Of a DNA stretch of 64,000 nucleotides, positions 1 through 64,000 are shown piece by piece. How positions within the stretch are numbered: position 1 is the first letter of the stretch; each line of letters starts with the position of its first letter. Source of the DNA: Ulva prolifera. Taxonomy: Eukaryota; Chlorophyta; Ulvophyceae; Ulvales; Ulvaceae. Position numbers and translations under genes: made by a program. The stretch covers positions 2,426,001 through 2,490,000 of the forward strand of contig CM041200.1 of assembly GCA_023078555.1 (NCBI GenBank), read 5' to 3'. Under the pieces are notes generated by a model. It was not told where the DNA came from, made no database searches, and was given only the letters and a program-made list of their open reading frames with translations.

Positions 1-176
1 AGGTGGCCAGCAGGGCCCGCACGATGTTGCGTTGCCTCGTCGACAGCTGATACCACCACCGCGGCAGCGTCGGAGTGCATCGCGACTTGGTCGAGTTGTA
101 AAAGTCCCAGTCGAGGAGGAAGTCCTCATCTCCATCGAGCGTCAGGAACGCGTCGTGGCGCAAGGTGGAGCTCATG
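1..176 (-). CDS. Partial hypothetical protein, cut by window edge
   Basis: An open minus-strand frame runs from an ATG at 176 to the window edge, about 58 codons without a stop. It is rich in Asp, Phe, Leu and Trp (DEDFLLDWDFYNS, LPRWWYQLS), a composition unlikely in a random GC-rich shadow frame. The frame also stays open for a few codons upstream of the ATG, with a possible gCAG acceptor, so the ATG may be internal to an exon. I do not recognise the family. It is transcribed away from the methyltransferase gene starting at 862. Confidence 0.35.
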
Positions 177-861
177 CGCTGCTGGCCTGGAGGTCTAGAG
201 CTTCACCAACCTGCAGCGACGCTGAAGCCCTGCCATGCGCCTGGAGCGGCCGCAGCCGATGCTCGGCAGGCTGAACAACGCAGACGGACAATATCTGAGC
301 TAGCTGGTGTTGTCGCCAGGCAAGCGATGGACCTGCATGTGTGCGCAGAGGCGTTCACCTTTCGCGCCTTTCACGCACTGACACTCCCGGCCGACTGAAC
401 AGAAGCGTGGCAGTTCATGCGCGATATTGTCCACGGTACTGACTCATCATACGCTGGAAGGATATGCATGGACTGAACTCGCACCGGCACAAGATGAGGC
501 TCTCTTGAAGCGGAAGATCTGCTGGGTGTCTACATGGGGTAAGCAGCTGCTGGCGACAGCGCGGCAATGGCTGCCGCGCCGACGAGAGGTCTCGGGCATA
601 TGAAGTACTGCATGCCCGAGGGCGTGTCACATCAATCCACGACTGGCGGACGTCAGACTGCCGCCATTACACCTGCCGCTGCAACGCCGGGGCACAGTGG
701 GTGCCTGATGTATTCGTGCTGACGTTGCGTCTGCGCTGCTCCTCGCGACGAACGTGCACGAGATAGTGTGAAAAAGTCCCGATTGAAGTGCGGCGGACGT
801 TGTGCAGAGCTGTCGTTTTGGTTGGAGTCGCTCGTTGAACGCCAGATTTGATCTCCGAGAC
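177..861. other. Intergenic, divergent promoter region
   Basis: This lies between the minus-strand edge gene and the plus-strand methyltransferase. No frame here has convincing protein character. It presumably holds the promoters and 5' leaders of both genes, but I see no clear TATA or other named element. Confidence 0.4.
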
Positions 862-3800
862 ATGGCCAAGCATCGGATGCAGAAGGGCAAGAACAACGGC
901 AAGCTCAAACACAAAACAGCCTCGAGAGGCGAGACGTCCAAGAGGGTGCGGGCAGTTGCGTGCGTTCTAGGGCAGGTCCGAGTGCTCTGCAGCACGCAGA
1001 GCATGCTCCACAGCGTGGCCACGCTCAAATATCCGCGTACGGCAGCAAAAGCAAACAGCACAAACATGTTGAAAAGGCATTCCAGTAGACGTTGATACGT
1101 CGGCTGACTTACTGGGCTCCTGCACCTCATGCAGAACGTTGCAACATACTCAGCGTCCCACCCGACACTCATCGTCGGGGACGGGAACTTCAGCTTCTCC
1201 CGCGGTCTCGTCAGATCCCTGGGCAGCGGGAGCAACGTGACGGCCACCTCGTATGACTCTCTGGACCAGGTCGTGCAGAAATACGGCTCCAAGGTGAGCA
1301 TCCCAAGCCGCCCTGCCCAGAGCTCTCCGGCCTCTCGGCACAGCAGGAGCAGCCTGCTGTGTCCCGCAAGCGCCACGTGGTGTGCAGGCCCAGGCGCACA
1401 TCGCAGCATGCGAGGCGGCGGGGGCGACCGTCATGCATGGCGTCGACGCGGGCAAGCTGCAGGGGCGCTTTGCTGACGCCTCCTTCAAGCGCATCATCTT
1501 CAACTTCCCGCACACCGGGCAGCAGCGGGTTCACGTCAACAGGGCGATGGTGGCCGCCTTCTTCGCGTCCGCCAGGTGCGCCCCCTCCGGCCACTGTTGC
1601 CTCGTGCACGCAGCCGTGCCAGCTGCCGCGGCGTGCATTCTCGCTCGCACCCCCGCTCGCCCTGTGCATGCCACACCTGCATCCTGGCCACTCTAGGGAG
1701 CCCCGCTGCCGGCCTCCACTGCCGGCAGACAGCCGCACTCCGATGCGGCCACTGCCTGTCAAAGGCACCTTGTCCTGGCGGACCCCAAGCCACCATGCCG
1801 TGCGCTGGCCGCCCACGCCCCCTCGAGCAGCACTGCACGCACCATGCCGCCGCCGTGGGCAACCGTCCCAGCAGCAGCCCTGTTCCATCAGAATGAATGT
1901 GCCAGGTGCCAGCACATCGCACACACTCTCATTTGACATTGCCATGTCGTGCATCGAGCCGGTGGTTGATGTGGCGGGGCAGGCCAGACCCCCCCCCCCC
2001 CGCACACCTCAGCTTGCACCGGCGGCGCCGTGCAGGCCGCTGCTGACGCGGGGAGGCGAGGTGCACGTCACGCTGAAGCTGCAGCCGCCGTACTCCGGCT
2101 GGGGCCTGCCGCAGCTCGCGCAGGCCGCCGGCTTCGTGCACTACTCCACCAAGGACTTTGACTTTGCGGCGTTCCCGGGCTACCTGCACAAGACCACAGA
2201 GGCCGACGCCGCGGACCTTGACACCGGCAGCGCCGACGCGCGCCGCGCCATCAAGACGCTCGTCTTCCGCCGCATCGCCGGGCAGCCGCCAGGTGCGCTG
2301 CCGCCGCGCGGGTGGCGGGCAGCCGGATGGCCGGGGACGTGCCCGCGTGCAGCTGCTGTGGCCGTGCTTGTCGCCTGCATCTGGGCTTGCCCCTGCTGCG
2401 CACTTGTCGAGTGCCTTGTGTGAGGTTGACTGGATCACGGCAGATGCATGCGTGTGTCTGCCATCGGCCAGGGCAGCTAAGTGGTGTGCGCTTGCGGGTG
2501 GGTGGTTGTTGTGGGCCAGCTGGACACTCTGTGTCACTGAGATGCATCAGAATTTCGAGTGACCCAGCAGATGTGGACGCGGGGTGTGCCGTGCAGGGGC
2601 CGGCAGCGCGGCTGCCGATGCCGTCGGAGCGGCCGCCGTCCGAGAGGCTGCGGCGGAGGCGGCGGCGGCAAGCAAGCCATGCGCAGAGAGAGAGGCAGCG
2701 CTCAGGCAGCGGGGGGTCGTTCTGAAGCCTGCACCGCGGATAATGAAGTCTGTCCCTGTGCAGCCGCGAAACGGCAAAATCCCGAAGGCAGCGCTCGCGG
2801 GGTGCCCCGAGTGGCCAGGCAGAGATGCGCCAGAGGTCGCTGGGGCCACCAGTCCAGTGGGTGGACAGACCAAGGCGGATGCTGCCGCAGCTGCGAGTCC
2901 AGCAAAGGATCAGAAGACCAAGGCGAAGCCAGTTCCAGCGGTGGGCCCTGCAGACAACGGCAGACTCCCCACGAAGGCAGCGATTGCAGCTGATGCTCCA
3001 GCCAAGGAGCGAAAGGCCAAGCCGGATGCTGCTGCCAGAGATTCGAAACGGGATGCGCCGGTGGATGACGCGGCTGCAAGTCCAGCAAAGGGATCAAACA
3101 AAAAGGCAAAGCGAGCTTCTGCGGCTGGAAGTCCGGCAACGAAGGGCGGCGGCAAGGCAAAACCAGTCGATGCAGCTGCTGGCTCTGCGGCTGCGCTTCC
3201 AACAAGCAGCGGCAAACACACCGACAAGGCGGCAGTTGCAGCTGATGCTCCAGCCAAGGAGCAAAAGGCCAGGGCCGAGCCCGATGCTTCAGCCAAGGAC
3301 GCAAAACGAGATGCAAAAGCGGTTGAAGCGGCTGCAAGTCCAGCGAAGGGGCTGACCAAAAAGGCGAAGCGAGCCTCTGGAGCTGACGATCCGGCCAAGC
3401 AAGGCAACGGCAAGGCCAAGGCAGGCAATGCAGCGGCAACACAGGCCGAGGGGCCCAGCAGAGACGCGCCGGCAGCAGCTGCGGCTGCATCATCTCCTGC
3501 TCATAACGGCAAAGCCAAGGCACCAGCGGGTGCTGAAGCCAGCACTCAACCACAGGAAGCAGTGGGCCAGCAACTGCAGAGGGTGCAGGCAGCTGGTCAC
3601 AACACGACTCAAAGCAACATCGCGGCCGCTGTGCGGGAGGAGGTCAACTCCTCTCAGGTTGAGCCTCCGCAGCCACAGGCGCCCCCGGCTGCTCCCGCCG
3701 CAGATACGCATGCAGCCGCGGCTGCCGGTGACACCACGCCACGGCAGCCGGCCGGCAAGCAGGCAGCGCCGCCGTCCGAACAGAACGGCCAGGCAGCGGC

Positions 3801-4179
3801 GCCAGCTCCGGCTGCAAAGCCCTCACCGATGCGGAAGGTCAAGGAGGTGTCTGCAGGCAAGCTGGCGGCGCAGCAGAAGAGGGCTGACTGGGTGAGAGTG
3901 AAGCTGCAGGTGGAGGCGAGCAAGCAGGCCCCCGGGGAGGACGCGAAGCAGACGTTCCTGGACTACCTGTCGGCTACGTGGGACCACCAGTTGCAGAACA
4001 ACAACCCCACGCCGTGGAATTTCATGATCGAGGAGAAGAAGGCGAGGCCGGCGCTCGCAAAGGCGGCCAAGGCGGTCGGCAAGGGCCACGGCAAGGGGAA
4101 TGGCAAGGCGAAGCGGAGGCAGAGCACTGGAGGGCAGGCCGCTCCGGCAGCGCACAAGCGGCCGCGCCGGAGTGAGTGA
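862..4179 (+). CDS. BMT5: BMT5-like 25S rRNA (uridine-N3) methyltransferase with long repeat tail
   Basis: Five exons with matching phases: 862-945, 1135-1293, 1388-1575, 2036-2292, 2597-4179 (about 756 aa). A short basic N-terminus leads into the DUF2431/BMT5 Rossmann domain (residues about 30-230). The SAM-binding motif VGDGNFSFS, the family signature FNFPHTG and the segment GGEVHVTLK, which is rebuilt only after splicing, all support the call. The family methylates U2634-type uridine of large-subunit rRNA in the nucleolus. The last exon adds about 525 residues of Ala/Lys/Pro-rich disordered sequence with repeated SPAK...KKAKRAS units (84-residue period), then a compact segment (QKRADWVRVKLQ, NNNPTPWNFMIEEKK) and a basic end. 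The tail resembles nucleolar low-complexity regions. It is much longer than yeast BMT5. The methyltransferase call is strong; the function of the tail is inferred. Confidence 0.88.
2971..3420 (+). repeat. Tandem 252-bp coding repeat in the BMT5 tail
   Basis: The block containing GCTGATGCTCCAGCCAAGGA occurs at about 2989 and again at about 3241, a spacing of 252 nt (84 codons). Each copy encodes ADAPAKE..., then AAASPAKG..KKAKRAS, then a GKAK segment, with scattered substitutions. A third, shorter SPAK unit precedes them near 2895. This looks like an in-frame tandem duplication in a disordered region. Confidence 0.75.
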
Positions 4180-5241
4180 AGCAGGGACGGCGGCGGTGGG
4201 GTCGGCCGCAGTGAAGCCTGCGAGGCGGCCTGAGTGCTGATGCACGGCCATCCCCATGAGGCGGGCACAGGAGCGGCGGCTGTCCTGTAGAGGCGGAGTG
4301 AAGAGTACATGCATTGGAGTCCTGTGCCACGCTGCTGTGCACGAATCGAGTTGTTTTTGGTCAAAAATGTAGCCGAATTTGATTGCATGTGCCCAGGCGG
4401 GTGAGCGTGGCAGTCCTACCACCAGCATCTCAGGCGGGATGCCCTATGCTGAGTGGCGCATGTGATCATGCTGGGCCTGTGTTGTGCACCAGGGCCGAGT
4501 CGGTTGCACTGGGAGGTTGATAGCATTGCATGACCCCTGATTGTGCACCTGCAGTCCTCTGTACTCCGATGCTCAGGCACATCACCAGTGTGTGCGCAGC
4601 GATCTCAAGCGGAGCGTGTCTTTTGATCTCCCAGCACCATCTGTGCCAACGACACACGGTCATATGGCTCCAGGGTTGAACGGTGGGCCATGCCGTGTGC
4701 AAGGGAGCCACTAACGGCACCTCCCGCCTGTGCGCGGCACAGTGGGCACAGTGCCAGTGGTGATATGCATTCAACGCAATAGTCGCAGACGGTGCCGCAG
4801 TGCATGGAGGGCAGAGAGCAACGACAAGGTTAAATATCTGGCATATTCGTGCCTCGCGCCACGATCATCAATCACCATTTCTGCGGGCGCCGCCATCATC
4901 GGCCCGTCTCATATCTCATGGACCTGGGTTCGCAGGTGAGCAGCACCAGCTGTGCCACCTCCTCCTCGTCACGACCCAGCGCCGCCCCCCGCTGTGCCCC
5001 CGCAGACCCACGTCGTGCGCAGTCATCTCCCATACCTGCGGCGGCCCCAGCATGGTGCGCCGAGCATTGAATACGGGCGCCCCTCACGCAGCGCTGCCCT
5101 ATATCAGGTCACCCAAGCACGATATTCGAAAAAATAGGCAGCGGTGCAGCACGGGCGACTGCCCACCACAGCAGCAGCTCCACGCCCCAGCCGCGCCGCG
5201 GCAATCACCTCCCCTCCACGGCTTCATCTGGACGACCAGGA
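4180..5241. other. Convergent intergenic region
   Basis: The space between the 3' ends of the BMT5-like gene (+) and the receptor-like kinase gene (-). It should contain both 3' UTRs. Open frames here are short and have no coherent protein character. Confidence 0.45.
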
Positions 5242-8200
5242 TCACCGGTCGCCGCTGCGCGGCCGCGGCGGCCGGCCCTGCAGCTCAACAGACCGCACGG
5301 TCGCCGACGGCGCAGCCCGGCCCGCATCAGCGGCCGCGCGCGCGCGGTCCCCAGGCCGGCCGGCCGGCCGGCTGCTGACGTCGCCGTACGGGTTCTTGTT
5401 GAGCAGCTGCATGATGCCGCGGTCCGACATGCTGGACATCGCGAGCTCCGGGTCCATGAGCGTGCCACGGTCGAAGCGGTACGCGAGGCGCTCCACGCTC
5501 TGCGACGCGCCACACAAGTCGGTGTAGTAGTGGCTCTTGAGCTCCGTCTGGAGGTCGTTGAGCACCTGCACCACCTGCTCGAACGTCGGGCGGTCGGCAG
5601 GGGTCTGGGAGATGCAGGCCGACGTGAGCAGCACGTAGCCCAGCGGCGTGGAGGCCGGGAAGCGCCCGAGCTTCGGGTGCGGCCCCGCCCCGGCCTCGAG
5701 CCGCGCGTCCTGCGCCACGTACATCGTCCTGCACGGCACGCAGCACGGTCAGACGGAGAGCACGCTTGCAGTGCAACGGCCGGGGCACCCAGCCACTCTG
5801 AGCATCACTGGCAGAGGCGGCTGCGCTCGGCGAGGGCACATCGGGTGCGTCGGCCTGGATACGCATGGCATGCATGCGTGGCGGGAGCGCACCACATCAT
5901 CGCGCCGAACGAGTAGACCTGCGCCGCCGGGCCCGCGAGCTCGGAGCGGTGGCGCTCTGGCGACCAGTATGCATGCGACCCTGCATGCATGCCAGTGTCA
6001 GCGCCGGACGACGTTTCCCGCCTGTGTCTACCCGCGGGCGCCGTGCAAGGGCAACGCTGTGGCGGAGCGCTCTACACGATGCGACGCAGCACGGGCGGCA
6101 AGACCAGGCGGCAGCGCCGCTTCTGACCGCACAGCGCCCTCACACGTTGCGTGATCCCCGCCTGTCGACGGGTGGCCGCAGGGGGCGCGCACCGTGGCCG
6201 CTGCCGGTTGGCATGATGCAGCCGCCGGTCGGCAGGCACGTCCAGCCAAAGTTGGAGAGCTTGGCCTTGCAGCCGCCGGTGGGCAGCGCGTGGGCGGCCT
6301 CTCGTGCGAGCGGCGACCACGGCGCGTTGCGCGACGCGTCGGCCTGCTGCTGCTCCGTGGCCTCGGCCAGCTGCAGCAGCACGTGGCTCGGGTCGAGGTC
6401 GCCGTTCACGAGGCGAAGGCGGTGCAGGTGTACCATGCCGCTGGCGACGTGGCGCAGGATGGCCATCACACGGGGCACGTGCAGGCCGCCCGTGGCCGTC
6501 GACAGCCAGCCCCCCTCCATCAGCCCCGCGAGCGTGCCGCCCAGGCAAAGCTCCTGCACAGCACACGCCGTCAGCACACGCCATCAGGCTCACGGTCCGG
6601 CGAAGCACAGCTGAGCCCTGAAAAAGCGGGAGCAGGCAGCATGACTGTCGGCCGTGGTGCCAATCCAGGTGATTTGCGAGCGGCAGATATGCATGCACGG
6701 CATGCATGCACGCACCTGTACGAGACGCAGGCGGTACACTGTGCGCTCGCCGTGCTCCTCCTGGTTGACCTCGTGCACAAACGTGCTGATGACGTGCGGG
6801 TGCGAGATGTTCTGGGCGACGGCGCCGGCGAACAGCGGCGCGGCGCTGCCGTTGCTCTCACCGATCGGCGCCTCAAACTCAAACGTCTGCACGGTCGCCG
6901 GCACGCCCTTCCAGCACGCGCGCTGCATGCCGGGCGTGATCGCGCTCATTGTCTCCAGCACATCCATGTGGCTCGCGGGGATGTGGCCTGAGCGGGTCGT
7001 CGAGAGGAAGCCGTCCCCGCTCGCGTTGGTCACGTCGGCACCGACGGATCGCATGAGCTGCATGTGCCGCATCGTCTGGCTGCCCGCGCTGTCGAACCGC
7101 ACGTCGGGCGCATCTGTATCGGAGCGCAGGGAGGTGCAGATGGCCGACAGGTCGTCGCCGGCGGAGAGCGGCGCGCTGGATAGCGCGTTGCCGGAGTACG
7201 GCGCAAAGTCGACACCTACGCCACTCGAGGCGCGCTTCACGCCCAGCGCCGCCCCCATGCCATCGCTCCTGCACACAGCACGCGGGTTACGCATAGCACG
7301 GCACGCACAGCTCGCGAGCGCGCTGATACGCTGCTCTCCCGACAGGCGCATGTGGTTGGGCGGATGCCGCCACCGCCAGTGCGAAAAGACGGGAACAAAG
7401 GGCCGGGGGAGGTGGGGGCGCACAGGTGTAGGATGTCGGGCGGGTAGGCGTCGCCGGCCGCCCGCATCGGCGGCTCGGAATTCGGCATGTCCTTGCGCTC
7501 GCGAGCGCTGCTGGTGTAGAGTAGCGCTGGCTGCTGCGACTCCGGCGGCGGGGGGACTTCCAGGGGGCTCTGTGTGCGCGAGCCGTTGGAGCGCAGCACT
7601 GCGCCGGACGGGTATGACCCCGAACTACACAGCCAGACACCCCCCCGCGTCAGCACCAGGCAGCTGCAACCTTCCCGCTGACGTGTGTCATGACGGCATA
7701 ACTCGGACAATTCTCGCAGTGCGAAATCAGCACTTATCTGACAGGAAGCAGCCGCCGGCATGCACTGTCCGCGTGCAACGGAGTCCTCACGCCAAAGTGC
7801 AGACGCAGGAGACAGCCGGTGAGCACAGCTGGAGTCACGGTGATCGGCGAAAGTGCAGGTGGCCAGGAGTGGCGCAAGCCGTGTCGGCAGGTGCGGCAGC
7901 AGGGGGGGGCCGCACCTGGGCGTGAGCTTGTCGTAGTCGCCTGACTTGAAGACGCTGTGCTGCGTGCTGCCGGAGGACTTGGGCGACGACGCGGCGTCCG
8001 GCGGCTGGCTGAACGTGTGCCGGTACGCCCTCAGCCGCCGCCACGGCCGGCACAGCGTCAGGCACAGGCAGAGCACCGCCGCCGCTACCCCCACTGCACC
8101 CGCGGCGCGGCCGTCACGGACTCACTTCAACACCCATGGCACACACAGCACGCACAGCACGCACCAGAGGCGATCGTGGCGACGAGCCAGACGGGGAGCG

Positions 8201-9558
8201 GCGAGCTGCTGCCGGATCCTCCGGCGGGGGCGCAGGCGGCCGAGTCGAGGCCGCCTTGCGCGCAGATCGCCGATGCGTTGTCGGCGGCCCCTGGGCCGCG
8301 CAGGCACTCGAGGTCCGCGATGATCTCTGGGTCCTCAGAGCACTGGATGGTGACGTTGCGCATCGTGTCGGCGTTGTACGTCGACGTCGCGCCAGGCCCC
8401 GAGTTGTCGACGGTGTTGGCAAGGTGCAGCCCCCCCTCCGTCGCGGTCAGCCGCAGCAGCCGCTCGAACGTCGACCCGACCGGCAGCTCCTACACGGCGC
8501 GGCACGTCACAGCACGCGCTGCAGCCCTTGTGCGCATGCTGCAGCGAAGGCAAGAAAGAACCAGGGCGGTGGTGTGGGGGGATTGAAAAGTCAGGCAAGC
8601 GCTGCGGCCCTGTGCGAGGGCATCGGCCGGCCACCGGCGTGGCTGCGCATTTGTGACCGGTGCCGGTCGCGGCGGCGCTGCGGCTCTCCATACGCAGGCA
8701 CACCAGGCAGCAGGCTGCCGCAGCCGTAGGCCCGCTTCATGGCCGCGCCGGCACAACCACGTCATGACCAGGTGCCACCGCGACGAATCGTCCTCAAACT
8801 GACAGGCTTGGGTCACAACGGCCGATGGGAAGGGGCAGCGGGGGGCGCACGTCACAGGAGAGGAGCATCCGGGTGTCGGAGTACTGCGACACTGCGGCGA
8901 TGCTGTTGTTGTTGTCGACCCGCGAGATGAAGGTGCAGTCAAACACATCTGCACAGAAGCGCCATGTCATGCGGTCTGGCCACACAGCCGCTCCCCCACC
9001 TTGTAAGGGGACCGGGCCGTGGGCTGCATCAGCGCCGGGGCCTGCCGGGGCGCTGCCGCTGAAGCTGGTGGTGTGGCCCCGGTGCCGGGCTGGACACGGG
9101 ACAGTCCGCAGGGACAGCGGTCTGTAGGGGCGGGGCAGGGGGTGGTGTGGAGCCGTACCTAGGTAGCTGCCCCGGCTGGGGGGCGGGCGGTCGCGTGAGC
9201 TGCTGGAGACAATCGAGCCCTGGCAGTCGATGGTGGTGGAGGTGTTGGCGGGCGGCATCAGGTGCCGGGGCCCGATGTCAAACAGCAGGGGCCCGGGGGG
9301 CAGGCGGATGAAGCGGGTGGGCAGAGGCGAGCTGTTGACGATCTCGACGAGCTCATCGGACTGCGTGATGACGTAGTAGTCGTCGGATCCGGGCTTCTCC
9401 CACTTGCGTGGCGCGGGGACGAGGGCTGAGATGGAGCACCCAGAGTCGTTGGGCGTCGGGCTGGCGGGCAGCACGGCCGCACCCTGCTGCAGCGCGCGGC
9501 CGCGCTGCTCCATGCTCTCGAGCTGCTGGCTGAGCCGTGGCATGCTGAGCACCTGCAT
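5242..9558 (-). CDS. Receptor-like TKL-type pseudokinase with ectodomain and one membrane span
   Basis: Exons, read from the 5' end: 9159 upward (5' end unresolved), 8851-8948, one unresolved short exon near 8.7-8.8 kb, 8165-8489, 7916-8093, 7424-7624, 6716-7268, 6193-6553, 5893-5980, 5242-5728. The ectodomain is beta-rich and Cys-poor (STTIDCQG, VFDCTFISRVDNNN), then comes one hydrophobic span split by an intron (LPVWLVATIAS joined to VGVAAAVLCLCL) and a basic stop-transfer (RPWRRLRAYR). A cytoplasmic linker precedes a kinase fold: HPHV, ELCLGGTL, VNGDLDPSHVLL, LSNFGW, YWSPERHR, VYSFGAMMW, PADRPTFEQVVQVL. Against the usual motifs, the VAVK lysine is absent (ATVQTF), HRDLKPxN reads NGDLDPSH, DFG reads NFG and APE reads SPE, so catalysis is unlikely. 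The frame stays open to 9696. No signal peptide is visible, so an upstream exon is probably missing. Confidence 0.75.
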
Positions 9559-9696
9559 GGCCGAGAGCTGCGTTGGCGACCGAGTATCGGGGCGCGGGCG
9601 TGGGCTGCTGGGCCGGGAGATGTCGTGTACACGTACGGATTCGGTACTACCGAAACGGCAGCAAGCTGCAAGGAGAGGCCACCTCGGGGCGAGCAC

Positions 9697-12600
9697 GTGG
9701 CAGCTGCAGCGTTACCTAGCAACGTACTGCGCCGACGTTTGAGCGTGTGGCAAGCGTGTGCGTGTACGTGTGCGGGACCGCCTTCATGCATTCACCCCGT
9801 GCGGGAGATGCAAGGGCTTTTCAGAGCAGCTGCTCTAGCTGGCGCCCGAGCCGACACGACATATGCTGAGCCTACACCCTGATGATGGACATAAGGTGCG
9901 ATCTGCGGGAGATGGTCGTGGGTTGGCCCGCGGAGAGCCCGGGCGGGGCAGCTGGGAGACCAGGCAAGCGCGCACGAGGTACCGAGGAGTCAGGGAAACG
10001 GCCACGGCACGGCGACCAGCCCCACTTCAAACAATGGGTAGCCTGCAGGAATGTATGAGCGGTTTGCGCTGCACCTGAAGTGGCCAGCTGGTCGCCTGGG
10101 CAGCTCAAGTCATCAGTTCCAGCAGGAGACCCGTCTCTTGCAAGGCAGGTGCTTGGGTGGAACGCGGCAACAGGCAAATCAGCAGCCCCAATAGACACAC
10201 TGCAGATATCGCGAGCTATCTGGCAACGCTTATGCTGGGAAGATGAATGGGTGGGTTGGTGAAGGCTATGCATCGTGGCCACGCCCCATCGAGTTCGGAG
10301 GGAACGAGGTGATCGCAGTCGATTTTTGCAAACACGTACAGTTGTAGCTCTAGCGCAGGCGCGTGGTATGCCGGCACATCATCTGCGGTGGTATCTGATA
10401 TGGCATTACGCGGGAGCTCGAGCAGCGCAGTCCCAAGCACTTGCGTTTAGGACGGCAAAGGCATGCACGCCATGTAGGGGGTCGCTGCGTTGCTGCAGTC
10501 GACCGTACCGGTATGTGCACTGACCAAGCCTACCGGGAGCAAGCTTGCGACGTTGGCAAGGGGCGCATACGCGCGCGCACGGAAGCACGGCCAGGGAATG
10601 CTCGCACAGGCTAGCATATAGAAATTTGCAGCTTAGGATGATCTGTCATTTGGAGGGGTGGGCGAGCTCACCGTTTCTACGATGTGTCAGTCACGTTCTC
10701 CAACAGCCCAGCACAACGGCGAGGCGCTCGCGGGTTCCCAATCGCAGGCACAGCAGCTGAAAAAGCGTTTATTTGCAGCAGCTGTCGAGGATGCGAGGCT
10801 TCCAGACTTGCTGCGAGCACGCTAGCTTGAAGGGCCCATGGCGCCCTGGTAGTGAAGCGGTCGATGCCCCACCGGATGCAATGCGAGAGATGAAATACGA
10901 TTACGGACGTAAAACGAAGAATGTGGCCTGTCTATGCTTTGGGCAGCGCAGCCGCTGAACAGAGCGAGTGTGCAAGCTCTCGAACCCGACGAACCTCCGC
11001 GGGAGCATGTGCATGAACAGATATGTCAGTCGAACTCGCAGACGGCGTGTGCATGCTGCATCGTCGTTGTCTCTCCTTTGTCTCTGGCGATGTCCCTGTC
11101 ACAGCTCTACGCCCGCAAGGCTCTCAACGCGCGACACTGGGGACGTCAATTGTGCATGGCACTGGAATTTTCACCGGACACCGCGGCATTCGTGATAAGT
11201 AAGCTCCATGCATGGCTGCTCCAATCGGAGTCGGAGGCATCCAGATTGCATGCACGGAGCTCATGTATACACCGCGTGACGCATCCGCGGGCCTGGCACC
11301 CCGGGCCGTGCTGAAAGTGGCCGGATCTGGGTGTATCACCCCCTGCTCGGGAAAGCGCGCTGTCAGGAAGCGCGCTCAGCGCCCTAGATGAGAGGGCTTG
11401 CTCTGAAGGTGGAAACGGCAGGCCGGTACGTGGGCTCGGTGCGGAATCAGTGATCGTTCTGTGGTGCATGACAGTCGCGTCGTGTCTTCGCGCTAGCGCT
11501 TACAAATCGCGATGCGCAGGCGGCTTTGCATGCAGCCCTGTGAGAGCGTGGCCGACAATTCTTCGAAGCCCACTGCAAGGCCGTGTGCGTTGCGCTTGGA
11601 GTCGCTGGCAGGCACACATGCAGTTGACACGCACAACCCGGGGCAGTAGGCAGCTACCTCGAGCGATCTGTAGCGCGCGCCCGACATTATTGCAATCAGC
11701 GCGGCGCTGCTGCGACGTGAATCGACGGATCCGGATCCGGTCGACCGGCACGCCATAGCGCTAGCACGGCCATGCACTGCCTTTAAGGCGCTTTGCTGTC
11801 TTGCTTGCATGCGACAACCTCTGCCGTGCCTTGTGAATTGACTATCACATCAGAGCTGAGTCAAAGCGAGACAAAAGGTGCAGTGCTGGCGGCAATGTCC
11901 ACTGTCATGCCTTCCTGTATACTAGTTCGAACCAGTGTTGGAATTCTGTATGCTGTTTGCAATCGGTGTCGAGCACATGTACAGACTCGACACCACGTCC
12001 ATGTCTATCTACCACAGCAGCATCTGCGTGCCGCATCGCTTGGTATTGATGCAGTGCAGTGTTGCATGCAAGCAGCCGAGGCCTAGGAGGGTGAGCGTCA
12101 TGCACTGATGATCAGCAATCAGGATCGGATCGTGCGTACACACCCCCCCACGCACGGCTCCAGCAGTGCCACTGCTTCAGGCCGATCGCAAGCCGCATAT
12201 GACCTTCAGCTTACGCGATCGCAAGTGAGCAGTCCACTTCGCCCGCTGCAGATTACGCGGTGGTGTACCGAGCCAGTTGGTCACACTACCTCCGCCTGAT
12301 CGGGTCCTCGCACAACGTCTGCGGGAGAGGGCTCCGTTGCTGCGGAGTGAATTACGAAACCGCGTTGCATGTGTAGCGTGCATAATGTGCTTGTGCGTCA
12401 GCACAGGTGTAGTCATACAAAATTCTTTGCGGCTATCAGCAGGCCGGTCTCACGCCGACCTAGTTTGCTCGCTACATGATGTGCAATATTAACCGCGCTT
12501 TGTCCATATGGCACCGATTCAACACATCGGTTTCTATGATGATGCAACGGATGCCGTAGCCTGGCGGACTGCATGGCACTGCGCGCACAAACGCAGCCGT

Positions 12601-13674
12601 GATCGAATACGTGCCATACATACTTCGCCAATTGAAAAATATAACCCGTGTGTAAGCTTGCGCTGTGTGTCGTAGCGTCGCTTGCAAAGCTTATCTCCAC
12701 TCGTGCTCAAACGATGCATCCATCGCGATGGACAGGCCCAATCATGAGCCTGACGCCCGTCACGACAGTGCAATGCGTCAATCTGGCTTATTGTTCGGCG
12801 GCCTTGAAGTGATCAAGCTTAGTCAAAATCATGTTGCATCCTGCGCACCTTGACTCACTGCAATCCGGGCCAAAACGGGCTACAGCCGAAAGCGGGACTC
12901 GCTGTTGCGCCTGTCACTGTATACACCGTGGAAAAGTACCTGGCGCAGGTGCATCTCACCACCGTCCTGCAAGCCGTGCCAGTGAATCCTTCAATCCGCC
13001 CAATCGGGACTTATGCCAATTGCAACTGTCTCATGGACTCGTTATCGTGCGCTTCCCATGTCAGGCGCAACAGCTTCTCGAATGGTATCGAGCTCGCATG
13101 ACCTGTTGCCATTCCAGTCTCACCGATGCGGCAGCTGTGCTGTGATATGTAACGATGTCATGGCACACACTGGCGGTGAGCAAATGGTCTTGGTGAGCCA
13201 TGTGAGGGTGACCACTTCGTTGGGCTGCTATGGCAGCTGACACTTGCAGCTTCATGCAGAGACAAAATAAAAATTTGTACCATCATGTATGTCTCTGCAT
13301 GAAGTGTCTGGGGCCTGGACTTTGACGAGTACATGCATGATTGGAGATGCATTGCGACGACCATGGCAAGCGAAGCCTTCATTCCAGTACAAGAACACCT
13401 TTCAGAGTTGCCAGCATGATCTTTGCTGTACGGAAGTGTCGGTACCTTGTACAGCTCACGTGGTGGAGCCACAGCATCTGGGTGGGGAACGTGCATCTGA
13501 GTATCGGCCCGACTTCGTGATGCAATACGTATAGGGGCACACGGCCAGGCCTTCCAACATTGCAGGTGCATCGGGATCCTTGGGCAAGTGCTTGCAACAA
13601 AGTAGCAAGGCATCATGATGCCCAATGACTCGGGTCCCTTCCGAGCCTGAGGCTCCACCGACGGCCTGCCTCAC
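9697..13674. other. Gene-poor region
   Basis: About 4 kb with lower GC than the flanks and only short overlapping frames on both strands, none with recognisable motifs or phase-compatible exons. The 5' end and promoter of the receptor-like kinase gene probably lie in the first few hundred bases. A small hairpin at 13250-13304 is listed separately. Confidence 0.45.
13250..13304. repeat. 15-bp inverted repeat with 25-nt AT-rich loop
   Basis: CTTCATGCAGAGACA at 13250-13264 is followed by its exact reverse complement at 13290-13304. The 25-nt spacer is AT-rich (AAATAAAAATTTG). The structure would form a hairpin in RNA or DNA. Its role is unknown: a 3'-end signal, a small-RNA precursor or a short transposon remnant are all possible. 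Confidence 0.6.
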
Positions 13675-13675
13675 C

Positions 13676-13951
13676 CCAATGGGTCCAATGGGTTGAGGAC
13701 GGATTAAAAGCTACCCCCTCCGTTTCAAGAGGTCGTGGGTTCGATTCTGCGTGCGCTTTGGGGAATCGAAACGGCCGTACGTGACCACCTCGCTTAGCAC
13801 AGGAGGAGGCCCTGTGAGTTGCGTACGGTCGTCTGAGGGGGGTTTCCAGGTGGTTTACCCCTTCGGCATATGTGGTCCCGTTAATTCGGAGTTGTCAATG
13901 TCCAATAGGATACGGCTCAGTAAATTTAGATTTACTTTACTTTACTTTACC
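13676..13951 (+). mobile_element. Candidate tRNA-derived SINE
   Basis: A pol III B-box-like sequence, GGTTCGATTC, lies at 13738-13747. It sits in a T-arm-like context after CCTC...GAGG, which could be an anticodon stem. A fair A-box match (TGGGTCCAATGGG) lies about 50 nt upstream, near 13679. About 170 nt of body follow, and the unit ends in a simple repeat of TTTAC units (13930-13951). A tRNA-like head, unrelated body and short repeat tail is the classic SINE design. I could not identify a target-site duplication or a second copy in the window, so this is a structural inference. Confidence 0.5.
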
Positions 13952-14029
13952 CCCGCAGCCACCCCCCCCCCTGCTTGCTGTTGCCGACATCAGCATCGGG
14001 AAGGACCGTGTTCCAGCTGATTGATTCAC

Positions 14030-14397
14030 TCAGGCACCTCCCCCCCGCCTCATGCATGCAAGTGCAAACTCCGCGCAGTCCCAGCCCACGAGGTTGCCCC
14101 CGCCGTCCGGCATGCGGCCGCCTCCCTGACAGTACTGCAGGAGCCGGGCAGTGGGGGCGACGGCAGGCCTCGTGCACATCTTGCGCTTGCTGCGCACCGG
14201 AGCCCCGCCCGGCCCGCGTGGCACCGACGTCCGCGGTGCGCACCGCCGGCGCCGCTTGCAGCTTCAAGGATCGGCTCGATGGTGCTAGCGCGCGCGATGC
14301 CGCGGCGCATGTCCCGCGGCTGGCCCGGGCCGCCGCGGCGCGCGGCGAGCGCCTTGACCAGCAGCGCCGTGGCGCTGCTGGTTGCGTGGCGCTGAGT
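14030..14397 (-). CDS. Hypothetical gene, last two exons
   Basis: Two minus-strand exons join in phase: 14225-14397 (acceptor cCAG, donor CG|GTGCCA) and 14030-14189 (acceptor gCAG, stop TGA). Together they encode about 110 residues: SATALLVKALAARRGG..., RRGIARASTIEPILEAAS, then RLLQYCQGGGRMPDGGGN and LVGWDCAEFAL before the stop. Codon use is GC-rich at third positions, like the neighbouring real genes. Upstream exons are likely between 14.46 and 15.2 kb, where a long open minus frame contains FVGFPIRATLDPVSKESRW, but I could not join them in phase. No family recognised. Confidence 0.45.
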
Positions 14398-15510
14398 CTG
14401 GGTATGCGTGATCGCAAGGGCCATGCATATGGGTATGTCCGGTCTGGGACGTGAGGGCTCACTGGGGCCACAGTGCCGCAGCATCCTCGGTGCCGCGCCC
14501 TCTGCCACACTGTGCACAGCTCACACCGGCACACCGGCCGGCGTCCATGCCCTTCGGACTGTCGAGGGTCGCTGTGCTGGGAGACGTTTCAGAGACACAA
14601 AGTGCTGGCAGACTCGTGATGAAGCCACTCACAGCTCTCTGCGCGGCTGGCCGCGGCTGCGTGACCAAGTCTGGGATGTCCGGCCGGATTTCACCTCGTG
14701 CTCCTCTCATCAGGCGGTCTACGAAACCTCCCCACCGCGATTCCTTGCTCACAGGGTCCAGTGTAGCTCTGATCGGAAATCCCACAAACGTGGATGTTGA
14801 TGGTGAAGCCGGCAGAGCAGGAGCTGCCTGCGGCTGCAGAGGTCGCTGGTGGACACTGGCATGCTCGGCGGTCGCCCCCGCAGCGCTACCACGTGAAAGG
14901 ATCAGACCAGCACACGGTAGTGCATCTGCCGGACAATGACAGATGTCGCGCTTGCTGGACTGCACGTACGGCGGCGCCCCGAGGCGTGTGGGGCTTCCCG
15001 CGGGGGGGCTGTCAGAAGTGTGTGAACGCCACAGCACGCAGCCGGGACACTGCCATCTGCGGCCGCCGCAGCGGCTGCTTCGCTGCATTAGGCTTGGCGC
15101 AACAGGTGTGCAGTCTCGCGGGGCGCACCCCGCACCCGCACGGGCACCGCAATCCGCGTCCGGGGGGGCGGACAGACTCACGACATAACCAATCGACACA
15201 CACCTAGCCGCGAATGGCATCCTGCGCAGGACGGCAAAGGGAGTGTCAGAGTGATCATCATGGAAGTAGAGGCTGACGAGGACAGCAGCCTTGGCGAGCC
15301 GATGGATGCGGCCGTGCGCGTAGGACTCTTCGAGCAGTCAACACAGCACTCGCGAGCCCTATTGCAGCCTGACCACGCGCGAACGCCGCAATCGGGCGGA
15401 CACAGGCTCGCCGCACCTGGGCCCGTGCGGGGCCAGCACGCCGCCGGTCCACGGGCGCTCGAAGCATGCAGAATCGCGGCACGGCAGACACGCCAGGGTG
15501 GGGCTCGTCA
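14398..15510. other. Probable upstream part of the 14.0-14.4 kb gene
   Basis: A minus-strand frame is open from 15220 to 14459. Its second half (about 14460-14820) has plausible protein composition. The first half is Cys/Arg/Pro-rich and looks like GC-driven open frame. I could not fix exon limits. Confidence 0.25.
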
Positions 15511-15619
15511 GTACCTGTGGCAATCCAGTGATATGACCGCTATACCACTGGACCCTTGCACGTCGCGACGTGCAAGGGTCCAGTGGTATAGCGGCCATAT
15601 CACTGGATTGCCACAGTAC
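15511..15619. repeat. 109-bp near-perfect palindrome without a loop
   Basis: The arms 15511-15565 and 15566-15619 are reverse complements and meet at CGTCG|CGACG with no spacer. There is one mismatch (A15536 against C15595) and one single-base gap near the outer end. Each arm contains CCACTGGACCCTTGCA or its complement. The palindrome would extrude as a cruciform or fold as a 54-bp RNA hairpin. Such a palindrome is unstable in cloning and usually recent. Candidate explanations are a foldback or MITE-type element, or an inverted duplication formed during repair or replication. Confidence 0.9.
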
Positions 15620-16455
15620 CACCGCCTGAGGGAGCGCGCTGAGCTGCCAAGGCCGCGCACAACACGCACGACGGAAGCAGAGAAGAGCTGAGCACAGGCA
15701 CTGCTCCTGTGGGGTCGCGAGCGGGCAATGCGTCAGCTGGTGATCCATGTGCCATATACATGCATTCAGCCACCAGCGATCAATCGATCGGCGGTGGGGT
15801 CACCAGAGGGGCCGTGTCGGCAGTGCAACTCTGCAGGGCTCAGGGGCCGCAGTCAACGGGCAGCATAGCCATCCCTGCTGCGCAGTGGTGGCAGAAACCG
15901 TCCCCGGGGCAAGAGCTAGCAGCCTGCGGGCATGTGCATGCAGCTGCGGTGGGCCACAACCGGGGACACCTAGGCAGCTGCCTGCAGCATTCGGCCATGA
16001 TCACATGTGCATGCTGCAGCGCCGCCATGCGGCCCACGGTGTCACGGCTGGTCACCTGTGCAGGCTGAGTGGATGGCTACAAGAGAGTGGACTGACCACA
16101 CAGCGATGATGAACTGGTGAATGCACGCTCTGTTCCCCTGGTAGACACAAACCTGCAACAACGCCAAGCACTGTGTACAAGGGGACTCCGTTGTCCCACG
16201 CCTGCACAAGCCGCCTCGGGTGCGGGGAGGATACCTTGCTACAGCTACAGCGAACGTCCCTCCTGCGCCGACGTTGGTGCACTGGATTTGAGGAACGTTT
16301 GTACCTGCAGTGTTGATTGGCGTTCAACGCCCAAAGTGTGCGGCTAGTTGGAACTTGAGAGCGCAAGCGCTATCCAAAGTATGCTTATGGTACACTGATG
16401 TCGCGTGCAATGTGAAGAAGTGCTGCCATAGCCCGTCTCTTACGTGGGGCGCACG
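15620..16455. other. Intergenic, upstream of RIC1
   Basis: No supported exon. The RIC1 start codon follows at 16456, so the promoter and leader probably lie here. Open frames are short and overlap each other in all frames. Confidence 0.4.
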
Positions 16456-19400
16456 ATGCGAGTTGGCTATGGCTGGCCCAAGGCACGATCATGCCCCCTG
16501 CCAGATCTGACATCACCTGCGACATGCATAACGAGCTGATGTGTTGCGCCGTGTTAGAGCACATCCAATGATGATATGTACAGGTGATCAGCACCGTGCC
16601 TGATGAATCGGAGTCAGAAGCGTCAAGCCGCTTGGGAGAGATCGTGGGAGTCTCTTCCGTGCGAGACTACATCGTCGTTGCATTTGAAATTGAGCTACAG
16701 CTGTGGAGTGCGAAAAAGGTGCGCATGGAGTTCCTGAGCCGTTCGCACTCGCTTTGCTGCTAGTGGCAACATGTATGTTCCCGCTCCGACCGCGCTCTCT
16801 GCCTGAAAGCACTCAGTACGCTGCTGAAATTTCAGACGATGGTGTGCATGTCCTGGCTTCCCAGCCTACATCTCGTGCGGCTCCACATTTGACCTGCTGC
16901 CCTGCAGCATCGCCTGCGCCTGGCAAGCTTCACACATGCGGCTGAAGCTCTGGATCTAGAGGGCCACAATGCTAGACTTGCCACGTCTCCATCGACTCAG
17001 CGGATCGCAGTGTGCACAACGAAGAAGTGCATCCATCTGTACCGCCCTCAGCCGACCTCCAAGACAGCATGCCTGCCACCATCCCTCCAGCACCTCACCC
17101 CATCCATCATGCCTGCCGACCTCGTCCTCACCCACTCTATCGACGTCTCCCCGCATGGCATCCCTCGTGCCATCGCTGCAGGTGCGAGTCCATGCATGCG
17201 CCCACCAGTCCTGCAACCTGCTCACCTCTCTCGACCACCAAGAGGTCTGCTCTTACTGCAACAGCCACAGCTGAGGTGCAGACACACATGGAATCACAGT
17301 AGCCCTCCAGGAGGGCACCGCCCTGCAGCTGACATGGACAGGGCACGTCCGCAGCGCTCCGCAGCTCTGCCCGCCACCCTCCCACGCCACCAGCACCAGC
17401 TCCAACGCTGCGCTGGCCGACACCGCAGCCTCGCACATCACATGCATCGTGGCCGACCCCGACTCCCTCGACGCCGCACTCGTCTACTCCGACGGCTCCG
17501 CAGCGCACTGCATCTGCGACGTCAGCGCGCCGGCGCCACTCATGCATGCCGTGCATGCACGCTGGCTTCTGGGGCCGGGCGGGGGCGCCCTGTGCGGCGC
17601 CATCGGCGCGCGCGCGCAGTCGATTGCGCTCGGCTGTGACGACGGCATCACCCGCATCTGGGCCGTGGCCGGCTCCGGCAGCGACGCGGAACCGCGGGAG
17701 CTGTCGCTGGCCGACTGGGGGCACGGCGTCGAGTCCACGGGAGCTGTGGCGTGCGTTGTGTGGACGCCCGACAGCGAGGTGCGCACCGATGGTCCATTGA
17801 TTTGACTATTTCCTTGAGTACATGCACAAAACTACCCCACCTGGTTGGCCCTTGAATATCCGCACCATACGCCACATGCATGCGACCGCCGGCACCCCTG
17901 TGCGTGTGCACGGCAGCAGCAGCGTGACTCGCCGCCGGGTGCCTGCAGGCGCTCGCAGTCGGCTACGAGCGGCAGGGGTTTGCCGTGTGGACGGCGTCAG
18001 GGTGCCGCGTGATGTCGTCGCTGCGGCACGTGCCGCAGAGCGCGCTCCACCCGGACGCGTTTTCCGCGTTTGGCCGCGGCGGAGTCGCAGCGATCGCGTG
18101 GGACGCGAGCGCGCTGCGGCTCGTCGCCTGCGAGCACGGCCAGCCGGGGCAGCTGCTGGAGATGCAGTTCGTGCGGCCGGCGGGGGTGCTGTCGCACCTC
18201 GCGCTGCCGGGGGAGCGCCGCGGCCCGGAGGTCCACGGCGGCGGCTGTGGCGACGAGGTGCACGTGCTGCAGGCGGACGACCGGCTGCTATTTGTCACCG
18301 AGACGCTGCAGTGCGCCGCTGCCGCCCCCGCCTGGCCGCCTGTCCGCCGCTGCCGTGCCTGCGCGCGCGTGCCGTGTGCTACGTCTGTGCTGTGCAGCGT
18401 GGTGGCACACAGCTGCCGAACGGCTATTTGATCGAGCATCTGGGCGGCTGTGCTACGGCGCTGGCCAGCTGCTCCCGTCCGGTTGATGTGTCTTTGGCGT
18501 TGTGCGGCTGTCCGCCGCAGCCTCCGCAAGCTGCCTCCATGCCGACAGCATGCATGTGCGCAGGCGGCCGCACGCTGCGGCGGTGTCGGGCCGAGGCGGC
18601 CTCTCGGTGGACCACGCGCTGCTGCCGCACTCCTACGCGGCGGCGTGCTGGCCGGTGCGCATGGTCAGCGTGGCTGCCGGCGCGCTCGACATCGCCGTCG
18701 CCGGCAGCCGCGGCTTCCTGCTGCACGACCGCCGTACCGGCCGCTGGCGCATGTTTGGCGACGTCCGGCAGGAGCGCGCCTTCACCGCGCTGCGCCTCGC
18801 GTGGCTGTCCGGGGCCGTCGTGGCGTGCCAGCAGGCCGCGCCACCGGAGGCCCGCGGCGACGGCGACGGCGGCACCCCGGCGGCTGCCGTGGGTGACACG
18901 TGCAAGGTCGTGGTGTACTCGCGCTTCTTCCTTGACGCCTCGACCGTCCTCGCCGAGATGCCGCTGCTGCAGGTGCGCTTGTGCCGTGTCCCCTCACCCT
19001 TCCTGCTGCGGCCCCGCGCGCCGGGTTCCAGCACTGTTGATTGCAGGAATCGGTCACACGATTCAGACATCTGCCAGGACGTCACACAGCTAGTGCTTCA
19101 GGCCTGGGTTGTGGCTCGGAAGTGCGTGCCCGATCGGGTGGGTCAGCGGGCGCCGTGGGTGCAGGTGCCGACGGCGATGGACACGCTGCAAGGCCACCTC
19201 CTGCTGGCCTTCCCCCCCCTGCAGCTGCTGCAGGTGCGCGTGGAGGTGCATGGCCGCATCCGGCCGTCGCACACGCCGGCCGCGACGCTCACGCCCATCC
19301 GCGAGCTCAACCTGCTCTCCCTGCCCCGCCCCATCATCGCGACCGCCCTCATCGCGAACCGCTTCTTCCCCGCGGGCTCCTTCGCCAACCTCCTCGACGC

Positions 19401-22400
19401 CACCGCGCCGGAGCGCACGATGTCGCTGCACCGCAGCAGCACGCGCCTCAGTGGCGACCCCATGAGCCCGCGCGACACGCACAGCACGGCCTTGCCCGGC
19501 CGGGACAGCATGGAGCACGGCAGCAGTGGCCGGCCGCCGCCGGACGGGGACGCCGGCCAGCGCGGGAGCCTGGACGTGCTGGCGGACGAGTGGAGGCCGG
19601 CGGCGCCGACGCACTGCCTCCTGCTGCGCTGCGGCGGCCTGCTGACGCTCGTCGACCTCGACTCCGGCATCGAGACTCACCTGTTTGAGGTGCGCTGCCC
19701 GCACGTCCCGCGGAGCACTCATCGCGCTGACTCGTCGCTTGAGGCCACTTTTGTGTGGCCAGCTTTTTGCGCTGTGACTAAAGTGCGCCCCAAGGCGACG
19801 GCATGTCAGTCGCGACGGGGATGTTAGTGCTATCGGGGGTGGGAGTGCATCGATACGAGTATCATGCATAGGGCAATCAGCGCAGGGCGAGTGCGGTGCA
19901 GGAGGTTGAGAGCGTGTGGCTGTGCCCGTGGCTGTCAGAGGGGCCCTTCCGGAGCACAAGCGCGCTGTGGGGCACGTCTGGCGCGTTCAACAGCAGCCAG
20001 GAGGCGCCGCCGAGCTCCCCCACACACCTGCCGCCGGCCGATGCGGCGATGCTGGCGCGCTCTGGGACGCTGTCGCCACGCACAACGTGCCGCGCCTCGA
20101 CTCTTCGCCGTGGCGGCGCTGGCACGCGGATAGAGATGCCGTGGTGGGTGTACAGCTCGCGGGGGATGCACCTGCTGTTCCCTTCGACGCTGGCGCGGCT
20201 GCCGGCAGGTGGCTCTGCGCTCGCGGCGCGCGCGGCCGCCGCCGGCGCCCCTCACATGCACCTTGACCAGGAGCTGCAGTTTGACCGGGAGGTGTTCCCG
20301 ATCGGGGTGTCGCTGGCGGATGCAGCCATCATCGGCATGTCTCAGAGGCTGCACCGCGCGCCGTACGCCGCGCCGCGGCCGGCACCCCGCACGCTCAAGG
20401 TCCGTCCATACACGGCAGCACCCCATGCCCTCTGGCCCGCCCCTGCTGTGCACCCCTGGCAGACTAGGTGTTATAGACTGCCACATCGGCTCGCATGCTT
20501 GGGCACGTGCAGTAGCGGCGTGTCCCCATTACGGCGCCGACAGGAACGGTTGTTTGCAGTCCAGGGAGCGACACGGACGGCCGCAAAGGCGGCCTCGTCT
20601 CCGTCTTGTCGCTGTCGATGTCCTCTGTTGTGAGTATGGCGTACGTGGGGTGACATGGCATGAGGTAGAGCTGGTCATGAGCCTGTGGTGACCACCGGAG
20701 GCCGCGATGCAGGCGCCGTGTTGGGGAACCAATGGCCACAACTGACAACGCGCTGTGCTGTGCTGTGCAGGCCATCGAGCACGCAGACGGTCGCCCAGGG
20801 GCGCGGCCGGAGCAGCCGCACACGTTCTGCCTCGTGCCGGTGCCGCAGAGCCAGCCCGTGCTGCCGTGCCTGCTGCGGCGGCAGCTGCAGCACGCGCACT
20901 TCCGCAGCGCGCGCCGCCTCGCGCGCCTCCACCAGCACGGCCCCCACTTCTCCCGCTCCCTCGAGTGGCTGCTCTTCACCTCCCTCGATTTCGACTACTC
21001 CGAGGGCGACGTCGAGAGTGTGGCCTCTGGTGCGCACCCCGCCGCCGCCTCGGCGCGCCGCCTGTCCACCATCTCGGCGATCTTCCGGCCTCGGTGATGT
21101 ACATGCAGCTGCGCATGCCATCTGCAGACAGAGCACATTGCACAGCGCTGCCGTGATTGTGTCATGGGTGTGCAGGCGCGGTGGACGATGAGGAGGACGG
21201 CGGCAGCCCCGCGGTGCGGCCCGCGCTGCTGCGCGCCGCGTTCGACCTCATCCGATGCTTCCCGCAGTGGCGCGACGTGGTCGTGAACGTCAGCCGCAAG
21301 ACCGACGCTGTGATGTGGCCGCTGCTCTTTGCCGTCGTCGGCAAGCCCAGCACACTGCTGCAACAGCTGCTCCGCTCCGGGCAGGTGTGGCCGCTCAGCC
21401 ACTGCCCAGCGGCGGCTTGGCGCTGGCCCTGCCAGCTCGCTTGACCACTCTGATCGTCCAGGACTCACGGACTGTGCATGCATCCGGCGATACAGCAGTG
21501 GCGATGTCTGGCGGCAGCCTGGATTCCAGTTCACCGTCTGCTTCTGATTTGCTTTTGCCCACTCCGCGCATGCCAACAACCAATGGAAGTTGCCGCACTT
21601 CCAGGCGCTCCAGTGTGTTGCCGGACTTCCGAGCGCTTGTAACACCAGCTTTCCGCAGGTACATACGGCGTCATGCTTGCTGGTGGTGGTCGACTCGGTG
21701 GAGGGGCCGGACGCGGCGCATGCGCTGGCGCTCGCGCTGGTCGAGGCGGCCATGCAGCTGTTCCTTGCGGACCTGGCTGCCGAGCTGCTGCGCTTCCTCG
21801 ACCCCGGAGGAGACACCTTCCTGGACCCCCCCGGCGCCCCCCCAGGTGCCCCTTCCCCCCCTCACCAGTGCCTGTCGCTGGTTGCAGCTCCCGCCATGGG
21901 ACTGTGACGCAGCGCGTGCAGGTTTGTTGTGCAGCAGCCGCAGTCACCCCGGGATATGCACCCCGCCTGTCTCGCTGCAACATCTGTGTGCAAGATGGAC
22001 TGGGCGGGAAGATGCACGCCTCAGTATCACCTGCCGCCATGCAGGGGCAGCGCGCGACCCAGCGTGGCAGCACGGCGCTGGCTCCCGGACCTCCGAGGGC
22101 CCCGTCGGTAACACCCCTGACACAGCGCGACCTGCGGCGGCCACCGGAGCAGCGGCGGCCTCCGCCCCGGACCAGCAGCTGCTGGCGGAGCGGTCACGGC
22201 TGCTTCAGAGCGAGGCCAGCGCGGCGGACACCGGGGCCCCGGTCACACCCCCCACCCTCGGCACCCCTCCTGCGGTCGGGCAGCGCAGCTGGATGTCGTT
22301 CTTCTTTGGCGAGCCCGTAGCACAGCGTGGCAGCAGCGAAGGCGTCGCGCCGGCAGTGAACGGTAGCAGGGAACATGCACAACACAAGCCTCATGGCGGG

Positions 22401-23289
22401 GCCGATGCGTCGCCGGTGCAGCCGCCGGGAGGGCCGGCAGCGGGCCTCTCGTCTGAGGCGCATGAGGTATGCACTCTTAGCAGGGGATTTAGATATGGGC
22501 CTTGCGTGCCGCAGCAGTTGGCCTCGACCTGGAGGACGCAGCTGTTGCCGGGCATGGAAGGAAGTCAGGCGCGGCCAGCCCCACGGGAGCTGCCGGATGT
22601 CCCTGTGCATTGATCTGAATCTCTGCCTGGGTGTGTGCCAGGCACACCAGATGCAGGCACTCGCAGAGGCTGACTAGCATGCATGCGCTGGGTCCAGGGC
22701 TGTGCCCATCACTCTGTCGTTGCGGTTTGCACACCCCCGTGGACACAGGTGTGTGGGCATACAGGCTGGAGATGTCGGGGAGCCCGGCAACGAAGGGGGT
22801 GGTGGTGAAGACGGCAGGCCCTCTGACGGCAGGCCCTCTGACGGTAGCGCGGCAGTGGCGACGGCGGCGCGGCGGCTGATAGCAGAGTATGCATGGACGT
22901 GGCTCGCCGGTGGACACCTGCTGCGGCTGGCAGACCTGCAGCGCGCAATGGCTCTTGTGCCCTGTTCCCTCGCGGCGCTCATGCAAACATTCCCGGCCGG
23001 GGAGCCGGCAGGTTTTTCCGCAGATGACGTGATTGCGGCGATCAGGGCGGTGCGGCTGGAGGTGCCGGTGGACGAACAGCCGGGGCTCCTCTCGACCGCG
23101 CATGACCTGTTGCTGCTGTTTCACTACATCTTTGCGCCGCCGTGGCGCCTGGCGATGGCGGTGTGCCTCGACCAGCAAACACACCTGCAGCAGATGCGGC
23201 AGCGTGCGCCCAAGGTGTGGTCGGAGGTCCGGGCACACATCGCAGCAGACGAGTCGTTGCGGGACCTGGCAGCAGTGATGCAGACTTGA
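16456..23289 (+). CDS. RIC1: RIC1-type Rab6 GEF subunit (WD40/beta-propeller protein)
   Basis: Thirteen exons join in phase: 16456-16482, 16584-16718, 16908-17181, 17300-17778, 17949-18310, 18564-18972, 19165-19689, 19902-20399, 20771-21029, 21176-21384, 21659-21845, 22045-22466, 22765-23289 (about 1436 aa, within the family range). The start MRVGYGWPK fits the plant-type RIC1 beginning. Propeller segments include VACVVWTPDSE, LAVGYERQGFAVWTASGCR and RWRMFGDV. The conserved helical half contains PHFSRSLEWLLFTSLDFDYS, FPQWRDVVVNVSRKTD and CLLVVVDSVEGPDAAHALAL. With RGP1, RIC1 activates Rab6/Ypt6 at the Golgi for retrograde traffic. Intron 1 needs a GC donor (AAG|GCACGA). A loop in exon 12 is disordered, and exon 13 carries a small DGRPS tandem repeat. 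Confidence 0.88.
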
Positions 23290-24390
23290 GGGCTCCGCAG
23301 GTGGCCGAGGCGTCCCGTGTTCAAATAAGCACATGTGGCTGTGCATGACATGGAGCATAGGAACAATTGGTGCCTGTGACTCGTCCAAAAATCCACCGTT
23401 GTGAGGATTAACATCCTGCCATGTGGAGGAGTGTAGACCGTACAGCTGGCCCTGCAATGTAATTAGCAGGGCTGCTGATTGTAGTGCACTGAACCCGGAC
23501 TGACGCTGATTTACAACGCGCAACTGCACTGCCAATTATCTGTAATCGTGGTGATTCAATTCAACAACAGCCACGTTATAGCGATCGGGTTTCTCGGCAT
23601 CAAGTCACCACTCGTTGACAATTTGCTCGAGTAATGTAAATGCTGTTTGGCGCCATCAGCAGCTCTGGTGTACAGATGCCATTGATAACGGCCATCAATG
23701 CTTGCAATTCACTGCCTCGCTCGGTGAGACGGTACATTTCATGTGCGCGTATGCTACAGCTGCTCCAGCGTGAGCGCTGGGCACACTGGCAGTCTGTCAC
23801 TAGCCGTTGTGTATGCGAACCTTCCAGCAGTCCAGTGCTAGGCTGTCTATAGCCCCACGGGCATATATGATTTGGACATGATCATGTCTCCTGAGAGGGT
23901 GACAGCAGAGGCAGCCTGAGATACCTATCGCACTCTTGATCAACCTGACGCTTGCAAGTCACACATGCTTCACCAGCTGCAGCGTACAAATCCATCAAGC
24001 ATAGTTGGATTGATTGCACGTGGCCACGTGCCTTCAACACGCATGAGCCATTCCACTAGCACAGATGTGTGTTGCAGTTCGGCAGTCAACATGCCCTTTG
24101 TGCTACTGAGTGACAAGGCTGAAACACTACGTCAACAAGAAAATCTGGTGACATCTGCAGACTGCACACCAACAGAGCGAAGCCGACGCGAATGATCGCA
24201 GGGCCGCATTAGAAGAATGTTTACATCTCCTGGAATTCCATCCCCACATGGTCACCATACCACGGTTACACACACGCCAGCGATATGCACGCACACGACA
24301 CACACTAACACACTCGAAAGGTCACATCTCAACTCGACTCAGCACAGGCAAACCGACGGCCGCTCACGGCAGCCACCACTGCTTGCAGAT
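23290..24390. other. Convergent intergenic region
   Basis: Lies between the stop codons of RIC1 (+) and eEF3 (-). AT content rises here. No supported gene; it should hold both 3' UTRs. A CA/ACAC-rich stretch occurs near 24250-24320. Confidence 0.45.
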
Positions 24391-27300
24391 CTACGCATCC
24401 TCCTCAGTTGTGGGAGTTACTTCCTCACCGCGCTCACGGCGTGCCGCACGTGCCTTGATGCGTGCTTTGCTCTCCTTGCGGGACAGCTTCTTCTTGGGCG
24501 CCTTGATCTTGACTGTGTTACCAAAGGCGTCGATCATCTCCTCTTGCCGCTTGAGCTCGATCTTCTCCCGGCGCTTGGTCAGGTCGTACGCTGCGCCCAC
24601 GACCTTGCAGATGCCGTCCCCGACCAGCCACTCCTCAGGGCACACCGTCGACGTGAACTCGCGGTTGTGTGAGATCACAACGACACCGCCGTTGTAGTCC
24701 TTGATGGCCTGCATGTAGTCACCGCATCACACCCACGCCGATTCCGAGGCCAACACAGCTGTCAAGTAACAGGGCATCATGCAGACGAAGGCAGGCACAG
24801 GGGGTGCCAGGGCGGCGCACCATGGCAAGGGCGCCAAGGGAGTCGCGATCCAGGAAGTTGGTGGGCTCGTCCATGACAAGGATGTGGGGGTTGTTCCACA
24901 TGGCAGCGCCGAGCACAACCTTCACCTTCTGGCCGCCGGAGAGGCCCTTCATGAGGGAGTGCGTGGAGAACTCGGGCTCGAGGCCGAGGTCGTTGAGGTG
25001 CTTCTCGATGGCCGCGGTCGTCAGCGGGCGAGTCATGAGGCCGAGGCGGGCTGCTTCTTTGGAGTCCATCTCGTTCACGAGCTTCTGCACGCCGAGGAGC
25101 TCGAGCTGCTGGCGGGTCATCCAGGAGTCGCACTCGCTGGACATGTCCTTCCAGCGCACCTCGTACCTACACGAGCACAGGAGCATCGTCAACCAGCATC
25201 CGCCACACAGGTACACCCCCCAGCGGAGTGGCAGTTGAGACAGCCGGCGGGCCGCAAGAGCAGGGTGCGTACTCGTATCCCCCGCCCTTGGCCTTGCGGC
25301 GCGAGACGAGCTTCTCAACGGCGCGCTTGCTGCCGTCGTCCATCTTGATCTTCTCGTGCATCTTCGCGATCTCGTCCTCCGACATCGCGATGTGGCTCTT
25401 CTCCTGCTCCTCGCGGTCCTCGCCGCTGACGTAGCGCCACTGGATGTACTGGTTGGGGGTCTTGTCGAGGTGCTTCTCGATGTGGTGGAACGCGTGCTGC
25501 GCAACGTACGCGATACGGCAGTTAGGGTGCCGCCACACGTTGCCCTCGGTGGCCTCCAGCTCACCGGTGAGCACCTTGATGAGGGTGGACTTGCCGGCAC
25601 CGTTGGCGCCGATGCAGCCGACGCGGGAGGACAGCGACACCTGCACCGCTCGAGCCAACCTCAGCGCACAGCAGGCACCTGGCATTGTGTGTGTACCCAA
25701 GGACGGAATACATCATGGGGGCACCGACGTGCGACCGGCGCGGCAGTGGCCAGGCAGGACGGGATGATGCACGAGACACACCTGGACGCAGACGTCTGTG
25801 AGCTGAGGCTTGTCGGCGCCGGGGTAGGTGAAGTTCATGCCGGTCATCTTGAGGATGGCCTTGTCCTTCGTCTTGACGCCCTCGAGGTAGCCTGGCTCCG
25901 GGAACTTCCAGGTCACGGTCGACTCCTCCAGGGAGTAGTAGCTGGCAGCCTCGGGCACCTGCTTCACGAACTCAGTGAGGTTGCCGCGGTAGAGCTTGAG
26001 CTTGCGGTTCTCGTAGTGGATGATGTGTGTGCACACTGACTCCAGGAAGCCCGAGTCGTGCGATACGATCATCGACGAGATCGACGTCATCGAGCACAGG
26101 TACTCCATCAGCCACTTCACGTTGGCGACGTCGAGATGGTTCGTCGGCTCGTCCAGCAGCAGGATGTCGGCCTTGAGCAGGATCGCCCGAGAGAGAGCGA
26201 GCTTCATCTTCCAGCCGCCCGAGAGGGCGCCGACGGAGCGGTTCAGGAGCTCCTCCGAGAAGCCGACAGCGCTCAGCTGCTCTTGCACGGTGTCCTGCGT
26301 GACGCCCATGGAGGGCTCCTTCTCGGAGAACCAGTGCGTGAGGTACTCGAGGACGGTGAGCTCGATCTCGCTGTCGTCGAGGTCGTGCTCGACGTACACC
26401 GTCTTGAGCTCCTCGGGCGGCGGGAAGCCCTCGACCTGGCCGTTGGAGATGGCGCGCATCAGCGTGGACTTGCCGCAGCCGTTGGGGCCGCACAGACCGT
26501 AGCGCTTGCCGCGCTTGAGGTGCAGGCCGGTGTTGTTGAGCAGGATCTTGGCACCGTAGGCGAGGGAGAAGTCACACTTGCAGAGGTCCTCGCCCTCCTC
26601 CTCGTCCTCCTTGTGCAGCTCAGCCTCCTGGCGCTCATCCTGCACACCACCTCAGCCACCTGAAGGCGGTAGACTGCTGCAGAACACAGGGCAGAGCGTG
26701 CAACGGTGAGATACAATTTTGTTTGTTGTGAGAAAGAGAAAAGACCAGATCCCGGCAAACAGCATCGTGGCCACGCCACACGGCAAGCGGACAAACCTGC
26801 AGTTGCATCTGCAATGCCAAGCATGCTGTCAAGGGGAGCGTCAGCATGGGTGCCAGGGGAGAGGTTGCACACCTCCTTGCGGCAGGCCTCAACAAAGTTC
26901 TGGCCAGTCTTGGTCGCATCAGCCTCGGGCATGTGGGCGGCGAGGTAGGGCACCGTCAGGGTGTTGACCCACTCGTCATCGTCGAAGGAGCGGGCATCAA
27001 TGAGGGCCATGGCGAGGTCGACAATGAACGTCTTGACCGTGGCTGGCGCCTTGTCGCCACCAGACTCCTTGAGCTGAGTGGCCACCCACTCGGGAGATGT
27101 CGAACGGACCTACACCGCGAGGCCTGCATCAGCATCAATGGGCGGGACACGACAACATTTGCCATGCACCACTACATGGACACATGTTCCAGACACCCCA
27201 CAGTGGCAGCACCGGGGGACTCTCGCTAGACGGTTCCAGAGGTGATCACAGACATCAGCTGGCGTAGGTGCTGGGTGCAGCATACCTTGGAGATCTCAGC

Positions 27301-28555
27301 GGCGTCCTTCTCGATGCGCTGCAGCGTCTTGAGAGCCTTGCTGGCCACGTTACGGATCTCGGGGTCTGCAACCTCCTCTGACACGCGCTTCACGAGGGGC
27401 ATGACAGAGGGCAGGAAGGGAGCGGCGTGCAGCTCGTCATCAACGAGCTTGGCCATGTTGTCGGCGATCAGGCACGCCTTACGCTGGATGGCCTGAACGC
27501 GGTCCTGCAGGCCGCGGTTGAGCAGGGGCACGATGATGGACAGGTGCGGTGCTTCAACCGCCTGCACGAAGGTGGTAGCAGCGAGGCCGTGGATGCAGTC
27601 ATGCAGCTGCGAGGGCTTGGCCATGCACTCTACGAGGCGGGGAACAAAGGGTTGGATATCGTTGTTTCCTGCATATTCGCAAACAGCACTCGAACCGTGA
27701 TCCAGCTCTCATAAGGTCACCGGAAGTGCTCGAGATGCCACAGCCACGGAACCTACTCGACGGGCACATGCAGGTGATGTTGCGCCGCACACGTTCATCG
27801 CTCAGCAAGAGAGATGGAGCTCACCGCAGACCTTGCACACATCGCTCATGGTGGTGTACGCCTGGGTCGCAACCTGTGCCTTCGAGTCGTTCATGCAAGG
27901 GGTCACAGCGGGGATGATGTTGGGCATCTGCTTCTGGATCTTCTGTGGCGTACGCTTGGAAAGTGAAGACACCATCTCAAGCGCCAGCACCTTGGTCTGC
28001 CACTTCTTGGCGAAGGCCAAAGCCTCCAGCAGATATGGCACCACAGCGTGCACTGAGGATGGCGAAACGATCTCCGTGGTGATGTACTTGACGGCATCCG
28101 CCGCCGCGTCGCTGGTCACCGCCTCCTTGTCAGCAGCCAGATCCAGGCACCAGGGGAGAGCTTTGACCAGGTATGGCTCCGCGGCAACACCACATGTCTT
28201 GGACATAGTCAAAAGAGATGCAGCTGCACCAGCACGCATGCTGGCACTCTTCTTGTCTGTTCCATTCTTCTGCACAGCCAGCAGATGTTTGACATGGGTC
28301 TCGGACTCTCCACTGAAACGGCCTCGATGATGTGGCTCAGACCGGCAGTCGTCCATAGCTATGTGTACAGACTGGCCGGTCAAGATGACAGAATACAGCG
28401 GAATTGGGGCGCACCTCCAGGTCTGACATGACAGCGCTAGTTTCCAAAGCAGCAATGCCCTCAGAGGCAACAGCAGCAGCGACGTCATTGGCAATGCCAG
28501 AGACCGCGCCAACGTCGGTCTCAGAGAATTTCGCGATTAATGACGTAGCAGACAT
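24391..28555 (-). CDS. eEF3: Translation elongation factor 3 (ABC-F type eEF3)
   Basis: Eight exons in phase: 28415-28555, 27825-28305, 27286-27668, 26873-27109, 25782-26639, 25273-25640, 24821-25166, 24391-24708, giving about 1043 aa, close to the usual length for fungal eEF3. Order: N-terminal HEAT repeats (PYLLEALAFAKKWQTKVLAL, PFVPRLVECMAKPSQ); ABC1 with Walker A GPNGCGKST, signature ALSGGW and Walker B LLLDEPTNHLD; ABC2 with GANGAGKST, a chromodomain-like insertion around YEYEVRWKD, signature LSGGQKVKVVL and LVMDEPTNFLDRDSLGAL; then a Lys/Arg-rich tail. eEF3 is an ATPase that helps release E-site tRNA and recycle ribosomes. It is essential in fungi and also known from some algae. The acceptor of exon 2 is the least certain boundary. 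The start codon lies 7 nt from a 35-base homopolymer. Confidence 0.93.
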
Positions 28556-28561
28556 GTTGGG

Positions 28562-28562
<1 letters not shown>

Positions 28563-28597
<35 letters not shown>
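28563..28597. repeat. 35-nt G homopolymer (poly-C in the eEF3 leader)
   Basis: Thirty-five consecutive G on the plus strand, interrupted by one T and then continuing as GGGGAGGG. It begins 7 nt upstream of the eEF3 start codon, so the eEF3 transcript would carry a poly-C tract if the leader is unspliced there. No AG acceptor lies between tract and ATG, so it is not an intron pyrimidine tract for this exon. Its true length may be uncertain in an assembly. Confidence 0.85.
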
Positions 28598-28598
<1 letters not shown>

Positions 28599-29288
28599 GG
28601 GGAGGGACGAAGCCTGCACGGGAACAACTGATCACGGACAATCCAGCACCTGTGGATCGGTACCGACAGAGCGAGCTCACTTCGTTGTTGGGTGGTGATA
28701 ATTGCATGCGGCCGAGCCGAGCGATGCGGTCATAGACGCCCAAACACCTGCTCACTCACTCAGCAACTCACTTCTCGAAGCGCTGCTCCTGAGACGGATA
28801 GCTAGACGAATATTCTACAAGTGCGTAGGCTGGGCAGTTTTCCGATGACGCTCGGGAACACCGACTGTGGCATGCTGCAACCGGTCGCTCGTTTTTGCCG
28901 CCGCAACAGGATGACGTCGCGCAAACTCTGCAGCGACCGAGACCCAACACCATACACGCATCTGACTTGCGCATTGCGAGAAAGGCAATTTGAAGTTTTG
29001 TAAAGAAGCCATCTCCTTGATAGCGGGAGGCTGTTGATAGATCGCTCCGCCAAGGTTGGACGTCGAGGCCTCGCGAGGCAGGGCGAGCCTATACTCGAAT
29101 TGATGCGCTATTGCGACACGACCACAGGAAGACTGAAACTAAATTAGCAGCTGAATTTAAACATGTTCGCCATGGCAATGGGGCAGTGTCCGAGAGGCGT
29201 CGCGCCAAGGGAACAATTGTAGACCTCGGCCGGCAGCAACACTGGAGAGGGCGCCAGCTAGACGTAACGGCACAGCCTACGGTGACCT
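28598..29288. other. Intergenic, eEF3 upstream region
   Basis: No supported gene. Short minus frames lie here but have no family features. It probably contains the eEF3 promoter and leader and the 3' UTR of the hypothetical gene ending at 29289. Confidence 0.4.
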
Positions 29289-29762
29289 CTAGTCTGATAA
29301 AGTATGCTGGATAAGACCTGACGACTCTTCCAGCGGTGGAGGTAAATTCAAGAAAAGAATATGCTCGCACCTCAGCTGTGTGAAGTTGGACAAAGTGAAA
29401 ATGTGAATGCGTACACCAGCTAGTGACGCGGAGATGCTACTGTGTAAGCTGTTACTTCTGTTTGCTGTTTTATACGCCTGGCGAGACAGAAACACTCTGT
29501 CAAGCAAGCGAGCCTTGGAGATGGCGGCCGCGAGCACAAACACATGACCATGCATGAGATGCCACGGATGACGAGGCACACTGAGAGCTGCGGTGCTGGC
29601 AGCATTCATTTCCTCGAGTGTGTTGGCTATGCGGATATTACGAGCTAATGAAATGCATGACTTTACTGCGCTCGTGTCCAAGCTGATGTACTGACCGCTT
29701 TCCACTTCCTGAGTGTCATCTGGCGCATCTGGAAGACCGTGTATCTGCTTGCGTCCAGCCAT
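29289..29762 (-). CDS. Hypothetical protein, divergent from the E2 gene
   Basis: An uninterrupted minus frame of about 157 codons from the ATG at 29762 to a stop at 29289. The first 60 residues look like a real soluble helical protein (GLPDAPDDTQEVESG, LARNIRIANTLEEMNAAS). The rest is less convincing and may be partly intronic: a GTGTAC donor near 29425 and a CACACAG acceptor near 29380 would be compatible with splicing. No family recognised. Its start codon overlaps the E2 start on the other strand. Confidence 0.35.
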   Translation of the reverse strand: MAGRKQIHGLPDAPDDTQEVESGQYISLDTSAVKSCISLARNIRIANTLEEMNAASTAALSVPRHPWHLMHGHVFVLAAAISKARLLDRVFLSRQAYKTANRSNSLHSSISASLAGVRIHIFTLSNFTQLRCEHILFLNLPPPLEESSGLIQHTLSD

Positions 29763-32123
29763 GTCACGGCTCACAAAGGGCATTGTGCCTATAGCAAGGG
29801 GCCTTTGGGACTACTGCGCATCATTTAGTTCTTTGGTGGGGGCTGGCGCTGACCGAGTCCCCATGCGTGTCATTGGCAATCCATGGATTTCCGCGCGAGA
29901 ACTCTCGCAGAACAGCAAGCATCAGTCCACCACTTTCAATCTCGCACAGCCTGGAGAGGGCATACTTGAGTGCGAGATTCTGCAGTGGCATGTGGAGGTA
30001 TGCAAACAGCAGAGCTTGGTCCTTGCTTTCGGATGCGACACGGGCTTTGCATGCCCAAAACCTGCGTCCGAACCATCCACAAGACAATATAAACAGTCTC
30101 GATTTAGACTACGCTTTTCACTATGAAACTTTTTCTGCACACCATGTCATGTTTTTGTCCTCATGGCCATGGCTCGTCACACGCGATGCGGTCCGGCATA
30201 TGGTGAGTCAGCGCCTGGGCCAGCCTCGTGGGTACCCGGACCACCTGCACACCAGCGCAGGGACGAGAGAGGACGAATCGCATTCTCCTATCATGAGCGT
30301 CTTGCACAGGCCGTAAAATCATGAGGGCCGCCATCACCAGTGCTGCTGCGCTGCATTAGAGTTTCTCGGCAGGCTGTGAAGAGCTCCATACGGCAGTACT
30401 TGTTGCAGGTAGGGCACCAAGTCAAGGAGTTTGATCCACTTCTTGAAGTCCAGAGCGATAAGGCGAATGTGGAGATCACAAGTCCGTACAACGGCATCAT
30501 CGAAAAGCTGTATGGAACTGGTGGAGACATGATTCAGGTGTGCACAGAGGGGCGCATCTCCGCTTGGCAAACTGCATTCAATACGTTCCAAGCAGCAAAT
30601 CGTCTGCTGAAAAGCCCAAGATAGCACGTGCATGAAGGTGGGAGCTCCATTGGTCGACATCGTGCTTGATGACAAGGAATCCTTCAGAAAGCAGACGGGT
30701 CCTGAAAGCAGCAGTAGCACATCGGCAACAGCAAGGCATTGCTCCACTGTCCCTGTATCCGAAGGTCCACCTAACTGCGAGCCAGATGGATCATCGATGA
30801 CACAAGATGTCCACCTCAGTGATGGCTTGTCTGGCGAGAGGAAGGGCGCGCTGGCGTCACCGGCTGTTCGCGCCCTGGCACGTGAGAAAGGGGTTGACCT
30901 GGCAAACATTGCTGGCTCCGGAGCGAACGGACGAGTGCTGAAGGTCGATGTGGAGAAGCATCATGTCACAGGTGCAGCGCTGTGAGTGCAACGTACACAA
31001 TAAATTAATAGACAGTCATGCTAGCATCGCAGCGGTCGGTTCACTCTGGACCAAGCTCTGCAGACGCGAGTCACCGTTGGCTGATTCTTGTTGGGCGCTT
31101 ATCGATAATATGTTTTGCAACGTGCGTTCGTGCAGGACTGCATAATGACTGGATGATAAAGGCCGAGCCTGCCAAGGGGAACACAGGAAATGCACTCATT
31201 CCATTACGTGGATACAGGCGCACAATGGTCAATGCCATGGCGGCAGCGACAGCGGTGCCACACTTTCACCTGTGTGATGACGTGCAAATGGATGCACTGA
31301 TAGCAACGCGGGACACGCTTCAGGCCAGCATAAGCGACTTGAAGATTTCACTGCTCCCACTGCTCATCAAGTCACTGTCCTTAGCCCTGACACAGCACCC
31401 AGAAGTCAATGCTAAGTTGAGCGACGACCTTAAGTGCATAGAATTGATAGGGTGTGTTCCAGACTGAATAATAACTACGAGTCAGCATTGCCGATTTGTT
31501 GTTGGTGAGAATCGACTGCACCGTCAAGGCCAAATTGCAGTGCAGAAATCACAATGTGGGCATTGCCATCGCGACGGACAAAGGTCTGGTTGTCCCATGT
31601 ATCAGAGAAGTACAACAGTTGAGCGTCTATGAAATTGCAGCCCAACTGGATGTGCTGAAGCAGAAGGCGCATGCTGCTGAGCTGCAGCCGGCTGACTTGG
31701 CTGGAACCAGCATCACGTTGTCAAATGTCGGGGTCATTGGAGGAAGATATGCGACACCCATCGTCAACACTCCTCAACTCGCGATTTGTGCACTTGGGCG
31801 CATGCGCAAGGGCTTTGTGTTCACTCCAGACGACCAGGCGGAGGTGTGCTATGCTATTCTTTCCTGCTGCACTGCACATCAAGCGCCACATGCACGGAAT
31901 GGACTGAACTTCTCAAATGACTGAAAAGCCTTGCTCACACTGATGTGCTGGCATAGCGACAAACATGCTGAAATACTATGCTGAAACACAGGTGGCACGC
32001 CTCATGAGCATAAGCTGGGGAGCAGATCATCGCGCACTGGATGGTGCAGCTCTTGCGCGCTTCAGCAACACCTGGAAACTTCTCATCGAAGCCCCAGTAT
32101 CAATGCTCTTGCAAACAAGGTGA
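29761..32123 (+). CDS. DBT: Lipoamide acyltransferase (E2) of branched-chain 2-oxo acid dehydrogenase
   Basis: Exons 29761-29997, 30409-30537, 30638-30971, 31136 to about 31453, about 31520-31843, 31992-32123. The N-terminus (MSRLTKGIVPIARG, Arg/Ser-rich) fits a mitochondrial presequence; a second in-frame ATG at 29866 is also possible. The lipoyl domain (PGEGILECEILQW, EVQSDKANVEITS) keeps the SDKA lysine. The peripheral-subunit-binding domain is ALASPAVRALAREKGVDL. The catalytic domain ends with SWGADHRALDGAALARF, retaining the His and Asp of the HRxxDG active site. The order lipoyl, binding, catalytic and the wording GEGILECEILQW favour the branched-chain enzyme over pyruvate or 2-oxoglutarate E2. 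It transfers acyl groups from lipoate to CoA in the mitochondrial matrix. The exon 4/5 junction is approximate. Confidence 0.88.
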
Positions 32124-33389
32124 CGTGCGCTCATATGCCACGTACCTTCAAGTAGATGCTGACGCTGGCCGCACATCACATGGTCTAAAGGCCACAACTA
32201 CTGACTTGATCGGATCAGTATGTTTGATGCAGATGTTCCCGTGGGCAACACGCGAGTCGGCGCCAATGATAAGATATCATGTGATGTACTGCTCGCCCGT
32301 AGGGTCACAGACACGATATGCCTAGCATTGCTACCAATGCTGGTGCACCAACTGTAACCGGACCTGCTCGGAGCTGTGTAGCTTATAAAGGCCCACAATT
32401 CTAACATGGAGAGTGATACAGAGTGTCTGTGCGGCCCTGTGATTAGTCCAGACTTGGCCATCGCCGCAAAATAACAAACAAGAGAATGTATATGCATTGT
32501 CCCAATCAGCCTGGTTCAACGAACGAGCTAAAAAGATCAATGTACGTCTGTGCTCGCACTTGTGCAGGGCACTGTGTCGTCTACAGGTTGATCGAAGGGA
32601 CAAGCCGTGCCTGGACCGGTCACAGCCAATAGTTTTCATGAAAGTTGAGGCGAATGTTCACACCAGCACCCCAGATTTCTGACGTTTATACTAGGGCGGC
32701 TATGTAGGTCCGTGACGGCTGATTCCCGCCTGTGCTGAGCGACAGGGGTTGGCGTTACGCCAAAAGCAGCGGTGTGGCGATGACACTGGAGCATCAGAGT
32801 GAAGGAGACAACGTCCGAGACATACTTGACCACCAGAGTGACCAGCACTGGGGGTGTCATTGGTGCTGCACTAAACGCATCAAGTGACGCTGAAGCAGGT
32901 CCACGGCAGCGGGTGGGCGTGAAGCCATTTAGATGTCACCTTCGGCCTTGCAGTGTGCTTCGCGTGTGATTTTCATGACCCAGCCCGATCACTTCGCGGA
33001 CATCACTCATTGTCTTGTCATGCGTGCAGATTGCTGTTTAAACGTCAGTGTGGCTACACGGACAATGTATAGAAATGAACACACCGGACAGGAGCCATTT
33101 GCTGTTCAAACGTGGGTAACCCAGTCACTCACGCACACAAACAGCAGCTAAGAGTGTGCGCGCTAAATGCATAATCAGTGTCATGTCGCCAGTTCGTCCT
33201 TCTTTTTCGCCTGGTTTCACGGCTTCTGGGAAGCGCAGGTCTGGGGCTTCCTTAGGAAACCTGAACTTTGGGGTTTGACAGGTCTGATAGGCATAGGCTA
33301 TGCTTTAAGCACAACAGTTGTTACCACATTGTATCTGTACGCTGGTTGCCCAGTGCGACTCGCCGAGTTAGCATATCGAGTGTGGAGCC
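32124..33389. other. Intergenic region
   Basis: Between the E2 gene and the F-box/RCC1 gene, both plus strand. It holds the E2 3' UTR and the promoter of the next gene. A hydrophobic 83-codon frame at 33167-33418 is discussed under rejected items. Confidence 0.4.
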
Positions 33390-36300
33390 ATGGGCGACAC
33401 GAGGGACAGGCAGAGTAGGAATGGACTTTTGAACTCTTGTCCAGCAGAGGTATGAACATTGTGCTGAGCGAGCCATTTTGCTGCCAGGCTGTGTTGCCTG
33501 GGGCGTGAATCGACGCTCCAGCAGCTGCAGCATCGACGTGCAAACGATATTCAAGCAATATCACTCCGGCTCACATCCTAACTTGCATGCGCGAAGAACG
33601 CTGATCGCTGTGCAGGTGATAAACAGAGTACTCGAGGGTGGAGGACCTCGCGTCTGGGCGATTCTTTCCTGTGTCAATAGGCATTGGAAAAATGTAGCCG
33701 AAGAGTTCGCTGCTTGCAAAATGGCTGCCGAGCCTCGAATGGACAGGATACCATTGCAGTACAGGTCTGATCTTTCAATGGCTGCTCGCGCACATGATTT
33801 CCCTCAATTTTGAAATCGCTTGACAAGAGCCTCTCGCGCGCCTTGCGAATATCATCACGCTGCACCACGCTCAGATTTTGATCCGCGGCGTGGCTAGCCG
33901 CTGAGGTGGTATCAATTGCTTTCCGTGTAGCTCATGCCACGGACGTAATAGGTTGCAAGTAAACACAGCGGTTGCTCGCGATGCAGGTATAAGGAGACCC
34001 CGATCATGCTTTACAGATACTGCATGGCGCAGACATTCGCTATTGCCCAAAGCACTGCTCTTCAATTTGGGAACTTGCATTGCGCAGCGATCCTGACAAG
34101 AGGCGATGACTGTTTCCGGGACCAATTGGGGCGGACTCGTTACAAGCTGTACACATGGGGCCGTGGCTTTCATGGAGAGCTTGGTAAGCAAAAACCACAT
34201 GACGAGGACGAAGCAGTCACTCGCCCAAGATCCGTCTGCCTGGGGTACAGTGCATATAATGTGAGTATCCAATTGTATACTGCTTCGAAGATCACCATGC
34301 ATCGCAGTGTCAGAATGCATAATATTCAAGGACTGGCATGCGCTTGCACTTTCATTCAAGCTGCTTCGTGATTCCAGGAAACTCAAGAAGAAGAGATCAT
34401 GCCAGTTTCTGTATCATGCGGGGCGCATCATACCGCAGTGATCACACGTCGTGGTGATCTTATTACATGGGGCATGGGCAGTTGCGGTCAGACTGGCACG
34501 GGAAATTCTGGCGATGTACGCATCAGCACACTGATTTCGTTGATGCAGTCGTGCATACATGTACTGTGATATTTCTGCTTTTGCAGTCTGCTGTACCCAA
34601 GAAGGTGTGGTTCAAAGATGAGGCTTCTCCAGTCAGGATCGTTGCATGCGCGGGGGGTGGTAATGAGACAATCGCCATTGACGAGAAGGGGGGACTATGG
34701 GGATGTGGGCGCAATCACCATGCTCAGCTGGGTCTAGGGCATGCAGACCATGTCTTTGAGATGCAGAGCATCAAGGATTTTGCAGCTGCAACATCAGCGT
34801 ATGGCGCCCTGACTAAACTGCACATGCCCGTGTCCACGCACACAGAGCGGTCATCCACAAGATATCTGACTGCACCTGCCGATCAATACAGGGTCAACAG
34901 TGTCTCTGCGTGCTGCAGGTCTCCTGTCTTGATGCAGCGGGACTCACCGTCCGCTGTGGCAGTTCAAGCTGGAATGAGCCACACTGCCTTTTTGATGAGC
35001 AATGGAGCTCTATTCACATGTGGCAGCTGTGCTAACGGTAGACTTGGCACCAGGGATGCTTTGATTGCCGCTGAGAACACTGGATCTGAGCTTGAGCACC
35101 TGCCACCGTATTCAACCCCACAGCTAGTAGAGTCCTTCTACCCGCGTGCCACACTGTCTCTCAACCAGTATGTGACATATGTCACCTGTGGTGATGCCCA
35201 CTCCTTGGCCATCACACTGGCAGGGAACCTCAAGGCATGGGGCATGAATGAATATGGGCAACTGGGGCTTGGAGACAAGTGCGGTTCTCAATGTTGACTC
35301 AGCATGTGCTTGCATATGTTACAGTTGAGAATAATTGCAAGTCAACTGCCATGCTCGTAAACGCCATGCTCGTGTCCGATCATCCTGTGCATGATGTCCC
35401 TGGGCGGTCAGACAGGGGCCTTGCCACGTTCAAGGGATCTTGATGTTTCCGCAACATGCAGCGACGATCGGCCACTGCCTGTTGATGTGCCATTGGACAA
35501 CACAGAAGGGCAGTATGGGGCATCGCGGGCAGTATTTGTCGCTGCTGGGAACAGGCACTCGTGCGTGCTTGTCAGCCACAGTGGGCGTATGGCAGTGCAT
35601 TCCTGTGGATATAACGTATATGGACAGCTCGGACTCGGCCATCTGCAGTGCACAACACGGTGTGATTTCTGGATTCAGACAATCAAAATCCTATCTCATC
35701 CCTTCAGAGTCTGACAATGACTCAAACCTGCTGAGTACACCAATGGTGAGCGTCTGCAATCATGAATCTTTGTGGGTGGGCATGCTGGCTTTGAGTTTTA
35801 CAAAGCTGAACCTGCAGATTTGAGCGGGTCAAGTGGTTTGAGAAGCAAGACCCACCTGTGCACGTCACAACTGTCACCTGTGGATCCTGGCACACTGGGG
35901 CAGTGGACGAAGATGGAAACCTGTATACATGGGGACGAGGAGATTGGGGCCAGCTGGGCAATGGATCGGTATGCAGTCCCTTTCCCAATCCTGGCACATC
36001 AGTTTATTTGAGCGTGCCGCTTGTCCTGCGTGTGCTGGTGGATGTATTGTGCCTGGCGTCGCTTCTGCATTGCTCAGCACACGTGGAGTTTTTGCAGCGC
36101 TTCGGGTCAAAAATTCCACAGCGGCTGCACTGCTTCACTGTGGCACATCCAACCAACACCCTTCACCGTACAAACAGGCCGAAGCCTAAGCTTCGACCAA
36201 AAGGCGGTCATTCTAAGCCTGTTTTTGATGAAATGGTGGTACGCTACCCTCCCCATGCTTACCCGGCACCTGTGGACAAGTCATCTTGTGTCAGTCCAAG

Positions 36301-37424
36301 CCCATCTAGGGGCCTGGCTCACGGTGGCAATCATGGTCGTCGTCATGTTCCCACATGTCTGTGTTGTGATGTAGGCGCCAACACCGAACCCAGCGCTGTA
36401 CAACTACAACGGTAAACAGCGGGGCCCAAGCCATGGGCCGATGGACAAGTACGTGCAATATTGCTCTAGACAGGCGACCCGGTTACGAAGCGCTTCTGCG
36501 CCCGTGATCAGGGATGTTTATGCACGGGCAGATGGGCTTTTGGCAGCAACGAGCTCTGACCGGCTGATGCATCGCCGAAAATCCGTCCGGGGCCAGTGCC
36601 CAGGAATGCCGTCCAGGTCACACAGCGCCCAAGTGCAGAGTTCGTGTCAACTGACCTCTGCACCACATGGCGATGTGCCTGTCAGTAGAAGATATGCTGC
36701 GCAGGATCCTGTCGATGCTCAGCAGCCGACATTCCAACGACATGGCGCGGAGGATCATCTTGCAATCATGGCAGAGAATGCTCTGCCAGCATTGGGTCCT
36801 GAGGCAAAGGGTCCGCTGATGGGTGTTCATGCGCCTGAGCCAAGCCATGGCCCGCTGACGAGATCAAGAGCTGCTCATAATGGGGCACTACAGCCGATCG
36901 CCACTTGCAGCAACTCTCCCATTCCGTTGCCAATGTCCCATGCAGGTCCTCCGCGAGGCAACATAGGGGATGATGGAAATAAGGGGGGCCGGGATAGCTG
37001 GAGCAAACGGAGGGTGATGGGAACCAGCCTGAGCGCAGATCAGACACTTTCCCACAGGTCACCGTGTGCTCCGGGACGTCGCCTTCGGTCACCACACGCT
37101 AATGATCATTTGACGACAGCTTGCACAAGACGGCGATCCGACTCACCTGGGGCAGCCTTTTGTATGGACACTGACCGTGCCAGTGAAGGTGTGAATGCCA
37201 ATCCCGCTCCAGATGGGCGTGCGAGTCCTTCGCGCAGCGGGTGCAAACAACATCGCACGCCTCTGCGCAAGCAGAACACCAATGTCATGAAGGCCTTACG
37301 ATCGTCGCGGCAGCCCTTGCCCCGTACGCGCTCCGCTGGTCACGCTTACAAGCTGCGCAGCCGCAGCCGACCACAAGCACCCGATCACGACGACGCCCAG
37401 TCTAGCCAGTGCGATACGTACTGA
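33390..37424 (+). CDS. F-box protein with RCC1-type beta-propeller repeats
   Basis: Exons include 33390-33449, 33616-33764, 33987-34260, 34378-34515, 34587-34798, 34919 to about 35280, then several up to the last exon, which ends at 37424. The first two exons join to [15 protein letters not shown] followed by [15 protein letters not shown], an F-box. RCC1 repeats follow, each with a GxxH...G.l..WG...xGQLG pattern: [91 protein letters not shown]. The C-terminal 300 or more residues are disordered, basic and Ser-rich. F-box proteins recruit substrates to SCF ubiquitin ligases, so an RCC1 propeller is a likely substrate-binding module here. Splicing between 35.3 and 36.4 kb is approximate. Confidence 0.75.
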
Positions 37425-37680
37425 CGGCTTGAAGTTTCAACAATATTAATGCTTTTCCGGCAGGGATTTGGGTCTTTTCATCATCCAACCTGGCCAGATG
37501 TTTTAGTTTGATTGCGTACTTGCTGTATCCCCCCGCACAGGGCGTGCGAACTCAGTCCATATGATTGCAGAAGTGTCCGAGCCACCGCAGGGCATGCGTA
37601 GCTTAGCATGAAAGACTTACTCGAATAGTCTGACTACTGGTGTAGGGCTTACGTTGTAACATGTCCCATGATCGCTGCGA
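37425..37680. other. Intergenic region
   Basis: 3' flank of the F-box/RCC1 gene. Nothing else is supported here. Confidence 0.4.
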
Positions 37681-37778
37681 GCCCCCGTATTATTCTTACA
37701 CGCACGGTGTGCCTCGCCAGCTTGGACAGTCCACGGAAGTCAGCCGCACGAGCAGTAAATCAGCAGCAGACACACAAA
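37681..37778 (+). repeat. Left copy of a ~100-bp inverted repeat
   Basis: Shares long identical blocks, such as TATTATTCTTACACGCACGG and TCCACGGAAGTCAGCCGCAC, with the reverse complement of 39203-39306. A short indel lies near CTCGCCA. By eye the two copies are roughly 85-90% identical over about 95 bp. Confidence 0.8.
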
Positions 37779-38447
37779 CAACCTCTATGCTTCACATCGC
37801 GAACTGTATCGGCCTTGACGACCGGAAACCACAACCGATCGGTGCTGCCATGAGTGTGGCAGGCTTCGAATCGGCTTGTTGCTCTTAGATGCGCCGTACC
37901 TCGCCCAGAAGTCGCAAATATGCACCTTCCTGGTTTAATTGCTATCTTTAAGCTTCGTTGTACATCTGAACCTACTTGGTTGCGGTTGGTACGAGGTTGG
38001 CTTTCGTGCTACCACAACACCGACGCAATCTGGTATCAAGTTGATCAGTCGACGTGCGTAAAGAATGCAATCAGTGGCGCTTTACTGGCTAAGGCGGATG
38101 CTGGAACTGGTCATGCCAGATATACGTTGAATGTGGGCTCAGCATGAACATGCGAATGGAACCAGCTTAACTCTTTACCCCAGCAGACCGCTGCAGCGGT
38201 GTCAATCAATATGTTCCTGCCACAGTATCAAAACAATGCATCTATCTGCCGTTTGTTAACAAGAACACCATATCGTCCATTTCAATATGTCGCTCATCGG
38301 GTGTTGCACAATTATTGTGCACGATGGGCTGGAGTGCTCTGCAGCAATTGCGACATCAAACTTTCTGGCTCTGAGGGAGGTATCCCGCTAAGCTTTGCGA
38401 GCCGCTGCAAGTTCTCTGCATAGATGCGCAAAAACGTACACGTCTTG
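37779..38447. other. Interior of inverted-repeat element, no gene seen
   Basis: Lies between the left repeat and the zinc-binding ORF. AT-rich compared with the coding regions, with only short frames. Confidence 0.35.
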
Positions 38448-39160
38448 TCAAAAGCGGACAGCATCTGAATGAGTCCAGAGGCACATACGCTTCAGTATCG
38501 AGGAATTTGGTACCCCTTCTATGATTTTGCCAGTGCAGAACGCTCTAGTGTCTTCACTGACCTTTATAGGCTTGTGCGGACATCCCTCCTGTGTGGGATC
38601 ACTTCTGTGCTTCCCATGATTGTGCAACACAATGTACAAGTCATTGGGATGGTTGAGGAACACGCGGCAGTGCATCTTGTACTTGCAACCATAGCAGGCC
38701 ACTCCAGTACCCCTTGCATTCCTGCCTACACGAGAACGTCCATTGGCAGTAGCTGTTTGATCTGCCTTTGCAGCCATTTTAGCAGCATAAGCCCCAACCA
38801 GCCCAGCATCCTGCTTTTCTTTGGTTGCTGTACATCGGCTGGCCCCGAAATTGCAAAGATAGGTGTGGTTCAACGTAATAGTCTTGCCAGGTTTCTGATT
38901 ATGCTTACATAGCCTGCAGTTGCCCCGCTGATCCTCAGAGCGCTGGAAACTTCAAGGACGTTGTGACATCCTCACAACGAAGACACGCAGCAACAGTATC
39001 CTTGCGTGAATCAAGAGTCCAGCGTATACTATCAAAATATATAGACTCATCACATTGTTGAGGTTCCAGTTTTAAGTCTCGAACGTCGACCGCAATGGAC
39101 AGGTCCGTCAACGGGGATGTCGTCGGAAGCGCCATAGTATATGCACGCATTTTGGCCACG
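38448..39160 (-). CDS. Putative zinc-binding (WRKY/GCM1/FLYWCH-like) protein, probable transposon relic
   Basis: A 141-codon minus frame (38448-38873) carries a Cys/His cluster, CYGCKYKMHCRVFLN, then IVLHNHGKH and PHKPIKVSEDTRAFCTGKI. That spacing resembles the WRKY-GCM1/FLYWCH superfamily of DNA-binding zinc domains, often found before MULE-type transposases. An adjacent minus frame (38935-39159) has YFDSIRWTLDSRKDTV followed by CLRCEDVTTSLKF, also with paired cysteines, and may be an upstream exon. No transposase catalytic domain is visible. Flanking inverted repeats support an element. Family assignment is by motif only. Confidence 0.45.
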
Positions 39161-39202
39161 AAGGCATTCCTGGCCTTCCTTTTGATAGATCAAGTAATGA
39201 TC

Positions 39203-39306
39203 GTGTTTCTGCTGCTGCTTTACTGCTCGTGCGGCTGACTTCCGTGGACTTCCGAAGCTGGCGAGGGTGGCGAGGGCACACCGTGCGTGTAAGAATAATA
39301 TGGGCG
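39203..39306 (-). repeat. Right copy of a ~100-bp inverted repeat
   Basis: Reverse complement of 37681-37778 with a 7-10 bp insertion (an extra CTCGCCAC unit) and several substitutions. The two copies bound about 1.6 kb that includes the zinc-binding ORF. Confidence 0.8.
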
Positions 39307-39586
39307 GCTGCGAGCCCCGTGTGTCCGGCCGTGCTCGCGTACACACGCGCTGCCATGCGGTCCTCGTTCGCTGCGAAGGTTGTGACTCTATCGCACACGT
39401 ACCATCGCTCATCAATCTGCTGCACTGTGATCGTCACCAACGGGTGCGAGGCCATGAATGTAACAAATCTCGACCTTCACAGCCCGAGTCGAATCAAATG
39501 TAAGCAGTCAACGCGTTCGCGGACGGCCGAGGCTCCTGCCATCGTGCCGGCAGGATACTGAACATACTTTTTCAACCCCTCGGCGA

Positions 39587-40938
39587 ATGAACATGCCTAA
39601 ACTGTCACCAGAACTAGAGAAAATTGTCAGGGCTTCCTGTCCGATCGTGATCTTGCACCCTCAGGTGGGCCTCGCCACGCTGTGGCGTTCGCAATCAAGC
39701 ATCTCCTCTGATCCATCGGTGACGTGCTTGCCATATATGTTTGCAGGAAAAGTATCTCCCATGCAGTACAGAGTTCTTCCTCGAACGGTGCAGTCTCAGC
39801 CAACGGCAATCGGCCGGCTCTCGCCGAGTCGTCATCCCTCGAGGTGACTTGAGCTGCGACAAAATCACAAGTGCGAACCTGCGCTGATTGAGATTGAAGT
39901 GCGTGTGATTCGATTCTCATCAAGGCCATGGTGTGCTCACGGGCATGGTATGCGGCGTTGGAACTGCGACTACAACGGTTCACCACCATCTGCCATGCCA
40001 GAAGTGCCATCAACATAGCCCTGAACATCAAGGAATGCAGTTTGATTCCACAGCCTCAAACCCACAGCCGTGCATCGGCTCATCACCGCTGTGGTAAACC
40101 TCGCGCATGCTCTGCAGAGGCGACTGCCCGGGCCTTGCTACAGGACGGGTTCTTCCTAGACTTGGACCAGCCCACTGATCGGACAGGCCATACCTCCGGC
40201 CACCTCTCCACTGTGCCGGTGCTCTGCCATGTGAAGCGTGTCATCCTCCCCAATGGCACGTACATCCTGGAGCTCAACTACATGTTTTTCTTTGCATACT
40301 CCGGTTCGTACGTGATGCTGGGCAAGGAGAAGGGCGCGCACGATGGCGACTGGGAGCACATCACAGTCCGCTGCTGCCCGGATTCCGGCGAGCTCATCGC
40401 TGCGTACTACAGCGCCCACCGCCACGGCGATGGCACGTGGGTGCCAGCGGAGCGCGTGCCCCTTGACAACGACACCGGCCGTGTGCTCGCCTTCTGCGCG
40501 CTCAACGGCCACGGCATGTACCCTAAGCCCCGCTGCAACCTGCGCGTGTTTGGCCTCGCGAACGACCGTACGTCGTCCGTTGGGCGGCGCTGGAGCAGCC
40601 GCAGATGCATTGTCGTCGTACCGCCGGGGCAAGGGGCGGCGCCGCCGCTGACCGTTGCGGCGCTTCCCGAGGTGCGCGACCGCGGCGCGCGGTTCCGCAA
40701 GCGCCGCAGCGCGCGGCCGGTGCACTACCAGCTAGGGCCGCCGGCGTGCGGCTTCAACGATGGTGTGGTGCCTGTCTCGGAGGTGGAGGTGGAGGCTCAG
40801 GAAATGCCGTTCTTCCTGTGGAACCTGAAGTGGGGGGGCTCGGTGAGCCCGCACCTGCAGCGGTGGTTCCAAGATGCGGAGCACCCGGCCGGCAGCTCGA
40901 TGCCCCGTCGGCTCTTTGCCCCGTGTTGGAAGACATGA
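39587..40938 (+). CDS. VPS62/DUF946 family protein
   Basis: Three exons in phase: 39587-39664, 39747-39843, 40118-40938 (about 331 aa). Exon 1 gives LSPELEKIVRASCPIVILHP, and exon 2 continues EKYLPCSTEFFLERC. The core contains LNYMFFFAYSGSYV, KGAHDGDWEHITVRC, YYSAHRHGDGTWV and FCALNGHGMYPKP, which are the family hallmarks. DUF946 proteins are named after yeast Vps62, which affects cytoplasm-to-vacuole trafficking; the molecular role is unknown. The fold is thought to be beta-rich. No signal peptide or membrane span is seen. The 5' exons are short but essential, since the core exon has no good start of its own. Confidence 0.8.
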
Positions 40939-41531
40939 CGGGGCGTAGTGAGTGTGAGCGGGTGTATATAGCGATCATGCAACAGTTGCATGCAAGCGTT
41001 TAGGCCGCCTTGGGTCGCCAGCTTGCTCGCGGTCGGCCGACCGATGATGTGCCCGCTGCGTAGGTGCAGCTTCCCGTTCCTTTTGTGGAATTGACCTGAC
41101 ACCCATTGGGACGTTTTTCTCCTCGGGGAAGCAGCGGCGGCGCACTAGCACAGACTACAATGAGCTCCAGTAGGGGAACAGATGTGTAGATCTATAGCTA
41201 GGGGGGGCCCGCGAGTGCCCCGTTGTGGCAGGTGAACGGTGATGGCGGGAGGCATGTGGGCAGTGTGAGATGGAGCCGCAATGCTGCACTCTCGGCACAG
41301 CAGCACAAGCTGAGTCTCGGGCGATGCGGTAAATTCGAGGACCGTTCTGTCCTCGAGGGTGCAGCGCACGCCGGGTTTGCAGAGAGGTGGCACGTAATGG
41401 CGCAAATGAAGTCGTGCCGATGTAACTTGTGCACCCCTGAATTGTGGAGCGGTACATGCTTACATGGGCGATCTTTTAGTGTAGCGTAGGTGAGGCGCCA
41501 GCCGCGCCATCACGGGCGTTCTTTCTTCCAA
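40939..41531. other. Convergent intergenic region
   Basis: Between the VPS62-like gene (+) and the K+/H+ exchange-related gene (-). Overlapping open frames on both strands have no protein character; both 3' UTRs are expected here. Confidence 0.45.
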
Positions 41532-42815
41532 TTACCACATCCTCCGTATCCAGTCCATCCAGGAGGCTGGCGGCTGGCCTTCAGCTGCATTGGGGTCACC
41601 CCTCTCCGCCTCCGCCTTCTTCCTGATCTTCACGATCGCGCTGACGATGTTCTTGTCGTCATAATGGTTTGCGATCGCCTCAGCAACTTCGTCTGGCAAA
41701 GCAGACTCTTCCCTGCAGCAGCGACAACACCGTCGCAGCCCGCGAGGGTAGAGGCATGCAGCTCCGGCAACACTCCGTCACCTCGGCCACTGGCAACGTC
41801 CCCCCTCCTACATGGCCCATTGATATGTCCCGGTCGGGGCAGGGGGGGGGAAGCCACAGTTCAAGTGTGGAACAGGCGGGGCATGGGCGCACCGCTCTCG
41901 AGAGGCCGCCACTTCGGCCAGCTCCCCACACGGCCGGAAGCGCACATGCGCAGTCACCGAGTAGTCGAACGAGCTGTGCAGGTTGGAGCCGCCCTTGTTG
42001 TAAGACTGCGAGTCGGGGTCTGGGGCAGACGGCTTGTACGTCTCGAGGTGTTCGAGGTACTCCAACACTGCCGCAGCCCCCGCACGCGCCCGGCCATGGG
42101 AGTACACCCGGTATCCGATGTAGTATATCGGTATGTTGGGGAAAGGGGACAACGCCAGTGGGGCGATGGGGATCAGTGCAGCGGTGGTGACCCTCTGCCA
42201 GTTCTGGTGGTACGTGACACGATTCCTAGCTGTGAAAAGGAGGTGACGGCGGACATACGCTTGGCTGAAAGAGTCCTGCATACCGGTGCACAGGCTCAGA
42301 TGCCATCCGTGGGACCACCGTCGTGACCCTCATGAGACGTATGGGAGTTGGGGGGGGTGTACAGGGTAATTGATCTCTATCTGGTTGCCCTTCCCAGAGG
42401 TTGGGATAGCCTTGAAGAACGCCTCTGTCGGATCTTCCTTGGAGAGTACAAAGTTCGCAAATCTGCATGCGGGCTTGTATCAGGTGCGTGGGCGGATGGC
42501 CACCTCTGCAGATCCCTGCCATGCTGATGTGATCAGTCTGGCTGGTGAAGGTCATGTGCAAATGACCAGGGAGAATCACCTCAACAGATATTTTTTCAAA
42601 GTCCCATCTTTAGCTTCCTGCACAGCCTTCCATTCCGATTCTATGCGAGACGAGACGCGCTTGGAGATGGCACCGACGATGCCAGGGCGGTGTGCACTGC
42701 TGTCCGCGGGCTGGCTGTCAGCGTCTACAGGAACTTCCGAAACTTTCCATGCGTAAAACAGCCAGTCCTTCTGATAAACGGGGAAAGCTAGCGCTTTGAC
42801 GACGCGTGTGCCCAT
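41532..42815 (-). CDS. Mitochondrial K+-H+ exchange-related protein (Mit_KHE1 family)
   Basis: Four exons in phase: 42580-42815, 42363-42462, 41932-42275, 41532-41712 (about 286 aa). The start MGTRVVKALAFPVYQKDWLF matches the plant-type family opening. Then come DPTEAFFKAIPTSGKGNQIE, a segment ALIPIAPLALSPFPNIPIYY that is the family's hydrophobic signature, and YRVYSHGRARAGA. The last exon has DDKNIVSAIVKIRKKAEAE and ends near WMDWIRRMW. The family (PF10173) includes a yeast mitochondrial inner-membrane protein implicated in K+/H+ exchange, with unclear mechanism. The donor of exon 3 (CC|GTGTGG) is less typical but required by phase. Divergent from the MnmE gene. Confidence 0.8.
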
Positions 42816-43148
42816 GTGTACAGCCGCGCGATCGGCAGCAAGCGGTCAGGTGGGCGATGCCACAACGGCTTGCAAGCAGTAAAAGCCCTGCCGCAAACTA
42901 GCGCACGTCTGTGCAGCCATCATTTGGCTGCTCCCTTGTTCTTCGACGGTCCAAGGAACCGGCACATCCTCATCACAGTCGTGGACAAAGCCTGCTGAAC
43001 GCCGCTTGTCGCCATTCTCGGAACAGCAGCGCTGAGGCAAATGTTCCAACTGCAGTCATGACAAGCGATCACTGCTGCATCGACGCAAACGCTCACGAGT
43101 AAACAAGATGCACGGTATCCCGCGCCTGATGCACTGTCACTCAGACCA
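42816..43148. promoter_or_regulatory. Putative shared promoter between two organellar-protein genes
   Basis: A 333-bp gap separates the start codons of the K+/H+ exchange-related gene (-) and the MnmE gene (+). Both promoters must lie here or in the leaders. No specific element is recognisable. Confidence 0.35.
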
Positions 43149-46035
43149 ATGTTCCCACTGTCGAAACGTGCCGCACGACTGATTTGCGACACCTGTTACG
43201 TTGCCAACCTCCACAAGGGCACGACTACGCCAACTTTGCAAAAGAATAGATCGTATATTCCCAGACTCCCTCGTGGCTCTGCTCGTTCGTGGATGTTGGC
43301 GTCGCGCTGCCATGCGGTGTACAGCTGCGCGAGGTCGGCAAGCACGTTACAGAGCCACGCCACACAAGTGCCTGCTTCCCGACTCACCACGTCTCCCTCG
43401 TATCCAAGCTATCAACAGGGCGATCGCAGGCGCCACTCGAGCCTGGCACATGCCGCACAGCACGTCGATGGCGCGCTGGCAACCGGCAGAGAGTCCGATC
43501 AAGACACAATTGCAGCCATCGTGACCAGTGCGTGCCCACTCCCCATCTTCACGCACACGCCTGCTGCCACATCTGCCATACAGGTGATACTCTCCCTCTC
43601 TCCCTGCGCGTGTGCGGGTGTGGGCGTGGGAGTGTATTGGTGCCGGCACGCACACAGGTGGTGTCAGCGAACAGGGGTGTCTGAGTGGCGGTGGCTTGCG
43701 TGGGTGATGTACTGTTCTTGCCATGTGCGCGTATCCTGTGGTGCTTGCTGCCTCTCCGACTGTGTCCTTGTGACACACTCCGCCTCTCCCTGCCGAGATC
43801 TGCTCGAGGCATGCGTGCATGATCGCTGATGCATGCATACAGGCGGCCACAGCGGCTCTGTCGCCATCATCCGCCTATCCGGCCCAGACGCCATCGCTTT
43901 CAGCGCCAAGCTCTTCCGCCCCGGGCCCCCCGGCAGCTCCCCCACCGCACCCCCCGCCTTCCAGCCAGCCTCCCACCGCATCTACTACGGCCACGTCGTG
44001 GACGCCGCGGGCAGCACCGTCGACGAGATCCTGCTGCTCCCGATGCTGCGCCCGCGCTCCTACACGTGCGAAGATGTCATCGAGATGCACTGCCACGGCG
44101 GCGGCGTGTCGGCGCAGCGTGTGCTGGACCTCTGCCTCGCCGCGGGCTGCCGCCTCGCCGCCGCGGGGGAGTTCACGCTGCGCGCCTTCCTCAACGGCCG
44201 CCTCGACCTCTCCCAGGCCGAGAGTGTTGCGCAGCTCGTGGCCGCACGCACCGTCACCGCGGCCGACAGCGCCCTCGCAGGCCTCAAGGTGCCGCCTCCG
44301 CCTGCGCCGCCAGCAGTGCCCTCCACTGCTGGCCGCAGTGACCTTGGCCTCAGCATTTGAGCGTTTGCCAGGCGCCTGCCGCAGACATGTTCCTCAGGGT
44401 GCTTGAATACAATGACTCATCTCGGCGTTCTCCACCACAGCATGTGCGGGCTGCGTCGGCAGGAGACGGTCCCAGCCCTGTCGGGCCCACTCACCCTTCA
44501 CACCCAGTCGCCCAGCAGTTGCCGGGAGAGGCCACACAGGGTGTGGTGCGCTGCAGGGGGGGATCGCGGAGGAGGTGAGGGGCCTGCGGGTGCGGCTGGT
44601 GGAGCTGCTCGCAGAGGTTGAGGCCCGCATCGACTTTGACGACGAGGTGCCGCCGGTGGACGCCGCGGCGCTCAGCGGCGACGTCGCGGCGGTGCAGGCG
44701 GCGCTGGAGGCCGCGCTCGCGACGTCGAGGCGCGGCCGCGTGCTGCGCTCCGGCATCCAGGTCGCCATCGTCGGCCGCCCGAACGTCGGCAAGTCGAGCC
44801 TGCTGAACGCGCTCTGCGGCAACGAGCGCGCGATCGTGACGGACATCCCCGGCACGACCCGGGACATCATCGACGCCCAGGTGCGCTCCGCTGCTGAAAC
44901 AGACATCAGCACGGATCCAGTCACAAACGCTCAGGCCATCGCATCAGCGTGGCCACCACACCAGGCCGCCTGTGACTCACAGTCCATCTCAGAAAGCGGA
45001 GCATGAGCCTTCAGAAGCACAGCGAGCAGGCAGGTGTCAAGACATGTCATCGTTGAGGCCACCTGCAGCATGCCCTTCGCGCTCCTGTGGGCTGCCCTCG
45101 AGCGCACCTGCCGCGCAGGGCCGCTCACATGTGCCCGGCGCCGCTGCTGCATGCATGCATGCGTGTGGCTTGCTCTACCACCGCCTCAACGCCGGCGCGC
45201 TGTTTGCAGTCGGTGCCGAACAGCTGGTGTACGCGCGCAGGTGGAGGTGAGGGGCATCCCGGTGACACTGCTAGACACAGCGGGCATCCGTCACACGGAG
45301 GACACGGTCGAGGCGGCGGGCGTGGAGCGCTCGCGGTCGGCGGCGTCAGCAGCGGACGTCGTCGTGTTTGTGTATGATGCGGAGGTGCGCTGCCCCCCTT
45401 GGCCACGCTGGACTGGTCCCCTCCTCTCCCCCGCCTGCTGGGACCGCCGCCAGCTGCCACGCCGTACCGGTCCGCGGCCGCTGTGTGCGTGCACGAGCGT
45501 TTATTATTGCTGCCGACTCAGGGGCATGCATTGACTGGGCCTGCAGGCGCGGTGGACGCCACAGGACGCCGAGCTGTTCAGCGCAATTTGGCCAGACCCG
45601 CCGCCAGCCAACGCGGCGCCGATGGATGCGCCGTGCATCCTGGTTGCGAACAAGCGAGACCGGGTCGAAGAGGTCAACCTGGCAGCACTGCCAGTGTACT
45701 GCCACCGCCGCTTCGACTCCATGCTGGCTGCGTCTGCGGTCACCAAGGCCAACCTGGAGGCACTGGAGTCTGCGATCGAGGGCGCGGCGCTGGCGGGCCA
45801 GGCGAACGAGGGCAAAGGGCGCGCCTGGGCCGTGAATGAGAGGCAGGCTGGGGCACTCGTGGCTGCGCATGAGAGCCTCCTGCATGTGAGCGAAAGCATC
45901 GAGGCTGGGCTGCCACTGGATTTCTGGACGATTGACATGCGGGCTGCCATCCAGGAACTGGGTACCGTCACGGGCGATGATGTCACCGAAGAGATCTTAG
46001 ACACCGTGTTTTCGAAGTTTTGTATAGGCAAGTGA
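43149..46035 (+). CDS. mnmE: tRNA modification GTPase MnmE (organellar)
   Basis: Five exons in phase: 43149-43527, 43843-44288, 44557-44880, 45241-45384, 45547-46035 (about 593 aa). About 110 Arg/Ser/Ala-rich residues precede the conserved DTIAAIVTS start, fitting a mitochondrial or plastid transit peptide; an in-frame ATG at 43293 is an alternative start. Domains: N-terminal folate-binding domain ([45 protein letters not shown]); helical domain; inserted G domain with [35 protein letters not shown] and VANKRD; C-terminal FSKFCIGK with the conserved cysteine. With MnmG (GidA/MTO1) it makes the 5-carboxymethylaminomethyl-type modification at wobble U34 of organellar tRNAs. Confidence 0.93.
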
Positions 46036-46151
46036 TGTACGATCAAAGGCAGCAGCCGGTGTTTACATATCTGTCTTCACGCATCACCAGTCCAGCGCTG
46101 ACATGGATCACGCAGTACAACAAGAACGGGGTTCCGTCGGGACTGCCCCTC

Positions 46152-49100
46152 CTAGCCTCCCGTGCACACTTGTTGCTCACCTTGCACAGGTACTACGGCG
46201 CCTTCGGGGCGGCTCCACTGTGTGTTACTTCCTGCACACGTGCCTCGCGTCAGGAATGTCAAACGCTCCCATGGTCGTATGGTGCCGCAACGTGTAGCGT
46301 TAGTGAGTGAGGGAAGCACCTGATGCAGCGCCTGCTGCACGAAGCTCGTGTGCTCTGTTCTCTTGCCTATCAGCTGCCTCCTGGAGAGAGCCAGCGGCGA
46401 GGTCTTCATGTGTGCCATGGACCTAGGCAACAAGGCATTGCGCACGCCACTGTCGCGCTCGCTCGCCTCCTGTCCAGCATCCTGAAAGCTCACGTGCGAG
46501 GCCAACGCCGAGCCATCCCGAGCCGCCTGACGCCCGAGTGGCTCTTCAGGCTCACCGCCACTGGGCCTGCTATGTAGAGAACTGCCGGCTGGATGTGCGC
46601 CAGACAACATGCGCGTGGGGTCCGCAGCAGCATCATACTGCACGTCTCGTGGAGAGACGGGGATGCTGCGCCCTGCTGCCTGCTGTTCTGGCACTGGAGG
46701 CTGCGTGGGGTGGGAGCTGGGCACGCCCTGGGTCTCAGGCTGACCCTGCTGCGCGCCAGTGGCACCAGCACTACCAGCCACAGGCTCTGTGGCGCCGCCC
46801 GGCAATTGCACTCCTGGCCTCGATTGGCTCCCCAGGTCATTGCCGCTGTGGCCCCAACCGCTGTGCAATGCCTCGTGTGGTGCCACAGACGTGGACATCC
46901 CGCCATGCTGGTTCGCGAGGCAGGCTCTCAGGCTGCTGCCAGTGGCCAGGGGATATGGCGGCCCGTGGCGCTGCACCTCTGTGGAGCAGCGGATGTCAGG
47001 GCCGGGCAGGACACTCGCACCCCGCATCGGCGCCTGCATCGCGGCGTCATGCTGCCCTGTGCCGATGCCACCCTGTGCATATGCCATCGGCGTGCGCAGT
47101 GCTTCAGCCCTGCCCACCAGCAGGGCTGCACCATCTGGGGGCACGATCCCGGGCCTCGCGCGCTGGGGCTGGTCCACTGCCATGGCCGGTGCTTGCGGCG
47201 TTTGTGAGGCCAGCGCTTGCAGCAGAGTCACGGGCTGCTGCTGCGGCATGAGGTGCTCCCCGCCTGCCGTGGCCGCGGCATCAGCTTCGGCGCAGACGCG
47301 ATGCATGATGGCGGTGAAGCGTGCGTGGGCAGGGTGCGGCGGGAGGGGGCGGCCAGCGGCGGCCTCCGCTTCCAGCTGCTTGAACGAAGGCATATCCTGC
47401 GTGCCTCCGATGTGCTCGCACGCTGCTGTCACCTCATGCACAATCGCCTGCAGCCTAGGCCATCCCTCCAGAGCCGCCCAGAGGTCTGCCCTCTCCAGGC
47501 TGTACACTTCGGAGTATTCTGCGACCACCACTGATGCCAGTCGCGGCCGCCCTGCAGCGAGAAGGCCGTCTTCTGGCAGGACTCCGAGGGGTGTGCTTTG
47601 TTATGCATGAGCAGCTTCGCAGCTGACTCATGCCTGTGACTGTGGCTTGCCACGATCCTGTTGACCGCACATGTGGCGCAGCAGTATGCTGTGCTGGACC
47701 TTGTCACCATGCTGGCAGGTCTGGCGGGTGCAAACCTGTCAAGCAGCCATGCTCTCCACAGAATTGGCTTCTGCACAGAGTTGCGAGCACCACAAACTCA
47801 TCAGAGATTTCTTCAGCTGCTGCACACTCCTGCGTTGCCTGGAACGTTGGAGCTGGCTCATTGCACATCCTCTGCAAGAAGCCCAGCCAGCCGCGGTACT
47901 GCTGGCGGCCCCCATCAGCGATCACCGTTCGCTCCTTGCCACCGTACCCCACGGGCACCTCAGATCCACACACGCCTTGGGATCCACCACCAGCAGCAGC
48001 ATCCAGAACAGTTGCAACTCTCGCGATGGTGGCAGCATCCTTGTACCAGCGAACCTGCAGATCCATCCCTGAAGTGATTGTGGGTCCAGTGGCCAATTCC
48101 CAAGTGGACCTTGACAGCTCCAGCCGACCACATGCCGCTTATACAGCCCTGTCAGCCCTCCTGCATCAGGAGCGCACCTGCAGGCTGCCATGGGCGACGA
48201 TGTACATGACAGTGTCTAGCTTGCCCTGGTGGATGAGCACATCGCCGGGGGCGTAGTGTGCAAGCCTGAGTACACTGACAAGCTGCACGATGAATCCTTT
48301 CTCTGCTCTGGCAAATATTGGCTGCTCTTGGAAGATTTTCTCATATGTCAGCAGCACCACCTCCGACCTACACTGCTATAAATCTGTCAAACTGATGCCG
48401 TAGCATGGTGTGTATGCCGGATGGCACATCGCCTGTACCTGAATCACTGGCACATGCGGTGTGTCTGTTGTTGGACTCTGCACTTTGATGTTACCCCAGT
48501 TCAACATGAGACAGCAAATTGCGCACGCGGCAGTTGCCAAGCACGCTACGTGTTCCATGAGCGGACTGCAGGCAACCTTGGTCTACACATTACATGCTCG
48601 ACAACGGTTCGGCGAGGGATTGCGTACAATGCACCATGTTTGAGATAAGACAGTGTCATGAGAAGCACCTCAAGGAGGGTGATAGGCCATTGATGACCTG
48701 CACCTCGTCACTCAGGACAGTGTGGCTCAGCACGTAGGTATAGAACGCATGTATGCGCACTGCAAGGGACACTGGTATCTTTCTTGCCCGGAGGAAGTCC
48801 TCCACTGCCTGCAAGGTGCACTGGTGTCAAGTGGCCATCGCATGGCACAGCACACCAGATACATCTCACCGGACGCAGAGGGCGCGGCGCAGTGCAACTT
48901 TTCAGGGTCTCGTAGTTGGACGAGGACTTACCTGCAGCTGAGCGGAGACCCTGGCATTCTCCATATGTATACGTGACACAAGAGTTGCGATGGCCCCAGT
49001 GAAGTATGAGAACAGGGTGACCCCCAGGACCTGCTATGCAGAATGTCATCAGGCATGCATGGGAAAGCCAGAGATTCTGATTCCCCTTGCAGTGTCCACG

Positions 49101-50292
49101 TTCTTAGCCAAAGACCAGCCAGCCCCAAGGACCGGACGCGCGGTGATTCAGGTGTTTTTGGAGGTTATGTGGCTGCATGCACTGCCAGAGCGCACCATTG
49201 CAAACATGCTAGTGATCTTTCCGGCGGCTGACACAGGCGTGATGTCGCCATACCCAACTGTAGTGACTGTGGACAACGACCAGTACAGTGCACTGATATA
49301 CTTCTCGAAGTCTGACTGTCTTAGCAAATCATCCCGTGTGTGGAGCCAGCTACGCCATGTCTCAGGATCTTCAGCAGAGTACCCATCATGGTCCTGCATG
49401 CCGTCAGAAAGCTCTTCGAGATCATTTTCGATGCTGATCAATTAAGAAACAGAAAGGACCGGCTTGTCTGTAGAGATGCATCAGCATGTGTGTTGCGGGC
49501 GGCGGACTCAGTAAGCCATCACACATCAGTCGTGATGAGGCATTACTTGCGATGCCAGCAAATGACTGACAGAGGTCACAGGCTCGGTGGGCACCGCACC
49601 ACGAGCTGCCTGGCGACAGCATAGAAGACGCATGCAGATGCGTGGCAAAGGAGTAGAGCTCCAGCCAGAATGGCAGTCAGCTGCAAGACACTGCGGGCAA
49701 GGACGGACTGAAGGCGGCGAAACAAGCGTGGTAGCCGCAGCAGTCTGAGCAGCTTGATGGCCTTCAGCAGCCTGAGCATTTTCGCAGCTCGAACAAGGCG
49801 TGCAGACTTCAGCAGAGCAACAGCATTAACTTCTGAGGTCTTGCTTCCAGTGCCCGGCACCCAGTCAAACGGGAACACAGAAAGAATGTCAATGACAAAC
49901 CATGACTTGATGTAAGCAGCTGCAATGCTGGACTTAGCCATGACCAAGTCGCCAGATTCAGTGTAGAAGCCGGTCCAAAAGTTTAGCCTGCTCGCAACGA
50001 AGTCCATTTGGATGTACCACTACCGCCAGTACACTGACATGTCCAGAGCGGGTGATCCCGAAACTTCCTGTCAGCTCGTACATATCAAAAACAAAAGCAG
50101 CGCACAGGATGTCGATGACGAAGAAGAAATCGATCGCCAAGCTTATGATTTCCCATGGGTTGTTTATGGGGAGGCTGACATTGAACGCCAGCTTGAATGG
50201 CAGGACAACACTGGTGTACATGATAAGTATCACCAAGAAGCAGTCCCATGCAGTCCTGAACGAGCCATCCGGCGACAATCCGTGTGATATCC
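46152..50292 (-). CDS. Voltage-gated-like K+ channel with cyclic-nucleotide-binding domain
   Basis: Eight exons in phase: 50106-50292, 49595-49987, 49196-49433, 48932-49030, 48669-48808, 48178-48367, 47736-48054, 46152-47551. S1-S2 contain FLVILIMYTSVVLPFKLAF and IDFFFVIDIL; S4 has regularly spaced Arg/Lys (SARLVRAAKMLRLLKAIKLL). The pore is STVTTVGYGDITP, a K+-selective GYGD filter. S6 (FSYFTGAIATLVSR) is followed by a C-linker (VEDFLRARKIP) and a cNMP-binding domain (YAPGDVLIHQGK, SQFCGEHGCLTGRPRLASVV), which keeps the Glu and Arg that normally contact the ligand. About 80 residues are inserted inside this domain. The tail is long and disordered. It belongs to the CNG/HCN/EAG superfamily at a membrane. 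The N-terminal exon(s) before S1 are not resolved. Confidence 0.85.
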
Positions 50293-51228
50293 CTTGCAAC
50301 GCAGAGTTCCACAATGATGACCAAAAACTGTATTCGATTTTTTGCAGGTCAGGGGCATGAGTGACCTGTGTCCCCGGGTGGCCGTACGAACCGGCAGGCC
50401 TGCATGTAGAACCGAGCCTGGTACTAAATTCTTCATCCCCGGAGCAGGTGCAATGAAGAGCTTACGAGGTACGACAAGACTCTCCAACCGGCACCGAGCC
50501 TCGGGTATTAGGCTTCTGCACGTCAAAACCAGCGCGGCCGAAGAATCCACGGTCCCGGATACATGTTGAACGCGGTCGCGACTGGTCGAGATCGTGTAGT
50601 CCTTCTCTGTACAAAAGGTACAGCGCAGTCACATGCTCAGCAGTGATTGTGAACGACCCTGGCACGGAGGTACCTGGCATCTGCAGGGAGTTGGGGCAGA
50701 GGTCAGTATGAACGATTCTGGCTTACGCGCAGCAGCGCGCTTGAGAAGGAAATAGAGATATTGTGGGGGCACCAATGTGAGCTTGCTGATTTACACCGAC
50801 ACAATGTTGCAAGCATTGACGAGACGTCCTCACTGCCAGTCTTCGGCGCTTCTCGCTCTGCAGTGAGTTCTGCAAAGAGTCACAGAATCTCTTCCTTACG
50901 CTCAACATAATGAGGCATTGGCACGATGACCGTAAACGTGCGTCAGGAGCGCTTGGAGCTTGGAAGTAGACCAGTAGTCCGCGCATGCCGAGATGTCTGC
51001 GCCTGACAGTGCGTCTGAACCCCAAGCCACTTTCGTGAATCGTGCCCACTTTGTGCAGCATCAAAGAATATGTCGGACTGTGTGGTCTAATTTTCAGTGA
51101 CAGGTTGTACCTTGTCGTCTTGAGTGGACGTCTCACTTGCCGGACCTGGTGCACACGCAAACAGGCTGTGAACTTCGAAAGTGATGCGGATGGCTTATGT
51201 TGAGCATGGAATCACAATCTTTGTCGAG
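50293..51228. other. Between channel and IQ-protein genes; may hold channel N-terminal exon(s)
   Basis: The channel needs coding sequence before S1. Minus frames at 50462-50680 and 50723-51160 are open but could not be joined in phase and have no recognisable domain. Confidence 0.3.
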
Positions 51229-53318
51229 TCATTCTGGTCTCTGGCATGACAGAGCCTTAAATATGGGTACCCCAAGTTGTGCTTGTTTCGGTGCAAGCTT
51301 CAGCATCAACATATCCGTCACAAGGTCACTTGGAAGGTCCATAGTGGCTGCCTCGAAAGGCTGCTCGTACTTCATCCGGATCTCTTGGACACGACGCTCC
51401 AACATGTCCATACGCAGGTCCGTTGGCTTGCCAGCACGATCATGCCCTTGGTAGAGGCCATTCTGCAAGACTCGCTGTTCGCCAGTCATGATCTGTTCGT
51501 CATCGACCTGGTAAGCCGGAGCTGGTCTGACCTGCACGGGTGAAACGATGCACACAAAGGCATCCAAGCCGCCTGCTGCAATGAGTGAGTGCATTCCATA
51601 CCGCCAGATGATCGAATTCCTCTTCATCACAGTCAGTCCAGTCGGATAGCGAAGAATCGGATGAAGGGGGACGGACAGATCTAATGAACTTTTGGTCTTG
51701 TCGGTGGGCTGATCGAATCTCCGCAGCTGCCGCTGGTGGTATGGTTGCAGGTTTCATTTTGTCCAGTGACGGAGCACGCTTCATATGCTTACGCTCGGCA
51801 CTGAGGAAGGCTGTCTGGCGGAATGGATTGAAACTGACGCTGGGTGGAATGAAGATGCTGTCCGTCACAAGAACGACCTTGGCTCTTCGCCGGGTCTGCC
51901 CTGCACATAGACTTGACCTGTGTACGCTAATGTGGGCGTTTCCAAAGGTTTCAAGTTGTGCATGGGCACAAGCACCAATAGCATCCATACTGCGTACCAG
52001 ATACGATAACATGCTTTGTCATTTCCTGGTATGCATGGCCAGATGCAGCTTTTTCTTTTCCCAGTCGAGTGAAACGATGCTCCATGATTTTCAGCTCCTC
52101 GTACTCCAAGGATACATCACCAGCTCTGCGGTTACGCCGAATCACATCCATGGCGTCTTCCTCCTCTTCCTCTCTCACCTGCATACGCTGTGCGACCAGT
52201 GGAAGCTGGGCATCAGCCACATCAGAAAATGAGAAGCAGCATATTGGCTGATCTATGAGCATGACCTGCTGCGCCAATACGTCCATCGCATCAGCGGTAG
52301 TGGACCTTGTGCACGTGCCAATGGAAGCCAGGCGTTTAAAGTAATCCCTGTCACGTATGTGTGTACTAGCCTCCACCAGGCTTGCTCGGAACCACTTGCG
52401 CACGAGGATACCACGCACAATGGCTTGTACAACGCTCACAAATGTATGCATTAGCAGAGTCTGCAATTCAGGCTACCGTCAATGATCAGTGAGAACACTT
52501 CCAATGCAAGCTTGATCCAGGCGATTTTGACCAAATTTGTTCATCATTTTCGGCATGCTGGCTTGCTCATGTCAAATGGGGTGTATATAAGCTGTGTGCC
52601 ACACCCTTGACATCCAATCTGGGCCAGAGTGCAGCAACATTGCTCTGGAGATCCTTCCTTTGGGGTACTTGTTCGGATCAAAGGTTGGCATGAGTTTTCT
52701 GACCAGCGCCAAACGCTTAGCTGCTTTGCTGAACTTGTCTTTGCTTTCTTTCCTCATCTGCATGGGATGTATTGCAGGCATGAAACTTCCAAGTTCTCAA
52801 TTGAAACAGCCGTTTGCACAGTGCTGACCTGGCGCGCTTGTTTTGAGTTCTTGCCATTTCCCCTGCCGCGTCTCCTGACCTTTTGCGCGAGCAACAATGG
52901 CATGTCGCGGGGATCACCATGTTCTTTTCGTGTGTCAGTGGCGGCTTCATCTTTCGCTTCAATGCCAACCAGAGCTAGCTCCGGAGCCGGTGTTGCGGCC
53001 GGCGCGCTGGTTTTCTGGTCTTGAGATTCATCTGGCCGACTGCAAAGTCACTGCTACTGTTGCGAGGCATGACGCAGGACTGTTTGACAAGCGATTCCCT
53101 TTTGTGATCACGGCATACTCTTTTCTGCCAGCCCTTCTTTGACGAATAACCATGCCCATGTTGGGATTTCGGTTATGTCCCAACAAATCACCAAAGTCCT
53201 CATGCTTATTTGCATTCTGCGATACTGGGCGCTGATGCTGCTGTGTAGGTGCGTGGAAAGTGCTTTGAACGAATGTGGCAGACCGGACAAGGCCGCGCAA
53301 TTCGTTATTGGTACTCAT
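51229..53318 (-). CDS. IQ-motif protein, possible ciliary protein
   Basis: Supported exons: 53089-53318 (ATG at 53318), 52829-53039, 52605-52757, then from 52460 downward through several pieces to a stop at 51229. The protein is basic and mostly coiled or disordered. Features include an IQ-like calmodulin-binding motif VVQAIVRGILVRKWF, an acidic stretch VREEEEEDAMDVI, SFNPFRQTAFLSAERKHMKR, SSLSDWTDCDEEEFDHL and a C-terminal LERRVQEIRMKYEQPFEA. I do not recognise a named family. It is divergent from ARMC2, a ciliary gene, and its composition resembles axonemal IQ proteins, so a ciliary role is an inference from context. Exon limits below 52.2 kb are uncertain. Confidence 0.55.
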
Positions 53319-53897
53319 GTACACCCACAGCTCCTGAACAAGGGAGAAGTATGCAGCACAAGATATCCTACTGGCATGCTACCGACGAAGTCGTCTTAGC
53401 ACCGACACCGAGGAGGTGTACACATGGTACACGACAGGCCATCGATTGGTGTCCGCGACACGTGTGGCGAGACACAACGCACGTTTCTGATGTACGACGC
53501 GAGCAGGAATTTAGGAGGGTTTCCGAAATCGCGATTGGCTGCCTGACGCGTACGAGTGCGTCTACACTGGCTGACGCACTGTATGCATGTGCATACGGCG
53601 CGTGCGGTCGCACCAATTCAACGAGCCCAGCAAACGTTCATCGGAAGTATGTGCAAATAGATGCACGTGTGCTCATCAGCAGCTTTGCCCGAGACTGAAC
53701 CGAGGTGGTCTGGCATCCGGGTTTGAATTCCGAATTGACACGCGCAACACCGACGGGTTCGGCGACGAATGTTACGACCGTTTTACTGAGCCAGAAAGCT
53801 TGGTATATCCCTTTTATCAAGCCTCGCATGTGATCAGGGCTGACAGCTGGGCGCATGTGAATCGATCTGTCCAGGAGCACCGTTGCGCTCAGCAACC
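53319..53897. promoter_or_regulatory. Divergent intergenic region between IQ-protein and ARMC2 genes
   Basis: The 579-bp gap separates two outward-facing start codons, at 53318 (-) and 53898 (+), and probably carries both promoters. Frames within it look non-coding. No named element is visible. Confidence 0.35.
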
Positions 53898-56800
53898 ATG
53901 CCTCCAGAAAGAAGCTCAGGCACCAACACAGGCAAGCATTCTGAAGCGTCGGACGCACATTATGCTGCGGGTAAAGACTGTAATCGGCCCACAGTGAAAG
54001 CCAGGCCTTGGACACCTGCAGCACCTCGGAACCAAGGCTTCGGATCCAGCCGGCCTTTCTCCGCGAACTCTGGTATGCTCAAGTTATTTAAAGATCCTGT
54101 GCGTATTTCCGGAAGATTCATGCGCATTTATTAGTTTCAGCTGTGCCTGTTCGAAGTACACCTGATCTGCATAGGGCATCGTATAACGACAAAGCTTCCG
54201 TTTGCGACATGCAGGAGATAACCAAAACCTGCTATGCAAGCCGAAGCTTCGCCTCCCTGCTCTGAGGCCCATCACAACATCTTTGCTTGATCCTCATACA
54301 CTTCCATCAAGTGAGATCTCGTCCCACCGCTGTAGCTACAACCTGAGCACAGAGTCCAAGGTCTTACACCATGGGCCCTTCGATCAGTCAGCCCTGGCAG
54401 GCCACCTGCGGCATCGTGCAGCGACAGCTCCTGATGCCCCATCTGTGTCGATGATGTCACCATATTTGCATGATGGGGCAGGGCAGGCAGTCCTATCTTC
54501 CTCCCTCAGCACATGTGAGAACTTCAGCAGCATCAATCAAATGAACGATGTGCATCGAAGCTTTTCGAGTGACCGTACGCTGTCTCAAGGTCACTTGCGG
54601 GTCATGGATGGCCCTGATGCCTGGATTCATGATGCAGATCTCAGCCCGTCAGACCCATTATTTCAATGGTACAACAAGACTAATCGCAGCACTGAATGGC
54701 GCGACCGTGTGGACCGCATCTTGCGACAGATCATGAGCAAGGATCTTCGACAGCAGACGCAATGTGACGATGAGGCGAATGATCGGCTCAGGGACGCTGT
54801 CAAGCAGGTGCTTGCAGACTCCACCTACCCCTCACTGCACAATCACCTCTTGCTGCAACACTGACTGACATATGCCCACAAGAACGAAGTGTCTCCAAAG
54901 AAATAGCGTTGTTACAGGTGCTGGACCATCTAAACACGCTGAAGCTTGAGTTGGAGCAGACCAACCTACAAGAAGGGCTCCTCCAAATGCCATCTGATGC
55001 CTTCCGGAACCGCAACGACAGCATTGACTGTGATTCTGCACTTGGTCCACCCTCATGTGAGTCGGAGCATCTGCCAATCTCTCAATGTATTCAGGAGGTC
55101 CTGTTCCGGCTGCTGGATCTCCATCAGCCCCACATTCAATTCCGTGTTGCCACTATATGCCTTGCCATGGCTCCATCCCCCAACACAGCTCTGGATATGG
55201 CGCGTGTGCTGTACCAGCTCTCCAAAGATGCATCGAATGATCCCTTGTTTTCGGAGCGTGGCCTCGTCCCAGCAGTGATAAAGTACCTGCGGCAGACTTC
55301 CAAAAATGGATCTGCCCGAGGTACATCACATGATGCAGCTGTGCTGCTCGTGGCGGTTCTCAAGAATGCGACGCTGGATCCAGACAATCGTCTGCGTGTC
55401 GCCAGGGCCAATGGACCCCTGGTGCTCAGTTACCTGCTCAGGTCTGAGGCCGTGCAGCCTGACAGCGCTTCTGCTGGCACCTCAGTGCAAGATGAAGCAG
55501 CCATCACTCTTGCAGTGCAAGCCATTGGTGTTGTGCGCAACCTGGCAGCATCCCAAGAGCTTTTGCAAACCCTGAGGGATGGAGACACCTTGAAGGGCTT
55601 GCGCGGTGCCCTGGCACTTTGCGGGCGGGAGTCAGATGTCGCATTTGGTGTCGCGCGAGTCCTGTGCAAGATCTCACTTGACCCTCGCACAGTCATGGAC
55701 ACGATGGCCCAGCCTGACCTTCTGCGGGCATTCATACGCATGGCCATCTTATATGTTGATCAGCCGGCCATCAACCTGCGATTTACATATGCTTTTGGGA
55801 ACCTTGTTTCTCAGTCACAAGACAACGCAACATCCTTGACAATGGTACGTTTTTTTGTATGTGATGCAGGGTTGCTCGTTCTAGATGTTCGGATACCGTC
55901 TTGAGCTCAGCAGTGGCCGTGTACAGGTTGAAGGTGTGATAGATTACCTCGAACAGAGTATGCAAGCTACCATAAGATTTGTGGAGGCTGATTACGATTA
56001 CGGACTCCGTGCTCCTGACGAGAACCACCGGACTCCCATGCCCGACTCAGCCACACCAGATGAGGCAGCCTCAGCCATAGGCTACTTTGCAGCAAACGTG
56101 TGTACCACCGCCGAAGCTGCTGCGCCCATTGCAAGGCGGAAAGACATTGCACATGCCTCAGCCCGCCTGCTCATGCTGTGCAACAAAGCTGCTTTCTACG
56201 ATGCGTCGTCACATCTTGCTGAGTTCATCCGCAACATCACCTTCTATGATCATGTCTCTGTTCTGCCCGACTTTGACACACCCGAAGCGGGGGGCAGCGC
56301 ATTCTTGTCACTTCCACCAGAGGTGATACTCAGGCCAGTCATCCCCATGATGCTTTCTCCAGCACCAGATACAGCGGCAGCTGCCGCTGGGGCTGTGGGC
56401 AACTTGATGCGGATACCTCGAGCCAGAGAGTACGCGTGCAAGTCGTGTGCCGATGAGGGGCTGGTCCTTTTGCTGGGCAGTCAGAACGTCAGCGTCGTGA
56501 GAGCAGCAGCCGGGGCACTGGTGAATCTTGCATGCGACTGTGCTGGATGCATCAAACTGGCTGAGCTAGGTGTGGGGTCTGCTGTGGCGGAGGCGCTGAT
56601 CTCGTCGCTGGGACTCGCAATGGCCGACGTGGAGTCACACACAGCCGCTTGCCATACTGTTTGCAATCACCGTGTGCGAAAGAAGAAGCAGAGGGACCTG
56701 ATCGTTGAAGGCGTGAAGGAGTGTGAGGAGCTGCTGCAGCTGTTGTGCTGCCTCCTGAAGTGGCATGTGGGTGCGGATCGGAGTTCGCGACCGCAGGAGG

Positions 56801-57231
56801 GCAGCCCGGGGGCAGCAGTACAGGGCCTGGAGACTGCATCAATGGCAGGTCCTGAGGGCAAGACAGGCTGTGCTACAGACACTGGTCGAAGGCATCAAGC
56901 AGATGACGGGGCGGTGTCTGCAGATGAAATTTCAGCATGCGAGTATGATCTGGGGGAGGCATTCTGGCAGGAAGCAAGTGCTGTGCTTCACTGGCTGGAG
57001 ACCTTTGCTCGGATGGTGGACGAGTGCGAGCAAGGCGGTCAAGTTTTGTACAAAGCAAAGGAAGCTTTATCAGTTTTGATGGAAGATGTAGATGACCGCG
57101 AGGGTGATGCCGTGCAGACGGCGGACAAAAGCGATGGCCACTTGAGTTGTAGCAGTCAGAAACAAGGTGACGGCCTGGAGAAAAGCATGTTTCCCACCAA
57201 GGCGAGCGTGGCCGTGTCCAGTTCCAGCTGA
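53898..57231 (+). CDS. ARMC2: Armadillo-repeat protein ARMC2-like
   Basis: Four exons in phase: 53898-54102, 54215-54807, 54918-55844, 55927-57231 (about 1009 aa). The acceptor of the last exon could instead be at 55885, adding 14 residues. The first 270 residues are disordered. Armadillo-type helical repeats follow: HIQFRVATICLAMAPSPNTA, ARVLYQLSKDASNDPLFSE, HDAAVLLVAVLKNATLDPDN, GVVRNLAASQELLQTLRD, CNKAAFYDASSHLAEFIRN, AAAAGAVGNLMRIPRARE, and VVRAAAGALVNLACDC. The arrangement fits ARMC2, which in Chlamydomonas and animals acts in axoneme assembly as an adaptor for transport of radial spokes by IFT. The superfamily is certain; the ortholog name is probable. Confidence 0.75.
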
Positions 57232-57518
57232 TGCGTAGCATACTCTGGGCTGCAGGGACATGTGAAACATGCCTCGCAGAAGCATGGAAGTGTTTGTTGT
57301 GGGGTTTGGGGATGATGTGTTTGTCAGATTATGGCATGGATTTTTTATGGTCGCTCTTCACGAAGCGCTGGTCGCGAGGCTTTTGTTTCCTGTAGGACAT
57401 CAGAGAGCTATACGGCCGGTCCCTGGTGAGAGGCTGCTCCATTCCAGGAGCCCCTGGCGCACTTGAATGGCCACATCTGTGTACCTTGCACCAGCTTGTA
57501 CACCGTACGATCCATGAA
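57232..57518. other. Convergent 3' flank of ARMC2
   Basis: The 3' flank between ARMC2 and the hypothetical minus-strand gene. Nothing else is supported. Confidence 0.35.
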
Positions 57519-58001
57519 TTAGCCTGAGAAGACGACTCCTACTGACAGGTGACCTTTGCCTATGGTCAAGCCAGAGCCTTGGTTTGCATCGTGATTTGCA
57601 TGCAGTGCGATTCGCGAAACAATCATGTCTGCCACCGCCAACTCATGCATGCATTCACACCGCCGCGTATGGTCCAGTTGGGTCTGGTCGAGCGCACTTC
57701 ACAGGCCATGCTCACCTGCCTGAATGAGCAACATCAGGGCCGCCTCGATCGTCCAATCGCAACATTGTTCGATGCGGATCGCTGTGTTTCTGGTTGCAGG
57801 CGCTGCTTTAGACGTATCGTGGTGGTGCTCTTCCTGCAGTTGAGTGAGCTTGCGTACCGCATTCAAGCTAACCAGCATATTTATGACATTTGAATCTGTG
57901 TACTGAACGAACTGCGTGCGATTTGGCTTCAGAATAGTCAGGCGGTGGGTGCTTCCGGCGTCTGCGGCCCGCCAGATCGCAACCTGACCCGGGTCGCGCA
58001 T
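57519..58001 (-). CDS. Hypothetical small protein
   Basis: A minus exon from the ATG at 58001 to 57716 (donor G|GTGAGC) encodes about 95 residues with plausible composition (THRLTILKPNRTQFVQY, NVINMLVSLNAVRKLTQLQ, CCDWTIEAALMLLIQ). It can join in phase to a tiny last exon, 57519-57541, ending VVFSG and TAA. No family recognised. The start codon lies only 23 bp from that of the DDX27 gene on the opposite strand. The second exon is tentative. Confidence 0.35.
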
Positions 58002-58024
58002 TCGTCGCCCAGTGTGTGACAGAC

Positions 58025-61000
58025 ATGGATTTTAATCCTTCTTTTTCATTCGATGACGCGCAAGGACGCACAGTGACACATCCGTGGAGCTTCGCCGGTG
58101 CGCTTCTGCACTGGAAGGATGCTTACTCAACATATTGGCGCTTGAGCACTTCGGTGTCGAGACATACACTGCAGCTCGGAATTACTACTTGCAGGAGCTC
58201 TGTCGCAGGCGCAGAAGCCTGACCCCAGCCAGACCACAGTTGATGCAAAGATCAGGGCGAAACTGCAGAGGACAATCGGCCCAAAGACAAAAGGCAAGGC
58301 TCCACAAGAGGAGGCCTCAGAGTCAGATTCAGAGGATGAGGCCGATGAGGACAGTGACGCCTTGCCAGGTGCTTTGCCAACGCCTGCCGATGTGACACGC
58401 TCCACCAAGGGCACTCCACAGATAGAACAGCGCTGAATTGCGCACCGCAATAGGTGAAATAGACGGGGACAGCGACGATGATGAGCTCGAAGTCTCTGAC
58501 GAGGATTCTGACAGCGGCATCTCACTTGAGGAGGGCACCGAGCAACAGAACGGCCCCAGAGCAGTCGCCACACAACAGGCAGCTGGAGCTGCACGCGGCC
58601 CGGAGAGCGGTGGGGACAGCAGCGAAGATGATGAAGATGACGAGGAGGTGGCAACCGCTGCAGCGCTCAGTAAGCTCACTGCTGTGGCTGCCGCCGCATC
58701 TGACACCTCCGACGACCTCCCCGGAAGTGCCCCTGATGCAGGGGAGGCCTCAGACCCTCCTAGCGACAACGAGGCAAGCGAGGGAGATTCGGGGGGCCCA
58801 GACGACCCAGAATTGTCGGGGGAGCAGGATGGGGCCAGCAGCGGCGCCTCCGGGGAGGGCCGCACAGCCGCAGCCGGGCCGGGAGCCAATGGCAGGCAGG
58901 CCGGGGGGCATGGGAAGGAGGGCAGTTTCTATGCGCAGACCCCGGAAGGCACCTCGTTCTCGGGGAGGTCCTTCGCAGACCTCGGGCTGTCCCGGCCGTT
59001 GACCAAGGCGGTCGCGGACCTCGGCTTCACGGCCCCGACGCCGATCCAGGCGGCGGTCATTCCGCTCGCGCTGCTCGGTCGTGACATCGTCGCGAGCGCG
59101 ATAACTGGCTCCGGCAAAACCGCGGCATTCGCGTTGCCAGTGCTCGAGCGGCTGCTGTTCCGGCAGCGCCGCGTCGCGGCCACACACGTGCTTGTGCTTG
59201 CGCCGACGCGGGAGCTCGCGGCGCAGGGCCACAGCATGGTTTGCCAGCTGGCGCGCTACACCGACGTGCGTGCCGCGCTCGCGGTCGGAGGGCTGTCGCT
59301 CGCGCAGCAGGCGGCGGAGCTGCGCACGGCGCCAGAGATCGTGGTGGCGACGCCCGGCCGGGTCATCGACCACGTCCTCAACACCATGGCCTTTGACCTC
59401 GACACCCTCTCGGCTCTCATCCTCGACGAGGCGGACCGCCTATTGGAGCTCGGCTTCCAGGACGAGGTGCGGCGCCGCTGCTGGTGCGCCTGCTTGTCGC
59501 CGCCGCGGCGGCCAGGCAGCACCGTGGGTGCGGCTGCAGCGCCGGCATGCTCTGTGCGCCGCGTGATTGTTGTGGGTGTGAGGTAGGCGCTCGCTTGGCG
59601 TATGCATTAAATCAGTGGAGCTAGCTCGTGCTGTGTGCGCTTGGAGGTCGGTGTGTGAGCGTATGAACTGCTGCAACCTTGGCGGTGTCAGGGCTGCGAT
59701 AGCCGCGCGCCGGCTAGATCTGGCGCGCCACACCCTGGGCGTTGACACATCGCGTTGTGCGCTCGCGACACCGCTGACGGTGGGCGCTGCTGCAGCTGCG
59801 CCAGATCATCCGCCGGGCGCCCCGCAAGCGGCAGACGCTGCTCTTTTCTGCCACCATGTCCACCGGCGTCCAGCAGCTGGTAGACCTATCTCTGAATGCG
59901 CCGGTACGGCTTGCTGCTGACGCGGCCGCCGCCGCGCCCAAGCGCCTGCGCCACGAGGTGCTGCGGCTGCGCGGCGGCGCCGCAGCCGCCGACAAGGCGG
60001 CCGTGCTGTGCGCGCTGTGCGCGCGCGCCCTGCGCAGCCTGCGCACGATCATCTTCTGCCGGCAGAAGCGGCACGCGCACCGGCTGAAGATCATGCTGGG
60101 CCTCGCCGGGCTGCCGCTGGCGTGCGAGCTCCACGGCGACATGACCCAGGTGCGCGCGCTGGCTCTGTGCCCCCCTCCCCGCCGATCACACGCCCCCTGG
60201 GTCTTCATGCCTGCTGAAGGGAACCTGTCGTGTCCGCCCACCTGTAGCCGATCGCACGGCGCCGAGACGGTGCGGCGTGGTGATTGTGGCTGTGGCGTGA
60301 TCATGCATGATGTCGATGCATATCGACCGCCGGAGTGTGCTGACAGTTGCGCTGCGTCTGCAGTCCGCGAGGCTCGAGGCGCTGGAGACGTTCCGCACGG
60401 GTGCGGCGACGCTGTTGCTTGCGACGGACGTAGCGGCGCGTGGCCTCGACATCCTCGGCGTGGACGCCGTCGTCAACTTCGACTGCCCGAGGAGCGTTGA
60501 GACGTACCTGCACAGGGTCGGGCGCACGGCGCGCGCCGGCCGGGGGGGGCTCGCGATCACGATCGCCGAGGACGGCGACCGCGGGCTGCTCAAGGCGGTG
60601 GTGAAGCAGGTGGGCGTGCAGCTGTCGCGGCGCGAGGTGCCGCCGGCGGTCGTTGACAGCTGGCGCCGTCGCACCGAGGCCCTCACGGCCACCATCCACG
60701 AAGTGCTGCAGGTGCGCTCACGCCTGCACGGCCGGCCACGCTGCAGGTTGACTCGACGATGCCGCTGTCGTTCTGGCCGGCACTGGAGGCGCCCGCGTCG
60801 GGCATGCATCTGCACCGGCGCGTGCACCACAGCAGCACCACCGCCGCATCCCATTGTCATCCCTGCTCAGTGGCGGCCCCGTAGCCCGCCCCTGTGCATC
60901 ACATCCACCGCTGCGCTGAGTGCCTGTTGGCACCTGGATCAGGAAAAGCGATGCGTGCGCGTCCCGAGGGGCCACCCCCTCGCAAGTGGGGCGCTGCTGA

Positions 61001-61882
61001 GGCGCGGCACGGGTGCAGGAGGAGAAGGCGGAGAAGGCGCTGCGCACGGCAGAGCTCGAGGCCACCCGGGCCTCCAATATGGTCGAGCACGAGCGCGAGA
61101 TCTTCTCGCGGCCGCGCCGCGAGTGGTTCCAGACGCCCAAGGAAAAGCGGGCTTCTGCGAAGGCCGCTGCTGAGGTCGCGCTCGCGGTGCCCTCCGCCGC
61201 CGCTGCGACCGCGCCTCCGCCCGCGAAGGGCGCAAGGGCCGCCAAGAACGCCGAAGCGAAAGGTGCGTCTGCAGTGCCCGCTGCTCCCGGCTGCAGCGGA
61301 CTGCCGGCGTGCGCGAGCAGCAAGGCGGGAGGCACTGACGAGCGGTGTCTGTGTGTGCGCAGGTCGGCAGGGGAAGGAGGAGCGGGCAGCCCCCGCCCAC
61401 GTGGCAGAGACGAAGAAGGTGGCAGGCGCGGTCAAGGCGGCCAAGTCGGCAGCCCGGCAGTTCCAGCAGACCGGCTCCAAGCCGCGGGAAGCGGCCAAGG
61501 CGGCGCTGACAGCCACAGGCGCCTCGAAGAAGAAGAGTCAGAAGAAGCGCAGCCGAGAGAGTGGCGCTGGGGAGAAGGAGGCACCTGCCGAGAAGGCGCC
61601 ACGGGTGACACGGGTGTATGCAGGTACGTGTGCCCCTCTCGCCCCGCATGCAGTGCACCCTGCTCACGTGCTCCTTGCTTGCGGCAGTGTGGTGTCGAGA
61701 TGGTGTGAAGGGCGCGGGTGGTTTGACACGTGCATGACCGGTGGTTCACTGCAGGTGGCGGCAAGAGTAGCAAGGTCCAGGCCCCCAAGACGGGCCTATC
61801 GAAGGGGCAAAAAGCGAAACTGGCTCGCAAGGGCAAGGGGAAGTCACAATTCAAGGGCAAGGCAAAGTACAAACGGAAGTGA
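58025..61882 (+). CDS. DDX27: DEAD-box RNA helicase DDX27/Drs1
   Basis: Eight exons in phase: 58025-58153, 58209-58368, 58454-59466, 59796-60149, 60364-60711, 61019-61262, 61363-61623, 61755-61882 (about 878 aa). The start MDFNPSFSFDD and the end QFKGKAKYKRK both fit DDX27-type proteins. An acidic Ser/Asp/Glu region precedes the helicase core. Motifs in order: FTAPTPIQ (Q), AITGSGKT (I), PTRELA (Ia), ATPGR (Ib), ILDEADRLL (II), LLFSATMS (III), TIIFCRQK (IV), LLATDVAARGLDI (V), HRVGRTARAGRGG (VI). A REREIFSRP/REWFQTPKEKR-like segment and a Lys-rich tail follow. Drs1/DDX27 is a nucleolar ATPase for large-subunit rRNA processing. Introns are 50-340 nt with GTGCG-type donors. Confidence 0.94.
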
Positions 61883-62536
61883 GTGTGCTTGGCGGGGCAT
61901 GCTGCAAATAATTGTGATGCGTGCAGGCTGTCACGCCGAGCTGCTCACCGAAGCCGTCACACCGGTGTAAAGCATTTTCATGACATACTGCCGTGCGCAT
62001 GTGGTGTTGCGTGGTTGCGCTCGCGAATTGAACATGTGCACTTGGCATGGGGGTGCTGTATAGTCAAACCTACATCCGGGCAGGCAGGCTTGAACTGATC
62101 ACTCCACTGCGCGCGACCTGCTTGGCCAAGCCAAGACACCTCTCTGGCGGATGACGTTGCCATTGCTGCTGGGGATGGGTGGCCCAGTCCTGTGATGCCT
62201 GGCGTCACAGACCTCGGGTTGGCAGTGTGTGGCCTAACATGGCTGTGGCCTCTAGGGCGTGCACTGATGCATGTCTCTCTGCAGATCTCTCGGGCCAGTC
62301 TCGGGTTACACATCGCGTAGCATATGCAAGAACAGGGTCAGAATTATGTTGCAAGGCACATGCGATGTCCTGTTTGAATGGCGCTGTCAGTGTTGTGGTA
62401 GCAGCTGAGCACGCATCCTGTTCACCCCTCAATGCGGGAGGACCTCACAGACTGCTAACCATCAATAAGAAAAAGACCTAGTCCCTTGTGCGGGCTGCAG
62501 GCCGAAGCCATCTGGTTCCTGAGTGCAGTGTGGCGG
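61883..62536. other. Convergent intergenic region
   Basis: Between the stop codons of DDX27 (+) and the CX9C gene (-). No supported gene; both 3' UTRs are expected. Confidence 0.45.
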
Positions 62537-63173
62537 TCAGGTGCCGCCGGGGCGCTGCTGGCTTTGCTGCCTGTGACGCTGCTCTGCCAGGTCGTGATGC
62601 ACTTGGATACACGTGTCGATCGCTTGAAGCGCCTGCTTGCAATCCTGTTTGTGCTGATACTGGCCCACGTTTGCTAGGCTCCCGCGTGAACAGGCCTCCA
62701 GCTCCTCCACTGCACCCAGTTCATGCTGCCAGGCACTCAGGCTCACACAGGCAAAGCCACACTGTGCCGGAGGGCATCAAAGTGACGAGGCTGACTGGCA
62801 TAGACATCAGTTCTGTAGTGTTTGGATAGCTTTGTCGGTCATGCGGGCCGGGTGAAGGTGAGCGTACCTTCGTCTGGACACATCTCATGCAAGGCGCACC
62901 ACCCAGCAAAAGCTTGCAGATGGCGACACACTACCTGGAATCCCACAGCGTCAACGATACAGGCGGAATCGGAAACGCAGAGCCAAGCGACGCCCGCAAC
63001 GAGGTCGCTGCCCATGTGGTGTTCGAGGTCACATTTATTTGTCACTCGGTCACAGCAGCATGTTCAGGGCTCGATGACCCCACCTCATGGTCACTCTTCC
63101 TCTTCGATACGCAGTCCGCGTAAGCATCAAGGATCTGGCGACACTTGGACAATGTCAGGATCACGTTTGACAT
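62537..63173 (-). CDS. Small protein with four CX9C motifs (mitochondrial IMS type)
   Basis: Three exons in phase: 63084-63173, 62868-62934, 62537-62709, giving 109 aa. Cysteines fall at 11/21, 33/43, 49/59 and 76/86, each pair separated by exactly nine residues (CRQILDAYADC, CRHLQAFAGWC, CPDEVEELEAC, CKQALQAIDTC). The third motif is created only by splicing exon 2 to exon 3, which supports the model. Twin CX9C proteins are imported into the mitochondrial intermembrane space and oxidised by MIA40/ERV1, forming paired helical hairpins. NDUFA8 of complex I is a known four-CX9C protein, but the spacing between motifs and the size differ here, so I do not assign that name. The start ATG is preceded by a cCAG-like sequence, so an upstream exon cannot be excluded. 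Confidence 0.65.
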
Positions 63174-63243
63174 GTCCTGATGCGCGTGTACGCAACAGCG
63201 CGCTCGGTACCGTCGCCCCAAGGTGTTACGCACACACGCCACC

Positions 63244-64000
63244 CTACGCAATAGTGAACCAGGCGATAGACACAGCACACAGCAGCACGCCGCTGCTTTG
63301 CCTCGGCACGCACTTGTGACTCATCTGTGTCGAGGCGAAAACGAGAAATGCACAGCGGCAGGCACGAATCCGGAACCCTAGTATGCTTTTTGGCCGGAGT
63401 ATAATTCCCGCTAGTTTTTGCGCGTGAAACCGCTGGTTCGTCGCAGCAAGAGAGACACGTATCGTCAGCACCAAGACACAATTCCGGCTTCTATCCAAAA
63501 CCTGTGAGCGCTGCATGGCCGACAAGCAGTTCTGGCTCCCTCTCGTACGTCCGCTTGCAGGGTACAGGGGCACACCCTGAAACGGGTCCACCCATTCCAT
63601 TGCTAGATATCCCTTTTCTGTCAGTTGCATTTCTTCCCGCGCCCTTTCGTTGAAGCCTTTGCGTCCGTGCCCTGGCTGACGCCCACTACCGCTCAGGTAC
63701 GATGCCCTTATCTGGCCGTGGTGGTCATGTAATTTGCGTGAATCATGTCTTTACTCTCCTTCAGTTCTGCTAGTGTCAGCATATGCCTGTGAATGTGTGA
63801 GGTGCCTGGTTCGTTTGGCACATATGTTCTCTAGTCATTCCGGCGCCTGCGTACAGCAAAGCCTGCAAACGCCTGCCTCGAAGAATTTGGGAAGCTTGTA
63901 AATTCTCCATTGTGGATGCGGTGTGTTCAACAAGAAGCCTGTGACGAGGCGCTTTGCTGCGCATTACCTCCCTGTACACGTAGCCCATGCTGTCAAGAAT
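63244..64000 (-). CDS. Partial hypothetical protein, cut by window edge
   Basis: A minus exon at the window edge (63968-64000) encodes ILDSMGYVYRE and ends with GAG|GTAATG. It joins in phase to an exon starting at 63675 (acceptor gTCAG) encoding GRKGFNERAREEMQLTEKG and YLAMEWVDPFQG. The frame stays open to a stop at 63244, but the part after about 63500 looks less coding and may be intronic or UTR. The opening resembles the DnaJ-X type of helical segment only loosely; I do not assign a family. Confidence 0.4.

Follow-up and report, generated by a model that had tools for sequence, protein, structure and literature searches.

CHCHD5, a protein of about 110 residues whose four CX9C motifs form two CHCH hairpins, follows the spacing CX9C-X11-CX9C-X13-CX9C-X10-CX9C and has its disulfides at C12-C44, C22-C34, C58-C89 and C68-C79 (PMC12114033). 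The complex I subunit NDUFA8 also has four CX9C motifs, for which the same source gives gaps of 9, 11 and 10 residues (PMC12114033), with gaps of 9, 11 and 11 in the sequence used here. Mdm35/TRIAP1 is built as a single hairpin with a long X18 loop between its cysteine pairs (PMC12114033). The table of that paper includes a PET191 entry with five-residue spacers, so a spacer this short is not unprecedented among CX9C proteins. Toxoplasma ATPTG9, conserved in Apicomplexa, is described as having two CHCH domains with four CX9C motifs and as taking part in the contact between ATP synthase dimers (PMC7785744).

The gene reported here lies in a 64,000-nucleotide stretch of DNA from Ulva prolifera, referred to below as the window (G000:C5:2426001-2490000 of the 88.9-Mb, 44-contig assembly G000, which was also the genome searched). 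The genes of this assembly speak well for a green alga: a PsaD exon on a large contig shows 76% identity to the Chlamydomonas protein, and its top PDB matches, one 698-residue chain hit in three stretches aside, are PsaD chains of Bryopsis, Chlorella, Ostreococcus and Chlamydomonas. Base-by-base rebuilding of the minus-strand model gave three exons that join in phase to encode a protein of 109 amino acids, MSNVILTLSKCRQILDAYADCVSKRKSDHEVVCRHLQAFAGWCALHEMCPDEVEELEACSRGSLANVGQYQHKQDCKQALQAIDTCIQVHHDLAEQRHRQQSQQRPGGT (Table 1). An earlier sequence-only reading of this DNA had proposed exon coordinates and splice junctions that our rebuild reproduced exactly, and both introns run from GT to AG. 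Cysteines occur only at positions 11, 21, 33, 43, 49, 59, 76 and 86 (intervals 9/11/9/5/9/16/9); this places all eight, with none to spare, in four CX9C motifs separated by gaps of 11, 5 and 16 residues, with the third pair, C49-C59, crossing the second splice junction. The length, the four motifs, the three gaps and the pair across a junction had been given in the sequence-only reading, and all were borne out. Its remark that four CX9C motifs in so short a protein are rare was overstated, as it overlooked CHCHD5/Mic14 (110 aa, four CX9C). The C-terminal tail encoded by exon 3 is polar and rich in Gln and His.

Table 1. Features of the spliced CX9C gene (positions within the window) and of its same-genome relative L004 (positions in the assembly).
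Feature	Position	Strand	Description
Exon 1	63173-63084	minus	90 nt, codons 1-30 = MSNVILTLSKCRQILDAYADCVSKRKSDHE; first CX9C pair C11-C21
Intron 1	63083-62935	minus	149 nt, GTGGGG..TTCCAG
Exon 2	62934-62868	minus	67 nt, codons 31-52 plus one base; second pair C33-C43; C49 is the first half of the third pair
Intron 2	62867-62710	minus	158 nt, GTACGC..GTGCAG; splits a Val codon within the third CX9C pair
Exon 3	62709-62537	minus	173 nt including TGA, codons 53-109; C59 and fourth pair C76-C86
TGTAA	62306-62310	minus	227 nt past the stop; the only TGTAA on the minus strand between the stop and 61884
L004	G000:C1:10787748-10790858, frame 1291-1680	minus	120 aa, one open frame, no introns in the coding frame

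How often free splice choice alone produces such an array was gauged by listing, for each strand of the window, every three-exon GT-AG model that runs from an ATG to a stop and contains exactly eight cysteines in four CX9C motifs; exons were allowed up to 150, 150 and 250 nt and introns 60-250 nt, and exon 1 had to contain at least one cysteine. The real window yielded four such models from a single start codon, all of them splice variants of the gene in Table 1. After dinucleotide shuffling, at least one four-CX9C model appeared in 18 of 160 windows (mean 0.17 starts); an earlier set of shuffles gave none in 11. The motif count by itself thus corresponds to p ~0.1 per window and is weak proof. 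The sequence-only reading had leaned on this count, which is not far past chance once splicing is free, and independent evidence is therefore needed.

Codon use was one source of such evidence. Its training set comprised 1990 codons drawn from seven HSP70 and two PsaD stretches, and nearby stop-free non-coding segments, which overlap one another, served as the null. Exons 1 and 3 are coding-like: 0.8% of 1145 null segments equal exon 1, none of 414 equals exon 3, and for both exons their own frame scores best among the six. Exon 2, which is short and Cys-rich, fails the test, as 89% of 1546 null segments score as high, and the complete CDS comes to -0.074 per codon, slightly under the window background. 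Because the CDS average falls below background and the null segments overlap, we regard codon use as supporting evidence only.

Conservation was sought among 5.77 billion proteins by a search in which matching needs shared 5-residue words. Two ORFs, P0001 and P0002, both from other assemblies, matched the window protein, and within the sensitivity of this word-based search no named relative was found. P0001 is 84% identical to residues 1-31 over 31 aa, where residue 31 is read-through of the donor, and diverges right after the exon 1 donor; at the exon 1/intron 1 border it reads E-V-G, which is compatible with a conserved GT donor. P0002 is 86% identical to residues 30-51 over 22 aa, and its similarity stops at the exon 2 donor. 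The sequence-only reading had stated that cysteines unconserved in related algae would speak against the gene; all five cysteines of the stretches matched by P0001 and P0002 are retained. These two ORFs represent one exon each, and the protein search found neither a full-length orthologue nor a close relative of exon 3. Searched against its own genome, the protein hit nothing but the three exons from which it is spliced (E up to 0.001), with no second copies. With the protein as query, viral contigs gave 8 stretches, none of them confirmed. A scan of the window for Rfam families and tRNAs found none of either, and no published account of the gene or its layout was found in titles and abstract openings. 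The gene structure is shown on paper, as are the cysteine layout and the likeness of exons 1 and 2 to ORFs from other assemblies, and we consider it very likely that this is a genuine green algal nuclear gene, of the CHCH kind.

The start codon is uncertain. P0001 has a Val at the position of the window's start Met, and the start may therefore have moved in one lineage, or the true start may lie in a further 5' exon. No in-frame ATG was found upstream of the start Met before the previous stop (ORF 63042-63320). Judged by eye, both the window and P0001 have a Gln two residues before the Met/Val, which is compatible with CAG. On the other side of the gene, the TGTAA listed in Table 1 is what we take to be a possible, if weak, green-algal poly(A) signal. 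Plus-strand open frames face the 3' end of the gene, tail to tail with it, among them a helicase (Helicase_C in ORF 60301-61173); a Lys-rich frame that ends at 61882 is probably the C terminus of this helicase. Upstream of the gene, plus-strand open frames start about 0.9 kb away, and the three of these frames tested (L016) gave no Pfam match.

In Pfam, the window protein comes closest to Cmc1 (PF08583), with 21.3 bits and an E value of 2.9e-4, just under the cut-off of 22. PF16860, the CX9C family of CHCHD5 type, scores 18.0 bits (E 0.0027, cut-off 26.4), five further matches are weaker and also sub-threshold, and the 9.3 bits obtained with PF05254 (UPF0203, Mdm35/TRIAP1) do not reach the cut-off of 27. 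The HMM comparison with CHCH families that the sequence-only reading had suggested thus brought up Cmc1 and PF16860, with every match below its curated cut-off. Pairwise likeness was judged against shuffles in which residues were permuted with the cysteines held fixed (1000 unless stated). The query HMM scored 10.3 bits against human CHCHD5, a value reached by 8 of 1000 shuffles, and direct alignment to the same protein was equalled by 10 of 2000. Because the Mia40 exon of the alga's own genome (6.4 bits, 13/1000) and human TRIAP1 (4.8 bits, 46/1000) behave similarly, this CHCHD5 signal is not sharply specific. With NDUFA8 the HMM gave 0.5 bits (520/1000) and the alignment was matched by 1555 of 2000 shuffles; with yeast Mdm35 the protein did no better than shuffles (319/1000).

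Spacing was compared over 114 rows (P0009-P0122) from the third protein search described below, in which the named rows are mostly vertebrate CHCHD5: 75 show the full pattern and 39 lack it, and 73 of the 75 have gaps of 11, 13 and 10. The window protein agrees with CHCHD5 in its length, in its four CX9C motifs and in the gap of 11 within the first hairpin, but its inter-hairpin linker has 5 residues rather than 13 and its second hairpin gap 16 rather than 10. NDUFA8 is longer and, apart from having four CX9C motifs, differs throughout in its gaps (9/11/11), as the sequence-only reading had recognized. Mdm35/TRIAP1 resembles the window protein in the long loop between the cysteine pairs of a hairpin (18 residues against 16) but has one hairpin and not two. 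On these sequence comparisons, in which CHCHD5/Mic14 was represented by CHCHD5 sequences, the closest known protein appears to be CHCHD5/Mic14 rather than NDUFA8, at a spacing other than that of CHCHD5 and under the Pfam cut-offs.

A further counterpart came from the same genome. A PF16860 search picked out G000:C1:10789185-10789358, within the gene L004 (Table 1), whose protein scores 32.8 bits for PF16860, over the cut-off of 26.4. L004 reads CX9C-10-CX9C-5-CPD-x7-C with a seventh cysteine 22 residues on. Its relatives in other entries, P0003-P0008, are 69-99% identical and 119-120 aa long, P0006 being a longer predicted frame. The x5 join is present in all six and the eighth cysteine in five, so that four CX9C motifs with gaps of 10, 5 and 22 occur in 5 of the 6. 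The family pattern, CX9C-x10/11-CX9C-x5-CP-x8-C-xn-C-x9-C, shares with the window protein both the x5 join and the CP at the fifth cysteine. It differs in the intronless coding frame of L004, a longer second loop, an identity to the window protein of only 22-25% and a conserved C-terminal KG-x-WP stretch that the window protein lacks. The eighth cysteine is missing in L004 and in the near-identical P0003 and present in P0004-P0008; probably one lineage has recently lost this disulfide partner.

By hhalign the window protein and the L004 family align across 79 columns (E 7.6e-5, probability 62%), and each of the eight cysteines finds its counterpart. Against the family HMM the protein scored 20.6 bits, a value reached by none of 1000 Cys-fixed shuffles, and the query HMM in turn gave 24.1 bits with P0004 (0/1000) and 16.8 bits with P0008 (1/1000). 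Exon 3 alone was equalled by 7 of 1000 shuffles; when only the exon 3 residues were shuffled within the full protein, the full score was still attained in 152 of 1000, so most of the signal comes from exons 1 and 2. A third protein search was made with an alignment of P0004, P0005, P0007, P0008, the window protein and human CHCHD5, and returned 127 proteins. The best 120 of these 127 comprised the L004 family together with other rows, the named ones among which were mostly vertebrate CHCHD5; plant or algal names, P0001 and P0002 were absent among them. The L004 family as query against prokaryotic genome contigs gave 81 stretches, none confirmed. Among solved structures its profile reached only CHCHD5 (E 0.12) and five Mdm35 sequences (E 0.23-0.42); the window protein itself had no sequence match there at E up to 10.

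The C-terminal half of P0003-P0008 (residues ~48-111) has a weak likeness to yeast Mdm35 (E 0.23, 13.6 bits, shuffles 0/1000); against human TRIAP1 the family was equalled by 37 of 1000 shuffles. An Mdm35-like second hairpin was considered for the window protein too and rejected: the L004 profile had brushed Mdm35, and the window protein itself had not risen above its shuffles. UPF0203 and TRIAP1 matches were not found in the alga's genome by a search that intron-split genes would escape. A weak CHCHD5 match at C3:236897 (E 0.037) was set aside, its frames being without a CX9C array.

These results bear unequally on the other explanations of the locus. The array could have arisen by chance from the freedom of splicing, or be stitched together from exons of other frames or of a pseudogene, and the yield of the shuffled windows, the failure of exon 2 in the codon-use test and a CDS average slightly under background all lean that way. 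Against this, exons 1 and 2 are conserved elsewhere with all their cysteines and end at the predicted sites, exon 3 is coding-like, and the full protein resembles the independent L004 family; we hold a chance origin to be very unlikely. Less probable again is a diverged NDUFA8 of complex I, a reading that has the four CX9C motifs in its favour. We rejected this identity, which we consider extremely improbable, on the spacing, on the shuffle tests and on a separate NDUFA8 exon elsewhere in the genome (G000:C3:8053613-8053846, E 7e-5).

An orthologue of CHCHD5/Mic14 that has kept the CHCHD5 function and merely changed its linkers (13 to 5 and 10 to 16) would explain the identical 9-11-9 first hairpin, the length of 109 against 110, the alignment to human CHCHD5 that beats nearly all Cys-fixed shuffles and the appearance of PF16860 among the weak Pfam matches. 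A 14-row tree also joins the window protein to CHCHD5 (89/88) and not to the L004 family, and gives it a branch as long as 3.3 changes per column, but this tree is unreliable because NDUFA8 falls among the L004 family. Set against orthology are L004, an at least equally good candidate in the same genome that scores above the PF16860 cut-off, the near-constant 11/13/10 gaps of CHCHD5 among the rows with a full pattern, and the Mia40 exon, which does nearly as well against shuffles. When CHCHD5 and the other CHCH proteins are compared, HMM scores and hhalign favour the L004 family and the unreliable tree favours CHCHD5. We judge orthology unlikely. A possible, though doubtful, alternative is that the protein belongs to a respiratory complex, or to ATP synthase, as a lineage-specific accessory subunit facing the intermembrane space. 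It has precedents in ATPTG9 and NDUFA8 (PMC7785744, PMC12114033) and is in keeping with relatives found only as ORFs of other assemblies, with no named protein among them. Speaking against it, no solved structure matched the window protein by sequence, although a fast-evolving subunit could escape such a search, and the L004-family profile reached only CHCHD5 and Mdm35 in structures. The reading that we prefer, and consider likely, is that this real green algal gene encodes a diverged two-hairpin CHCH protein of the CHCHD5/Mic14 type, in the neighbourhood of PF16860, which would be oxidised by Mia40/Erv1 in the intermembrane space. As a fast-evolving protein of the CHCH kind with an unusual linker layout between its two hairpins, it is very probably genuine.

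On the preferred reading the gene product would be a small soluble CHCH protein with two helical hairpins, made in the cytosol as a precursor that would cross the outer membrane unfolded. In the mitochondrial intermembrane space a Mia40/Erv1 relay would then oxidise it, forming four disulfides. The genome contains a Mia40-like exon (G000:C8:3409856) with a CPC and two CX9C motifs, an Erv1 over the Pfam cut-off and, by eye, COX19-like and COX23-like exons (L009, L010); given these genes, the precursor should be trapped in that compartment. Arabidopsis without MIA40 is described as having no clear phenotype, and loss of ERV1 as embryo-lethal (PMC3800646). Since MIA40 is dispensable there, the exact form of the relay may differ in the alga.

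If the cysteines pair as in CHCHD5, the predicted disulfides are C11-C43, C21-C33, C49-C86 and C59-C76. Because only five residues join the hairpins, the second helix of hairpin 1 probably continues with hardly a break into the first helix of hairpin 2, and the protein would form a stiffer rod than CHCHD5. The AlphaFold2 model of the relative P0004 (mean pLDDT 71, pTM 0.63; 54-71 across five models) has helices at 17-32, 38-55, 57-71 and 90-103. The second and third of these are one residue apart at the x5 join, where pLDDT is in the 80s, and this single intervening residue suggests a near-continuous rod. No disulfides were seen in the P0004 model, and Foldseek and VIA-align with it gave nothing convincing. 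We infer the location, the disulfide pairing and the shape of the window protein. By analogy with NDUFA8 and ATPTG9, our guess is that it may help to assemble a respiratory complex, as the sequence-only reading also suggested, or be one of the accessory subunits of such a complex. A more far-reaching proposal, which we think improbable, is that green algae possess a separate four-CX9C branch whose invariant 'xxxxx-C-P' join would give a rigid four-helix rod, with at least two members in this genome serving as lineage-specific scaffold subunits of an intermembrane-space complex. The comparison that this proposal draws with Toxoplasma ATPTG9 is with that protein as described (PMC7785744).

Other loci met in the genome are recorded here in their own right. 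HSP70-like sequences, for which at least 71 matches were counted across the genome, form groups in both orientations at G000:C3:9214017-9349105, G000:C5:9164175-9171335 and C34:2320-2845, which suggests local duplication of stress-chaperone genes. In L006 (G000:C4:6739049-6742159) the plus-strand frame from 1222 encodes an acidic protein with a Cys-rich stretch, CAFCKFMKGGGC.., that has two CX9C motifs; by eye it looks like a GCK-domain protein. L012 (G000:C5, ~5978356) has a 2.6-kb plus-strand frame at 465-3069 with what by eye are a CCHC knuckle and an integrase-like stretch, and resembles a copia-type retrotransposon polyprotein.

Annotation easily overlooks small spliced CX9C genes, and an ordinary search fails to place the window protein, which has too few short words in common with proteins that bear a name. 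The gene alone settles no long-standing question. If confirmed, the window gene and L004 would together extend the range of known four-CX9C proteins by a compact layout with fused hairpins, and would offer a handle on intermembrane-space factors specific to green algae.
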